From the NCBI GenBank assembly GCA_009838975.1, contig VXQO01000057.1, positions 1 through 50,064 of the forward strand: 50,064 nt of DNA, in the 5' to 3' direction. Positions 1-50,064 of the stretch are shown piece after piece. The number at the start of each line of letters is the position of its first letter. Position 1 is the stretch's first letter. Below the pieces are notes generated by a model. It ran no database searches, was not told the DNA's origin, and worked only from the letters and a program-made list of their open reading frames with translations. This DNA is from Gemmatimonadota bacterium (GTDB taxonomy: Bacteria; Gemmatimonadota; Gemmatimonadetes; Longimicrobiales; Gaopeijiaceae). Both the position numbers and the translations under genes were made by a program.

Positions 1-593
1 CCGCCACCCCCCTGGCCGTTCCTCGCGAAGGCCTCGATCCCCCGAGCCAGCCCGACGCGGCCCGCCAGGCCCGGATCCTCTTCCACCGAAGGGATGTGCT
101 CGGCCGCGGCGACCAGCGCCGCATCGGCCTCGGCGCGTGCGTCCGCGGTGCCGAATGCCAGTCGGCCGAGGCTGGTGGCGATGGCCCCCAGCACAGCCGG
201 ATCCCCTTCCGTCCCGATCCGCTCCGCCAGGACCCGCGCAACCACCCCCGGGTCCGCCCCGAAGACCGCCTGCGCGATCGCGTGCGACGCGGCTTCCCGC
301 ACCTCGCCCTCCGCGTCGTCGAGCAGGGGGACGATCCGCTCCACCTGCCCCGGATCCTCCAGACGCCCGAGCGCACGCACGGCCAGCGCACGCAGCGCCG
401 GGCTGTCACCTGCAAGGTGCGCCTCGATCCTCTCCAGCCCGATTCCGCCCCGCGCATCCTCTTCGGCGACGATCTCGGCGTAGCCCGCGTACCGGTCTGC
501 TGCGGGCGCGGGAACCGGCGTATCGCACGCACCCACGCCCCAGACGATGCCGGCGCCGGCGAGCAACGCCGAACGGGCCCGCGTCGGCCTCAC
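1..593 (-). CDS. HEAT-repeat lipoprotein, partial (C-terminus outside window)
   Basis: Only the first 197 codons lie in the window. The GTG start at 591-593 overlaps the TGA of the upstream alkyltransferase-like gene as GTGA, which is why I chose it. The N-terminus reads as a lipoprotein signal: an Arg-rich start, a hydrophobic stretch and a GVGAC lipobox with Cys at about residue 23, so the protein is probably exported and lipid-anchored. From about residue 55 the sequence breaks into helical HEAT-type units (ALRALAVRALGRL, then EVREAASHAIAQ). Such repeats normally form protein-binding scaffolds. Some large HEAT proteins of this bacterial group also carry a peptidyl-prolyl isomerase domain; whether this one does cannot be seen. 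Its role is unknown. Confidence 0.75.
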   Translation of the reverse strand, partial: MRPTRARSALLAGAGIVWGVGACDTPVPAPAADRYAGYAEIVAEEDARGGIGLERIEAHLAGDSPALRALAVRALGRLEDPGQVERIVPLLDDAEGEVREAASHAIAQAVFGADPGVVARVLAERIGTEGDPAVLGAIATSLGRLAFGTADARAEADAALVAAAEHIPSVEEDPGLAGRVGLARGIEAFARNGQGGG

Positions 594-904
594 TCGTACG
601 GGTCCCAACCGAACCTCTCCCACGATGCCTCCTCCTTCTCGTCGAACTCGACGCCTTCGTGCTCCAGGAGCGCCCTCTGACGCTGCGCCACGCCGGCGAT
701 GCGCGAGGTGGAGATGGCTCCCCGCCGATTGACCACGCGCCACCAGGGAACATCGGTGTCGATCGGGAGGTGACTGAGGGCGTAGCCGACTCCCCGTGCG
801 GCCCTCGGCTTCCCCACCAGCGCCGCCACGCCGCCGTAGTTGACGATCCGTCCGGGCGGGATTCGCCGCACGCAGGCATACACGCGTTGGGAGAATTCTG
901 TCAT
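590..904 (-). CDS. Alkyltransferase-like protein (MGMT DNA-binding-domain family)
   Basis: The 104-residue protein matches the DNA-binding domain of O6-alkylguanine-DNA methyltransferases: RRIPPGRIVNYGGVAALVG at about residues 14-32, then the active-site region VPWWRVVN and the downstream AQRQRALLEHEGV. True methyltransferases have PCHR. Here Cys is Trp, as in alkyltransferase-like (ATL) proteins such as E. coli YbaZ (PWHR), and the following His is also Trp. ATL proteins cannot transfer the alkyl group. They bind O6-alkylguanine, flip it out and hand the lesion to nucleotide excision repair. The length fits the ATL family. The stop overlaps the GTG of the HEAT lipoprotein, so the two are probably co-transcribed, though no functional link is obvious. 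Confidence 0.9.
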   Translation of the reverse strand: MTEFSQRVYACVRRIPPGRIVNYGGVAALVGKPRAARGVGYALSHLPIDTDVPWWRVVNRRGAISTSRIAGVAQRQRALLEHEGVEFDEKEEASWERFGWDPYE

Positions 905-982
905 GGCGGACTAACCTATCCGGCGACCGCGGAGTCCGCCAAGGGAACAGATGGCAGTGTGGCGGAGGTATGAACTGCCAGA

Positions 983-996
983 ATACCATATAGTAT
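983..996. promoter_or_regulatory. AT-rich near-palindrome upstream of LVIVD lipoprotein gene
   Basis: ATACCATATAGTAT is symmetric at 12 of 14 positions and stands out as AT-rich in the gap between the divergent genes at 904 and 1065. It could be an operator or could contain a -10 element. I see no matching -35 box at the right distance, so the assignment is weak. Confidence 0.25.
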
Positions 997-1064
997 CGTC
1001 GTCGGACCACAGGTCCCACGGTGGGCCGCGGAAGCGCTCCGCGGACATGCAATCAGGAGGATCG

Positions 1065-3314
1065 ATGATCAGAATCGCAGCGGGGGTCCTTGCGGCCTCC
1101 ATGCTGGCAGCCGGATGCGGCGCGGGAGGCACTTCCAGGGTGACGGTGGACTCGCCGGCCCCGCCGCCGCAGGCCGACTCCGTACAGCCCGACCGGGAAG
1201 ACACGCCGGAGGCACGGACGGGTGACCCGGAACCCGCCGAGGCAGCCCCCGAAGCGGCCGCGATGCCCGACACCGCCGCCGCCACACCCGCACCCGCCGC
1301 ACCCGCCGCCGGCGACGACCTTCCCGACCTCGCGGCGACCCCCGGCGGGCTGAACTATCCGCCCGCGGTGCGGATCGGGGCGCAGGTGGACGATGTGCGC
1401 ACCGAACCGGGCGAAATCGTCGTCCAGGTGGGTGACTCGCTGGCCACCGACGAGGACTATTCCGTGGTCGCCTACGACGCCGACGGCGAACCCGTCCGCG
1501 GCGTGCGGATCCTCAGCAGCATCGATTCGCGCTTCGCGATCGTGGAGGAGGGCTTCATCAAGGGGCTGGAGGAGGGCGATACCGAACTCCGCATGGCCAT
1601 ACGCGTGCCGCCCGCGAGCGGCACCGGACCGCCCGAGATCCGCACCTTCACCGCGCCGGTCCGCGTTGTCGGCGCGCCGGTGGTGTCGATGGAGATCGAG
1701 GATCCGGGCGTGCGTTTCCTCACGGGTTCGGTGGTTCAGTTGCACGCCCGCGCGCTCGCCGACGACGGAAGCGTGCGCGAAACGGTAGCGGTGACGTGGA
1801 CCAGCAACCGCCGCCGCCTGGCCACGGTCGACGCCCACGGTTTCGTGCGAGGGATCCGACCCGGCGACGCGATCATCACGGCCGCGGTGGAGGGGATCGA
1901 GGCCACCTTCGCGCTCACGGTGGAAGAGGACCCGGTCGCATCGGTCGAGGTGACGGGAGCGTCGCGCGCCCGCACGGGCGACGTCATCCGCTTCGAAGCC
2001 GTCCCGCGCGACGCCGAGGGCGGGGAACTCGGCGACATCGCCGTCGACTTCACGGTCGCGTCGTTCCAGGAGAGGGCGGACATGGGCGCGTCGGTCTACC
2101 CCGACGGCGCCTTCGTGGCCGAGCGGCCCGGGCTCTACCGCATCGCGGCGACCGCAGGCGGGAGCACCGGACAGGCGTTCATCGAGGTCGTGGAGCGGGG
2201 CGTGGAGCACGAAGTCCACATCGTGGGCCGCGGCGCCGGCGGCGAACACCCCACCTCGGACCTCTGGGCCTTCACCGGGGTCGACGGACGCGACTACGTC
2301 TACACGGGCACGCACCTCGGGGGCCAGCGCATGCTCGCGTGGGACGTGACCGATCCCGCCAACCCGATCCTCACCGACTACGTGGAGGTCGACGCGCGCG
2401 TGGTGAACGACGTCAAGGTCAACAGCAGGGGCACCGTCGCGGTCATCACGCGCGAAGGCGCATCGGACCGCAGGAACGGCATCGTGGTCCTGGACCTGAC
2501 CGACCCCGCACACCCCGTGGTGGCCGACACCTACACCGACGAGCTCACCGGGGGCGTACACAACGTCTTCTTTTCGGGCGACATCCTCTACGCCATTCAC
2601 AACGGCACCTTCGACGTCCACATCCTGGACCTCTCCGACCCCACGGACGTCGAGGAAGTGGGCCGCTGGGGCATCGAGTCGCGCGGCAAGTACCTGCACG
2701 ACATCTGGGTTCTGGACGGCATGGCCTACGTCTCCTACTGGAACGACGGCGTCTACATCCTGGACGTCGGCGACGGCCGCTGGGGCGGCACCCCCACCGA
2801 GCCCGTCGAGGTCAGCCACCTCGCCTATCCCGAGGGCAACACCCACTTCGCCTACCCCTACACCAACGCCGACGGGCACCGCTACCTCTTCGTGGGCGAC
2901 GAGATCTTCGACTGCGAGGACTGCATCTCGCGCAACGCGGTCCCCGGCGACGGATCGCGCGGATTCGTGCACATCCTCGACCTCGAGGACCCGGAGAACC
3001 TCCGCGAGGTCGCCCGCTACGAGGTCCCCGAGGCCGGCGCCCACAACCTCTGGATCGAGGACGACAGGATGTACGTCGCCTACTACCAGGCGGGCCTGAG
3101 GGTGGTCGACGTTTCCGGCGAACTTCGCGGCGACCTTTACCGCCAGGGCCGCGAGATGGCGTGGCTCGCGACGGGCTCGCCGGACGCCCGGGTCCCCAAT
3201 TCTCCGATGGCTTGGGGACCCCAGCCCTTCAAGGGGCACGTCTTCGTCTCGGACATGCACTCGGGGCTCTGGGTGGTCCGGGTCGAACCGAAGAACAGGG
3301 CGCCGGTGTCGTGA
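1065..3314 (+). CDS. LVIVD-repeat lipoprotein with Ig-like (BIG2-type) domains
   Basis: I place the start at ATG 1065 rather than the upstream in-frame ATG at 951, because AGGAGG (1055-1060) precedes it and it opens a clean lipoprotein signal (MIRIAAGVLAAS, lipobox LAAGC, Cys about residue 18). The 749-residue product has an Ala/Pro/Glu-rich spacer (about 25-95) and several Ig-like segments (about 100-385) containing the BIG2-like phrase LATVDAHGFVRGIRPGDAII. The C-terminal half (about 390-745) is built from LVIVD-type propeller repeats (MLAWDVTDPANP, IVVLDLTDPAHP, VHILDLSDPTDV, VYILDVGDG). LVIVD proteins are secreted and mostly uncharacterised; a surface-binding role is inference. The stop overlaps the GTG of the next propeller gene as GTGA. 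Confidence 0.85.
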   Translation: MIRIAAGVLAASMLAAGCGAGGTSRVTVDSPAPPPQADSVQPDREDTPEARTGDPEPAEAAPEAAAMPDTAAATPAPAAPAAGDDLPDLAATPGGLNYPPAVRIGAQVDDVRTEPGEIVVQVGDSLATDEDYSVVAYDADGEPVRGVRILSSIDSRFAIVEEGFIKGLEEGDTELRMAIRVPPASGTGPPEIRTFTAPVRVVGAPVVSMEIEDPGVRFLTGSVVQLHARALADDGSVRETVAVTWTSNRRRLATVDAHGFVRGIRPGDAIITAAVEGIEATFALTVEEDPVASVEVTGASRARTGDVIRFEAVPRDAEGGELGDIAVDFTVASFQERADMGASVYPDGAFVAERPGLYRIAATAGGSTGQAFIEVVERGVEHEVHIVGRGAGGEHPTSDLWAFTGVDGRDYVYTGTHLGGQRMLAWDVTDPANPILTDYVEVDARVVNDVKVNSRGTVAVITREGASDRRNGIVVLDLTDPAHPVVADTYTDELTGGVHNVFFSGDILYAIHNGTFDVHILDLSDPTDVEEVGRWGIESRGKYLHDIWVLDGMAYVSYWNDGVYILDVGDGRWGGTPTEPVEVSHLAYPEGNTHFAYPYTNADGHRYLFVGDEIFDCEDCISRNAVPGDGSRGFVHILDLEDPENLREVARYEVPEAGAHNLWIEDDRMYVAYYQAGLRVVDVSGELRGDLYRQGREMAWLATGSPDARVPNSPMAWGPQPFKGHVFVSDMHSGLWVVRVEPKNRAPVS

Positions 3315-4501
3315 GGGCGGGGTTTTTCGGACAGAAGGAGGCCGGCCCGCGTCGCTCGGCCTCCACGGCCGTGCGCGGCGGGGCCGTGGCCACACTGTGC
3401 GCCTGCGCGATGCTCGCATCCGTCCGCCCGGCGCCGGCCCAGGCACCGCCGGACCAGCCCCTGGAGGCCCGGCAGCCCACCTACCGCGTCTACGTGGCCA
3501 ACGAGTCGTCCGACCTGGTGAGCCGGGTCGCGTTCACGCCCGGCGAAGGGGCGGTCGTCGAGAGGGAGATCCCGGTGGGGATCATGCCGGGCGACAACGA
3601 CGGCGCCCACGGGATCAGCGTCTCCCCGGACGGGCAGTACTGGTATGTCACCATCGCGCACGGGACGCCCCGCGGCTACCTGTGGAAGTATCACGCAGGC
3701 CCGGATACGCTGGTCGCGCGAACTCGGCTTGGCCTGTTCCCCGCGACGATGGGCCTCACCCCTGACGGCCAATTCCTCATGGCCGTGAACTTCAACCTCC
3801 ACGGCGACATGGTTCCGTCGGACGTGTCCGTGGTCTACACCCCCGAGATGGTCGAGGTGACGAGGATCCGGACGTGCATGATGCCCCACGGGAGCCGGGT
3901 GCGGGCGGACGGCGCGAAGCAGTACTCCGCGTGCATGCACTCCGAGCGACTGGTGGAGATCGATATCGAGTCGTTCGAGGTAACCCGGCGCTTTGACGTG
4001 TCGCCCGGTACGCCCGGCGCGGTATGCAGCCCCACCTGGGTCGAGCCGGCGACGGGGGAGGGTGCAGATCGTTTTGTCTACGTCGCCTGCAACAGGAACC
4101 ACGAGGTGCTCGAGGTGGACACGGAGCGCTGGGAGGTGTCGCGCCGGTTCGCCACCGGGCAGGCGCCCTACAACCTGGAGGTTACGGCGGACGGGGCGCG
4201 CCTGATCGTGACGCTCAAGGGCGAACAGGCGGTCGCGGTCTTCGACCTGGAGACCGGCGACGAACTCGCCCGCATCGCAACCTCGCGCCCGGTCACGCAC
4301 GGCGTCGTGGCGAGCCCGGACGGCCGCTACGCCTTCGTGTCGAACGAGTCGGTCGGGTCGGTGCGCGGCACCCTGGACGTGATCGACCTCGCGGCGCTCG
4401 AGGTGGTGGAGAGCATCGAGTTGCAGCACCAGTCGGGCGGAATCGACTTCTGGTCGGTCACCGGCGCGGACGATCGGCCCGGCTCCCGCGGAACTCGTTG
4501 A
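3311..4501 (+). CDS. Exported YncE-type beta-propeller protein
   Basis: The 396-residue product starts at GTG 3311, overlapping the previous TGA as GTGA. The frame is open further upstream, but that part is antisense-like shadow in another frame of the LVIVD gene. The first 45 residues form a signal peptide with a basic N-terminus, a hydrophobic core and a likely cleavage after APAQA. The body repeats propeller blades of the YVTN/YncE type: YRVYVANESSDLVSRV, ISVSPDGQYWYVTIAHG, GLTPDGQFLMAVN, LEVTADGARLIVTLKG, GVVASPDGRYAFVSNE. No catalytic motif is visible. Being coupled to both neighbours, it is probably made together with the LVIVD lipoprotein and the isoaspartate methyltransferase. Ligand unknown. 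Confidence 0.82.
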   Translation: MRAGFFGQKEAGPRRSASTAVRGGAVATLCACAMLASVRPAPAQAPPDQPLEARQPTYRVYVANESSDLVSRVAFTPGEGAVVEREIPVGIMPGDNDGAHGISVSPDGQYWYVTIAHGTPRGYLWKYHAGPDTLVARTRLGLFPATMGLTPDGQFLMAVNFNLHGDMVPSDVSVVYTPEMVEVTRIRTCMMPHGSRVRADGAKQYSACMHSERLVEIDIESFEVTRRFDVSPGTPGAVCSPTWVEPATGEGADRFVYVACNRNHEVLEVDTERWEVSRRFATGQAPYNLEVTADGARLIVTLKGEQAVAVFDLETGDELARIATSRPVTHGVVASPDGRYAFVSNESVGSVRGTLDVIDLAALEVVESIELQHQSGGIDFWSVTGADDRPGSRGTR

Positions 4502-5172
4502 GGGACTGGTACGACCGGCGCGCAAGCGAGGAGGACAGACTCGCGAAGGCCAGGCAGCGGATGCTGCGCCGTCACATCGTGGGGCGGGGGATTCGCGATG
4601 CCCGCGTGATCGAGGCGATGGGGGCGGTGCCGCGCGAGGAGTTCGTGCCGCGGGAGCACCTGCGTCGCGCCTACGGCGACGGCCCCCTGCCGATCGGGAT
4701 GGGGCAGACGATATCGCAGCCCTATGTGGTGGCGTGGATGGCCGAGGCGCTCGAACTGGAGCCCGGAGACCGCGTGCTCGAGGTCGGGACCGGGTCGGGA
4801 TACGCCGCCGCCGTGCTCGGCCGGCTGTGCGAAGCGGTCTACACCGTGGAACGCCACCTGTCGCTGGCCGAAGCCGCCGGGGAGCGGCTGCGGCTGCTGG
4901 GGTACGACAACGTGCACGTCCGGCACGGGGACGGGAGCGGGGGCTGGGCCGAACACGCGCCCTACGACGCGATCGTGGCGGCGGCGGCGGGGCCGCGGGT
5001 ACCGGAGCCGTTGCGGGGGCAGCTCCGCGTGGGCGGCCGCCTCGTCATGCCGGTCGGGAGTGCGGGGCGCGGGCAGGTGCTGGTGAGGGAACGCCTGGAG
5101 CGCTCGGGCGGTTTCACCCGGGAAGAACTGGGGATGGTGCGCTTCGTGCCGCTGGTGCTGCCGGCGACGTAG
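4498..5172 (+). CDS. pcm: Protein-L-isoaspartate O-methyltransferase
   Basis: This enzyme uses S-adenosylmethionine to methylate isoaspartyl residues in aged proteins so that they can revert to aspartate. The family marks are GRGIRDARVIEAMGAVPRE near the N-terminus, MGQTISQPYVVAWM, the SAM motif VLEVGTGSGYAAAVLG at about residue 95 and VGGRLVMPVG near the end. The length of 224 residues is normal. I take TTG 4498 as the start because it overlaps the preceding TGA as TTGA; ATG 4561 is the alternative but would cut into the family's N-terminal helix. It lacks a signal peptide, so it is a cytoplasmic enzyme in an operon with two exported propellers. Confidence 0.9.
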   Translation: MRDWYDRRASEEDRLAKARQRMLRRHIVGRGIRDARVIEAMGAVPREEFVPREHLRRAYGDGPLPIGMGQTISQPYVVAWMAEALELEPGDRVLEVGTGSGYAAAVLGRLCEAVYTVERHLSLAEAAGERLRLLGYDNVHVRHGDGSGGWAEHAPYDAIVAAAAGPRVPEPLRGQLRVGGRLVMPVGSAGRGQVLVRERLERSGGFTREELGMVRFVPLVLPAT

Positions 5173-5192
5173 CGATCCGAAATGTAATATTC

Positions 5193-5211
5193 ACATGACA
5201 TAATGTCATGT
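5193..5211. promoter_or_regulatory. 19-base perfect palindrome, putative operator
   Basis: ACATGACATAATGTCATGT is a perfect palindrome with 9-base arms around one central base. It lies in the 65-base gap between the convergent genes ending at 5172 and 5238. Further half-sites flank it: ATGTAAT at 5182-5188 and ACATTAC at 5214-5220. It matches the palindrome at 16972-16990 at 16 of 19 positions, which suggests one DNA-binding protein recognises both. It has no GC-rich stem or T-run, so I do not call it an intrinsic terminator. Confidence 0.5.
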
Positions 5212-5237
5212 TGACATTACGCATCCACCCGCAAAAA

Positions 5238-5708
5238 CTACGCCAGGCCCACTCCAAGAACACTTCGCACCAGGGTCACCGCCGCCCGCACGCCGAACAG
5301 GAGCATGGGAAGGAGGAAGGTGACACCGACGGAGAGGGCCAGGCCCGCCCGGAAGAGATGTGGTCCCACCGGCAACACGTCCCGTCCCCAGATCCTGTGC
5401 AGGATGGATTCGGTAACCGGGCCCAGGGTGTAGCATACGTTGGCGACCGCGAGGAGCCAGAAGAGCGCGGGCAGGAGGATCGGATCGTCGCCCTCGATCC
5501 ATCCCAGCGCCCCGTGAGCGAGCAGGGACACCCCGCCGCCCGCGCCGACGATGAGGCTGAAGGCCAGGCGCCTCCGCTCCCACCACTTGAAGATGCCGCC
5601 GACGCTGCGCCTGGCCGGACGGGGGTAGAGGAAGCGGGCGAGTCTGGAGCCCAGCGAGCGGTCGCGGCCGGTGGATGGGGCGACTTCCTCGTTCCGGGAG
5701 CGGGACAT
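5238..5708 (-). CDS. Small integral membrane protein, unknown function
   Basis: The 156-residue protein has a polar basic N-terminus (about 45 residues, ending RRSVGGIFKWWERRR) and three hydrophobic segments: LAFSLIVGAGGGVSLLA, PALFWLLAVANVCYTLG and LALSVGVTFLLPMLLFGV. I recognise no family. The start is uncertain: ATG 5708 gives the compact form, ATG 5780 would add 24 residues, and neither has a good Shine-Dalgarno. It is transcribed divergently from the creatininase-family gene, whose start at 5791 leaves about 80 bases for both promoters. Its stop faces the pcm gene across the palindromic gap. Confidence 0.65.
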   Translation of the reverse strand: MSRSRNEEVAPSTGRDRSLGSRLARFLYPRPARRSVGGIFKWWERRRLAFSLIVGAGGGVSLLAHGALGWIEGDDPILLPALFWLLAVANVCYTLGPVTESILHRIWGRDVLPVGPHLFRAGLALSVGVTFLLPMLLFGVRAAVTLVRSVLGVGLA

Positions 5709-5790
5709 GGCTGCGGGCGCCGGGTGATAGTCGTGGGGCACGGCCTTCCTTGTAGCTGGAGCAATCCGGTTTGTGAACATAGGTTGCCGC

Positions 5791-6555
5791 ATGGCAGACA
5801 CAAAGTTGCTTCTCGAAGAGATGACCTGGCCCGAGGTCGAGCGCGCGATCCGGGCGGGATTCACGACGGTCGTGGTCGCGGCGGGGGCGGTGGAGCAGCA
5901 CGGGCCGCACCTTCCGCTTCTCGTCGACGCGGTGCGCGGTGACCGGCTCGCGCTCGAGGTCGCTCGGCGGCTCGGCAACGCCCTCGTCGCGACCACGATC
6001 CGGGTGGGTTGCTCGGAGCACCACATGGGATTCCCGGGGACGCTCTCCCTGAGGCCCGAGACCCTGCGGGCGATCTGCATGGACTACGCGGCGAGCCTCT
6101 CCCGGCACGGGTTCCGGGAAGTCTGCTTCGTGCCGTCGCACGGGGGCAATTTTGCGCCTCTCGCGGAGATGCTGGACGACCTGCGGGACGCCGCCGGTCC
6201 GGGCTGCGAGGTGCGCGCGTACACCGACCTGCACGGCTTCGTCACCCTGTGGGAGTCGGCGGTGCGGGACATCGCCCCCGGGCTCGTCGAGCGGGTGGGC
6301 GGGCATGCGGACATCGCGGAGAGCTCCGAAATGCTTTGCATCCGGCCGGATCTGGTGCGGGGGGAACTTGCGGTTCCCGGGTACGTCGCCGCGTTCGACG
6401 ATGAAGTGGCCGCACGGATCTTCACCGACGGATTCCGGTCCGTGACGCCGAACGGAGTGCTGGGCGATGCGCGGGGGATGAGCCGCGAGATCGGCGAGCT
6501 CTGCATCGCCCGCGCGGCGGACGGGGTCGCGGCCGCGCTGAGGGATCGGTCATGA
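5791..6555 (+). CDS. Creatininase-family amidohydrolase
   Basis: The family comprises zinc- or manganese-dependent hydrolases of cyclic and linear amides, such as creatininase and the mycofactocin peptidase MftE. Visible marks are AVEQHGPHLPLLVD at about residues 31-44 (Glu, His and Asp metal ligands), GFREVCFVPSHGGN at about 108-121 and GGHADIAESSEML at about 171-183. The 254 residues are a normal length. I prefer ATG 5791 over ATG 5773, since the longer form adds only six atypical residues. The stop overlaps the next gene's ATG as ATGA. Coupling to a PLP dehydratase, with a peptide transporter next, suggests amino-acid or small-amide breakdown. The substrate cannot be read from sequence. 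Confidence 0.88.
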   Translation: MADTKLLLEEMTWPEVERAIRAGFTTVVVAAGAVEQHGPHLPLLVDAVRGDRLALEVARRLGNALVATTIRVGCSEHHMGFPGTLSLRPETLRAICMDYAASLSRHGFREVCFVPSHGGNFAPLAEMLDDLRDAAGPGCEVRAYTDLHGFVTLWESAVRDIAPGLVERVGGHADIAESSEMLCIRPDLVRGELAVPGYVAAFDDEVAARIFTDGFRSVTPNGVLGDARGMSREIGELCIARAADGVAAALRDRS

Positions 6556-7520
6556 GACCGGTGCGGCCGGTTGCACTGGACGACATCCACGCCGCCCGGT
6601 CGCGTATCGAGGGTTCGGCGATCCGCTCCCCGCTGATTCGCGTGGACATCCCCGAATCTCCGGTGGAACTCTGGGTCAAGCTCGAGTGCCTCCAGCCGAT
6701 CGGGTCGTTCAAGGTGCGCGGGGCCGCCAACGCGATGGCGCTCGCCGACGACACCCTCCTGGCGGGGGGCGTCTACACCGGGAGCGCCGGCAACATGGCG
6801 CAGGGTGTGGCGTTCGCGGCCAGGCGGCTCGGCGTGCCCTGCAGGGTGGTGGTGCCCGACACGGCTCCCCGCGCCAAGCTGGATGCGATCGCGCGGCTCG
6901 GGGCCACGGCAGCACCGCTTCCCTTCGACGAGTGGTGGAGCGTCTTGCGCGATCACGGTCACCCGGGCGAGCAGGGCTACTTCGTCCACCCGGTCAGCGA
7001 TCCGGCGGTGATCGCGGGAAACGGCACCATCGGCCTCGAGATCGTCGAGGAGCTGCCGCGGGTGCGCGCGGTGGTGGTGCCGTACGGCGGCGGCGGTCTG
7101 TCGTGCGGAATCGCGGCAGCGCTACGGGAACTTGCCCCTGGCGTCCCGGTCTTCGCGGCCGAGGTCGAGACCGCCGCCCCATTCGCCGCGTCGCTGCGGG
7201 CCGGCCGTCCCGTCGAAGTGCGGTACCGGCGGTCCTTCGTCGACGGAATCGGTTCGTCCAGTGTGCTCGAAGAGATGTGGCCGCTTGCCAGCACGTCACT
7301 TGCGGGGTCGCTGGTGGTATCGCTGGAGGAGGTATGCGAGGCCATCCGCGTGCTGGCCGGCGGCGCCCATATCGTGGCCGAGGGCGCGGGGGCCACCGGT
7401 GTGGCGGCCGCCCTGCGCGGTCTGCCCGGGATCGGGGACGGTCCGGTCGTGGCCGTAGTCTCGGGGGGCAACATCGACCCGCACGTCTTCCAGGCGATCA
7501 TGGAGGGGCGTTTTTCCTGA
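6552..7520 (+). CDS. PLP-dependent serine/threonine dehydratase-family enzyme
   Basis: This is a fold-type II PLP enzyme of the threonine/serine dehydratase and serine racemase group. The PLP lysine is in LQPIGSFKVRGA (about residues 48-59), the phosphate-binding glycine loop is PYGGGGL (about 177-183), and HPVSDPAVIAGNGTIGLEI matches the family's conserved central segment. The usual SAGNHAQG motif reads SAGNMAQG: His has become Met while the PLP-contacting Asn stays. The 322 residues lack the C-terminal ACT-like domain of biosynthetic IlvA, so a catabolic or racemase-like role is more likely than isoleucine synthesis. It starts with ATGA overlap on the creatininase-family gene. Confidence 0.88.
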   Translation: MRPVRPVALDDIHAARSRIEGSAIRSPLIRVDIPESPVELWVKLECLQPIGSFKVRGAANAMALADDTLLAGGVYTGSAGNMAQGVAFAARRLGVPCRVVVPDTAPRAKLDAIARLGATAAPLPFDEWWSVLRDHGHPGEQGYFVHPVSDPAVIAGNGTIGLEIVEELPRVRAVVVPYGGGGLSCGIAAALRELAPGVPVFAAEVETAAPFAASLRAGRPVEVRYRRSFVDGIGSSSVLEEMWPLASTSLAGSLVVSLEEVCEAIRVLAGGAHIVAEGAGATGVAAALRGLPGIGDGPVVAVVSGGNIDPHVFQAIMEGRFS

Positions 7521-7593
7521 CGCCCATTCGCCCACGCGCCCCGCGCGCCGTAGCTTCCCCGGTCACCACGAATCCACCGACACCGAGGTCCGA

Positions 7594-9069
7594 ATGACGA
7601 CAGCAACAAGGGTCAGGCACCCGCGCGGGCTGATGACGCTCTTCTTCACCGAGATGTGGGAGCGATTCTCCTACTACGGGATGCGGGCGCTTCTGATCCT
7701 CTACCTCGCTGAGGCCACGACAGCCGCGAATCCGGGGATGGGGCTGGCCGAAGCACCGGCCGGCGCCATCTACGGACTCTATACCGGGCTCGTCTACCTG
7801 CTCGGGCTACCCGGGGGCTGGATTGCGGACCAGCTGTGGGGACAGCGCAAAGCCGTCTTCGTGGGGGGATGCATCATCGCGGCCGGTCACTTCAGCATGG
7901 CCGTGCCCAATGACTTCAACTTCTTCCTGGGGCTAATACTGATCGTCATCGGGACGGGTCTGCTCAAGCCCAACGTCAGTTCCGTGGTCGCGGACCTGTA
8001 CCCGGAAGGTGGAGCGAGGCGGGACGCGGGGTTCTCCATCTTCTACATGGGGATCAACGTAGGGGCAATGGCCGGCCCGATCATCTGCGGGCAGCTGGGT
8101 GAAAACTGGAACTGGCACTGGGGCTTCTCTGCGGCCGGGTTCGGAATGGTGCTCGGGCTCATCCAGTTCCGTCTCGGATACAAGCGGCTGGGCGATGCCG
8201 GGATACTTCGCAGCGACAAGACGGCCGAACAGCGTGCCGCCCTGGGACGCCGCTTTTTCGGGGGATGCGGCGCGCTCGCGGCTGCCCTGATCGGCTTCGG
8301 CTACCTGGTGTCGCGCGGTGTCATCCCGGTCACGCTGACCCAGATCGCCGGTGGGCTGGCCGTGGTGATCATCGCCGTCGTGGTGTCCTACTTCATCTAC
8401 TTGATGTCGTTCGGGGGTCACACCGAGACGGAGCAGAAGAAGATCGTGGCGATCTTCTGGTTCGCGCTGCTGGCCGTCGTGTTCTGGTCGGGCTTCGAGC
8501 AGGCGGGATCGTCGCTGAATCTGTTCGCGGAGCAATTCACGGACCGGACCCTCGGGGACTGGAGCTACCCCGCGTCGTGGCTCCAGTCGGTCAACGCCTT
8601 CTTCATCGTCTGCCTGGCACCGGTTTTCGGCTGGTTGTGGGTGTGGCTCGCCAACCGCAACGCGAATCCGTCCACCGCGGTCAAGTTCGCGCTCGGGCTA
8701 CTGCTGCTCGGGGCGGGCTTCTTCGTGATCGCCTGGGGCGCGGCCAACGCGACCGCCGATTCCCCGGTGTCGGCTTCCTGGCTCATAGTCATGTACTTCC
8801 TGCACACCGTGGGTGAACTGGCGTTGTCCCCGGTGGGTCTGTCGGCGGTAACCAAGCTGGCTCCGCCCAGCCGCATCAGTCAGATGATGGGGCTCTGGTT
8901 CGTGGCGACCTCCCTGGGGAACGTCATGGCCGGCCTGGTGGCCGGGCGGCTCGAAGATCTGGCACCCTCGCCGCTCTTCTTCACCGTGGCCCAGATCATC
9001 GGCGTGGCGGGCATCATCGCGCTCGCGGCAAGCCCGTGGATCAAGCGCCTTATGGGAGACGTGAAGTAG
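7594..9069 (+). CDS. POT/PTR-family proton-dependent oligopeptide transporter
   Basis: The 491-residue membrane protein carries the family signature FFTEMWERFSYYGMRALLIL (about residues 14-33), which holds the ExxER-type proton-coupling motif, plus GTGLLKPNVSSVVADLYP (about 122-139) and FYMGINVGAMAGP. It has about 14 hydrophobic segments, typical of bacterial members such as DtpT. The family imports di- and tripeptides with protons. GAGG at 7582-7585 is the likely Shine-Dalgarno. It lies 73 bases after the dehydratase on the same strand, so it may feed peptides or amino acids to the two enzymes upstream. Its stop is 3 bases from the convergent gene. Confidence 0.93.
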   Translation: MTTATRVRHPRGLMTLFFTEMWERFSYYGMRALLILYLAEATTAANPGMGLAEAPAGAIYGLYTGLVYLLGLPGGWIADQLWGQRKAVFVGGCIIAAGHFSMAVPNDFNFFLGLILIVIGTGLLKPNVSSVVADLYPEGGARRDAGFSIFYMGINVGAMAGPIICGQLGENWNWHWGFSAAGFGMVLGLIQFRLGYKRLGDAGILRSDKTAEQRAALGRRFFGGCGALAAALIGFGYLVSRGVIPVTLTQIAGGLAVVIIAVVVSYFIYLMSFGGHTETEQKKIVAIFWFALLAVVFWSGFEQAGSSLNLFAEQFTDRTLGDWSYPASWLQSVNAFFIVCLAPVFGWLWVWLANRNANPSTAVKFALGLLLLGAGFFVIAWGAANATADSPVSASWLIVMYFLHTVGELALSPVGLSAVTKLAPPSRISQMMGLWFVATSLGNVMAGLVAGRLEDLAPSPLFFTVAQIIGVAGIIALAASPWIKRLMGDVK

Positions 9070-9072
9070 GCG

Positions 9073-10308
9073 CTACCTGTGCAGCCTGAGTTCGCGGAAT
9101 TCCTCCCAGGCGACCACGTACTCGCTTCCGCCCGTGGTGACCAGAATGTCCCGGTTGCCGGAGTCGACGTCGTTGCTGCCCTGCAGGTCGTAGGCTCGGC
9201 CATCGCGCAGAATCACAGTCGAGCCGGCGTCGTTCTTCACGATCCGCTCGATTCTGGAGAACTCGACGTCGAACTCGATGCCCGCGCTCGTGCCGTTGAG
9301 CATCTCCCAGCTCGAGTACTCGTCGCGGTCCCACCTGATGTCGCCCGAGAGCGCGTCCCCCGACGTGGTGATCACGGTGCCGCGCAGGGGCCGCCCACCG
9401 TCGAAGTCGCTGCGTGACTGGTCGCGGCGAGCCCCGTGGAAGCGCACGCTTCCCAGGTAGTCCCAGGGAATCTTGACCTGGCCGAGTCCCGGATCCGAAA
9501 CCGTGATGCCGCGGTTGCTGCGGTCGACATCGTTGGTCCCGTACAGCGTGATCCTCTCGCCGGTGTGCAGGGTCACATGCGCGCCCACGGGGCCGTACTG
9601 CTCGATCTCGCTGATGGCCCCGAACGGGATCCGGTAGTCCTGGCCGTCCGCTTCACCGTCGAGGAAATCGGTCGAGTGGATTTCGTCGACATCCCAGGTG
9701 ATGTATCCCGTGAACTCGGCGCCGCGCCCGGTGGTCAGGGTTCCGTACAGGCGGCCCGCGGCGGGGCGGACGTGCCGGGGCGCCGACTCGAAGTCGACGC
9801 GACGGATGTCGCGCCACTCCAGGGTGGTCGGATCACCGTTCGCGCCGGTAACGACCAGCGACCGCATTCCGATCCCCAGATCCGAGGATTCTCCCTCCAT
9901 CCCGATCGTCTGGCCCGAACGCAGGTGGAAGATCGCCTGGCTGCTTCCCACCGGCTGGATGCGGTCGACGTGCCCGAAACGGATCCCGGAGAGTCCCCGG
10001 AAGCCCCGGTCCAGCTTGCTCACGTCCAGGAGGTCGCCCCAACTGCCCTCGTTGCGGTCCCACCGCAGGAAACCCCGGTGCACCGCGCCGTCACGGGTCC
10101 GCACCGACCCGTAGAGCTGGTTCGTTCCCGCCAGCGGCTGCTTCAGCGTGTAGCTCTCCGGCCAGGGCGAGGCCGCGGGCATGGGATGCGACCGGGACGC
10201 CGGAGCCCCGTTGACGAGCGCGAGCGTGGCGACCACCGCGACCAGCGCGGAGCCGGTGATCACGGCGATGTTCCTGGCGTCTTCGTTCAGTTGTCGGCTG
10301 TGCCTCAT
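9073..10308 (-). CDS. Exported protein with three copies of an unrecognised domain
   Basis: I start at ATG 10308, which has GGGGAGG just upstream, not the in-frame start at 10344. The 411-residue product has one N-terminal hydrophobic segment (VITGSALVAVVATLALV), acting as a signal or anchor. The rest is three homologous units of about 110-120 residues. Matching phrases are YGSVRTRDGAVHRGFLRWDR / YGTLTTGRGAEFTGYITWDV / LRGTVITTSGDALSGDIRWD, and later GTNDVDRSNRGITV / GSNDVDSGNRDILV. Each unit reads as beta-strand-rich (charged turns, alternating hydrophobics). I recognise no named family and see no catalytic motif. The 5' leader holds a 16-base tandem duplication. Confidence 0.85.
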   Translation of the reverse strand: MRHSRQLNEDARNIAVITGSALVAVVATLALVNGAPASRSHPMPAASPWPESYTLKQPLAGTNQLYGSVRTRDGAVHRGFLRWDRNEGSWGDLLDVSKLDRGFRGLSGIRFGHVDRIQPVGSSQAIFHLRSGQTIGMEGESSDLGIGMRSLVVTGANGDPTTLEWRDIRRVDFESAPRHVRPAAGRLYGTLTTGRGAEFTGYITWDVDEIHSTDFLDGEADGQDYRIPFGAISEIEQYGPVGAHVTLHTGERITLYGTNDVDRSNRGITVSDPGLGQVKIPWDYLGSVRFHGARRDQSRSDFDGGRPLRGTVITTSGDALSGDIRWDRDEYSSWEMLNGTSAGIEFDVEFSRIERIVKNDAGSTVILRDGRAYDLQGSNDVDSGNRDILVTTGGSEYVVAWEEFRELRLHR

Positions 10309-10324
10309 GGTTTTTCCTCCCCTT

Positions 10325-10356
10325 GCATCGCGGCGGGTGCGCATCGCGGCGGGTGC
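10325..10356. repeat. 16-base perfect tandem duplication in a 5' leader
   Basis: GCATCGCGGCGGGTGC occurs twice in a row (10325-10340 and 10341-10356). It sits about 17 bases upstream of the start at 10308 of the leftward three-domain protein, just beyond its ribosome binding site. It looks like a simple slippage duplication and could alter leader structure. Confidence 0.85.
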
Positions 10357-10420
10357 CTCCCGAGCCTGTACGGAATTCGGACACGCCTACATACGCGCAT
10401 GGTTGCACTTCATGTCGGTC

Positions 10421-10448
10421 TTGTCACAAGGGCCGAATCAGATAGCTT
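10421..10448 (+). promoter_or_regulatory. Candidate promoter for the TPR gene at 10514
   Basis: TTGTCA (10421-10426) and TAGCTT (10443-10448) are separated by 16 bases, which fits a housekeeping sigma promoter. A transcript would begin near 10455 and leave about 60 bases of leader before the TPR gene. This is seen by eye only. Confidence 0.4.
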
Positions 10449-10513
10449 GGAACGACATGACTGGCTGGCGACGCGCGGGCCATGCCCCACAAAAGGGACG
10501 GTGACATTCGTCC

Positions 10514-10951
10514 ATGTCCATCTGGAGCAAGATATTCGGCGGATCCGCACGCGCGGAGCAGGTCGACTATTACGATGAGGCCCTTGCCCTTTCCAACGAG
10601 GGCAAGTTCCACGAGGCGCTGACGTCCCTTCGCCTCGCGCTCAAGGAATCTCCCGGGGATCCCGTCGTCCTTCAGCAGATCGCGATAGCCTACACTCGCA
10701 TGGGCATGGAATCGGAGGCCGTCAAGACGTACCGGCACGTACTGCAGAGGAACCCGCAGACGCCCGGCGCGCACTACGGACTCGCGTTTCTGCTTCTGCG
10801 TCAGGGCGAGCGAGGCGAAGCGATCGAGCATCTGGAGGCGTTTCTGGCCAACAGCCCATCGGAAGACGAGGCGAAGGAGCACATCGCCCACGCCCGGGAA
10901 ACGCTTCACGAGCTTCGAGGCGATGCGGGCGGGGAAGGCGACGCACCCTGA
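10514..10951 (+). CDS. Small TPR protein
   Basis: The 145-residue soluble protein is made largely of tetratricopeptide repeats: ALALSNEGKFHEALTSLRLA (about 24-43), VLQQIAIAYTRMGMESEAVK and AHYGLAFLLLRQGERGEAIE, with the last unit reaching about residue 120. TPR arrays mediate protein-protein contacts. There is no signal peptide, so it is cytoplasmic, and no partner can be deduced. It is the first gene of a rightward group (TPR, OsmC, acyl-CoA ligase, CutA, TerB-like, small membrane protein) that continues to 14413 with very short gaps. Confidence 0.85.
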   Translation: MSIWSKIFGGSARAEQVDYYDEALALSNEGKFHEALTSLRLALKESPGDPVVLQQIAIAYTRMGMESEAVKTYRHVLQRNPQTPGAHYGLAFLLLRQGERGEAIEHLEAFLANSPSEDEAKEHIAHARETLHELRGDAGGEGDAP

Positions 10952-10976
10952 CCCCAGTTGGGGGAGGCGATCCGGA

Positions 10977-11390
10977 TTGAAAGCGGACAGGCAGGTTCGA
11001 CTGGGATGGACGGGCTCCGGGCTCGTCTTCGATGGCGGTCCCGTCGGGGGTCCGCAGATCGTGATCGACGGGGATTCGGCCACCGGACCGTCGCCGATGG
11101 ACCTGGCCCTCATGGGCGTGGCCGCATGCATGGCGATCGACGTGAGGGTGATTCTCGAAAAGGGCCGTGTTCCGTTCGACAGCCTCGATGTGACCGCCGA
11201 GGGGCAGCGTCGCGAATCCCCGCCGCGCCACTATACGGGGCTGCGCCTGGTCTTCAGCGTGACCGGAGTGCCGCCGGGCGAGCGCCCGAAGGTGGAGCGC
11301 GCCCTTGAGTTGTCGCACGAGAAGTACTGTTCCGTCCTCTTCTCTCTGAGACAGGACATACCGGTGGAAGTCGTCCTCGAAGGAGGGTAG
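10977..11390 (+). CDS. OsmC-family protein
   Basis: OsmC/Ohr proteins are small cytoplasmic thiol peroxidases or redox-related proteins. The family pattern is clear: a beta-rich N-terminus, then GPSPMDLALMGVAACMAIDV (residues about 40-59) with a Cys in the usual helix, and near the end VERALELSHEKYCSVLFSL with the second conserved Cys. I place the start at TTG 10977, behind GGGGGAGG (10960-10967), giving 137 residues. The longer frame from 10923 would overlap the TPR gene by 29 bases and add residues unlike the family. The substrate is not predictable. Confidence 0.88.
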   Translation: MKADRQVRLGWTGSGLVFDGGPVGGPQIVIDGDSATGPSPMDLALMGVAACMAIDVRVILEKGRVPFDSLDVTAEGQRRESPPRHYTGLRLVFSVTGVPPGERPKVERALELSHEKYCSVLFSLRQDIPVEVVLEGG

Positions 11391-11394
11391 CCGC

Positions 11395-13230
11395 GTGCCC
11401 GACACCGTACACTACTACGCCACCAAGGCCGATGTCCCGACGGGAACGCTCGTGGACACCTTCTTTCGCGCCGTGAACCGGTTCCAGGACAAGCTTGCCT
11501 ACAATGTCTCCGGAGAGGGCGCGCCGACCTATTCCTACAAACAGGTACAGGATGTCGCGCGACGCGGAGCCTCGGCGCTCGCACGGTCGGGGGTGCATCG
11601 GGGCGACCGAGCAGCCATCCTGTCCGAGAATCGTGTGGAGTGGGCGCTTGCGGACTGGTCCTGCCTGTGCGCGGGGGTGGTCGACGTGCCCATCTACAGC
11701 ACGCTGCCCGTCGCGCAGGTGCGCTACATCGTCGAGGATTCGGGGGCGTCGCTGATCTTCGTGTCCGACGCAGAGCAGCTCGAGAAGGCGCGAGAAGCCC
11801 TGGCCGGGCTGGCCAGGGAGGTCGAGATCGTCGTCTTCGACGAGGGCGCTGCGGGCGACGGGGCTGTCGGCTGGAGCGACTTCCTGGCGCGGGGCGACGA
11901 CGCGGACGCCGATGCGTTCCACGCGGAGGCACGGGGCGCGGAGCCGGGGGATGTGGCCACCCTGATCTACACGTCCGGGACCACGGGCACGCCCAAGGGC
12001 GTCATGCTCACCCACAACAATGTGGCGTCCAACATCTGGGCCAGCGAGCAGCAGCTGGCTACGGGGCCCGACGACTCCAGTCTCTCGTTTCTTCCGCTGT
12101 CGCACGTTCTGCAGCGGATGGTCGACTATCTGTTCTTTGCCACGGGGTGCTCGATCACGCACGGTTCGATCGAGACCGTGGCGGCGGACATGCGGCGGTT
12201 GCGCCCGACGGTGCTGGTGTCGGTTCCGCGGCTCTACGAAAAAGTCTACCAGAAGGTGCTCGACGCCAGCGGCGTCAAGGGCAAACTGGTGGCCTGGGCG
12301 GCGAGAGTCGGACGAAAGGCCGCGCTGTGCCGGGAACGGGGTGCGAAGCTCCCGTTCATGGTGCGCTGGCAGCACGCCCTCGCCGACCGCCTGGTGTTTT
12401 CGAAGCTCCGGGCAGGCGTCGGAGGGCGACTGCGGTTCTTCGTCAGCGGCGGGGCGGCGCTGGCCCCCGAGATAAACCGCTTCTTCCTGGGCGCCGGAAT
12501 CACGATTCTCGAGGGCTACGGGCTCAGCGAGACCTCGCCGGTGACCAACGTGAACACCGACGTGCACTTCCGGATCGGGACGGTGGGACGCCCCGTGCCG
12601 GGGACCGAGATCCGCATTGCGGACGACGGGGAGATCCTCGTCCGCGGCCCGCAGGTCATGAAGGGGTACTACGGGCTTCCGGAGATGACCAGCGAGGTGA
12701 TTTCGGCGGACGGCTGGTTCAGCACGGGGGACATCGGTGAGCTGAGCAGCGACGGGTTTCTGAAGATCACCGACAGGAAGAAGGACCTGATCAAGACTTC
12801 CGGTGGCAAGTACGTGGCCCCGCAGGCGATCGAGAACCTGCTCAAGAAGAACGCCTATGTCGACCAGGCGGTGGTGATCGGCGAGGGTCGCAAGTTCTGC
12901 GCGGTATTGGTGGTGCCCGCCTTCGAGCGTTTGCGGGCCTGGGCCGCGGACACCGGAGTCGAGGCGGCGGACGATCGGTCGCTCCTTGCCGATGCCAGGT
13001 GCCAGGCTCACCTGCAGGAGCAGTTCTTCTCCGAAATGCGCGACCTGGCCCGCTTCGAGACTCCGAAGAAGGTGGGGCTGATCAGCGATGCCTTCACGGT
13101 CGAGAACGGCATTCTCACCCCGACGCAGAAGGTGAAGCGCGCGGTCGTCGCCGAGCGCTACGCGGCGCTGATCGAGTCGTTCTACCGTGCGGACTCCGTG
13201 GAACAGACGATGTTCGTGGCGTCCGGGTGA
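11395..13230 (+). CDS. Long-chain fatty-acid-CoA ligase (AMP-forming)
   Basis: This ANL-superfamily enzyme activates fatty acids with ATP to acyl-adenylate and then acyl-CoA. All core motifs are present: the ATP-binding loop YTSGTTGTPKGVMLTH at about residues 191-206, GYGLSETSP at about 374, STGDIGEL at about 442, and DRKKDLIKTSGGKYVAPQAIE from about 459, which holds the C-terminal catalytic Lys region. Its 611 residues match the bacterial FadD15/FACS-like branch, which acts peripherally at the membrane. The start is GTG 11395, four bases after the OsmC stop, with AAGGAGGG just upstream inside the end of the OsmC gene. Confidence 0.95.
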   Translation: MPDTVHYYATKADVPTGTLVDTFFRAVNRFQDKLAYNVSGEGAPTYSYKQVQDVARRGASALARSGVHRGDRAAILSENRVEWALADWSCLCAGVVDVPIYSTLPVAQVRYIVEDSGASLIFVSDAEQLEKAREALAGLAREVEIVVFDEGAAGDGAVGWSDFLARGDDADADAFHAEARGAEPGDVATLIYTSGTTGTPKGVMLTHNNVASNIWASEQQLATGPDDSSLSFLPLSHVLQRMVDYLFFATGCSITHGSIETVAADMRRLRPTVLVSVPRLYEKVYQKVLDASGVKGKLVAWAARVGRKAALCRERGAKLPFMVRWQHALADRLVFSKLRAGVGGRLRFFVSGGAALAPEINRFFLGAGITILEGYGLSETSPVTNVNTDVHFRIGTVGRPVPGTEIRIADDGEILVRGPQVMKGYYGLPEMTSEVISADGWFSTGDIGELSSDGFLKITDRKKDLIKTSGGKYVAPQAIENLLKKNAYVDQAVVIGEGRKFCAVLVVPAFERLRAWAADTGVEAADDRSLLADARCQAHLQEQFFSEMRDLARFETPKKVGLISDAFTVENGILTPTQKVKRAVVAERYAALIESFYRADSVEQTMFVASG

Positions 13231-13234
13231 GGTG

Positions 13235-13612
13235 ATGGGCGATACCGGCGCCGCCGCCGACGCCACGGTCGTCGACGAAGGGGCCGAGGTCGTCACGGTT
13301 CTGATGACCGCGCCGGGTGCGGGCGCGGCGGCCGAGGTGGTGGGGCAACTGGTCGAGGAGCGCCTTGTGGCCTGCGGGAACATCCTCCCCGGTGCGGTGA
13401 GTATCTACCGGTGGGAGGGAGAGGTGCATCGCGACGATGAATCGGTCGTCATTCTGAAGACGACCCGGCGGTTGCTTTCCAGAGTGCTGGCGAGAGCCGA
13501 GCAGCTTCATCCGTACGATGTGCCCGAACTGCTTGTGCACGAGGTGGCGGACGGTGCCGGTGCCTACCTGGACTGGGTTCGGCGCGAGTGCCGCCCGGGG
13601 GCCGGAGCGTAG
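13235..13612 (+). CDS. cutA: Divalent-cation tolerance protein CutA
   Basis: CutA is a small, very stable trimeric protein linked to copper and other divalent-metal tolerance; its exact role is unsettled. The hallmark strings are ERLVACGNILPGAVSIYRW (about residues 49-67), DDESVVILKTT and HPYDVPELLVHEV (about 92-104). Its 125 residues are a bit longer than usual owing to about 15 extra N-terminal residues. ATG 13235 is preceded by GGTGAGG at the end of the ligase gene. It is co-oriented with, and only 4 bases from, its upstream neighbour. Confidence 0.93.
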   Translation: MGDTGAAADATVVDEGAEVVTVLMTAPGAGAAAEVVGQLVEERLVACGNILPGAVSIYRWEGEVHRDDESVVILKTTRRLLSRVLARAEQLHPYDVPELLVHEVADGAGAYLDWVRRECRPGAGA

Positions 13613-13616
13613 ACAA

Positions 13617-14120
13617 ATGATCGATCGGCTGAAGTCCTTCTTCCTGCGTGAGATGGCGATGCCCGCCGAGGAGGCGCAGGATGACGGCACCGAGGCGCTT
13701 CGCATCGCGGCGTGCGCGCTGCTGCTGGAGGTGGCGCACGCCGACGACTACCTGAGCGAGGGCGAACGACGGCATCTGCGCGGTCTGGTCCGGCGGCACT
13801 TCGGGCTGCACCGGGACGCCGCGGACGAACTGATCGCGTTTGCGGAGGACAGGCGGCGCGCAAGCGTGGATCTCTGGGCCTTCACGAATCTGATCAACGC
13901 CCACTACTCGACCGGGCAGAAGATGGTCCTTGTCGAGGCCATGTGGGGGATCGTCCTCGCAGATGGTGAACTGGCCACGCGCGAGGACTACCTGATGAGG
14001 AAGATCTCGAATCTGATAGGTTTGAAGTCCGGGTATCTGGCGGAAGCGCGGAGGCGGATCGACGCGGGTGCCACGGGAAGTCCGGACGACACCGGGAGCG
14101 CAAGATGTCACCCCTCCTGA
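13617..14120 (+). CDS. TerB-like (tellurite-resistance family) protein
   Basis: The 167-residue protein matches the helical TerB family: a helical core at about residues 20-140 containing CALLLEVAHADDYLSEGERR, and later MVLVEAMWGIVLADGELATR with paired acidic residues that bind divalent metal in TerB homologues. A short helix (MIDRLKSFFLREM) precedes it. There is no signal peptide. It begins four bases after cutA and its end overlaps the next small gene by 16 bases. TerB-like domains appear in stress and membrane-associated complexes; no specific job can be inferred. Confidence 0.82.
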   Translation: MIDRLKSFFLREMAMPAEEAQDDGTEALRIAACALLLEVAHADDYLSEGERRHLRGLVRRHFGLHRDAADELIAFAEDRRRASVDLWAFTNLINAHYSTGQKMVLVEAMWGIVLADGELATREDYLMRKISNLIGLKSGYLAEARRRIDAGATGSPDDTGSARCHPS

Positions 14121-14413
14121 AGATCCTGATCGGTGTGGTTGCCGTGCTGCTCGGCGTGCTCCTCGGGATGCCGGGCAGGGGTAGCCGCGAACTGCGGCGC
14201 GCCGGACGCAAGAACATCGGCGAACACGACGAGAAGCGGATCAAGGAGCTGGAGCTCGCGCTGGGGAGAGTCGCCAGGCGAAGCGCCGAGGCCAAACGCT
14301 ACTTCACCCCTCTCGACCTCTTGCGGCGCGACAAGCGCGCCTCTCAGCGGCGGCGTCAACGCAGGTACTTCAAGACCGCCGCGCCTTCCTCCCGCGACAG
14401 GTCCGACCGGTAG
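14105..14413 (+). CDS. Small single-pass membrane protein with basic tail
   Basis: The 102-residue product begins with one transmembrane helix (LLKILIGVVAVLLGVLLGMPG) followed by a strongly basic, probably helical cytoplasmic segment (RELRRAGRKNIGEHDEKRIK onward) and an Arg-rich end. No family recognised. It overlaps the TerB-like gene by 16 bases, in the same direction, which supports it being real and co-translated. Together they may form a membrane-attached TerB-type pair, which is inference only. Convergent with the DUF445 gene 12 bases further on. Confidence 0.65.
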   Translation: MSPLLKILIGVVAVLLGVLLGMPGRGSRELRRAGRKNIGEHDEKRIKELELALGRVARRSAEAKRYFTPLDLLRRDKRASQRRRQRRYFKTAAPSSRDRSDR

Positions 14414-14424
14414 CGACCGCGCGG

Positions 14425-15990
14425 CTACAGCAGGCTGTTGACCAGCACGAGGATGCCCCCGATGAAGGCTCCGAGGGCGTAGCCCAGGTACACGATCAAC
14501 CGCAGCTCGCGGTCGGTCACCCGGCGCACCAGCTCCTCCATCCTCGCCACCGGGAAATCCCGGACCTTTTCCTCGACGCGGCGCGCAACGTCCAGCTTGC
14601 CGGTCACGGACGGGATCTGCGACTGCAGCCACTGCCACAGCGGTTCGCTGATCGCCGCCTGAATGGCGCGGGTCGCGTTGGCGGGGAGCCAGCGGGCGGG
14701 CCGGCCGACGGGGCGCTCCAGCAGCGCGGCCGCCAGACGCCGTCCGGCTTCTCGATACACGTTGCCGGCCACGTCGCTCCTGGCGGCGCTCACAACCCAC
14801 CCGGACACGCGCTCCGGAGGCACGTCGTCGAGCAGCTCTCCCCAGGTCTTTCCCGACGCGCGATTCAGGGATGCCTGGACGCGCTCCCCGACAAAATCCT
14901 GCGCGGAAGGATCGCGCACCAGTTCGACCAGCCACGCGGTGAGGGTCTCGGATGTCTCCGTGACGGCGGGGTCGCCGGGGTTGCCCAGCACCTCGGTGAC
15001 CGGGCGGTCGAGGAGATCCTCGATGGCGTCCCTGATCCCCACGGCCATCGCTTCCTCGACCTTCCGTTCCCGGAAGAGGACCGCGATTCGCTCCGCTCCC
15101 TCGACCCGGATGGTATCGAGAACCCGCTTGACGGCATCGCCCGACAGCACAACGCGCGCTACCACCCGCTGGTGGAACTTCAGGTCCTGGAGGAACCGTC
15201 CCAGGACGTCGTGGATGGCCCGCTCCACTCGCTCCCGCGCCCCGGGGTTTTCCAGCACGCCGGCTATGCGGCGTATGGCGAGCGGCACGAAGTCGGCGAT
15301 GGCGCTTTCCAACGTGCCGATGACCCCCGGGGGGAGCATGTCCCGAATCGTGAGGTTGGGAACCAGCAGGCGGTCGGCTGCGTGCTCCAGGTACTCGGAG
15401 ACTGTGCGGTGGAATCCGTCGCTCGAGACCGCACCTTGCATCCACTCCTCGGCCGCCTGCGCCAGCCGGGCCTCCCGGGATGGCGTCAGGACATCCGACA
15501 CCGGCCGCTCGGCGAGGAGTTCCGTCAGCGTGGCGGCTCGTTCCTCGACCGCTTCCTCGAAGGCGTCCGACTCCAGGTGCTGCTCGATTCGCGAGACCGC
15601 GTGGTCCAGCACGTCTTCGACCACGGGGTCGGCCATGGCCATGACTTCCGGGCCAAGGAGGTCCCGCACGGAGCCTCGCTCCACTTCGAGCACCTCGTGC
15701 AGGAACCGCTCCAGCCCCTCGTCGAAGGCCTTCCTGAACTCCGGCTCCGCCAGAACCCTGCTCAGGTCCTTCTCGGTAAGGAGGCGGTCTCCCACGGCGC
15801 GGCCGATGGCGCCGGCGAGGCGAACCTGGTTCTTGGGAACGGCGCCCTGGAGAAAGCGGATCCGCCAGCGCCAGAGTCGAGGGGGACGGTACGGATGAAA
15901 AAGCATCCAGATCGCCACCGTGTTGGTGAGGCCGCCTGCCAGCGCGCCGCTCACCACGGTAACGATGGCGCGGAAGAGAGCCTCGTTCAT
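14425..15990 (-). CDS. DUF445-family membrane-anchored protein
   Basis: The 521-residue protein carries the DUF445/YheB-type opening ALAGGLTNTVAIWMLFHPYR (about residues 16-35), with an N-terminal membrane segment. A long helical middle follows with repeated phrases of the kind VEDVLDHAVSRIEQHLESD, and the C-terminus is hydrophobic (LIVYLGYALGAFIGGILVLV). The two ends are therefore membrane-embedded and the middle soluble. The family's function is not established. It is the last gene of a leftward group with the lipoprotein gene ending 13 bases upstream and the DUF1499-like gene before that. Confidence 0.85.
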   Translation of the reverse strand: MNEALFRAIVTVVSGALAGGLTNTVAIWMLFHPYRPPRLWRWRIRFLQGAVPKNQVRLAGAIGRAVGDRLLTEKDLSRVLAEPEFRKAFDEGLERFLHEVLEVERGSVRDLLGPEVMAMADPVVEDVLDHAVSRIEQHLESDAFEEAVEERAATLTELLAERPVSDVLTPSREARLAQAAEEWMQGAVSSDGFHRTVSEYLEHAADRLLVPNLTIRDMLPPGVIGTLESAIADFVPLAIRRIAGVLENPGARERVERAIHDVLGRFLQDLKFHQRVVARVVLSGDAVKRVLDTIRVEGAERIAVLFRERKVEEAMAVGIRDAIEDLLDRPVTEVLGNPGDPAVTETSETLTAWLVELVRDPSAQDFVGERVQASLNRASGKTWGELLDDVPPERVSGWVVSAARSDVAGNVYREAGRRLAAALLERPVGRPARWLPANATRAIQAAISEPLWQWLQSQIPSVTGKLDVARRVEEKVRDFPVARMEELVRRVTDRELRLIVYLGYALGAFIGGILVLVNSLL

Positions 15991-16003
15991 GCGCCGGTTC
16001 CGA

Positions 16004-16996
16004 TCATCGCTGGAAGTGGCGGAGGAACCCCGCTACATCGATCCGTCCGGTCTCGAGATCGACGTGGCCCCGAACCTCGTAGACGCCGAACACGGGAAGC
16101 AGCGCTCCGGTGCCTGGCGGGGTATGCAGGTGTGAACTGACCGCTTCGAACTCTCCCGAAAGGTCGGGCTCCGCGGCATCGATCCGCCATAACACCGGGA
16201 CATCCCGGCGAGCCCTCTCGAAGGTGCGGGTCTCCTGCCAGACGACCTCGACCTCGCTCCAGGAATACGACTCCGTATCCGTGCGCGCCCAGGCGCGATA
16301 GAGACCCGTTCCCTCCACATCGGCGACGACCAGTTGGAATCCGTCATCCCCGGTCAGCAGCGCAAGCTCGGTAAACTCGTCGCCGGCGGTTGTTCTGGCT
16401 GTGAAGGCGTCCAGTACGAGCCCCTGCGTCTCCACTCCCGCGAGGACAGCCGTGCCGGCACGCAGACGAAAGGTCTCTCCCCGCTGCCCGTTCCACTCCG
16501 CCACAACCTCCCCGGGCCTCACGGAAAGGTCCCGGAGCCCCTCACGGAAATAGATCTCGGTAATGGCATCATCGAGCCCGACCACGAGCCTGGCCGATCC
16601 GCGGGGTACGATACGCCACGGCGCCCGCGTGAGTTCGGTTGTCCAGTCCTCTTGAACGAACATGCGCCATTCACCGGCACGGCCGAGCCATCCGCGGGTG
16701 GATCTCCTGATTCCATCGGCCTCAACACGGTTCACGAAGTCCCAGGGTACGAACATGGACGAATCCGGGGACGTCTCCATGAAGATGACCGTGCGGCGAT
16801 AGGTCGTCCCGACCGCTGCGCCGGGTACTGCGCCGGTGTCGCCGGTCGTGGCGGTCGGCTCGCCCGGCAGCGGTGGAAGGTCTCGATCCTCCGGTTCCTG
16901 ACGACACCCCGCCGCCATGAGCATGGGAAGCAACACAGAGAGAAGCCGCGGAGACCAGAAGTGTATACTATACATTACATTATGTAATGTTTTCAT
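16004..16996 (-). CDS. Lipoprotein of unknown function
   Basis: The protein has a lipoprotein signal (LLSVLLPMLMAAGC), so it is probably outer- or inner-membrane anchored. The mature part is beta-rich with no family I recognise; it contains TYRRTVIFMETSPDSSMFVP and ends LETGRIDVAGFLRHFQR. The start is ambiguous. ATG 16996 shares its A with the upstream stop (TAATG) and gives 330 residues; ATG 16975 gives 323 and a more typical signal length. Neither has a Shine-Dalgarno. Unusually, the 19-base palindrome at 16972-16990 spans the region between the two possible starts, so binding of a regulator there would directly cover this gene's beginning. Confidence 0.75.
   Translation of the reverse strand: MKTLHNVMYSIHFWSPRLLSVLLPMLMAAGCRQEPEDRDLPPLPGEPTATTGDTGAVPGAAVGTTYRRTVIFMETSPDSSMFVPWDFVNRVEADGIRRSTRGWLGRAGEWRMFVQEDWTTELTRAPWRIVPRGSARLVVGLDDAITEIYFREGLRDLSVRPGEVVAEWNGQRGETFRLRAGTAVLAGVETQGLVLDAFTARTTAGDEFTELALLTGDDGFQLVVADVEGTGLYRAWARTDTESYSWSEVEVVWQETRTFERARRDVPVLWRIDAAEPDLSGEFEAVSSHLHTPPGTGALLPVFGVYEVRGHVDLETGRIDVAGFLRHFQR
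16972..16990. promoter_or_regulatory. 19-base perfect palindrome, putative operator at a translation start
   Basis: ACATTACATTATGTAATGT is a perfect palindrome (9-base arms, one central base). It is embedded in the 5' end of the leftward lipoprotein gene, in an AT-rich island that also holds GTATACTATAC (16963-16973) and an extra half-site CATTAC (16994-16999). It shares ACAT.ACAT.ATGT.ATGT with the palindrome at 5193-5211, differing only at the two mirrored positions and the centre. Confidence 0.5.
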
Positions 16997-17406
16997 TACT
17001 TTATTGCGACCGTGTGTCCCGCGACGGCGGTTCTCTGCAGGATCTGGTGCGGTTTGGCGGCCAGGACACGGTCCAGAAAGCGCAGGAGGCGTCGGATCCT
17101 GTGCCCGTGGACACCGCGATTGACTCCTCCGCTCCGGCCTCTGGCGCTTGCATCCACCCGTGTCTGGGCGTTGTCGTCCAGTTCTATCGAGACTTCCACC
17201 CTTGAATGGAAGGGAAGCACCCGACCGTCGACGCGGGCGACGATCAAGCCGGCGTGCTCGTCCGCGCTGACGATCTTCCAGCCCTTCAGGCTCCCGTCGG
17301 CGAGTGAGACCGCCGCGTCCCAGACGGAGCCGAAGGGAATCGCATACGTGCGCCCGCACGGGTCGGGCTCGTTCGCGCGAGCGTCGGTGTGTGTCTCCCT
17401 GCTCAT
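16996..17406 (-). CDS. DUF1499-like protein
   Basis: This 136-residue protein reads like the DUF1499 group: PFGSVWDAAVSLADGSLKGWKIVSADE (about residues 25-51, given here only as the pattern SVWDAAV...GWKIVSADE), then a hydrophobic strand AGLIVARVDGRVLPF, the Arg/Asp-rich TRVDASARGRSGGVNRGVHG and the helix RRLLRFLDRVLA. That order (helix, 'grW.v' strand, then 'trVdvrS.sr.g..D.G.N..Ri..fl') is typical of the family. The role is unknown. The true start is taken as ATG 17406; the frame upstream is non-coding in style. The stop TAA overlaps the lipoprotein ATG by one base. Confidence 0.65.
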   Translation of the reverse strand: MSRETHTDARANEPDPCGRTYAIPFGSVWDAAVSLADGSLKGWKIVSADEHAGLIVARVDGRVLPFHSRVEVSIELDDNAQTRVDASARGRSGGVNRGVHGHRIRRLLRFLDRVLAAKPHQILQRTAVAGHTVAIK

Positions 17407-17475
17407 CTTCAAAAGCTGTCGCTCGCTGCGGGTAGAGGTCAACAACCGTTGGCCGGGACGCGCAGACGCCGACGC

Positions 17476-17508
17476 GGTTACGCCGCGGTTACACCCGGTC
17501 GCTATCTT
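17476..17508 (+). promoter_or_regulatory. PHO-box-like direct repeat with -10 element
   Basis: GGTTAC occurs at 17476-17481 and again at 17487-17492, an 11-base period, in the sequence GGTTACGCCGC GGTTACACCCG. PhoB/PhoP-type OmpR-family regulators bind direct repeats with that spacing, and the Streptomyces PHO box is likewise an 11-base GTTCACC-type repeat. TATCTT (17503-17508) follows 10 bases later, where a -10 element would sit if the regulator replaced the -35 box. It lies about 100 bases ahead of the gene run that contains phoB-phoR-pst. Confidence 0.4.
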
Positions 17509-17608
17509 CCCCGTATCGCCGCCACACCGCAGTCTCCGCCCGTGCGCGCGCCCCCATCCCGGGTTTCGGGGCCGCCGGGCCACGGACACACGGACGACAA
17601 AGAACCGC

Positions 17609-18637
17609 ATGAAAGCCGTCATTCCACTCGCCGGAAAGGGCACGCGCCTTCGGCCACACACGCATCTAACTCCGAAGCCTCTGCTTCGGGTTGCGGGCAA
17701 ACCGTTGCTGGACTTCATCCTGGACGATCTTCTCGCTGCCGGGGTCGACGAGATGATCTTTGTCGTCGGGCACCTTCAGAACGCGGTCAGGGCTCATGTC
17801 GCCGAGCGCTATCCGCAGGTGACGACCCGCTACGTCGTCCAGCAAGTCCAGGACGGCACGGCGGGCGCCGTAGGGCTGGCCGAGCCCTGGGCCGACGACG
17901 AACTGCTGATTCTCTTTGCCGACACCCTCTTTAAGGTCGACCTGGGCATCACCAGGACCCTGGATCGTTCCAGAGCCGGTGTGATCTGGGCAAAGGAGGT
18001 CGAGGACTACCAGCGATACGGGGTGATCTTGACGGATGGCGCCGGAGACATGACACGCATCGTGGAAAAGCCCCGAGAACCCGTCTCCCGGCTGGCCAAC
18101 ATCGGCCTCTACTACATCAGGGACCACGAACTCCTCTTCGAGGGCATCAGGCACACGCTCGGGGCCGGACCAGGTCCCTCCGGCGAGTTCTACCTCACCG
18201 ATGCCTTCCAGTACATGGTCGACGCCGGTGCCAGAATCGTCACCGCGCCGGTGGAGATGTGGCTGGACGCGGGCAACGTCGATGCGTTGCTCGAAGCCAA
18301 CCGGCGGCTGGTTTCCGGGACCCGCGGCGGCGTCGCTCGTGGCGCGCTCGTCCGGGAGTCCGTCGTTTCGCCGTGTTCGAGGGTCGAGGACGGGGCCTGC
18401 GTGACCGGAAGCCGAATCGGCGATAACGTTACAGTTGAAGCGGGAGCCCGCGTGACCGGTTCGGAGCTGCGGGACACGATCGTGGGGGCCGACGCGACGG
18501 TCGAGAACTCCCGGTTGCGCAGGTCGATCGTCGGCAGGAGCGCCGCGGTGCGAGGGTTCGAAGGGGCACTCGGCTTGGTTGACCATTCGAAGGTGGATGC
18601 GCGGAGTCCCAATGGACGAGAGCGGATTGATCCATGA
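17609..18637 (+). CDS. Sugar-1-phosphate nucleotidylyltransferase with beta-helix tail
   Basis: The enzyme joins a sugar phosphate to a nucleoside triphosphate to give an activated NDP-sugar. The GT-A-type core has the nucleotide-binding loop LAGKGTRLRPHTHLTPKPLL (about residues 7-26), the acidic active-site segment LLILFADTLF and the later MWLDAGNVDALLEAN. Residues about 250-330 form hexapeptide repeats of a left-handed beta-helix (for example SRIGDNVTVEAGARVTGSEL). At 342 residues it resembles RmlA-long or glucose-1-phosphate uridylyl/thymidylyltransferase-like proteins; the base and sugar cannot be fixed. ATG 17609 starts the 13-kb rightward run, about 100 bases behind the PHO-box-like repeat. 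Confidence 0.88.
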   Translation: MKAVIPLAGKGTRLRPHTHLTPKPLLRVAGKPLLDFILDDLLAAGVDEMIFVVGHLQNAVRAHVAERYPQVTTRYVVQQVQDGTAGAVGLAEPWADDELLILFADTLFKVDLGITRTLDRSRAGVIWAKEVEDYQRYGVILTDGAGDMTRIVEKPREPVSRLANIGLYYIRDHELLFEGIRHTLGAGPGPSGEFYLTDAFQYMVDAGARIVTAPVEMWLDAGNVDALLEANRRLVSGTRGGVARGALVRESVVSPCSRVEDGACVTGSRIGDNVTVEAGARVTGSELRDTIVGADATVENSRLRRSIVGRSAAVRGFEGALGLVDHSKVDARSPNGRERIDP

Positions 18638-19859
18638 CTGGAACGTAGAGGAGTTCGACACGCTCGCGTGGGGCCGTCATGTGGAACTCGACGACGAAAC
18701 GCTGAGGGACGGGCTGCAGTCCCCGTCGGTCACGGATCCCCCTATCGAGGCCAAGATACAGCTCATCCACATGATGGACGAGTTGGGCATTCACTCCGCC
18801 GACGTCGGCCTTCCCGCCGCGGGCCCGAGGGCGGTCGCCGACGTCACCCGACTCTGCGAGGAAGTGAGGGACTCCCGGCTGTCGCTGGAGGTCAACTGCG
18901 CGGGCCGAACGGTCGTCGGCGATATCGAGCCGATCGCAAGGATCTCCCAGCGGACCGGTGTCCCCATCGAAGCGGCCGCCTTCATCGGCAGTTCGCCCAT
19001 AAGGCGCTACGCCGAGGGATGGACCCTGGACCACATGCTGAGGAATGCGGAAGCTTCGGTGTCCTTTGCGGTGCGGGAGGGGTTGCGCGTGATGTTCGTC
19101 ACCGAGGACACCACCCGGGCCGACCCCGAGACGCTCAAGGCCCTCTACGGAAACGCGATCCGGTGGGGAGCGAGGAGGATCTGCCTCTCGGACACGGTGG
19201 GTCACGCCACGCCTTCGGGTGTCAAGGCGCTGGTTCGCTTCGTGAAACGTGCGATCATCGACCCTTCCGGCGCGAACGTGAAGCTCGACTGGCACGGCCA
19301 CCGGGACCGGGGGCTCGGGTTGGCGAACGCCCTCGCGGCAATCGAGGCCGGAGCCGACCGGATCCACGGAACGGCGATGGGGATCGGCGAGCGGGTGGGG
19401 AACGTCGAAATGGACCTGCTGCTCGTGAACCTGGCCCTGGCCGGGGTCCACGACGCGGATCTGACGCGGCTGTCCGACTACTGCGAGTTCGTGGCCGCGG
19501 TATGCAATGTCCCCCTGGGCCCCCACTATCCCGTGGTGGGAGCGGACGCCTTCAAGACGGCGACCGGCGTCCACGCGGCCGCGATCATAAAGGCGCAGGA
19601 CAAGGGTGCCGACTGGCTCGCCGACAGAGTCTACTCCGGCGTCCCCGCTTCGATGGTCGGGCGCACGCAGGAGATCGAGGTCGGGCCGATGTCCGGGATT
19701 TCCAACGTGCGGCACTGGCTGGCAGGCCGAGGGTACGATCCCGGAGACACGGAGCTGTGCAGACGGGTCTTCGACGTCGCGAAGCAGGAGGACCACACGC
19801 TGACCGAGGAGGAAATGCTGGCGATCGTGAGCGAATTCGGGGCGGAGCCGGTGATGTGA
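18612..19859 (+). CDS. 2-isopropylmalate-synthase-like Claisen-condensing enzyme
   Basis: The protein belongs to the LeuA/homocitrate-synthase/HMG-CoA-lyase TIM-barrel family. Marks are ETLRDGLQSPSV (about residues 28-39; usually LRDGEQ), LSDTVGHATPSGV (about 194-206), the metal-binding HxH in LDWHGHRDRGLGLAN and HGTAMGIGERVGN. It is 415 residues long, shorter than full LeuA, so the C-terminal leucine-feedback domain seems absent or much reduced. LRDGLQ is nearer to the HMG-CoA-lyase wording, so the exact acceptor is open (2-oxoisovalerate, pyruvate or 2-oxoglutarate). ATG 18612 has GGAG at a good distance and overlaps the preceding gene by 26 bases. Confidence 0.82.
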   Translation: MDESGLIHDWNVEEFDTLAWGRHVELDDETLRDGLQSPSVTDPPIEAKIQLIHMMDELGIHSADVGLPAAGPRAVADVTRLCEEVRDSRLSLEVNCAGRTVVGDIEPIARISQRTGVPIEAAAFIGSSPIRRYAEGWTLDHMLRNAEASVSFAVREGLRVMFVTEDTTRADPETLKALYGNAIRWGARRICLSDTVGHATPSGVKALVRFVKRAIIDPSGANVKLDWHGHRDRGLGLANALAAIEAGADRIHGTAMGIGERVGNVEMDLLLVNLALAGVHDADLTRLSDYCEFVAAVCNVPLGPHYPVVGADAFKTATGVHAAAIIKAQDKGADWLADRVYSGVPASMVGRTQEIEVGPMSGISNVRHWLAGRGYDPGDTELCRRVFDVAKQEDHTLTEEEMLAIVSEFGAEPVM

Positions 19860-20608
19860 GCAGCCGCAACGCCCGGGAGCGTGGCCGGCAGCCCCAGGCC
19901 CGGATCCTCGTTATCGAGGACGATCCCGGGATCGCCGCTCTGGTCGCCTACCAGTTGACACGGGCCGGGTATCGCGTCGAGACGTCGGCTGCCGGAAGCT
20001 GGGGGCTGGACACCCTTCACAAGGACATCCCGGATCTGGTGGTGCTGGACAGGATGTTGCCGGGACTTTCGGGCGACGACGTGCTTCGCGCCATCCGCAA
20101 GGACCCGGCGACCAGGTCCCTGCCGGTCGTCGTTCTCACCGCGAAGCGGGAAGAGATCGACCGGATCGAGGGACTCGAGATGGGCGCCGACGACTATATC
20201 ACCAAGCCTTTCAGCCCCCGTGAGCTGGTGCTTCGGGTGGACGCCATCCTGAGGCGCGCGCGGGCAGACGGTGTCTCTTCGCCGTCGGGCGAGCGGCTGC
20301 TGGTGATGGGACCCCTGACTGTGAACCTGGATGCGAGACAGGCCACGCTGGAGGGAAAGCCGATTGCGGTGACGCCCAGCGAGTTCAGGCTGCTGAGGGC
20401 GCTGTTGCAACGTCGCGGACGGGCCGTCACGCGCCAGCAGCTATTGCAGGAGACCTGGGAAACGGGCCCCGAGGTCGCCAGCCGGATCCGCACCCGCACG
20501 GTGGACATGCATATCCGCCGCTTGCGCACCAAGCTTGGGGACGTCGGGAATTGGATCGAGACGGTTCGCGGCTTCGGTTACAGGATGCGCGCCCCGGAGC
20601 CACGGTAG
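19856..20608 (+). CDS. phoB: PhoB-type response regulator (OmpR family)
   Basis: The receiver domain (about residues 16-130) has the acidic pair EDD, the phospho-acceptor Asp at about residue 65 in VVLDRMLPG, Thr in VVLTAKRE and the conserved Lys in DDYITKPFSP. The C-terminal winged-helix DNA-binding domain (about 150-248) shows VTPSEFRLLRALL, RTVDMHIRRLRTKLG and TVRGFGYRM. The GTG start overlaps the previous TGA as GTGA, giving 250 residues. It is followed by the kinase and pstSCAB-phoU, which identifies it as the phosphate-starvation regulator and makes autoregulation through the upstream repeat plausible. Confidence 0.93.
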   Translation: MSSRNARERGRQPQARILVIEDDPGIAALVAYQLTRAGYRVETSAAGSWGLDTLHKDIPDLVVLDRMLPGLSGDDVLRAIRKDPATRSLPVVVLTAKREEIDRIEGLEMGADDYITKPFSPRELVLRVDAILRRARADGVSSPSGERLLVMGPLTVNLDARQATLEGKPIAVTPSEFRLLRALLQRRGRAVTRQQLLQETWETGPEVASRIRTRTVDMHIRRLRTKLGDVGNWIETVRGFGYRMRAPEPR

Positions 20609-20652
20609 ATGCAGTTCGCTGATCGGTCGGCATCGTCAAAAGTGCGGCACTC

Positions 20653-22437
20653 TTGAGGCTCCCCCTTCGTCTTGCCACTGCGCTTGCCCTGGGCGGGTGC
20701 ATCGTCGTGCTTGGCGCCGCGGCCTGGATCGTGGCGCGGGCCGTGGTTGCCGATGCGATGTACGCACAGGGTCAGCGAGATCTGGCCGCCGCCACCGCAC
20801 TCGCGACGGAGCGATTGCAGGCATCGCAGGAGCTGCCCCTCGACAGTGTCGCGGATGCCCTGGCGCTCTCCACCGGCTACCGGGTGAGCGTCTTCGACTC
20901 CGACCGGCGGCTGCTGGTGGACTCCAACCTGGAATCCGTGCCGGCGGCAAGTGCGGTCAACGCCGACACGCGCAGCGAGGTCGCCGGTGCTCTGAGCCGT
21001 GTGAGGGCGTCTTCGATACGGGTCAGTGAACTCGACGGTCGCCGCTACCTGTTCAGCGCGTCACGTCTTTACCGGGGCGGCGAGCAGGTGGTGCTCAGGT
21101 TCGGGGCTCCCGCCGAACCGATTCTGGATGCCGCCTCGCGCGTCGCTCACTGGATCACGCTGACGGTGCTCGCGGGCGGTGGTGTCGGTCTCCTTGTCCT
21201 GGATCGAGGAGCTGGCGGCGTCGTTAATGTGCTGGGCGACATCCGGCGCTTCCTGGCGCGCCTGGGCGACAGCCAGCCTGTCGCACGCGTAAAGCTGCCG
21301 GCGGTGATCGAGCTTGCCCGGGTCGCCTCCGCCGCCAATCGGCTGCGTGGCGAGCTGGAGGAGCAGGTCGCCCGCGTCACCCGGGAACGCGACGAACTCG
21401 CACAGCTGATGGACGAGGTCGGGGAGGGGCTCATGGCGCTCACCAACGACGCGCGAGTGCTTCGCATCAATCCCGCGGCCCGTCAGCTACTGGGGCTGGC
21501 CGAGGTGATCCCGTTTTCGCCCGTCGGGTCGATCGTGCGCGATCCGGTGCTCCGCGACCTCCTGGAGGCTTCCGTGATCCGTCCGGAGGGCCGGCTCGAG
21601 GTGTCCGTGGGCGATCGGGAGCTGGAGATTCGGACGAAGCGGGGAACGGAGGGCGGCGCGGTGGTTCTCCTCGTCGACATCACCGAGATCCGGCGCCTCG
21701 AAGCGGTGCGGTCAGACTTCGTCGCGAACGCCTCGCACGAGCTCAAGACGCCGTTGACGGTCATCCGTGCGGCCGCCGAGACGGTGCTCGACGAGGATCT
21801 CCCCCCCGACCTTCGCGGCCGGTTCCTGCGTTCCATCGAGGGCAATACGGTTCGCCTGCAGCGCATGGTGGACGACCTGCTGGATCTTTCCCGCTATGAA
21901 TCGGGCGCGTGGCGTCCCGAGCGGGAGCCGTTCGCCGTCGCACGGGCGGCCTGGGCGGCCTGGGACGAGATGCAGGACAAGTGGGCCGACCGAGGGGTGT
22001 CCTTCAGGGTGGAGGGCGATGGAGAAGCGCTCGGCGACGAGGCGGCCGCCTATCAGATCTTCCGCAACCTCCTGGAAAACGCGCTCAGGTACGTTCCGGC
22101 CGAGAACGGTCGCGTCGTCGTGAACATCGATCGCTCCGGCAACCATCTCGTCGTAGGCGTCGAGGACAACGGATCGGGCATTCCGGTATCGGCGCTGCCC
22201 AGGATCTTCGAGCGCTTCTACCGGGTCGACACGGCCCGTTCACGGGATGGGGGCGGCACGGGTCTGGGGCTTGCCATCGTGCGGCACCTCGTCTCCAGCA
22301 TGGGGGGACAGGTCGAGGCCAGGAGCGGGTGGGGAGTCGGCACCACGATCACCTTCACGATCCCCGCCGCGCACCGGCCCGACTCCGCCCCCGCCGGGGT
22401 GGCTGCAGTCAATCGCGCAGACGGAGACCCCGTTTGA
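20653..22437 (+). CDS. phoR: PhoR-type membrane sensor histidine kinase
   Basis: The 594-residue kinase has an N-terminal transmembrane helix (LATALALGGCIVVLGAAAW), a sensor region of about 130 residues, a second helix (ITLTVLAGGGVGLLVL), a coiled linker and a PAS-like segment (LMDEVGEGLMALTNDARVLR). The catalytic core follows: the phospho-acceptor His at about residue 362 in ANASHELKTPLTVI, the N box NLLENALRY, G1 DNGSGIP, F box ERFYRVD and G2 GGGTGLGLAIV. TTG 20653 is the only plausible start after the in-frame stop at 20620-20622; there is no clear Shine-Dalgarno. It should phosphorylate the PhoB-type regulator encoded 44 bases upstream. Confidence 0.93.
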   Translation: MRLPLRLATALALGGCIVVLGAAAWIVARAVVADAMYAQGQRDLAAATALATERLQASQELPLDSVADALALSTGYRVSVFDSDRRLLVDSNLESVPAASAVNADTRSEVAGALSRVRASSIRVSELDGRRYLFSASRLYRGGEQVVLRFGAPAEPILDAASRVAHWITLTVLAGGGVGLLVLDRGAGGVVNVLGDIRRFLARLGDSQPVARVKLPAVIELARVASAANRLRGELEEQVARVTRERDELAQLMDEVGEGLMALTNDARVLRINPAARQLLGLAEVIPFSPVGSIVRDPVLRDLLEASVIRPEGRLEVSVGDRELEIRTKRGTEGGAVVLLVDITEIRRLEAVRSDFVANASHELKTPLTVIRAAAETVLDEDLPPDLRGRFLRSIEGNTVRLQRMVDDLLDLSRYESGAWRPEREPFAVARAAWAAWDEMQDKWADRGVSFRVEGDGEALGDEAAAYQIFRNLLENALRYVPAENGRVVVNIDRSGNHLVVGVEDNGSGIPVSALPRIFERFYRVDTARSRDGGGTGLGLAIVRHLVSSMGGQVEARSGWGVGTTITFTIPAAHRPDSAPAGVAAVNRADGDPV

Positions 22438-23360
22438 CGCCGCTCAGGCCGATGCTCGGCGCTGCCACGGTCGGGATGGTCGTTGTCCTCTCCGCAGGGT
22501 GCGGCCGCGACGCGCCGGTCGTGTCGGTCGGCGGCGCCAGCAGCCTCTATCCGCTGTCCGAGGCGATCGCCGAGGACTTCGCGGGTGAGCGGCCGGACGC
22601 TCGCATCACCGTGGTGGCCTCGGGTTCGGCAGGGGGCTTTCGACGGCTCTGCGCCGGGGAAGTCGATATCACCGGCGCATCGAGACCGATTTCGACTGCC
22701 GAGTCCGAACGGTGCCGGGTCGCTGGAATCCGGTACCTGGGCGTCCCGATCGCGCGGGACGGAATCGCGATCGTGGCCAATCGGGCGAACACCGCGGTGC
22801 AATGTCTCACCCTGGACGAACTGCGCCGCCTGTGGGAACCATCGGGCGGGGTTGCAACGTGGCGCGATCTGCGGCCTGCGTACCCGTCCGAAGAGATACG
22901 CCTGTTCGGACCGGGGCCCGGCTCGGGGACGTTCGATGCCTTTACCAGGGTGGTCATGGGGCGGCCGGGAGCCAGCCGGGCGGACTACTACCAGACTGAG
23001 GCGGACAATCTCATCGCGCACGGAGTGGCGGGGAACCGCTGGGCGCTGGGGTACTTCGGGTCGGCTGCGTTCGCGGCCCACAGGGACCGTCTGCGCACGA
23101 TCGAGGTTGACACCGGCTTCGGCTGCGTGAGGCCAACCGTCGAGGCGGTGTCGGCCGGGGCGTACAGCCCGCTGTCACGTGACCTCTACATCTACGTCGC
23201 GTATTCCACCCTCAAGCGGGCGGACGTCTTCGAATTCGCGCGCTACTACATCGTTGCAGCCGAGCGGCTCAGCGCGCTGGCCGGGTATGTGCCGCTGCCC
23301 TCTGCCGAGTATGTTCGGAGCCGGGCGCTGCTGGCGGGAGCCAGGGGCGCTGCGCCATGA
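22434..23360 (+). CDS. pstS: Phosphate ABC transporter substrate-binding lipoprotein
   Basis: The protein captures phosphate outside the inner membrane for PstCAB. A lipoprotein signal ends in VLSAGC (Cys about residue 25). Phosphate-binding segments of the PstS family are visible: GGASSLYPLSEAIAEDF, SGSAGGFRRLCAGEVDITGA and GPGSGTFDAFT. The 308 residues are normal. I use TTG 22434, which overlaps the kinase stop as TTGA; ATG 22452 is the alternative and leaves the signal intact. The stop overlaps pstC as ATGA. Confidence 0.93.
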   Translation: MTPLRPMLGAATVGMVVVLSAGCGRDAPVVSVGGASSLYPLSEAIAEDFAGERPDARITVVASGSAGGFRRLCAGEVDITGASRPISTAESERCRVAGIRYLGVPIARDGIAIVANRANTAVQCLTLDELRRLWEPSGGVATWRDLRPAYPSEEIRLFGPGPGSGTFDAFTRVVMGRPGASRADYYQTEADNLIAHGVAGNRWALGYFGSAAFAAHRDRLRTIEVDTGFGCVRPTVEAVSAGAYSPLSRDLYIYVAYSTLKRADVFEFARYYIVAAERLSALAGYVPLPSAEYVRSRALLAGARGAAP

Positions 23361-24286
23361 CAGCAACGGCACTGTCTCGCAGCGCGGGCAACCCGCCGAG
23401 TCCTGGCGAGCGGTTCGGCAAGCACGTCCTGTTCACCTGTGCGGCGTTGTCGGCGCTGCTCGGGGCCGCGGTGATCGTTGTGGTGGCATTGGAAACGGTC
23501 CGCTTCTTCGGGCAGGTCTCACCCGCCCGCTTCTTCGGAGGTCTGACATGGACGCCGCTTGCCGAAGAGCCCGGTTTCGGCGTCCTGCCGCTAGTGGCCG
23601 GCACCGCTCAGATTGCCGCGGGGGCGACCCTCCTCGCCTTGCCGGTCGGATTGTTGACCGCGGTGTTCCTGCGCTACTACGCCAGTGGACGGACGGCGTC
23701 GGTCCTCAACGCGGTGGTGACGTTGCTGGCCTGTATCCCGGCCGTCGTATACGGCTATTTCGCCCTCAACTACGTGACCCCGGCGATCCGAAGCGTCTGG
23801 CCCGGAGTGGAAGGGTTCAACGGGATCTCCGCGTGCCTGGTTGTGGGGCTGATGATCCTTCCGACGATCGTGCTGCTTTCCCGCGAAGCGCTGGGAGCCG
23901 TGCCGAACTCGCTGCTGGAGGAGGGTGTGGCCCTGGGGGCGACCAGACGCCGGGTGCTCGTTCGGCTGGTCGTGCCCGCGGCGGCGATCGGGATTGCGGG
24001 ATCCGTCGTCATGGCAGCTGCGAGGGCGGTCGGAGAGACCATGATCGTGACTCTGGCCGCCGGGAACCCCACGGGTCCGACGTGGAATCCGCTGGAGGGC
24101 GTGCGCACGCTGACGACCTTCCTGGCGCAGGCAAGCCTGGGTGACATCCCGGCGGGGAGTATCGAGTACGGTGCCTGCTTCGCGGTGGCGGCGGTCCTTT
24201 TCCTTCTTACCTGCGGGATGCACGCGGCCGGTGGGGCACTGATGGCGCGCGGCCAACGCGGAAACCCCGGCGCGGCCCGTTCGTGA
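23357..24286 (+). CDS. pstC: Phosphate ABC transporter permease PstC
   Basis: The 309-residue integral membrane protein has about six hydrophobic helices and the ABC-permease EAA loop: SREALGAVPNSLLEEGVALG followed by ATRRRVLVRLVVPAA. CIPAVVYGYFALNYVTP and RAVGETMIVTLAAGNP are typical PstC segments. It begins with MTATALSRSAGNPPSPGERF, a short cytoplasmic lead. It overlaps pstS by ATGA and pstA by GTGA and forms the channel with PstA. Confidence 0.93.
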   Translation: MTATALSRSAGNPPSPGERFGKHVLFTCAALSALLGAAVIVVVALETVRFFGQVSPARFFGGLTWTPLAEEPGFGVLPLVAGTAQIAAGATLLALPVGLLTAVFLRYYASGRTASVLNAVVTLLACIPAVVYGYFALNYVTPAIRSVWPGVEGFNGISACLVVGLMILPTIVLLSREALGAVPNSLLEEGVALGATRRRVLVRLVVPAAAIGIAGSVVMAAARAVGETMIVTLAAGNPTGPTWNPLEGVRTLTTFLAQASLGDIPAGSIEYGACFAVAAVLFLLTCGMHAAGGALMARGQRGNPGAARS

Positions 24287-25146
24287 GCGAGTCCAGGCGG
24301 GCTGGAGCCGGGGTCGCCATTCGGGGCCCGATCGGCGCGATGGGAGTCGCTGCGGCGCTCGTCACGATGGCGGCGCTGATCCTGCTGACCGGTGTGCTGC
24401 TGGTCGAGGCCCGTGAAGTCCTCGATTGGCGGTTCTTTCTCGATCCTCCCTCCCGTGTGGCCGCCGAGGGGGGTGTCGGGCCTGCCCTGGCGGGGAGCCT
24501 GTGGCTGACACTCCTTGTCGCCGCGATCGCCGTGCCGCTGGGCGTCGGCACCGCCGTCTATCTGGCGGAATACGCGCCCCCAACCAGGCTGGTCAAGGCG
24601 GTCGAGTCCGTCCTCACGAACCTGGCGGGCGTGCCGTCGGTTGTCTACGGCATCGCCGGCCTTGCGCTGTTCGTGCGCGGCCTGGGCCTGGGCCCCAGCA
24701 TTCTCGCCGGCGCACTGACCCTGACCGCTCTGACCGTTCCCCTCGTCGTCGTCAACTGCCGCAAAGCCCTTCGCGCCGTGCCCGACGAGTTTCGCTGGGC
24801 TGCGTTCGGCCTCGGGGCGAGCCGGTGGCAGGTAGTGCGCGACCAGGTTCTTCCGGCGGCGGCCCCCGACATCGTGGCCGGTTGTTGCGCCGCGCTGCTG
24901 AGGGCCGTCGGTGCGGCGGCGCCCCTGCTGATGCTGGGCGCGGTCTCGTTCACGACCTTCGCCCCGGACAGCCCGAATGATCCGCTCACCGCGCTGCCAA
25001 CCCAGATCTTCGCCTGGGCTGCGCGCCCGCAGGAGGGCTTTCTCGCCCTTGCCGCCGGTGCCAGCGTCGCGCTCCTTTTGCTGATGGCAGCGATGCATCT
25101 GGTCCTGTTCGCCCACCGGCGACGGCAGAGGGGGACATCGGCATGA
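24283..25146 (+). CDS. pstA: Phosphate ABC transporter permease PstA
   Basis: The 287-residue membrane protein has about six helices and the PstA hallmarks NLAGVPSVVYGIAGLALFVR (about residues 109-128) and an EAA loop, CRKALRAVPDEFRWAAFGLG followed by ASRWQVVRDQVLPAA. It pairs with PstC to form the phosphate channel. The start is GTG 24283 in a GTGA overlap with pstC, and the end overlaps pstB as ATGA, so the whole transporter appears to be translated in a coupled series. Confidence 0.93.
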   Translation: MSESRRAGAGVAIRGPIGAMGVAAALVTMAALILLTGVLLVEAREVLDWRFFLDPPSRVAAEGGVGPALAGSLWLTLLVAAIAVPLGVGTAVYLAEYAPPTRLVKAVESVLTNLAGVPSVVYGIAGLALFVRGLGLGPSILAGALTLTALTVPLVVVNCRKALRAVPDEFRWAAFGLGASRWQVVRDQVLPAAAPDIVAGCCAALLRAVGAAAPLLMLGAVSFTTFAPDSPNDPLTALPTQIFAWAARPQEGFLALAAGASVALLLLMAAMHLVLFAHRRRQRGTSA

Positions 25147-25910
25147 GCGCACCCGGCCCCGCGCCCCCCGCGCTTTCCACCGAGCGGCTGACGGTGCGCT
25201 TCGACGGAAAGGCCGTCCTGAGGGACGTGAGCATCGAGATTCCACTCGGCCGAGTCGTTTCGATCATCGGGCCCGCGGGGTCCGGCAAGACCACTCTGCT
25301 CCGTTCCTTCAACCGCATGAACGAGCTCATTCCGGGAGCGAAGACCGCGGGGAAGGTGCACTTCCGGGGGGTCGATCTGTACGCTGCGGAGATCGACCCG
25401 GCCGAGGTGCGCAGGAGGATCGGAATGGTCTTCCAGGAGGCGACGCTCTTCCCGAAGTCGGTGTTCGACAATGTTGCCTTCGGACTGCGTGCCAAGGGTG
25501 TGGAGGGGGATCTGCACGGGCTCGTGGAAGAGGCGCTGACGGTCGTCGGCCTCTGGTCCGGGGGCGCCGAGGTTCTTGACGCGCGGGCCCTGGACCTGAC
25601 GGCGGGTGAGCAACGACGACTCTCCATCGCCCGGGCGCTGGCACTCAAGCCGGATTGCCTTCTGTTGGACGAGCCGACCGCGGCACTCGACCCCGCCGCA
25701 TCCGCAAAGGTCGAGTCCATCATCCATGCACTGCGGCACGAATGCACGATCGTCCTTGCCACCTCGGACCACACGCAGGCCGGGCGCCTCTCCGATCTGA
25801 CAGCCTTTCTGGATTCCGGCCGGCTGATGGAGTACGGTGCCACACAGGAGCTTTTCACCAACCCGCGCAACGAACGCACCGAGTCCTACCTGACCGGCCG
25901 CCTCCCATGA
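25143..25910 (+). CDS. pstB: Phosphate ABC transporter ATPase PstB, with degenerate motifs
   Basis: The 255-residue ATPase has Walker A (GPAGSGKTT, about residues 43-51), the PstB-type RSFNRMNELIPGA, a Q loop (GMVFQEATLFPKSVFDN) and Walker B (CLLLDEPTAALDP). Two motifs depart from the family. The ABC signature, usually LSGGQQQR, reads LTAGEQRR. The switch-histidine segment, usually VTHNMQQA, reads ATSDHTQA, placing Ser where His is expected. Position within pstSCAB-phoU still makes PstB the best call. Changed motifs may mean slower turnover or a more regulatory ATPase. Confidence 0.88.
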   Translation: MSAPGPAPPALSTERLTVRFDGKAVLRDVSIEIPLGRVVSIIGPAGSGKTTLLRSFNRMNELIPGAKTAGKVHFRGVDLYAAEIDPAEVRRRIGMVFQEATLFPKSVFDNVAFGLRAKGVEGDLHGLVEEALTVVGLWSGGAEVLDARALDLTAGEQRRLSIARALALKPDCLLLDEPTAALDPAASAKVESIIHALRHECTIVLATSDHTQAGRLSDLTAFLDSGRLMEYGATQELFTNPRNERTESYLTGRLP

Positions 25911-26605
25911 CGGACCAGATCCTCCCGGGAAGTCATTTCGACGCCAAGCTGACCGCCCTTCAGAATCTGCTTCTGGAGATGGCCGGCCGAAGCGAAGAGA
26001 TGGTGCGGCTGGCCGTGAACGGCGTCGTACACAGGGATCCGGCCCGGGCAGGCGAAGTGCGTGCGGCCGAAGACCGAATCGATCAGCTGGAGTTGCAGAT
26101 AGACGAGCGGGTCATGGAGCTGCTGGCCCTTCAGCGCCCGATGGCCGGCGATCTTCGCTTCGTCTTCGTCGTGCTCAAGGCGTGCCGCGACATCGAGCGG
26201 ATCGGGGACCACGCGGTGAACATCGCGGGGGCGGGCGAACGCGCCGCGGTACACCCACCACTCCCGGAAATCCTCGAGATCGCCGAGATCGGCGACCTGG
26301 TGCGGCGGATGCTCGGCAGGGCGCTCGGAGCCCTGGTCAACCGCGACGCGGACACGGCCAGGGCCGTCATCGCCGAGGACAAGGTGGTTGACGCGCTCCG
26401 CTACTCCGCGTTCGATATCATCATGTCCTACATGTCGCACCAGGCCAGGTACATTCCTGCGGGCATGAACATGATCCTGGCGGTCCAGAACCTGGAGCGC
26501 ATCGGGGACCTCGCGACCAACATTGCCGAGGAGGTCGTCTTTCTCGTGGAGGGACATTCCATCAAGCACACCAGGAGTGCCGGACCCGATGAGCACGGAC
26601 CCTGA
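25907..26605 (+). CDS. phoU: Phosphate-signalling regulator PhoU
   Basis: PhoU links PstB activity to PhoR and restrains the Pho response when phosphate is ample. The 232-residue protein has two three-helix PhoU domains, each with its metal-binding signature: CRDIERIGDHAVNIA at about residues 92-106 and NLERIGDLATNIAEEV at about 194-209. ATG 25907 overlaps the pstB stop as ATGA. The C-terminus overlaps the following SDR gene by 17 bases. Confidence 0.93.
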   Translation: MTDQILPGSHFDAKLTALQNLLLEMAGRSEEMVRLAVNGVVHRDPARAGEVRAAEDRIDQLELQIDERVMELLALQRPMAGDLRFVFVVLKACRDIERIGDHAVNIAGAGERAAVHPPLPEILEIAEIGDLVRRMLGRALGALVNRDADTARAVIAEDKVVDALRYSAFDIIMSYMSHQARYIPAGMNMILAVQNLERIGDLATNIAEEVVFLVEGHSIKHTRSAGPDEHGP

Positions 26606-27479
26606 CCGCAGCCGGGCGGCGGGTGGTCCCGGTGACGTGGACCAGGCGGTCGGAGGTGCCGTCGCAGAGCTTCTGAGCGAGGTCACGACGCGCACCGAGC
26701 CCGAGCCGCTGCGGGAATCCACGTCGCTTCGGGGCCAGTGCGCCATCGTCACCGGCGGCTCCAGCGGGATCGGTCGCGCAACCGCCCTGACGCTGGCCGA
26801 GGGCGGCGTCAACATCGCCTTCAACTATCTGGACACCGGTCCGGAGAGCCGCGCGGCCGCACAGGAGCTGCAGGAATCGCTGGCAAGGCTGGAGGTAAAG
26901 TCGTTCGCTCAGGCGGGAGATGTACGCGATCCGGACGCTGCCACGGCTTTCGTGGCGGAGGCGAATGCACAGCTCGGAGGTCTGCACATCCTCGTCAACA
27001 ACGCAGGCGTGGGACGGGACCGGGCCCTGTGGCGCATGTCCAACGAGGAGTGGCAGACGGTCATCGACACCAACCTGTCGGGCGCCTTCTACTTCACCCG
27101 CGCGGTCGCACCGTACTTCCGGGCGCAGGAGTTCGGCAAGATCGTCAACGTGTCGTCCGTTCACGGGCTTTCGAGCGAGTTCGGACTCGCCAACTACTGC
27201 TCCTCGAAGGCCGGGATGATCGGCCTGACCCGCAGCACGGCGGTCGAACTCGGGCCCTCGAACGTGAACGTGAACGCGGTTGCCCCGGGCTACATCCGCA
27301 CGACCCAGCTCACCGAACACGTCCCGGCCGAGTTCATCGATCGCGCCCGCGAACGAAGCGCGCTGGGCCGCCTGGGCGATCCACAGGACGTGGCCTCCGT
27401 CATCCTGTTCCTCTGCTCCGAGGTCGCGCGCCATATTACGGGCGCAGTGATTCCCATCGACGGTGGATACCTGATATGA
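26589..27479 (+). CDS. Short-chain dehydrogenase/reductase with N-terminal extension
   Basis: This is a classical SDR: the NAD(P)-binding loop [10 protein letters not shown] at about residues 55-64, [12 protein letters not shown], the catalytic Ser in NVSSVHG and the YxxxK pair in [14 protein letters not shown], ending in [14 protein letters not shown]. The wording is nearest to 3-oxoacyl-ACP reductase (FabG)-type enzymes, but the substrate is uncertain. About 48 extra residues (acidic, Ala/Gly-rich) precede the Rossmann fold, which is unusual. ATG 26589 has AGGAG at 26572-26576. It overlaps phoU by 17 bases and msrB by ATGA. Confidence 0.87.
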
Positions 27480-27925
27480 AGACCGACGCCAAATCCGACA
27501 CCAGGGCCGACGAAACCGCGATCCGCAGGAGCGACCGCGAATGGCGTGGTCAACTGACCCGCGAACAGTACCGGGTCGCCCGCAAGGGCGGGACGGAACG
27601 GGCGTACACGGGCGCATACTGGGACCACAAGGAGGACGGCACCTACGTCTGCGTGTGCTGTGGCCTGCCGCTGTTCGAGTCCGATTCCAAGGTCGATTCC
27701 GGGACGGGCTGGCCCAGCTTCGAGCGCCCGGCGGAGGCCGAAAACGTAGGCGAGCGGGAAGACCGCAGCTTCTTCATGCGGCGCACGGAAGTGATCTGCA
27801 AACGCTGCGACGCGCACCTGGGCCACGTCTTCCCCGACGGCCCGGGTCCCGAGGGTCTGCGCTACTGCATCAACTCGGCCGCGCTGGACTTCGAGGGGCG
27901 GGACGAGGGGCGGGACGAGGCGTGA
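27476..27925 (+). CDS. msrB: Peptide-methionine (R)-S-oxide reductase
   Basis: MsrB reduces the R form of methionine sulfoxide in proteins with thioredoxin. The 149-residue protein has [11 protein letters not shown], the zinc-binding Cys pairs CVCC (about residue 59) and CKRC (about 103), [15 protein letters not shown] and the catalytic Cys in [13 protein letters not shown] near residue 129. There is no signal peptide, so it is cytoplasmic. The last residues come from a 12-base tandem repeat that adds GRDEGRDEA. It overlaps both neighbours (ATGA and GTGA). Confidence 0.94.
27893..27920 (+). repeat. 12-base coding tandem repeat at the msrB 3' end
   Basis: GAGGGGCGGGAC occurs at 27893-27904 and 27905-27916, then continues as GAGG. 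It encodes the acidic tail GRDEGRDE of MsrB and keeps the reading frame. Confidence 0.8.
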
Positions 27926-28941
27926 GCGACCCGATCATCACGGTCATCCCGGGCGACGGGATCGGCCCCGAGGTCACCGACGCGGTGCTGGGCGTGCTTC
28001 AGGCCGCCGGCGCAAGTCTCGACTACGAACGGCAGTCGGCCGGAGTCGGCGCCGTCGCCACCCACGGCAGCCCACTCCCCGGCGAAACGGTCGACTCCAT
28101 CGAGCGGAACCGGGTAGCGCTCAAGGGCCCGCTGGCCACGCCTTCCGGCTCCGGCTTCCGCTCGGTGAACGTCGCGATTCGCAAGACCTTCGACCTGTTC
28201 GCCAACGTCCGCCCCGTGCGCACCATCCTCCCCGGCGGCCGCTACGAGGACATCGACCTGGTCCTGATCCGCGAGAACACGGAAGGGCTCTACGTCGGCG
28301 TCGAGCACTTCATCGGCATGGAGCGCGACCCCAAGGCGGCGGCCGAGTCGGTCATGATCACCACCCGTTTCGGCTCCGAGCGCATCGTCCGCTTCGCCTT
28401 CGACTACGCCGCCGCGAACGGGCGCGGCAAGGTCACGCTCGCCCACAAGGCCAACATCCTCAAGCACACCCAGGGGCTGTTCCTCGAGGTGGGCCAGCGC
28501 ATGGCCGCCGACTATGCGGACCGCGTGGCCTTCGAGGACAGGATCATCGACGCCACCGCCATGTACCTCGTCCTCGACCCCTACCGTTTCGACGTGCTGG
28601 TCATGGAGAACATGTTCGGCGACATCCTGAGCGACCTCATGGCGGGACTCGTGGGCGGGCTGGGCTTCGCGCCGGCCGGGAACATCGGGGAGAGCCACGC
28701 GGTCTTCGAGGCCGTGCACGGGTCGGCGCCCGATATCGCGGGCGCGGGTGTGGCCAACCCGACGGGGCTGCTCCTCTCGGCATGCCTCCTGCTCGACCAC
28801 GTGGGCCAGGGCGAAACCGCGACCCGGATCCGCGACGCGGTCACCACCGTCATCCGCGACGGCACCGCCCGTACGCGCGACATGGGCGGCAACCACGGCA
28901 CGTCCGAGTTCGCCGCGGCGGTGACGGGGGCGCTCGCGTGA
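27922..28941 (+). CDS. NAD-dependent isocitrate dehydrogenase (IDH/IMDH family)
   Basis: The family oxidatively decarboxylates 3-hydroxy acids of the isocitrate and isopropylmalate type. Visible marks are [10 protein letters not shown] near the start, [20 protein letters not shown] (about residues 72-91, with the Ser and Asn favouring isocitrate), [37 protein letters not shown] and [20 protein letters not shown]. The 339 residues fit the short NAD-type enzymes. Isopropylmalate or homoisocitrate dehydrogenase is possible but less likely from the substrate loop. GTG 27922 overlaps msrB as GTGA. Confidence 0.87.
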
Positions 28942-29001
28942 CGGGGGCGCCAGCCTCACGGTGTGCCGGTGCAGGGGGAGCAGGGTGACGAGGGCCGTCC
29001 C

Positions 29002-29328
29002 GTGAAGAAGGCCGCACTCCGGCACGATCTGGCCGCCGACATCGCCTGCGCGAATTGCGGCCGCACCGACCCGGCCTCGAATCTGGACCGGCATCTCTGG
29101 TGCGAGCGCTGCATCGCAGTGGCACGGGAACGGGCCAGGCGCATCGGGTGGATCTGCGGCGCCCTTCTGGCCGCCGCGCTTGCGCTGTGGATCTACCTCG
29201 TGCAGCAACCGTCCCGCATGCTGATCGGCGGGTGGCTGGGCGCCGTCCTCGCCACCTTCTGGCTCGGTGGCCGCGCGGGCATGGAGTTGACGTACGGCGT
29301 GCTGCGCTTCCGCGGCCGCCCGCAATGA
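29002..29328 (+). CDS. Small zinc-ribbon membrane protein
   Basis: The 108-residue product has an N-terminal zinc-ribbon-like pair of CxxC motifs (CANC about residue 14, CERC about 33) and two transmembrane helices (IGWICGALLAAALALWIYLV and LIGGWLGAVLATFWLGG). Its function is unknown. I use GTG 29002 (VKKAALRHDL); an in-frame GTG at 28963 would add 13 residues. It sits between isocitrate dehydrogenase and glutaryl-CoA dehydrogenase on the same strand. Confidence 0.65.
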   Translation: MKKAALRHDLAADIACANCGRTDPASNLDRHLWCERCIAVARERARRIGWICGALLAAALALWIYLVQQPSRMLIGGWLGAVLATFWLGGRAGMELTYGVLRFRGRPQ

Positions 29329-29364
29329 CCACCTGACCATCCATCCCCCACGGAGACCACATAC

Positions 29365-30549
29365 ATGGCCGCCAGGTTCGAGGGCTCGGACTTCTACGAC
29401 ATCGACGCCCTTTTTTCAGAAGAGGAACGCATGGTCCGCGACACGATCCGCGATTGGGTCGAGGACCGGCTCCTGCCGATCATTGGTGACGCGTACGTGG
29501 CGCAGCGCTTCCCCACCGAGCTGATCCCCGAGATCGGCGAACTGGGCGTGCTCGGCGCCAATCTGCCCGAGGAATACGGGTGCGCCGGGCTGAACAACGT
29601 CGCGTACGGGCTGATCATGCAGGAGCTGGAGCGCGGCGATTCGGGGGTGCGCTCGTTCGTCTCGGTGCAGGGCGCACTCGTGATGTACCCGATTTACGCC
29701 TTCGGGAGCGAGGAGCAGCGGCGAACGTGGCTGCCGGGCCTGGCGTCGGCCGAGAAGATCGGGTGCTTCGGCCTGACCGAGCCCGACTACGGGTCGAATC
29801 CCGCCGGCATGATCACGCGAGCGCGCGAGACCGGCGACGAGTGGGTGCTCAACGGCACCAAGATGTGGATCACCAACGGCTCCATGGCGGATGTCGCGGT
29901 CGTCTGGGCGCAGACGCGCGAAGCCGGGGACACGAAGGGCATTCGTGGGTTCGTCGTGCCGACCGACACGCCGGGGTTCAGCGCCCGCGACCAGAAGGGC
30001 AAGCTTTCACTGCTCGCGTCCGACACGAGCGAACTCGTGCTCGACGACGTGCACCTGCCCCACGACGCCATCCTCCCCCGCACGACGGGCCTCAAGAACG
30101 CCCTGATGTGCCTGACGCAGGCCCGCTACGGCATCTCGTGGGGTGCCGTGGGGGCCGCCATGGCCTGCTTCCACGAAGCGTCGAGCTACGCCGGCCAGCG
30201 CGTGATGTTCGACGGCACCATCGCCGGCAAGCAGATCCAGCAGGTCCGCCTGGCCGACATGCTCACGGCGATTACCCAGGGGCAGCTGCTCTGCTACCGT
30301 CTGGGTCGCCTCAAGGACCAGGGCACGATGACCCCGCAGCAGGTCAGCCTCGCCAAGCGCGCCAACGTGAACACGGCCTGTGACATCGCCCGCGAAGCGC
30401 GCCGCCTGCTGGGCGCCAACGGCATCCTCGCCGAGTACTCGGCCATGCGCCACATGGCGAACCTGGAGTCGGTCTACACCTACGAGGGCACCCATGATGT
30501 CCATTCGCTGATCCTGGGCCAGACGATTACGGGGGTTTCGGCGTTCTGA
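29365..30549 (+). CDS. gcdH: Glutaryl-CoA dehydrogenase-type acyl-CoA dehydrogenase
   Basis: This FAD enzyme oxidises and decarboxylates glutaryl-CoA to crotonyl-CoA in lysine and tryptophan breakdown. The whole 394-residue sequence follows the GCDH pattern: RSFVSVQ at about residue 94 (the substrate-carboxylate Arg), GCFGLTEPDYGSNPAGM, WVLNGTKMWITNGSMAD, ARYGISWGAVGA and the catalytic base in YTYEGTHDVHSLILGQTITG near the end. ATG 29365 follows CACGGAGACC. It ends the 13-kb rightward run. Confidence 0.92.
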   Translation: MAARFEGSDFYDIDALFSEEERMVRDTIRDWVEDRLLPIIGDAYVAQRFPTELIPEIGELGVLGANLPEEYGCAGLNNVAYGLIMQELERGDSGVRSFVSVQGALVMYPIYAFGSEEQRRTWLPGLASAEKIGCFGLTEPDYGSNPAGMITRARETGDEWVLNGTKMWITNGSMADVAVVWAQTREAGDTKGIRGFVVPTDTPGFSARDQKGKLSLLASDTSELVLDDVHLPHDAILPRTTGLKNALMCLTQARYGISWGAVGAAMACFHEASSYAGQRVMFDGTIAGKQIQQVRLADMLTAITQGQLLCYRLGRLKDQGTMTPQQVSLAKRANVNTACDIAREARRLLGANGILAEYSAMRHMANLESVYTYEGTHDVHSLILGQTITGVSAF

Positions 30550-30745
30550 GCCGGGCAACCCTGCCACCTGTCTGGCCAGCCGCTGATCTCAATCAGTGCC
30601 CTCTCACTCCGATGCCCAGCGCCTCATCAACGTCGGTGGCTGCCGTCGCGCTCTTATTCGGCGTGGGTTTCTCGCCAGCCGGTATCGCGTGCGCCGCTAC
30701 ACGGTTGACCCCTTGAAGTGTACGGGCCAGGTCGTGAGGCACTCG
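30550..30745. other. Convergent intergenic stretch, possible small ORF
   Basis: Between gcdH and the leftward transporter I see no strong terminator, only a short CTGAT/ATCAG hairpin at 30583-30596. On the minus strand, GTG 30742 opens a 49-codon frame to 30593, three bases after the transporter stop (start PHDLARTLQGV, end DEALGIGVRGH). Its third-position GC looks lower than in neighbours and I recognise nothing in it, so I do not call a gene. Confidence 0.3.
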
Positions 30746-32161
30746 TCACACGACGGGTAGGCCGCGGGCCGCAAGCACCCTCTGCCTCCGCCCCAGCCAC
30801 AGCGCCACCACCAGCCAGACCCCCGCCACCGGCACCATGAACCACGCCAGCGCGGCGGTGCCCAGCCCCAGCGCGCCCAGCCCGGCGAACGACCATGCCC
30901 CCACCTGGTCGCCGGCGCGATAGACGAAGGTGTCGTTGAAGTTCTTGGCCTTGTACTTGTCGCGCCGCGGCAGGACGGTGTAGAGCACCTCGCGGGTCGG
31001 CACCGCGACCGCGAAGTTGCCCGCGCGCCTCAACACCTGAAACACCACGAAGACCGCGAAGACCGGCGCCGCCCCGAGCGCCAGGAAGCCCGCCACGCTC
31101 AGCAGCGGAAGCAGCGCGAGGGTGACGCCCACGCCCAGCCACCGCATGATGCGGCCGGTGAGGAAAAGTTGGGTGACGAGCGTCAACACGTTCACGGCGA
31201 GGTCGATGCGCGCGAAAACGGAAGTCCTCTCCGCAGGGTCGGAGAAGGTTCCCGACATGATCTCGGCCTGGATGTTGTACAGGAACGTGGACCCCACCGT
31301 GAACAGCAGCATGAAGGCGCAGATGCCGAGCAGGTAGGGGGAGCCCGCCACCCGCCGTATCCCGTCCAGGGCGGAACCGCCGATGACGGGGTCGGGCTCG
31401 GACGCCTGCGAGGGCTCGGACGCCTGCGAGGGGTTGGACGCCTGCGAGGGCTCGGCGCTGTCTGACCGCAGCTTGCCGACCCGCCGATCCAGGCCCCTCA
31501 CGCACGCGACTGCGCACTCGAGCAGGACGATCGAGAACCACAACAGCGCTGCGGCGCTGAGTTCCCCAACGAGAAACGCCGTGATCGACGACCCCACGAT
31601 CCCGCCAAGGGTGCCGCCCACCCCGATCAGCCCGAAGAGGCGCCGGCTCTGGCGTTCCCGATAGATGTCGGTCATGAACGACCAGAAGACCGACACCACA
31701 AAGAGGTTGAAGACGCTGATCCACACGAAGAAGGTGCGTCCCACCCAGACGGCCGCGGCGGAGCCTTCCGCCACCCCGCTCAGCAGAAAATAGTAAACAA
31801 TAAGGTTTAGTATGAAGAAGCGGTAGGTGATCGAGACAAAACGCTTCCGCGGCCACCGGGAGACGATTGACGCGAAGATCGGGTGCGCTACCAGCATTGC
31901 GGACAGCGTGGCCGTGAACAGCCAGGGGATATTCTCGACGCCGCCGGCGACACCCATCTCTTCCCGGATCGGGCGCATCACGTAGTACGCCGAGAGGATG
32001 AAAAAGAAGTACGCCGCCGACAGGAGGACGATCGCGCTTTCCTCGGGGCGGGTGCCGGTCAGGCGGGCAAGCACACTGGCCCGCTCGGCTTTCGAGGATG
32101 TGTTCAGTGTGAGCTCCCGTGCTCTTCGCGGCTCGCGGCTTGGCCTCGTCCCCCGCGGCAA
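30746..32161 (-). CDS. NTP/NDP-exchange-type MFS transporter
   Basis: The 471-residue membrane protein with about 12 helices has the opening LSAAYFFFILSAYYVMRPIREEMGVAGG-type motif (key part YYVMRPIREEMGV), as in bacterial Npt1/Npt2-like nucleotide-exchange transporters. Other marks are GLIGVGGTLGGIVG and PTREVLYTVLPRRDKYKAKN. Its substrate is unproven. TTG 32161 gives the longest form without a ribosome site; GTG 32074 is a reasonable alternative just before the first helix. The central cytoplasmic linker contains an 18-base repeat (Ser-Gln-Ala-Ser-Glu-Pro type). About 350 bases into the gene lies a near copy of the ArsR operator (31790-31813), coded with unusually AT-rich codons. Divergent from its paralogue at 32306. 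Confidence 0.82.
   Translation of the reverse strand: MPRGTRPSREPRRARELTLNTSSKAERASVLARLTGTRPEESAIVLLSAAYFFFILSAYYVMRPIREEMGVAGGVENIPWLFTATLSAMLVAHPIFASIVSRWPRKRFVSITYRFFILNLIVYYFLLSGVAEGSAAAVWVGRTFFVWISVFNLFVVSVFWSFMTDIYRERQSRRLFGLIGVGGTLGGIVGSSITAFLVGELSAAALLWFSIVLLECAVACVRGLDRRVGKLRSDSAEPSQASNPSQASEPSQASEPDPVIGGSALDGIRRVAGSPYLLGICAFMLLFTVGSTFLYNIQAEIMSGTFSDPAERTSVFARIDLAVNVLTLVTQLFLTGRIMRWLGVGVTLALLPLLSVAGFLALGAAPVFAVFVVFQVLRRAGNFAVAVPTREVLYTVLPRRDKYKAKNFNDTFVYRAGDQVGAWSFAGLGALGLGTAALAWFMVPVAGVWLVVALWLGRRQRVLAARGLPVV
31394..31453. repeat. 18-base coding tandem repeat in a transporter linker
   Basis: GGGCTCGGACGCCTGCGA occurs at 31394-31411 and 31412-31429, then with two changes at 31430-31447, followed by the first bases of a fourth copy. 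On the minus strand it encodes a Ser-Gln-Ala-Ser-Glu-Pro-type hexapeptide repeat in the loop between the two halves of the transporter. Confidence 0.8.
31790..31813. promoter_or_regulatory. Inverted repeat inside a CDS, near copy of the ArsR operator
   Basis: Arms ATAGTAAAC (31790-31798) and GTTTAGTAT (31805-31813) flank a 6-base spacer. The element is 20/24 identical to the inverted repeat at 45103-45126 and has one mismatch between its own arms. It lies in codons for part of a transmembrane helix, using ATA, CTA, CTT, ATT and GTT, which are rare in the rest of the window. Confidence 0.45.
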
Positions 32162-32305
32162 CGTGTGACGCGACGGGTCATGGCGTCGTCGTCGGCTTGC
32201 CTCCGATGGAGAATGGGCTTCTTTTCGAGAACGTCAATCCCGGGTGGCTCCGGGGCGAACCAGATGGCGACTTGTAGAGCCTCGCATGGCAGAGGAGGAG
32301 TTACA

Positions 32306-33700
32306 GTGTTGAACCGTGCGTGGCTTGTCGTGGCAGGGCTGCTGAAGAGGCTGGCAAACATGAAGCGCGGTGAACTTCCCCTTGCGCTGATGTCTGCCCT
32401 CTTCTTCTTCCTCGTCCTCTGCGGCTACTTCTTCCTCCGTCCCGTGCGCGAAGCAATGGGGGTCGCGCGGGGGATGGACGAGCTGCGGTGGCTGTTCGTG
32501 GCGACTTCGGTGACGTCGCTGGCTGCGGTGCTGGCCTTCGGCGGCGTGGTGGCGCGCATGAATCGCCGCCGCTTCATTCCGGTCGCATACCTGTTCGTGA
32601 TCGTCTGCCTGATCGGGTTCGCGGGGCTGCTGATCCAGGACGTGCGGGCCGGGGGCGGGCTGATCGGGACCGACGCCCAGACGGGGCTTTCGCGCGGGGT
32701 CGGGTACACCTTCTACATCTGGCTGACCGTCATCAACCTGTTCACCACCAGCGTCTTCTGGGCGTTCATGGTGGACATCTTCGACGTGGACCAGGGGAAA
32801 CGGCTGTTCGCTTTCGTCGGGATCGGCGGGACGCTCGGCGCGCTCGCGGGCGGCTGGGCGACCAACGTGATCAGCGGCATGACCGAGTCGCCTTACCTGC
32901 CCGCCGGGCTGATGCTGACCGGGGCGGGGTGCTTTGCGCTCGCGATCGCGGTGATGCTGATGCTGGACAAGATGGCGGTGCGGTCGGATGCCTCGTCCCT
33001 GGGTGCGGTGGGAGGCGGGCCGGCCGGCAGCGGCGCGGCGGCCGGGGATTCGGCTCCGGCGGACGACGGCGGCGAGATCGGAGGCTCCTTCTGGGAGGGC
33101 GCACAGGCCGTCCTGACATCTCCCTACCTGCTCGGGGTCGGCCTCTGGGTCGTGTTCATGGCCATCTCGAACACGATGATCTACTTCACCCAGGCGAACA
33201 TCATCCTCAACGACTCCGACACCTTCAGCCAGCTGGTCGGGAGCTTTGCCCAGTTCGACTACGTGGCGCAGATCGTGACGCTGATCACGCAGGTCTTCAT
33301 CACCACCCACCTCATCCGGAAGGTCGGTGTGGGTTGGACGCTGGCAGTGCTGCCGCTCGTCACCCTGGCCGGCTTCGCGGTGCTGGCGGTGTGGCCCGTC
33401 TACGGGGTGATGCTGCTCTTCCAGGCCATCCACCGCGCGACCCGCTACGCGATTTCCAGACCCTCGCGGGAGACGCTCTTCAGCGTCGTGACCCCGTCGG
33501 AGAAGTACAAGGCCAAGCCGGTCGTGGACGTCTTCCTGTACCGCTTTGGCGACGCGGCCGGCGCGGGGATCGACGGGATGTTCGCCGCGCTGGGGCTGAC
33601 GCTGGCCTGGGTGGCGATGTCGACTGCGCCGCTGGCGGCCATGTGGATCGCGCTATCGATCGGGATGGGGAGGGCGCAACTGCGGAAGATGGCCGGCTAG
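32306..33700 (+). CDS. NTP/NDP-exchange-type MFS transporter, paralogue
   Basis: The 464-residue membrane protein is a clear paralogue of its divergent neighbour: GYFFLRPVREAMGVARGMDE, FWAFMVDIFDVDQGKRLFAF, GIGGTLGALAGG and PSRETLFSVVTPSEKYKAKP line up with that protein's segments. Its middle linker (residues about 230-260) is Gly/Ala/Asp-rich rather than repetitive. GTG 32306 has AGAGGAGG just upstream (32291-32298); the frame is open further left but without coding character. About 140 bases separate the two transporter starts and must hold both promoters. It may exchange nucleotides, but the substrate is not shown by sequence. Confidence 0.84.
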   Translation: MLNRAWLVVAGLLKRLANMKRGELPLALMSALFFFLVLCGYFFLRPVREAMGVARGMDELRWLFVATSVTSLAAVLAFGGVVARMNRRRFIPVAYLFVIVCLIGFAGLLIQDVRAGGGLIGTDAQTGLSRGVGYTFYIWLTVINLFTTSVFWAFMVDIFDVDQGKRLFAFVGIGGTLGALAGGWATNVISGMTESPYLPAGLMLTGAGCFALAIAVMLMLDKMAVRSDASSLGAVGGGPAGSGAAAGDSAPADDGGEIGGSFWEGAQAVLTSPYLLGVGLWVVFMAISNTMIYFTQANIILNDSDTFSQLVGSFAQFDYVAQIVTLITQVFITTHLIRKVGVGWTLAVLPLVTLAGFAVLAVWPVYGVMLLFQAIHRATRYAISRPSRETLFSVVTPSEKYKAKPVVDVFLYRFGDAAGAGIDGMFAALGLTLAWVAMSTAPLAAMWIALSIGMGRAQLRKMAG

Positions 33701-33716
33701 CGGGCGATCCGGCGGC

Positions 33717-34736
33717 ATGTACCGGACGTGCATGTTCTGCAAGAAGCCCCTCGGCTCCAACGAGGTGGTGGAGAGCTTCCCGGTCGGCCGCCGCCTCGCC
33801 TTCGACGGCGCCAAGGGTCGGCTCTGGGTGGTGTGCACCAGGTGCCAGCGATGGAACCTGACCCCGCTGGAGGAACGCTGGGAGGCTGTCGAAGACTGCG
33901 AGCGCCTCTTCCGGGAAACCCGGACGCGGGCGACCACCGAGAACATCGGGATTGCGCGGCACCGCGAAGGACTGGATCTGGTCCGGATCGGGGAGCCACC
34001 GCGTGGGGAGTTCGCGGCCTGGCGCTACGGAGATCAATTCCGCAGGCGACTTCGCAGGCAGCTGGCCTGGGCCGGCGCAATGGGAGGATGCGTGATGCTC
34101 GGGGCATCAGGCCTGGTATCACTCCCGATTGTGGTGGGCACGGCAGTTGGCTTCGGAGCCTATCCGGCTTTGGCATGGGAATACCTGCGGCCGCGCACGA
34201 AGGTCCGTCTGAAATCGGAGAATGACGGTTCGGGCGCCGCCAGCCCCGTCGTGAAGTTCAGCCTTCGCGACCTGCGATCCGTCCGGCTGATGCCTGAAGA
34301 CGATGGGCCCGGGTTCAGCGTCGAAGTGCTCCGGGGTGTGCGAAGGGCCCGGTTTCGCGGTGAGCATGCACAACGGGTGGCCGCCGCCCTCGTACCACAC
34401 CTCAATGGATGGGGCGGCTCGAAACTCGCGGTACAGCGTGCCGTGCACGAAATCGAGTCCGAAGGTCACCCCGGTCGCTTCGTCTCCCATGTGGCCGAAT
34501 TGGGCTACCGGGACTGGAGGGGCCGTTCGGGGTACATAAGGAGTATGCCCGACTCGACCAGGCTGGCGCTGGAAATGGCGCTGCACGAAGAGCAGGAGAG
34601 GCGGGCCCTGGAGGGCGAACTCTGGATCCTGGAGAAGGCGTGGAAAGAGGCGGAAGAGATCGCGGCCATTGCGGACAGCCTCCTTCTCCCCGCGGGAACG
34701 GACGCGTTCTTCGATCGGTACGGAGACGACGCTTGA
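33717..34736 (+). CDS. Zinc-ribbon membrane protein of unknown function
   Basis: The 339-residue protein opens with a zinc ribbon (CMFCKKPLG at residue 5, CTRC at about 40) and the phrase GRRLAFDGAKGRLWVVCTRC. A charged region follows, then a hydrophobic hairpin (AGAMGGCVMLGASGLVSLPI, VVGTAVGFGAYPAL), and a cytoplasmic C-terminal half with helical segments such as LEMALHEEQERRALEGELWI. I know no assigned function. It starts 16 bases after the transporter gene. Its TGA overlaps the TTG of the following outer-membrane-like protein (TTGA), implying the two are made together. Confidence 0.78.
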   Translation: MYRTCMFCKKPLGSNEVVESFPVGRRLAFDGAKGRLWVVCTRCQRWNLTPLEERWEAVEDCERLFRETRTRATTENIGIARHREGLDLVRIGEPPRGEFAAWRYGDQFRRRLRRQLAWAGAMGGCVMLGASGLVSLPIVVGTAVGFGAYPALAWEYLRPRTKVRLKSENDGSGAASPVVKFSLRDLRSVRLMPEDDGPGFSVEVLRGVRRARFRGEHAQRVAAALVPHLNGWGGSKLAVQRAVHEIESEGHPGRFVSHVAELGYRDWRGRSGYIRSMPDSTRLALEMALHEEQERRALEGELWILEKAWKEAEEIAAIADSLLLPAGTDAFFDRYGDDA

Positions 34737-36994
34737 CGCTGAGGTCGGTGCGCGCACTGTTCGTAGCCGGCGCCCTGGCCAATACGATCGAAGCACAGAC
34801 GCCCGACACCGTTCCCGCCGGTACAGTCGCCAGCGATCCCACTCGCGATGCCTACCTGGACGACACCGCCCGGCGCCTCGTACTCGGAGTGAAAGCGGCC
34901 CGCGACACCGCCCGACGGAACCTGGACTCGTACACCGCCGTCATCCGGGAGCGGCTGGGCGCGGAGTTTCCCTCCTTTCGGCGTGATCGGCCGTGGTTTC
35001 ACGGCGAGCGCGCGGCCCGTGTGCGGTGGTCCAGGGACGAGCCCGGCGTCGTGCATGTGCTGGGGGCGCGATTCCGGGATCCGTCCATGGGCCCGGATCA
35101 CCGGCAGTTCTTCCCCGGCCTGCGCACCGAACGATTCGCGACCGACCCGTTTGTTGACCCGTTCACCTTCGGCTACTCGGTCGTGGCGCCGGCGACCTTG
35201 CCGAATACCACCACGCTCAGCCCGCTCGAACACGGTTCCGAGCGACACTACCAGTTCCGTTCCGGGGACACCATCTCCGTTCAACTGCTCGACGGCGGCA
35301 CCAGGCAGGCGGTCGCGGTGACGGTGACACCGCGTTACGCGAGCATCCGCCTGGTGTCCGCGATCATGTGGATCGACCCGGAATCATTCGGGCTCGCGCG
35401 CGTCGCCTATCGACTGGCCAAGCCGGTCGACCGTGAGATCTCCTGGCAGCTCAGGACGGGCGGACGCTGGCGCCCGGGGTTTCATGTGGACATCGGCCCA
35501 GGCGACCCCGCTGACACCGCAGTCGCTACGGATTCAACTCCCACGCGTCCCGGCGTCTTCGATCGGCTGGTCAACGGCGCCTTCAACAACGTGTTTCCCC
35601 GCTTCGAGATGGACATCTCGACGGTCGTGGCGGACTACGGATTCTGGGAGATGCGGCATTGGCTCCTCCGGGCCGTGACCTGGAGGGGACACATCATAGC
35701 GGAGGAGGTGACCGCCTCCGGGGTGGCTCCGCCCGCGGTCCCGGTAACGATCGACTGGACGCTGGAAATCGAAGGAATCCGCGAAAGCGGCGCTGAAGCG
35801 ATCCCCGGCACACCCGCCACGGCCGCCGAAGCTCTGGGGCTGTGGCAACAGGAGGGAGACAGTATCAGTGGGGAACTGGCGGCGGCCGGCCCGGATGAAA
35901 CGGTTACCATCACGCCCGCAAACCGGGATGCCCTCACGACCAGCGACGTGCTGCCCCCAAGCCTGTGGGAAGGAATCCAGGCGGTGGACGACGGCACCCT
36001 CGAGCGGATCGCCGCGGAACTGGCATCCATCGGCACCGGCGAAGGCGGCGACCGCACCGCGGCACCGAGCCCCTGGCTCCTGGATCCCCCGGGCAAGACA
36101 CTGCGGCTGCTGCGGTACAATCCCGTGGAACACGTGTCGGTGGGAACCCGCCTGCGGCGCGACTTCGGATGGGGCCGCGCGGCGTTGACCGCGAGGGTCG
36201 GCACCGCGGGTCTGGAGCTGCCGGACATCGACCTCACCGTGCAGAGGAACCACCCCGGCCACAGGATGCTCGTCTTCTTCTACCGGACGCTGCGGGACGG
36301 GCATCCGGGGGAGCGCGGAGCCGGCAGGCCCGGCATCTACGTCACGGGGGACCCGGCCGACTTCCATTGGTCGCACGGAGCCGCGATCCGGTTCCTGCCG
36401 CCCGCGGGCGAGAGGAACTGGCTGTCGCTCCGTCTCTTCGCCGAGCAGGACGCCGATATCGTGACCGACACCAGGCGCAACCGGGTCGGCGGCGCAGCGG
36501 CGTGGAGACCGTGGTGGGGCGGATTCGAGTCGGGGTCGTTCGGTGGCGGTGGCCGCGCCAGTGTCCGCGCATCGGCGGGTGACAACCCCCATGTCAGGGC
36601 CGTTGTGGAAGGGGCGCTGCTGATCCCTCTCCCCTCGCGGCTATCGCTGGGCATTCAGGCAGGAACCGCACGCGTCTGGGGCGATCCGGCACCGCCGGAC
36701 CTCTGGCGCATCGGTGGTAGCGGTCGCTGGCTGCGCGGACACGCGGAGTCGGTGCGAGGATCGCGAGTCCACATGACCAGGGTCGATCTGCAACGCCCCA
36801 TAACGTTCCTGCGCCTCTCGGCATTCGGTGACTGGGCGAGGGCCTCGGGCCGGGACTTCCAGGCGGTGGGCCTGGGGCTCGTCTTCATGGACGGGATGAT
36901 GCGGCTCGATGTGGCCAGAGGCCTTCGGTGGGACAGGGAGGGCGGTCCCGAGGCCGTCCTGAGGCTGCATTTCCTGGGCGACACGTTCTTCTAG
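34733..36994 (+). CDS. Large exported, probably outer-membrane beta-barrel protein
   Basis: The start is TTG 34733, overlapping the previous stop as TTGA; the open frame further left is a shadow of the zinc-ribbon gene. The 753-residue product begins with a signal peptide (SVRALFVAGALANTIEAQ). An N-terminal soluble region (about 25-350) has Trp/Tyr-rich strands, loosely like the DUF5686-type proteins that combine a periplasmic domain with a barrel. The C-terminal half (about 480-753) alternates polar and hydrophobic residues and ends in AVLRLHFLGDTFF, a barrel-type terminal strand with final Phe. No enzymatic motif is seen. Function unknown; the barrel call is inference. Confidence 0.78.
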   Translation: MTLRSVRALFVAGALANTIEAQTPDTVPAGTVASDPTRDAYLDDTARRLVLGVKAARDTARRNLDSYTAVIRERLGAEFPSFRRDRPWFHGERAARVRWSRDEPGVVHVLGARFRDPSMGPDHRQFFPGLRTERFATDPFVDPFTFGYSVVAPATLPNTTTLSPLEHGSERHYQFRSGDTISVQLLDGGTRQAVAVTVTPRYASIRLVSAIMWIDPESFGLARVAYRLAKPVDREISWQLRTGGRWRPGFHVDIGPGDPADTAVATDSTPTRPGVFDRLVNGAFNNVFPRFEMDISTVVADYGFWEMRHWLLRAVTWRGHIIAEEVTASGVAPPAVPVTIDWTLEIEGIRESGAEAIPGTPATAAEALGLWQQEGDSISGELAAAGPDETVTITPANRDALTTSDVLPPSLWEGIQAVDDGTLERIAAELASIGTGEGGDRTAAPSPWLLDPPGKTLRLLRYNPVEHVSVGTRLRRDFGWGRAALTARVGTAGLELPDIDLTVQRNHPGHRMLVFFYRTLRDGHPGERGAGRPGIYVTGDPADFHWSHGAAIRFLPPAGERNWLSLRLFAEQDADIVTDTRRNRVGGAAAWRPWWGGFESGSFGGGGRASVRASAGDNPHVRAVVEGALLIPLPSRLSLGIQAGTARVWGDPAPPDLWRIGGSGRWLRGHAESVRGSRVHMTRVDLQRPITFLRLSAFGDWARASGRDFQAVGLGLVFMDGMMRLDVARGLRWDREGGPEAVLRLHFLGDTFF

Positions 36995-37042
36995 GAAGCC
37001 AGGCCAGGGGATCGAAGCCCACTTCCGCGCTTGGCTCACCGC

Positions 37043-37115
37043 TTGACAGCATCGTTATTGCAGTGCACTCTTATGGAAGAAGTAGTTTATTTTACAGACA
37101 ATACTCTGAAAGGGA
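37043..37115 (+). promoter_or_regulatory. AT-rich promoter region ahead of membrane protein gene
   Basis: This stretch is markedly AT-rich for the window. It starts with a perfect -35-like TTGACA (37043-37048) and ends with the Shine-Dalgarno AAGGGAG (37109-37115) of the gene at 37125. I cannot find a convincing -10 at 16-18 bases. The winged-helix regulator encoded downstream is a candidate to bind here. Confidence 0.3.
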
Positions 37116-37124
37116 GTTCCCGGC

Positions 37125-37694
37125 ATGAACAAATCCACCGCACACGACGACCTCGCCGCGGTCGACAGGATTCTCCATGCGGCGGATCGGACGCTACACA
37201 TCCCGCCGCTCATTCTCGTCACGTGGGGGCTGTGCGCGGCGATCATCAACGGGATTCATCAGGGTCGGGCGCTGGGGTTTCCGGTGCCCCCCGATGCGTA
37301 CTTTCATATCGCCCTGATGCTGCTTGCCATCGGCATCACCGTCTGGGCCGCAGGTCGTCAGGACGCGGAGCGCGAGACGCAGGTCGACTCCCAGGCCGGA
37401 ATCACCTTCGGCGTGGCCCTGGCCGTAGCGCTGCTCCTGAACCTGACCGCCCAGGACACGGTGATTCCCGCCCGGGCGATGTCGTTGTTCTGGACCGGGA
37501 GCATCAGCATCGCTCTGCTCGTCGTCGGTATTCAGGCGAGCCGTCCCCTGATGGCGGGTGGTTTGGCGCTGCTCGCCGCGTCCGCCCTGGCAGGCTTCGT
37601 TCCGGCCTGGTTCTCCGGAACGCTTGCGCTCGGCTGGCTGGCCGGGCTCGTCGTGCCCGGCCTCGTGTTGTGGAATCGGCGCGCCGATGTATGA
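37125..37694 (+). CDS. Multi-pass membrane protein paired with a winged-helix regulator
   Basis: The 189-residue protein has about six hydrophobic segments (LHIPPLILVTWGLCAAIING, YFHIALMLLAIGITVWAAG, FGVALAVALLLNLTA, and three more to the C-terminus). No family name is secure, but such proteins often precede small winged-helix regulators in bacterial genomes. It overlaps the regulator by 8 bases. A role as membrane partner or sensor of the regulator is inference. Confidence 0.75.
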   Translation: MNKSTAHDDLAAVDRILHAADRTLHIPPLILVTWGLCAAIINGIHQGRALGFPVPPDAYFHIALMLLAIGITVWAAGRQDAERETQVDSQAGITFGVALAVALLLNLTAQDTVIPARAMSLFWTGSISIALLVVGIQASRPLMAGGLALLAASALAGFVPAWFSGTLALGWLAGLVVPGLVLWNRRADV

Positions 37695-38004
37695 TCTGCT
37701 GCTCTCCCGCGTGCGCCTGGCGGTCATCGCGGAGTTGGTGTCGGTGGAGTGGGCCACCTTCTCGGACCTCCAGCGGTCGGTCAATACCACCAACGGCAAC
37801 CTGAGCGCCCACCTGGCCAAGCTCGTCGAGGGAGGTTACGTGAAGGAGAGGAAGCGCTTCGTGCGCCGCCGTCCGCAGACCCGCTACCGGCTGACCGAGG
37901 CAGGCCGCAATGCGTTGGTGCGGCACGTCGAGGAACTGCAGGCCTTGATCGCTTCCGGGCAGGCAGAGGAAGCGAAGGACCCGTCGAAAAACCCCGCAGG
38001 GTAG
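37687..38004 (+). CDS. Winged-helix transcriptional regulator
   Basis: The 105-residue cytoplasmic protein is a compact winged helix: an N-terminal helix (LLLSRVRLAVIAELVSVEW), the recognition region FSDLQRSVNTTNGNLSAHLA (about residues 25-44), and the wing GGYVKERKRFVRRRPQTRYR, followed by LTEAGRNALVRHVEEL. This is the ArsR/MarR-like single-domain type without a metal-binding Cys set. ATG 37687 overlaps the membrane protein's 3' end by 8 bases. It probably regulates its own operon. Confidence 0.88.
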   Translation: MYDLLLSRVRLAVIAELVSVEWATFSDLQRSVNTTNGNLSAHLAKLVEGGYVKERKRFVRRRPQTRYRLTEAGRNALVRHVEELQALIASGQAEEAKDPSKNPAG

Positions 38005-38009
38005 TGGTT

Positions 38010-38672
38010 ATGAACCCCGGGCGCTCGATGTCGCGACGCTTCGAATCGGCTGAACGCGGGGCCGAGCACGCCCGGGCACTCGTCGCGAAGGCGTGGCGGG
38101 CCCGCCGCGAGGTGCTGCAGTCGCCGCCAACCGACGACGCGACCCTGATAGCCGTGATGTCAGGGGTCGAGGCTGACCTGGTCAGGGCCTGCGAGATGTA
38201 CGAGCAGGCGGGTACGAGGAGCGGGCTGTCCGTCGCGTTGGGGAAGCTCGGTCACGTCGCGCTGGACCTGGACGACACGGACAGGGCCCGGACCCTGTTC
38301 GAGGAATCGGTTGCGGTCGCTCGGGAGGCCGACGATCCGCTGCGGCTCGCGCACGCGGTAAGGCACCTGGGCCAGGTGAACCATCGCCTGGGTCGGCTCG
38401 AATCAGCGGGAACCTGCTACGAGGAGGCGCTTGACCTGTATGACCGGGCCGGGACGGCGCATCCGGTGGACCACGCCAACGCCCTTCGGCCCATGGCCGC
38501 GCTACGGGAGGAACTCGGCGACGTGCAGGGGGCGCGGCTCATGTGGCGCAGGGCGGCAGAACTGTACCGGTCCGCCGGCGTCGAGGAGGGCGTGCGTGAA
38601 TGCCAGGCGCGCCTGTCAGGCCTTGCTCAGGCCGAGCCGGGAGATCGGCAGGCCGGCGAGCAGGAGGAATGA
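38010..38672 (+). CDS. TPR-type protein
   Basis: The 220-residue soluble protein contains tetratricopeptide-like helix pairs from about residue 65 on: SVALGKLGHVALDLDDTDRA, AHAVRHLGQVNHRLGRLESA, ALRPMAALREELGDVQGARL. There is no signal peptide. ATG 38010 follows the regulator stop by 5 bases, so it closes a three-gene unit (membrane protein, regulator, TPR protein). The partner is unknown. Convergent with the DinB-family gene. Confidence 0.82.
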   Translation: MNPGRSMSRRFESAERGAEHARALVAKAWRARREVLQSPPTDDATLIAVMSGVEADLVRACEMYEQAGTRSGLSVALGKLGHVALDLDDTDRARTLFEESVAVAREADDPLRLAHAVRHLGQVNHRLGRLESAGTCYEEALDLYDRAGTAHPVDHANALRPMAALREELGDVQGARLMWRRAAELYRSAGVEEGVRECQARLSGLAQAEPGDRQAGEQEE

Positions 38673-38684
38673 CGGGGGACGGAG

Positions 38685-39203
38685 TCACCGGCCCTGCTCA
38701 AGCACGATGTCCCCGATCACATGCGTCGCGTGCTCCCACGCGTCGAGGGGCGCCGCCCAGGCGCGGTCGCGGATTCGCCGCAGGTAGGTCATCTGGGCCA
38801 GGTGATAGAGATAGTGCTGGGCGATGTGCACCACATCCACCCCCAGCCGGGCGCCGGTCTTGCCGTCGAGCGAGGTCCGCTCGGCCATGAGGGCCGCGTC
38901 GCTCTCACACCCCTCAACCTCCGCCAGAATCTGCTTCTGGATCGTGCGCATGCGCCCGGCGACCTCGTCGACCGGCCCCGGGGCGTCGTGGCTGATCACG
39001 GGCTCGATCCCCAGCCGCTTCAGGAACCAGACGTCGACGCGGTACATGTGACGGCACATCTTGCCGATCCCGCGCGATCCCGGCGCCGGGTTCCAGTCGA
39101 AGTCCTCCTGCGCGATCCCGTCGAGCACCGTGAACAGCGGCCGTCGCGCCGCCTCGAAGATCTCGACCGTGCGCGCGATCCGGGTGCGGTGCGAATTGCT
39201 CAT
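38685..39203 (-). CDS. DinB-family protein
   Basis: DinB-like proteins are four-helix bundles with a three-His metal site, used in varied thiol-transfer and stress roles. The 172-residue product shows the pattern: an early helix HRTRIARTVEIFEAARRPLF, then KMCRHMYRVDVWFLKRL (first His) and VVHIAQHYLYHLAQMTYLRR (later His residues). I use ATG 39203 as the start; the frame further upstream is shadow. It lies 19 bases downstream of the dehydrogenase/peptidase fusion on the same strand and may be co-transcribed with it. Confidence 0.82.
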   Translation of the reverse strand: MSNSHRTRIARTVEIFEAARRPLFTVLDGIAQEDFDWNPAPGSRGIGKMCRHMYRVDVWFLKRLGIEPVISHDAPGPVDEVAGRMRTIQKQILAEVEGCESDAALMAERTSLDGKTGARLGVDVVHIAQHYLYHLAQMTYLRRIRDRAWAAPLDAWEHATHVIGDIVLEQGR

Positions 39204-39222
39204 GGCTGGCCGTCCGTGGACC

Positions 39223-42200
39223 TCAGGGTTGCGGGTTCTTTCGCGGCACCTTGACGTCGTCCATCGCCGCGTTGTAGACGAACGACGCCACAATGACGGC
39301 GTTTTTGACAAGGTCGTCAATGGGCAGGGTGTCATAGAAGTCGAGGTTGGTGTGCCCGCCCGTGCCCCCCACGCGCGCCTGCAGGAACTGGAAGCCCGGC
39401 AAGCCTGCGCGATCGAAGGGAATGTGGTCCGTCGAGCCGACGCTGCGTGGCGAAATCGTGGTCATTCCGAGGTCGCGCAGGGGCTCCATCCAGGATGCGA
39501 ACAGCGAGCGTACGTGCTCGTTTCCCTGCAGCCAGATCCCACGGTACTGGCCGGGCCCGTAGTCCTGGTTGAAGTAGACGGAGAAGTCGTCGTAGGCGGG
39601 CGTGGTGCCGGGAGTGCCGCCAGGCCCGTCGGCGCCGCCGGGCCCCACTTCGCCGCCCGGGCTGCCGAAGTGCTTCACCACATACGCCGTCGACCCGAAG
39701 ATGCCCTGCTCCTCGCCGGACCAGAGCGCGACGCGGATCGTCCGGCGCGGCCGGGCACCGACCGCCTTCAGGATGCGCATCGCCTCCAGCATGACCGCCG
39801 TGCCGGACGTGTTGTCGCTGGCGTTCGGGCTGGCGTGCCAGGTGTCGAAGTGCGCGCCCAGCATGACGACTTCGTGCGCGAGGTCGGTGCCGGGGATCTC
39901 GCCGAGCACGTTGGCGGCCTCGCTGGCCCCGGCGCCGTGCACGTTGCGCACCTCGGTCTGGACGGTGACGGGGATGCCGCGCTTCAGGATCCGGTACATG
40001 CGGTTGTAGTGCTCGGGCGTGACCGCGACGATCGGGACCGATGACAGTGTGACGTCCCGGTCCCAGCGGTCGACCTTCGCCCCCGGCCGCGCGAACCCGC
40101 GCACCGCCCCGGGCCAGCCGCTGTTGGATTCGAGGACCAGCGCGACCCCTTCCTCCACGTAGAACGCCAGCCGTTCGGCTGCGGTGAGCATCTGCGCGTT
40201 CGCCCGCGGGCGGGGACCGGTCGGCGGCGGGATCACGTCCTCCTCCAGCGCGCGCATCTCCTCGTCGGTGCGGCGGGGTGTGCCGGTGGCGAAGCGTTCC
40301 AGGTCGATGACCGGCGGCGGCGTCGACATGACCGCGAGACCGCGCAGCCTGCCGCGCAGCGGCTCCAGTTGATCGCGGGTGCGAACGTCGGCGAGCACCA
40401 CGTCCAGGCGCTGCCTGCCGTCCGTGCCGGGCGTGTGCGCGATCGGGTACGCGACCAGGGGCTGATAGTCCGGCTCCATCATGTGGACCGACACGAACTC
40501 GTTGTCCCAGCTCGCCCCGTAGTTCATGAAGGGCTCGCGGTGGGTGTTCTCGAGGCCGATCCGCTTCATTTCGTCCAGCGCCCACTCCTGCGCCCGGTCC
40601 ATCGCGGCCGAGTTGGTGAGCCGCGCGCCGACCACGTCGGTCATGTAGGACAAGGTGTTCGGCAGCTGCGAGCGCTGCAGCCCCTCCTCGCGGATCTTCG
40701 CCAGCATGGCGAGGTCCACGGGGCGGTGGGTTCGCTCCGCGCCGGCGTCCTGCGCCCCCTCCCCGCCGCCCGCCCCAGCCCCGCCGTTCTCCGGCAGCCC
40801 GAACACGAACATCGTCCCGCCCGCCGAGTTCACGATCCGCTGCTGCCCGTCGATCTCGTACGACATCGGCCCGCTCCGCACGGCCGCGCCGGCCTGGAAG
40901 TTCCACAGCGGCTCTCCGGTCTCGGCGTTCAGCGCAAAGATGTTTCCCTCGTCGCTCCCGCCGAACACCAGGTTGCCCGCAGTCGCCATGACACCGGCCC
41001 ACGGCGGGGTCTGCAGCGGAAACTCCCATACCAGCTCGCCGGTGAGTACGTCGAGCGCCTTCACCGCGCCGCTCGCCTCCTCGCCTTGCAACGCCTGCTC
41101 CCCGCCGCCCATGAACGGCTGCCCGGGCTCGTACTCGACGTCGGCCTTGTAGTAGATCGCGCCCATGATCCGCGTCGGCTGGTAGAAGAGCCGTGTCAGC
41201 GGGCTGTAGCTGGGGCTGAACCAGTTGGCCGCGCCCTGCAGGCTCGGCCACACCAGGTTGCCCTCTTCCGTGGGATCGGTGCCGGGGATGACGATCGGCC
41301 GACCGTTCTCGTCCAGTCCCTCCGCCCAGGTCTGCTTCGAGTACTCCGTGCCGTGCAGGAACTCGCCCGTTTCCCGGTCCAGCACGTAGTAGAACGCGTT
41401 CCGGTTGGCGGTGACGACGAGCTTGCGGGGCTCGCCCTCCCACTCGGCGTCGACCAGCACCTGGATCTGGTTGGCGTCCCAGTCGTGGGTGTCGTGGGGC
41501 GTGAACTGGAACCACCACACGATCTCGCCCGTGTCGGGATCGAGCGCGAGCAGGCAGTCCGTGTAGAGATTGTCGCCGGGACGCAGGTCGCCGTTCCAGT
41601 CGGGGGCGGGATTGCCGATCGGCCAGTAGAGCAGGTCGAGTTCCGGGTCGTACGAGCCGGTCAGCCACGTCGATCCCCCGCCGGTCTCCCAGCTGTTGCC
41701 GCCCCAGGTGTCGCTGCCGAACTCGCCGGGCGCCGGAATGGTGTACGTACGCCAGATCAGCTCGCCGGTCTCGGGGTGGTACGCGTCGATGAAGCCGCGC
41801 ACGCCCGCCTCGGCGCCCGACACGCCGACGATGATCTTCCCGTCGAGCGCCAGCGGGGCCAGCGTGAGCGCGAAGCCGATCGCGTTGTCGGCCACCTCGA
41901 CATCCCAGCGCACCGCGCCCGACCGCGCGTCGAGTGCCACCAGGTGCGCGTCGAGCGTCCCCACGTACAGGGTCGAATCCAGGATCGCCACCCCCCGGTT
42001 CACCTCGGGGAAGCCGATGTGCAGCACGTCCGACCCCATCTGCGGCGTCCACTTCCACAGCCGTCTACCCGTGCGCGCATCGAGGGCCGTCACCGTGCTC
42101 GGCGGCTCGGTCACGTACATGACCCCGTCGGCCACGATCGGCGTGGTCTCGATCAGCCCCTCGTCCATCTGGTAGGCCCACACGACGCGCAGATCCGCCA

Positions 42201-42399
42201 CGTTCCCCGCGTTGATCTGGTCCAGCCGCGAGAACCGGTGCGACGCGTAGTTGCCCGAGTACGTCAGCCAGTTCTCCGGCTCGGAGTCGGCCGCGACGAT
42301 GCGTTCGTAGGGGACCTGGGCGGCAGCCGGCCGAGCCATTGCCGCGCCCAGCGCAAGGACCGCGACGCCCGCGGCCGCCGTGCAACTCCACTTGCTCAT
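39223..42399 (-). CDS. Quinoprotein (PQQ) dehydrogenase fused in frame to M28 peptidase
   Basis: One uninterrupted 1058-residue frame. Residues 1-27 are a signal peptide (ending ARPAAAQ). Residues about 30-537 are a methanol/ethanol-type PQQ dehydrogenase: WLTYSGNYASHRFSRLDQIN, the calcium/PQQ ligands in GVSGAEAGVRGF (Glu), PIGNPAPDWNGDLRPGDN (Asn) and PHDTHDWDANQ (catalytic Asp), ending GGTMFVFGLPEN. A Gly/Ala-rich linker (about 538-556) leads to an M28-family metallopeptidase (about 560-1058) with a PA-like insert and zinc ligands in GAHFDTW, SDNTSG, WSGEEQG, YFNQDYG and GSTDHIPFD. The peptidase has no signal of its own, so export depends on the fusion. ATG 42399 follows GGGAGGGG and overlaps the cytochrome stop as ATGA. 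Confidence 0.88.
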   Translation of the reverse strand: MSKWSCTAAAGVAVLALGAAMARPAAAQVPYERIVAADSEPENWLTYSGNYASHRFSRLDQINAGNVADLRVVWAYQMDEGLIETTPIVADGVMYVTEPPSTVTALDARTGRRLWKWTPQMGSDVLHIGFPEVNRGVAILDSTLYVGTLDAHLVALDARSGAVRWDVEVADNAIGFALTLAPLALDGKIIVGVSGAEAGVRGFIDAYHPETGELIWRTYTIPAPGEFGSDTWGGNSWETGGGSTWLTGSYDPELDLLYWPIGNPAPDWNGDLRPGDNLYTDCLLALDPDTGEIVWWFQFTPHDTHDWDANQIQVLVDAEWEGEPRKLVVTANRNAFYYVLDRETGEFLHGTEYSKQTWAEGLDENGRPIVIPGTDPTEEGNLVWPSLQGAANWFSPSYSPLTRLFYQPTRIMGAIYYKADVEYEPGQPFMGGGEQALQGEEASGAVKALDVLTGELVWEFPLQTPPWAGVMATAGNLVFGGSDEGNIFALNAETGEPLWNFQAGAAVRSGPMSYEIDGQQRIVNSAGGTMFVFGLPENGGAGAGGGEGAQDAGAERTHRPVDLAMLAKIREEGLQRSQLPNTLSYMTDVVGARLTNSAAMDRAQEWALDEMKRIGLENTHREPFMNYGASWDNEFVSVHMMEPDYQPLVAYPIAHTPGTDGRQRLDVVLADVRTRDQLEPLRGRLRGLAVMSTPPPVIDLERFATGTPRRTDEEMRALEEDVIPPPTGPRPRANAQMLTAAERLAFYVEEGVALVLESNSGWPGAVRGFARPGAKVDRWDRDVTLSSVPIVAVTPEHYNRMYRILKRGIPVTVQTEVRNVHGAGASEAANVLGEIPGTDLAHEVVMLGAHFDTWHASPNASDNTSGTAVMLEAMRILKAVGARPRRTIRVALWSGEEQGIFGSTAYVVKHFGSPGGEVGPGGADGPGGTPGTTPAYDDFSVYFNQDYGPGQYRGIWLQGNEHVRSLFASWMEPLRDLGMTTISPRSVGSTDHIPFDRAGLPGFQFLQARVGGTGGHTNLDFYDTLPIDDLVKNAVIVASFVYNAAMDDVKVPRKNPQP

Positions 42400-43217
42400 G
42401 ATCCCCTCCCCAGGGTCGTCAGGTAAGCGACCAGATCCTCGACATCGTCCTCTCCGAGGTTCTCGGCCACAGGCATGAACGAATGTCCGGTCCGTCGCTC
42501 CATCTCGGCGATCTCGCCCTTGCGCAGCGACACGAACGCGCCGGACACCGTCATCAGCTGTATCGTGAAGGCGTCCTCGTTCATGCGCATTCCGTTGTAG
42601 ATGTCGCCGCCGTGCGTGACGATCCGCACCGGCAGGTACTCGAAGAACCCGCTGCGCGCGCCGGACCGCGCCACCGGCAGCTTGGCCGCAGGCGCGCTGA
42701 GGGCCTCGCGCAGATAGTCCGCCCCCCGGCGCAACCCGATCCGCGTCAACTCCGGCCCGACCGCCGTGCCCCGCCCGTCGACGATGTGGCACGACGCACA
42801 ATCGCCTGCTTCCCAGAACAGGTCGTGACCCCGGCTGGCGTCGCCGGTGACCTCCGCACCGTCCGCCGTGGTCTGCGCGCCCATCCAGCGCACATAGGCG
42901 GCCACGAGCGACACTGCGTCGTCGTCGAGAACCGACGTGCTGGCGCCGGGCATCCCCGTACCCGAGATACCGGAGCGGATCACGCGTTCCAGCTGTCCCT
43001 GATCCGCTACCCTTGGCAGCACGAGCCGAGCCAGTTCCGGCCCCTCGCCGCCCAGTCCCTGCACGCCGTGGCACCGCCCGCAATGGGCGCGAAACAGGTT
43101 CTCGGCGCGCGCGGGGTCCGCGATTTCGATGGCCGCATCGCCGGGCTCCTGCGCCGCAACGGTCGCGGGAAGCAGCACCAGCACCGGAAGCAGCCGCGTG
43201 GTCCTCGCAATCCGCAT
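42396..43217 (-). CDS. Exported di-haem c-type cytochrome
   Basis: The 273-residue protein has a signal peptide (RIARTTRLLPVLVLLPATVAA) and two covalent haem motifs, CGRCH at about residue 46 and CASCH at about 140. It has a Met-rich region (GTGMPGAS, NGMRMNED) that could supply axial ligands, and ends NLGEDDVEDLVAYLTTLGRG, typical of small cytochrome domains. Such proteins receive electrons from PQQ dehydrogenases, and the next gene overlaps it by ATGA. AAGGAG stands just before ATG 43217. Frame further upstream is non-coding. Confidence 0.9.
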   Translation of the reverse strand: MRIARTTRLLPVLVLLPATVAAQEPGDAAIEIADPARAENLFRAHCGRCHGVQGLGGEGPELARLVLPRVADQGQLERVIRSGISGTGMPGASTSVLDDDAVSLVAAYVRWMGAQTTADGAEVTGDASRGHDLFWEAGDCASCHIVDGRGTAVGPELTRIGLRRGADYLREALSAPAAKLPVARSGARSGFFEYLPVRIVTHGGDIYNGMRMNEDAFTIQLMTVSGAFVSLRKGEIAEMERRTGHSFMPVAENLGEDDVEDLVAYLTTLGRGS

Positions 43218-43266
43218 GGTGGTCACTCCTTCCCGTCGTGGGGGTGGGTGGGGCAGGGTGACGGTT

Positions 43267-43296
43267 ACCATACGACCGCCGCCGTTTCGCGGACAA
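43267..43296 (-). promoter_or_regulatory. Candidate promoter for the cytochrome/dehydrogenase operon
   Basis: Reading leftward, TTGTCC (43296-43291) and TATGGT (43272-43267) are 18 bases apart, giving a leader of about 40 bases before ATG 43217. Spacing and sequence suit a housekeeping promoter. Seen by eye only. Confidence 0.35.
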
Positions 43297-43345
43297 GACG
43301 GTCTGGAGTGCCGCCGGGAGGGGATGGTCGCCCGGGACCGCGCGG

Positions 43346-44272
43346 CTATCCGGGTCCCCCGAGTGGCCTCCCGTCCAGCCCCCAGGCCTGGTTGATCTCG
43401 AAGCCCAGGTGGGCGAGCGCGGTGGCTGCGATGTCGACGATGTTGGCTGGCCCGGGAGGCGGCCAGTCGGCGGTCGGGGACCTGCCCTCGCTGCCACCAA
43501 CCCCGCTCGCCAGTATGAAGATCGTCATCTCTTCGGGCGAGTCCCCGCCGTGACCCCCGTCCTCGCGCCTGCCATGGTCGGTGCTGACGAGCACCAGCCA
43601 GTCCTCGTTCGCCAGGCCGGGCCGGGCGCGCACCGCGTCGATCAGCATGCCGACGTGCCGGTCCGCCAGCGCGATCGCGTCGCGGTACTCGGAGCCGATG
43701 GAGCCGTGCCGGTGGCTGGTCTCGTCGGGATTGCCGAGGTAGACGAACATGGCGTCGGGGTCGGCTTCACCGAGGTGGCGCACGGCGTGCGCGGTGACCT
43801 CGCCGTCGGCCTCGGCCCACCCGTGCTCGTAGCCGTCAAGCACGGCCCGCTCGTCGACCGCCGCCGGGACAACGGGGCCGCCTTCGGGAAGCTCCGCGAG
43901 CGGCAGCCAGTCCAGCGCGGCAAAGGTGGACAGCTCGGGGCGCTCTCTTTCCGCGCGGGTGAGGAAGCCGGGCCAGGTGTCGTAGTCGCGGCCCGAGAAA
44001 CTGTTGTCCGTGACGCCGTGCTTCTCCGGCCAGACACCAGTCAGCATCGAGGACCAGGACGGGCCGCTGACGGAGGGGGTGGTGGTGCGAGCCTCGTCGG
44101 TGTACCAGCCGCTTGCCGCCAGCGCGTCGATGTTGGGGGTGGGGACCTCGGCAAGCACGTCGGGACGCACGCCGTCGATACCGATCAGCAGGACCCTGGA
44201 CGTCGGTTGGGCCGCAATCTCCAAGGGGGTGGCCAACGCAAGCGCCGTGGCGCAGATCAGTGTCGTCCTCAT
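43346..44272 (-). CDS. Exported type I phosphodiesterase / alkaline-phosphatase-superfamily enzyme
   Basis: The 308-residue protein has a signal peptide (TTLICATALALATPLEIAAQ) and the metal sites of the phosphodiesterase/nucleotide pyrophosphatase branch: LLIGIDGVRPD (Asp), the nucleophile region TPSVSGPSWSSMLTG, GNPDETSHRHG and STDHGRREDGGHGG. It should hydrolyse a phosphodiester or phosphoester outside the cytoplasm; the substrate is not clear. ATG 44272 overlaps the SRPBCC stop as ATGA, so it is the third gene of the ArsR operon. An in-frame start 45 bases further upstream would lie inside the SRPBCC gene. Confidence 0.87.
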   Translation of the reverse strand: MRTTLICATALALATPLEIAAQPTSRVLLIGIDGVRPDVLAEVPTPNIDALAASGWYTDEARTTTPSVSGPSWSSMLTGVWPEKHGVTDNSFSGRDYDTWPGFLTRAERERPELSTFAALDWLPLAELPEGGPVVPAAVDERAVLDGYEHGWAEADGEVTAHAVRHLGEADPDAMFVYLGNPDETSHRHGSIGSEYRDAIALADRHVGMLIDAVRARPGLANEDWLVLVSTDHGRREDGGHGGDSPEEMTIFILASGVGGSEGRSPTADWPPPGPANIVDIAATALAHLGFEINQAWGLDGRPLGGPG

Positions 44273-44712
44273 TCCGCAGCCACCATTTCGGCGAACCTTC
44301 CGACGCAGATCCTCCACCCCTCCTCGTGTCCGTCCCGGTCGTCCGGCGTCGGGAAGCCCTCATGGGTCAATCGAATCTCGGTCCCCCCTTCGACCGGAAC
44401 GAACTCCACCGTCACCACCGTCTCCGCCTTCATCGCGTGCGCCTCTTCCTTCCAGCCCCATGTGTACACCACCCGGCGCGGCGGGTCGACCTCGCGGTAG
44501 GTGCCGCAGGCGGTAAACGGCCCGCCCTCGACATGCATGCGAATCGAGTAGTGCCCACCGACCCGCAGGTCGATCTCCACCTCCACGGTCGCGCCCGGAT
44601 CCGGGCAGGTCCAGCGCTCGACCTGGTCCGGGCTGGTCCACGCCTCGAAGGCCCGCTCGGGACTCGCGGCCACCGTGCGAACTAGTTGCAGTGCTCTTGT
44701 CATCGCAGTCAT
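44269..44712 (-). CDS. SRPBCC (AHSA1/START-like) domain protein
   Basis: The 147-residue protein is a classic AHSA1-type lipid/hydrophobic-ligand-binding fold: LVRTVAASPERAFEAWTSPD, WTCPDPGATVEVEIDLRVGG, GTYREVDPPRRVVYTW and FVPVEGGTEIRLTHEGFP, ending DGHEEGWRICVGRFAEMV. It has no signal. These proteins are very often encoded right after ArsR-type regulators, as here, seven bases after the ArsR gene. Start at ATG 44712, or ATG 44703 nine bases in. Function unknown. Confidence 0.9.
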   Translation of the reverse strand: MTAMTRALQLVRTVAASPERAFEAWTSPDQVERWTCPDPGATVEVEIDLRVGGHYSIRMHVEGGPFTACGTYREVDPPRRVVYTWGWKEEAHAMKAETVVTVEFVPVEGGTEIRLTHEGFPTPDDRDGHEEGWRICVGRFAEMVAAE

Positions 44713-44719
44713 CGGCGTG

Positions 44720-45052
44720 TCACTCGGAGCCTTTCAGGTAGCGCGCCAGCGCGTCCAGCTGCGCGGACCAGTACCGCTGATGGGTGTCGATCCAGTCCTT
44801 CGCCTCGCCCAGGGTGTCCGGCTCGTAGCGGCACCGGCGCGCCCGCCCCTCCTTCTTCCTGCTGATCAACCCTGCGTCCTCCAGCACCCTCACGTGCCTG
44901 GAAACGGCCACGAGCGACATGTCGAAGGGCTCTGCCAGATCGGTCACCGACGCCACTTCTCCCTGGGCCAGGCGGCCCAGAATGGCGCGCCGCACCGGGT
45001 GGGCAAGCGCGGAGAAGGTGCGGTCGAGAGCGTCGTCATCCACGGGGAGCAT
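44720..45052 (-). CDS. ArsR-family transcriptional regulator
   Basis: The 110-residue winged-helix protein begins LPVDDDALDRTFSALAHPVRRAILGRL and has the recognition segment SVTDLAEPFDMSLVAVSRHV (about residues 37-56), then EGRARRCRYEPDTL in the wing. It has no Cys metal site, matching the ArsR branch that accompanies SRPBCC genes and does not sense metal in the classic way. ATG 45052 has AGGAGG in place; upstream in-frame starts would run through the operator. It probably represses the operon by binding the inverted repeat about 50 bases upstream. Confidence 0.92.
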   Translation of the reverse strand: MLPVDDDALDRTFSALAHPVRRAILGRLAQGEVASVTDLAEPFDMSLVAVSRHVRVLEDAGLISRKKEGRARRCRYEPDTLGEAKDWIDTHQRYWSAQLDALARYLKGSE

Positions 45053-45102
45053 CGGACCTCCTGGTTTATCGGGCGGGGCGTCGGCAGGGACTGACGTCAC
45101 AA

Positions 45103-45126
45103 ATACTAAACACAATGGTTTAGTAT
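45103..45126. promoter_or_regulatory. Inverted-repeat operator between ArsR operon and TonB receptor gene
   Basis: Arms ATACTAAAC (45103-45111) and GTTTAGTAT (45118-45126) are perfect inverted copies around a 6-base spacer. This ACTAAAC/GTTTAGT form is common ahead of ArsR-SRPBCC operons, so self-binding is likely. Because it also lies about 100 bases before the rightward TonB receptor gene, it could affect both directions. Confidence 0.65.
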
Positions 45127-45222
45127 AGCGTCGCCGCGGCGGTGATTCAATGCCGCCCTTAACGCTTCGGCGCCAACTCCTGTCCAAGGCGACGTACCAA
45201 CAAGCCCGGAGATCATGTGCCA

Positions 45223-47700
45223 ATGAATAGAAAACGCTCGCCACGCCAGCATCTTCCTCGCCTTCTGCTTCTGCCCCTCCTCGCTTCCCTCACTTCATCC
45301 CCCTCTCGCCTCGAAGCCCAGGACACCCGCACCATCCAGGGAGTCGTCCGCGATTCCATCAACGGCGAGGCCATCGTGCACGCCGCCATACAGATCGCCG
45401 GGACCGGGCGGCAGGTCAACACGAATGCCGACGGCTTCTTCACCGTCGTGGGAGCCCCGCGCGAGACCTTCACCCTTCGCATCGTCCACATCGGCTACAC
45501 GCCCACCGAGACGCCCGTGAACGCCGGCTTCAGCGGGCGCCTCAACATAGAGATTGCTCCGCTGCCGGTGGAGTTGGAGGGTGTGGAGTTCGTCGCGGAC
45601 GAGTACCGCCTCGTACGCGCCACGGACGGCGTGAGCCGAATCGCGGCGTCGCCTGCGGAGATGGCCGTGCTGCCATCCGTTGGGGAAGTCGATGTGTTTC
45701 GCTCGCTTCAGCTCCTGCCCGGGATCAGCGGCACCCGGGAGTCCTCGTCCGGGCTCTACGTGCGGGGCGGCACCCCCGACCAGAACCTCGTGCTGCTCGA
45801 CGGCATCACCGTGTACCACGTCGACCACTTCTTCGGGTTCTTCAGTGCCTTCAACGCCGACGCGATCAAGGACATTCAGGTCTTCAAGGGCGCGTTCCCG
45901 GCCCAATACGGCGGACGCGTGTCCAGCGTAGTCGACATGACCGGGAAGACCGGGGATCCGGAACAGATGCACTACGGCGCCGGTCTCAACCTGCTGAGCG
46001 CCAGCGGAACCTTCCAGACGCCGATCGGCTCGAGGGCCAACCTGCTTGTGACCGGACGTCGTTCCTACACCGACGTGGTCCGTACCGGCTTGTACAGCAA
46101 CATCTTCGACGTCTTCAACATCACCACCGGCCCACAGGCTCCAGCAGCCGGCGGACCCGGCGGCGGACGTGGCTTCGGCGGGCCCGGAGGCCTCTTCGGC
46201 TCTGCGAATCAGGACGCTGCCACGCCGGACTTCCACTTCTACGACTTCAACGCCAAGCTGACCTGGCTGCCCGGAGACCGGGATGTCGTCGCGCTGAGCG
46301 TCTACGGGGGACGCGACTACCTGGACAAGTCGCAGCAGCGATCCCTGTCGTTCACGCCCAGAGGCGGGACCGGGGACCAGAACTTCAGTACCGTCATCGG
46401 CGACCTGACCGACTGGGGCAACCGGGGTCTGTCGGGGCGCTGGGGCCGGCAGTGGGGGAGCGGCCTCACCAGCAGCCTGCTCGCCGCCTACTCCGAGTAC
46501 ACCTCGGACTACGGACGCAACACGCAGGTCACCATCTCGAATCCCGCGACGGACGAGTCGACGCTCACACGCGAGCTGCAGTCGACCGAGGACAACTTCC
46601 TCACCGATCTGACTTTGCGTGCCGACAACGAGTGGAGACCTGCACCTGCGCACGCGCTGCGCTTCGGCGCATGGTTCAGCGCGACCGACGCCGAATACCG
46701 CTACGTGAGGAACGACAGCATCACGATCCTGGACCGGACCCAGTCGTCCTCACGGGCGGCGGCCTATGCGCAGGACACCTGGGACGTCACGGACGGTTTC
46801 TCGCTCACGGCGGGAGGCCGCATTTCGTACGACCAGGCCACGGCAAAGAGCTACCTCGAGCCCCGGGCCTCCGCACGCCTGGCCCTCACCGACCGCTTGA
46901 CGCTCAAGGCGGCCGCCGGAAGGTACCACCAGTTCGTCAACCGCGTCGTCAACGAGAACGTCACCGAGGGCTCGCGCGACTTCTGGCTGCTCGCCGACGG
47001 CGATCTGGTCGACGTGACCGCGTCCGACCACCTCGTCGCCGGAGTGGCCTACGAGACCGACAGCTACCTGTTCGACGTCGAGCTGTACCGTAAGGAGACG
47101 ACGGGGCTGTCGGAGTTCTCGCTGAGATTCCGGCGGAACGATATCGACCCGCTCAACCTCTTCTTCGCGGGGCAGGGGACGGCGCAAGGCGCGGAGTTCC
47201 TCGCCCAGAAGAAGTTCGGCGCCTTCACCGGCTGGCTGTCCTATACGCTGGCCGAGGCGCGCAACACGTTCCCCGGTCTGAATGGAGGAAACCCGTTTCC
47301 CGCTCTCCACGACCAGCTTCACGAACTGAAGGCCGTTGGTACGATGTCGCTGGGACGCTGGGATCTGGCGTCGACGTGGACCTACGGGTCGGGTACGCCC
47401 TACACGGCTCCCCAGGCCGAATACAGCGTGGAGCTCCTCGACGGTAACTCGTTCAGCTTCATCAACGTCAGCGCCAAAAACGGATTGCGGCTGCCGGCCT
47501 ATCACCGCCTCGATCTCAGCGCGCGCTACCGTTTTTCGCTCGGTGACTACGATGGCGACCTGGGCATCTCGGTCTTCAACGCCTACGACCGCGCCAACGT
47601 CTGGTATCGCCAGTTCGAACTCGACGCGACCCCCGCAATCGTCACCGACGTCAACTATGTCGGGCGGGTTCTCAACCTCTCCGTCCGCTTCAATCGATAG
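45223..47700 (+). CDS. TonB-dependent outer-membrane receptor with carboxypeptidase-like N-domain
   Basis: The 825-residue receptor has a signal peptide (LPRLLLLPLLASLTSS to about residue 33) and a CarboxypepD_reg-like domain (TIQGVVRDSINGEAIVHAAI, NADGFFTVVGAP). The plug follows (about 140-240; SSGLYVRGGTPDQNLVLLDG, VFKGAFPAQYGGRVSSVVD), then a barrel ending NYVGRVLNLSVRFNR. A Gly-rich extracellular loop (GGPGGGRGFGGPGG) occurs near residue 310. It should import a ligand too big for porins using TonB energy; the ligand is unknown. ATG 45223 is chosen; GTG 45217 adds two residues and is nearer to GGAG. Followed at 20 bases by its likely partner lipoprotein. Confidence 0.92.
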   Translation: MNRKRSPRQHLPRLLLLPLLASLTSSPSRLEAQDTRTIQGVVRDSINGEAIVHAAIQIAGTGRQVNTNADGFFTVVGAPRETFTLRIVHIGYTPTETPVNAGFSGRLNIEIAPLPVELEGVEFVADEYRLVRATDGVSRIAASPAEMAVLPSVGEVDVFRSLQLLPGISGTRESSSGLYVRGGTPDQNLVLLDGITVYHVDHFFGFFSAFNADAIKDIQVFKGAFPAQYGGRVSSVVDMTGKTGDPEQMHYGAGLNLLSASGTFQTPIGSRANLLVTGRRSYTDVVRTGLYSNIFDVFNITTGPQAPAAGGPGGGRGFGGPGGLFGSANQDAATPDFHFYDFNAKLTWLPGDRDVVALSVYGGRDYLDKSQQRSLSFTPRGGTGDQNFSTVIGDLTDWGNRGLSGRWGRQWGSGLTSSLLAAYSEYTSDYGRNTQVTISNPATDESTLTRELQSTEDNFLTDLTLRADNEWRPAPAHALRFGAWFSATDAEYRYVRNDSITILDRTQSSSRAAAYAQDTWDVTDGFSLTAGGRISYDQATAKSYLEPRASARLALTDRLTLKAAAGRYHQFVNRVVNENVTEGSRDFWLLADGDLVDVTASDHLVAGVAYETDSYLFDVELYRKETTGLSEFSLRFRRNDIDPLNLFFAGQGTAQGAEFLAQKKFGAFTGWLSYTLAEARNTFPGLNGGNPFPALHDQLHELKAVGTMSLGRWDLASTWTYGSGTPYTAPQAEYSVELLDGNSFSFINVSAKNGLRLPAYHRLDLSARYRFSLGDYDGDLGISVFNAYDRANVWYRQFELDATPAIVTDVNYVGRVLNLSVRFNR

Positions 47701-47720
47701 ATGCACAGGAGCAAGAAAAG

Positions 47721-48551
47721 ATGAAAACCGGAAAACTCGCGCTTCTCGCCGTGTCGGCCAGCCTGGCCGCCTGCTCGGACACTACGACCGGTCCCGAGGA
47801 CGATGCCCGCCAGGTGGTAGTGGAAGCGTTCCTCTTCGCGGGCGAGCCGGTGGACGACATCCGGCTGACCCGGACCGTGCCGCTCGGCGAGGACCCGGCC
47901 CTCGCGGCCACCGTCGACGACGCGATCGTGACGCTGACGCGCGGCTCCGAGCGGTGGTTGCTGAACCGGTTGGAGGAGCCCGGCGCCTACGGCTATCCGG
48001 ATGACGATCTGCAGGTCCGCGGGGGTGACCTGTTCCGCATCGAGGTCGAGGCGTTCGGGCGAACAGCCACGGGCGAGACGATTGTGCCCGGACCCCCCGA
48101 CGGCGTCCAGCTCGACAAGGACAGCCTGGCGGTGCCCGAACTGACGCCCGGCAGCTTCCAGCCTGGTGCCCTGCAGTCGCTGCAGGTAACGGTGAGCTGG
48201 GAGAACGCGGGTTCCATCCTGCACTTCGTAGACGTGGAGGGGTTGGATCCGGCTGCCGAAACGATCTTTCCCGACTTCATCCGCGAGGGCGTGGGCCGAT
48301 TCCGCATACGCAGCGCCCCGACGGAAGAGAACTTCCACGCGATCGGGCTGCGGCAGCTCGAGCACCTGGGCCGCCACCGCGCCATCGTTTACCGGGTCAA
48401 CCAGGAATACGCCGAGCTCTACAACAACCGGGTGCAGGACTCGCGCGACCTGAACGAGCCGCCGAGCAACATCCGGGGCGGCCTCGGCGTGTTCAGCGCC
48501 TTCAACTCGGTTGCGCGCGAATTCGATCTGGTGCGGGCGGGGGCATCGTGA
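47721..48551 (+). CDS. DUF4249-type surface lipoprotein
   Basis: The 276-residue product has a lipoprotein signal (LALLAVSASLAAC, Cys at about 18) and the DUF4249 layout: an early strand pattern RQVVVEAFLFAGEPVDDIRL, a beta-sandwich centre (GDLFRIEVEAFGRTATGETI) and later SLQVTVSWENAGSILHFVD. In Bacteroidota these lipoproteins sit beside TonB receptors with carboxypeptidase-like domains, exactly as here, and probably form a two-part surface uptake system. ATG 47721 follows GGAGCAAG. The last 50 bases overlap the 3' end of the opposite-strand gene. Confidence 0.85.
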   Translation: MKTGKLALLAVSASLAACSDTTTGPEDDARQVVVEAFLFAGEPVDDIRLTRTVPLGEDPALAATVDDAIVTLTRGSERWLLNRLEEPGAYGYPDDDLQVRGGDLFRIEVEAFGRTATGETIVPGPPDGVQLDKDSLAVPELTPGSFQPGALQSLQVTVSWENAGSILHFVDVEGLDPAAETIFPDFIREGVGRFRIRSAPTEENFHAIGLRQLEHLGRHRAIVYRVNQEYAELYNNRVQDSRDLNEPPSNIRGGLGVFSAFNSVAREFDLVRAGAS

Positions 48552-49800
48552 TCCGGAAGCGCACCACCCGCTCGACGCCCAACTCGTCCTCGGTCACCGC
48601 CCACACGTAGTCTCCCTCGAAGACCGGTCTCGGGAACGGCCCGAACTCCTCCGGCGGCGCCACCGCGCCCAGGTATGTCCCGTCGGGCTCAAACACGTCG
48701 TAGCGCAACGGCTCGACCCAGTTCACGGGCATGGAATAGGGATTCCCGGGGTCGTGGTCCTCGTTTTCCACAGGACTCCCCGCGGTTTCCAGGAGCACCC
48801 AGATCCGACCGTCCCTGCCAGCGAGCAGCTCCTGGTAGAACGGCTTGTGGTCCGGGATCGGCGGGCCGTTCCAGCTCCAGTCCGGGTCCGTGTCCCGCAT
48901 GATGCGAATGGTGCGCTCACGGTAGGCGGCGCGCTCCACGTCACTCACAGGCGCCGGATCCGCGGCGCGTTCGATTCGCAGCACACCGTCGTCGCGGGCC
49001 AGGTCGATCCGGTACGTGGACGGGAGACCGGTCAGAAGGTGACCGCTGGGGTGGACGGTCCACTGAAACACCGGGTTGAAGGGCACGGGCGAATACGTGG
49101 TTGCACTGCCGCGCTCGCTGGTGTACTCGGCCACCAGCATGGGACCCTCAAGGGGGCTTGAAGGTTCCGGGAGAGTGTCGAGGTGGGTCCCATCGGGTCC
49201 GATAACGATGATGTGCCGGAAGAAGCCGTCGGTCCGGGACAGGTCGCGGGTTTCCACGAAGGTGCGGCCACGGGCGTCCGTGTGCAGAGGCGAATTCGAG
49301 TACGTCCCGCCGACGTCGTACCTCCAGCCGTCCAGTTCTCCAGTGCCCGGGCCGAACACCTGGATGCGCTGGTTGCCCGGATCGCGCACCACCAGCCGAC
49401 CGTCCGGAAGCAGGGCGATGGCCTCGGCGCGGCCGAACTCGCCCGGTCCCTCACCGCGCCCGCCCAGCGTCTCCACGTATGACCCGATCGCGTCGAAGAC
49501 ACGGATGTTGTGCGCCTGCTCGTCGAACACGTAGACGTTGCGGTCATCGTCCACGGCGATCGACCAGATGCTGCCGAACAGGTACTCCTCGGGCCCGTCC
49601 AGCTCCCCGATCGAGACTTCCGGGACGAGGGTGGCCTCGGCGCCCCAGACACCTCCCGACAGCGTTCGGACCACGGTAGTGTCGCCGATGGTTTCGACGA
49701 CTACCGCCGGCCCGGTACCGGAAGGAGCCTCGTCGGGGCCGCAGGACGCGAGGGCGCATGCGACAACCACGACGCCAAGCAGCCGAAGATCGGCTTTCAT
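48502..49800 (-). CDS. 6-bladed beta-propeller lipoprotein
   Basis: The 432-residue protein has a lipoprotein signal (LLGVVVVACALASC, Cys about 20) and NHL/6-bladed-propeller phrases: IWSIAVDDDRNVYVFDEQAH, IRVFDAIGSYVETLGGRGEG, PGEFGRAEAIALLPDGRLVV, QRIQVFG and YDVFEPDGTYLGAVAPPEEF. Such lipoproteins are abundant in Gemmatimonadota- and Bacteroidota-type genomes; their ligands are not known. GGAGGGAGG precedes ATG 49800. A 14-codon frame with its own strong ribosome site ends on this start. Its 3' end overlaps the DUF4249 gene by 50 bases. Confidence 0.87.
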   Translation of the reverse strand: MKADLRLLGVVVVACALASCGPDEAPSGTGPAVVVETIGDTTVVRTLSGGVWGAEATLVPEVSIGELDGPEEYLFGSIWSIAVDDDRNVYVFDEQAHNIRVFDAIGSYVETLGGRGEGPGEFGRAEAIALLPDGRLVVRDPGNQRIQVFGPGTGELDGWRYDVGGTYSNSPLHTDARGRTFVETRDLSRTDGFFRHIIVIGPDGTHLDTLPEPSSPLEGPMLVAEYTSERGSATTYSPVPFNPVFQWTVHPSGHLLTGLPSTYRIDLARDDGVLRIERAADPAPVSDVERAAYRERTIRIMRDTDPDWSWNGPPIPDHKPFYQELLAGRDGRIWVLLETAGSPVENEDHDPGNPYSMPVNWVEPLRYDVFEPDGTYLGAVAPPEEFGPFPRPVFEGDYVWAVTEDELGVERVVRFRITMPPPAPDRIRAQPS

Positions 49801-49841
49801 GGTGGCGACCTCCCTCCAAAGCCCAAGTCTGCATTCCTCAT
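49797..49841 (-). CDS. Possible 14-residue leader peptide ahead of the propeller gene
   Basis: ATG 49841 is preceded by AGGAGG at about 49847-49852 and encodes MRNADLGFGGRSPP. Its TGA overlaps the ATG of the propeller gene as ATGA. The good ribosome site and exact overlap argue for translation and coupling. The peptide has no run of one amino acid, so classic attenuation is unlikely. No homology can be expected at this length. Confidence 0.35.
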   Translation of the reverse strand: MRNADLGFGGRSPP

Positions 49842-49863
49842 CGGGTCCTCCTGCGTTTGGGCT
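49820..49863. repeat. Inverted repeat around the leader-peptide ribosome site
   Basis: AGCCCAA (49820-49826) and TTGGGCT (49857-49863) are perfect 7-base inverted arms. In the leftward transcript they would form a hairpin whose 30-base loop contains the leader peptide's AGGAGG and start codon. This could tune translation of the propeller operon. Confidence 0.35.
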
Positions 49864-49956
49864 CTTCGCGGACCGAGAACATCCAGTTTAGAGCGGGCGC
49901 GGCGAGCCGGCCACGGGACGCTTTCGGTCCACCCGATTCCCGGAAACAGGGGGGGG

Positions 49957-49985
49957 TTGCGCGTGTTCCGGGACAGTGGTATGTC
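49957..49985 (+). promoter_or_regulatory. Candidate promoter for the gene starting at 50050
   Basis: TTGCGC (49957-49962) and TATGTC (49980-49985) are exactly 17 bases apart and point toward the gene start at 50050, leaving a leader of about 55 bases. Seen by eye only. Confidence 0.3.
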
Positions 49986-50049
49986 GTACTCCATTGTGAC
50001 TGCCCGCCGGGTGATTATGCCCTTGACTCAAGCACGGAGGGACGTTACG

Positions 50050-50064
50050 ATGCGGTATGAGCAA
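50050..50064 (+). CDS. Start of a gene running off the window
   Basis: ATG 50050 opens a frame of five codons (MRYEQ) before the window ends. GGAGG at about 50036-50040 stands at a normal distance upstream, and a possible promoter lies at 49957-49985. The product cannot be judged from five residues. Confidence 0.5.

Follow-up and report, generated by a model that had tools for sequence, protein, structure and literature searches.

Why would a close match to the operator of an ArsR-family regulator lie within the coding sequence of a transporter? The window, a stretch of 50,064 nucleotides from a Gemmatimonadota genome (4.5 Mb, 162 contigs), carries on its minus strand a called MFS-type transporter gene (30746-32074; MFS_1, E 4.4e-09), with orthologs in 23/23 genomes of the genus. 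About 260 nt into this gene, whose start codon is uncertain (the reading frame is open to 32161 and the end at 32074 is approximate), lies a predicted palindromic site of the ArsR type (31790-31813). It reads ATACTAAAC CTTATT GTTTACTAT on the coding (minus) strand and follows the pattern ATAGTAAAC-N6-GTTTAGTAT. Its arms are identical at 17/18 positions to those of the element at 45103-45126 (ATACTAAAC ACAATG GTTTAGTAT), a perfect palindrome (18/18 arm bases) predicted to be the operator of the ArsR promoter, 50 bp upstream of the ArsR start. The initial annotation had reported both elements with their 17 shared arm bases, and our search confirmed them: with up to three mismatches, the pattern matched the window at 31790 and 45103 only, and 100 dinucleotide-preserving shuffles of the window gave 0 matches, for a chance expectation of ~0.

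Two other features mark this part of the window. A divergent pair of paralogous transporters, ~38% identical and adjoining in most genomes of the genus, spans 30746-33700, and the transporter gene contains an 18-base tandem repeat (31394-31455; 3.4 copies) coding for SEPSQA-type repeats.

The regulator and its own promoter

The ArsR-family winged-helix regulator, inferred to bind both sites, is encoded at 44720-45052 on the minus strand. Its Pfam matches, HTH_20 (2.8e-15) and HTH_5/ArsR (7.5e-09), exceed the gathering scores, and it is also recognized by NCBIfam as HTH_metalloreg. The protein (P0002) resembles the metalloregulator ArsR/SmtB family NF033788 in its score (74.7 bits, cut-off 55) and in its winged-helix DNA-binding domain, but differs from the CxC metalloregulators of this family: the metal-binding CxC motif is absent from its sequence, which contains a single cysteine in all, making metal sensing via such a motif unlikely. 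Directly downstream of arsR lies a gene for an AHSA1/SRPBCC-domain protein (44269-44712, minus strand; AHSA1, E 4e-33), and the two genes form a probable operon. A search of open-access papers turned up nothing direct on ArsR with SRPBCC operators.

A palindrome in the regulator's own promoter, a feature of membership in the ArsR/SmtB family, was predicted by sequence comparison for all the close relatives considered. Within the genus, 10/10 ArsR orthologs have it ~46-53 bp upstream of the start, with 0-3 mismatches. Elsewhere in the family, 10 ArsR homologs of other genera (51-65% identity) have the same palindrome shortly upstream of their start, again with 0-3 mismatches, and in those 10 genomes the ArsR-promoter site is the only one at ≤2 mismatches. 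Some more distant homologs, read by eye, have different palindromes at a similar spacing.

Codons and residues at the intragenic site

Within the transporter gene, positions 31790-31813 read ATA CTA AAC CTT ATT GTT TAC TAT, encoding ILNLIVYY. The site is kept in 7 congeneric genomes, all of them ArsR-positive, whose orthologs read ATA/ATG CTA/CTT AAC CTT/CTA ... GTT TAC TAT. In the ArsR-negative genomes and in three ArsR-positive genomes without the transporter site (G001, G003, and G019), the orthologs have mostly GC-ending codons and other residues at this position; from the latter three, the site is not indispensable. The suggestion that the codons are unusual was borne out. The fraction of A/T third positions over the site in the site-bearing orthologs is 0.68, against a gene mean of 0.125, the highest of 397 segments of the gene, whereas the segment at the same position in site-less orthologs ranks 154th of 387. 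Moreover, GTT and TAT at the site are invariant in 7/7 site-bearing orthologs, against 0/24 for the other A/T-ending codons of the gene (Fisher p=0.003).

The protein is altered at the site as well, with a change from C to N and further changes in neighbouring residues, so that selection at the DNA level would have gone beyond codon choice. The earlier proposal of selection on DNA "rather than protein" holds for the DNA, as the codon data show, but its second half is too narrow, since residues changed too. Relatives with the same protein sequence and freely varying codons, which would have spoken against the proposal, were looked for and not found.

The sole arm mismatch of the site, TAC, falls on the codon where a perfect palindrome would give an in-frame TAG stop. 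In the ThiI genes of 4 genomes, an intragenic site lies in the same frame and departs from the palindrome at the same codon, with AAG, GAG, or AAA for TAG; this departure appears to reproduce independently the frame signature of the transporter site. Selection on DNA at 31790-31813 is strongly supported by these sequence comparisons, which point with high probability to a selected ArsR site.

A set of sites that follows the regulator

The source genome contains 24 such palindromes at ≤3 mismatches, compared with 0 for the reversed control, and the consensus of this lineage-specific set is [A/G]ATACTAAAC-N6-GTTTAGTAT[T/C]. The site at 31790 is therefore one among ~24 dispersed sites rather than a special partner or copy of the operator at 45103, as initially supposed, and this gives no specific support to a private loop linking it to that operator. 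Across the genus (23 genomes), 10/10 ArsR-positive and 0/13 ArsR-negative members contain sites at ≤1 mismatch (Fisher p=9e-7). At ≤3 mismatches, each of the 10 ArsR-positive genomes has 12-31 sites, while 12/13 ArsR-negative genomes have 0 and the remaining one (G006) has one three-mismatch site. The motif is also present in many named Gemmatimonadota metagenome-assembled genomes.

In the rpoB tree, monophyly of the ArsR-positive genomes was rejected (AU p=0.005). As these genomes do not form one clade, the association of ArsR with the motif spans at least two events and is not the mark of one clade; regulator and motif set would have moved together, either by a loss or by a second gain. In principle, a different gene that travels with ArsR could account for the association. 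Nevertheless, the co-distribution and the own-promoter sites in the orthologs and the other-genus homologs agree with the earlier assignment of the 44720-45052 protein as the binder, and it very probably binds the 31790 site.

Placement was counted for sites at ≤1 mismatch, genome-wide from fetched loci, with gene calls from a codon-usage caller made for this analysis, so that individual boundaries may be off. Intergenic sites were convergent in 24 cases, tandem in 32, and divergent in 10, and 11 sites lay within genes. Relative to a length-weighted null, convergent regions are over-represented among intergenic sites (24/66 versus ~10% expected) and divergent ones under-represented (10/66 versus ~28%), 7 of the 10 divergent sites being ArsR's own promoter. 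The convergent excess has p=1e-8 counted site by site, where orthologous sites are not independent, and is weaker by orthologous groups (p=0.004; 7/21 groups, classed by hand). Distances from stop codons are mostly 0-50 bp, and several sites overlap the stop codon. Many sites thus sit outside promoters, at convergent junctions and just past stop codons. In two tandem groups, the spacing between site and downstream start is nearly constant (97-99 nt in 5/6 members of one, 29-30 nt in 5/5 of the other), which fits ordinary promoter control there.

Possible functions and related systems

The position of many sites just past stop codons or between convergent genes points to a barrier against RNA polymerase, and a role as roadblocks or insulators is favoured; a decoy, loop, or chromosome-organising role is also possible. 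With only ~24 of them in a genome that has hundreds of gene ends, the sites do not form a general terminator. We propose that a local autoregulator with a single own-promoter site, as in the other genera examined, probably gained many further sites. Bound ArsR dimers would stand in the way of RNA polymerase and so end or insulate transcription where genes end or converge; at 31790, ArsR would attenuate transcription of the transporter, and a ligand would release it from its sites. We consider the complete reading of 31790, as a selected ArsR site belonging to a lineage-specific set with a roadblock as the most likely mechanism, to be reasonably probable, while the roadblock mode by itself is a plausible candidate that falls somewhat short of an even chance. 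More tentatively, within one Gemmatimonadota genus a local ArsR autoregulator may have turned into a dispersed binder of gene ends and gene interiors, serving as a barrier or chromosome organiser and reshaping coding sequences.

A palindrome at a gene end could also act as a terminator hairpin in the RNA. This was rejected: pairing is not maintained, 57/84 arm changes breaking a pair and one being a double change, which speaks for DNA and not RNA. A strict hairpin-plus-T detector gave no contrast either, finding no intrinsic terminator in any of three sets: 53 site-free convergent junctions, 27 site-bearing ones, and 400 coding controls.

The most serious of the rival explanations, although rather unlikely, is an ordinary expanded regulon, in which ArsR would control the promoters of neighbouring genes (peptidases, aminotransferases, a DsbA-like protein, cytochrome b561) and gene-end sites would serve the next promoter or unannotated transcripts. 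The near-fixed start distances of the two tandem groups (groups 7 and 8) agree with it, as do the several peptidases and aminotransferases and the peptide-binding protein among the genes beside sites. It accounts poorly for the over-represented convergent junctions, which have no downstream start, for the scant use of divergent promoter regions apart from ArsR's own, for the mixed functions of the adjacent genes, and for a transporter site so far inside its gene. The avoidance of promoters would instead suit a sequence-specific nucleoid protein, with sites placed where promoters are least disturbed and perhaps bridged into a domain. Sites do cluster: 8/24 in the source genome (G000) lie on contig C20, in a region of about 110-130 kb, and 7/18 on the complete G001 chromosome fall within 110 kb (1.55-1.66 Mb; simulation p=9e-05, for a window size picked after the cluster was seen). 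MatP/matS and ParB/parS are likewise dispersed short palindromes with one binding protein, clustered on the chromosome. The ArsR set differs from them in its protein family and in that no ori or ter position was seen for its sites: the G001 clusters (1.55-1.66 and 2.77-2.91 Mb) coincide neither with dnaA (0.265 Mb) nor with the GC-skew switch, which sparse sampling places approximately at 2.1-2.25 Mb. In G000, parS is present on the dnaA contig. With the tandem sites at near-fixed start spacing arguing for transcriptional roles, chromosome organisation is unlikely as the main function.

Could the sites be tolerated decoys or inert, like the intragenic PhoB sites in E. coli? In ~20 site groups whose neighbours are the same in different species, the arms are conserved while the spacers drift, and transporter residues are changed at the site, which makes this quite improbable; decoys might, however, serve to buffer the ArsR level, and such sites would be under selection. 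Still less credible is that the palindrome serves as a target for recombination or homing and was spread by DUF222/HNH cassettes. Sites do flank or follow some of the HNH cassettes (G003 C109, G016 C69, and G001 at 490534), but most HNH copies examined have no site nearby, HNH genes are found in ArsR-negative genomes as well, and many site groups share neighbours across species. A mobile HNH cassette would account for a few sites at most and was rejected as their source.

These cassettes have features of their own. Three DUF222/HNH cassettes carry an ArsR palindrome on both sides (G003 C109, L160 1385-3001; G016 C69, L135 3001-4245; G001 490483-492071), and most other examined copies of the same subfamily have no palindrome nearby. 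In G016, several sites lie <800 bases from the ends of contigs C7, C13, C16, C18, and C58, and on C7 and C13 the site-bearing end truncates an HNH gene.

Intragenic binding sites are often treated as noise; here, selection is indicated to keep them, and a membrane protein has different residues wherever its gene carries the site. The contrast between genomes having the regulator and those lacking it, together with the single-site genomes of other genera, amounts to a natural experiment. It offers a testable case of the passage from a one-site autoregulator to a many-site DNA-binding protein, and of whether protein barriers help to end bacterial transcription.

A limited search of open-access papers returned no report of this ArsR multi-site system. 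By its described features, the closest likeness is to Rv2034 of Mycobacterium tuberculosis, an ArsR-like autorepressor with a footprinted own-promoter palindrome, CCGTAAGT-N4-ACTTACGG (PMC3338718); an ArsR-like regulator and an own-promoter palindrome are shared, binding being predicted in the present case. For Rv2034, the search covered promoters alone (250 bp upstream) and came to six sites in all, among them a few predicted in further promoters (PMC3338718), whereas the genomes studied here have their 12-31 sites, many outside promoters and with intragenic ones apparently under selection. In E. coli, LacI repressor bound to DNA inside a transcribed unit can halt RNA polymerase (PMC4132739); that roadblock is a reporter system, while ours would be a natural dispersed set with a putative roadblock role. 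PhoB of E. coli has many intragenic sites, reported not to be conserved (PMC10294691). The ArsR set resembles it in placing sites of one regulator within genes and is unlike it in their conservation among relatives. Conserved sites outside promoters thus set the present case apart from both Rv2034 and PhoB.
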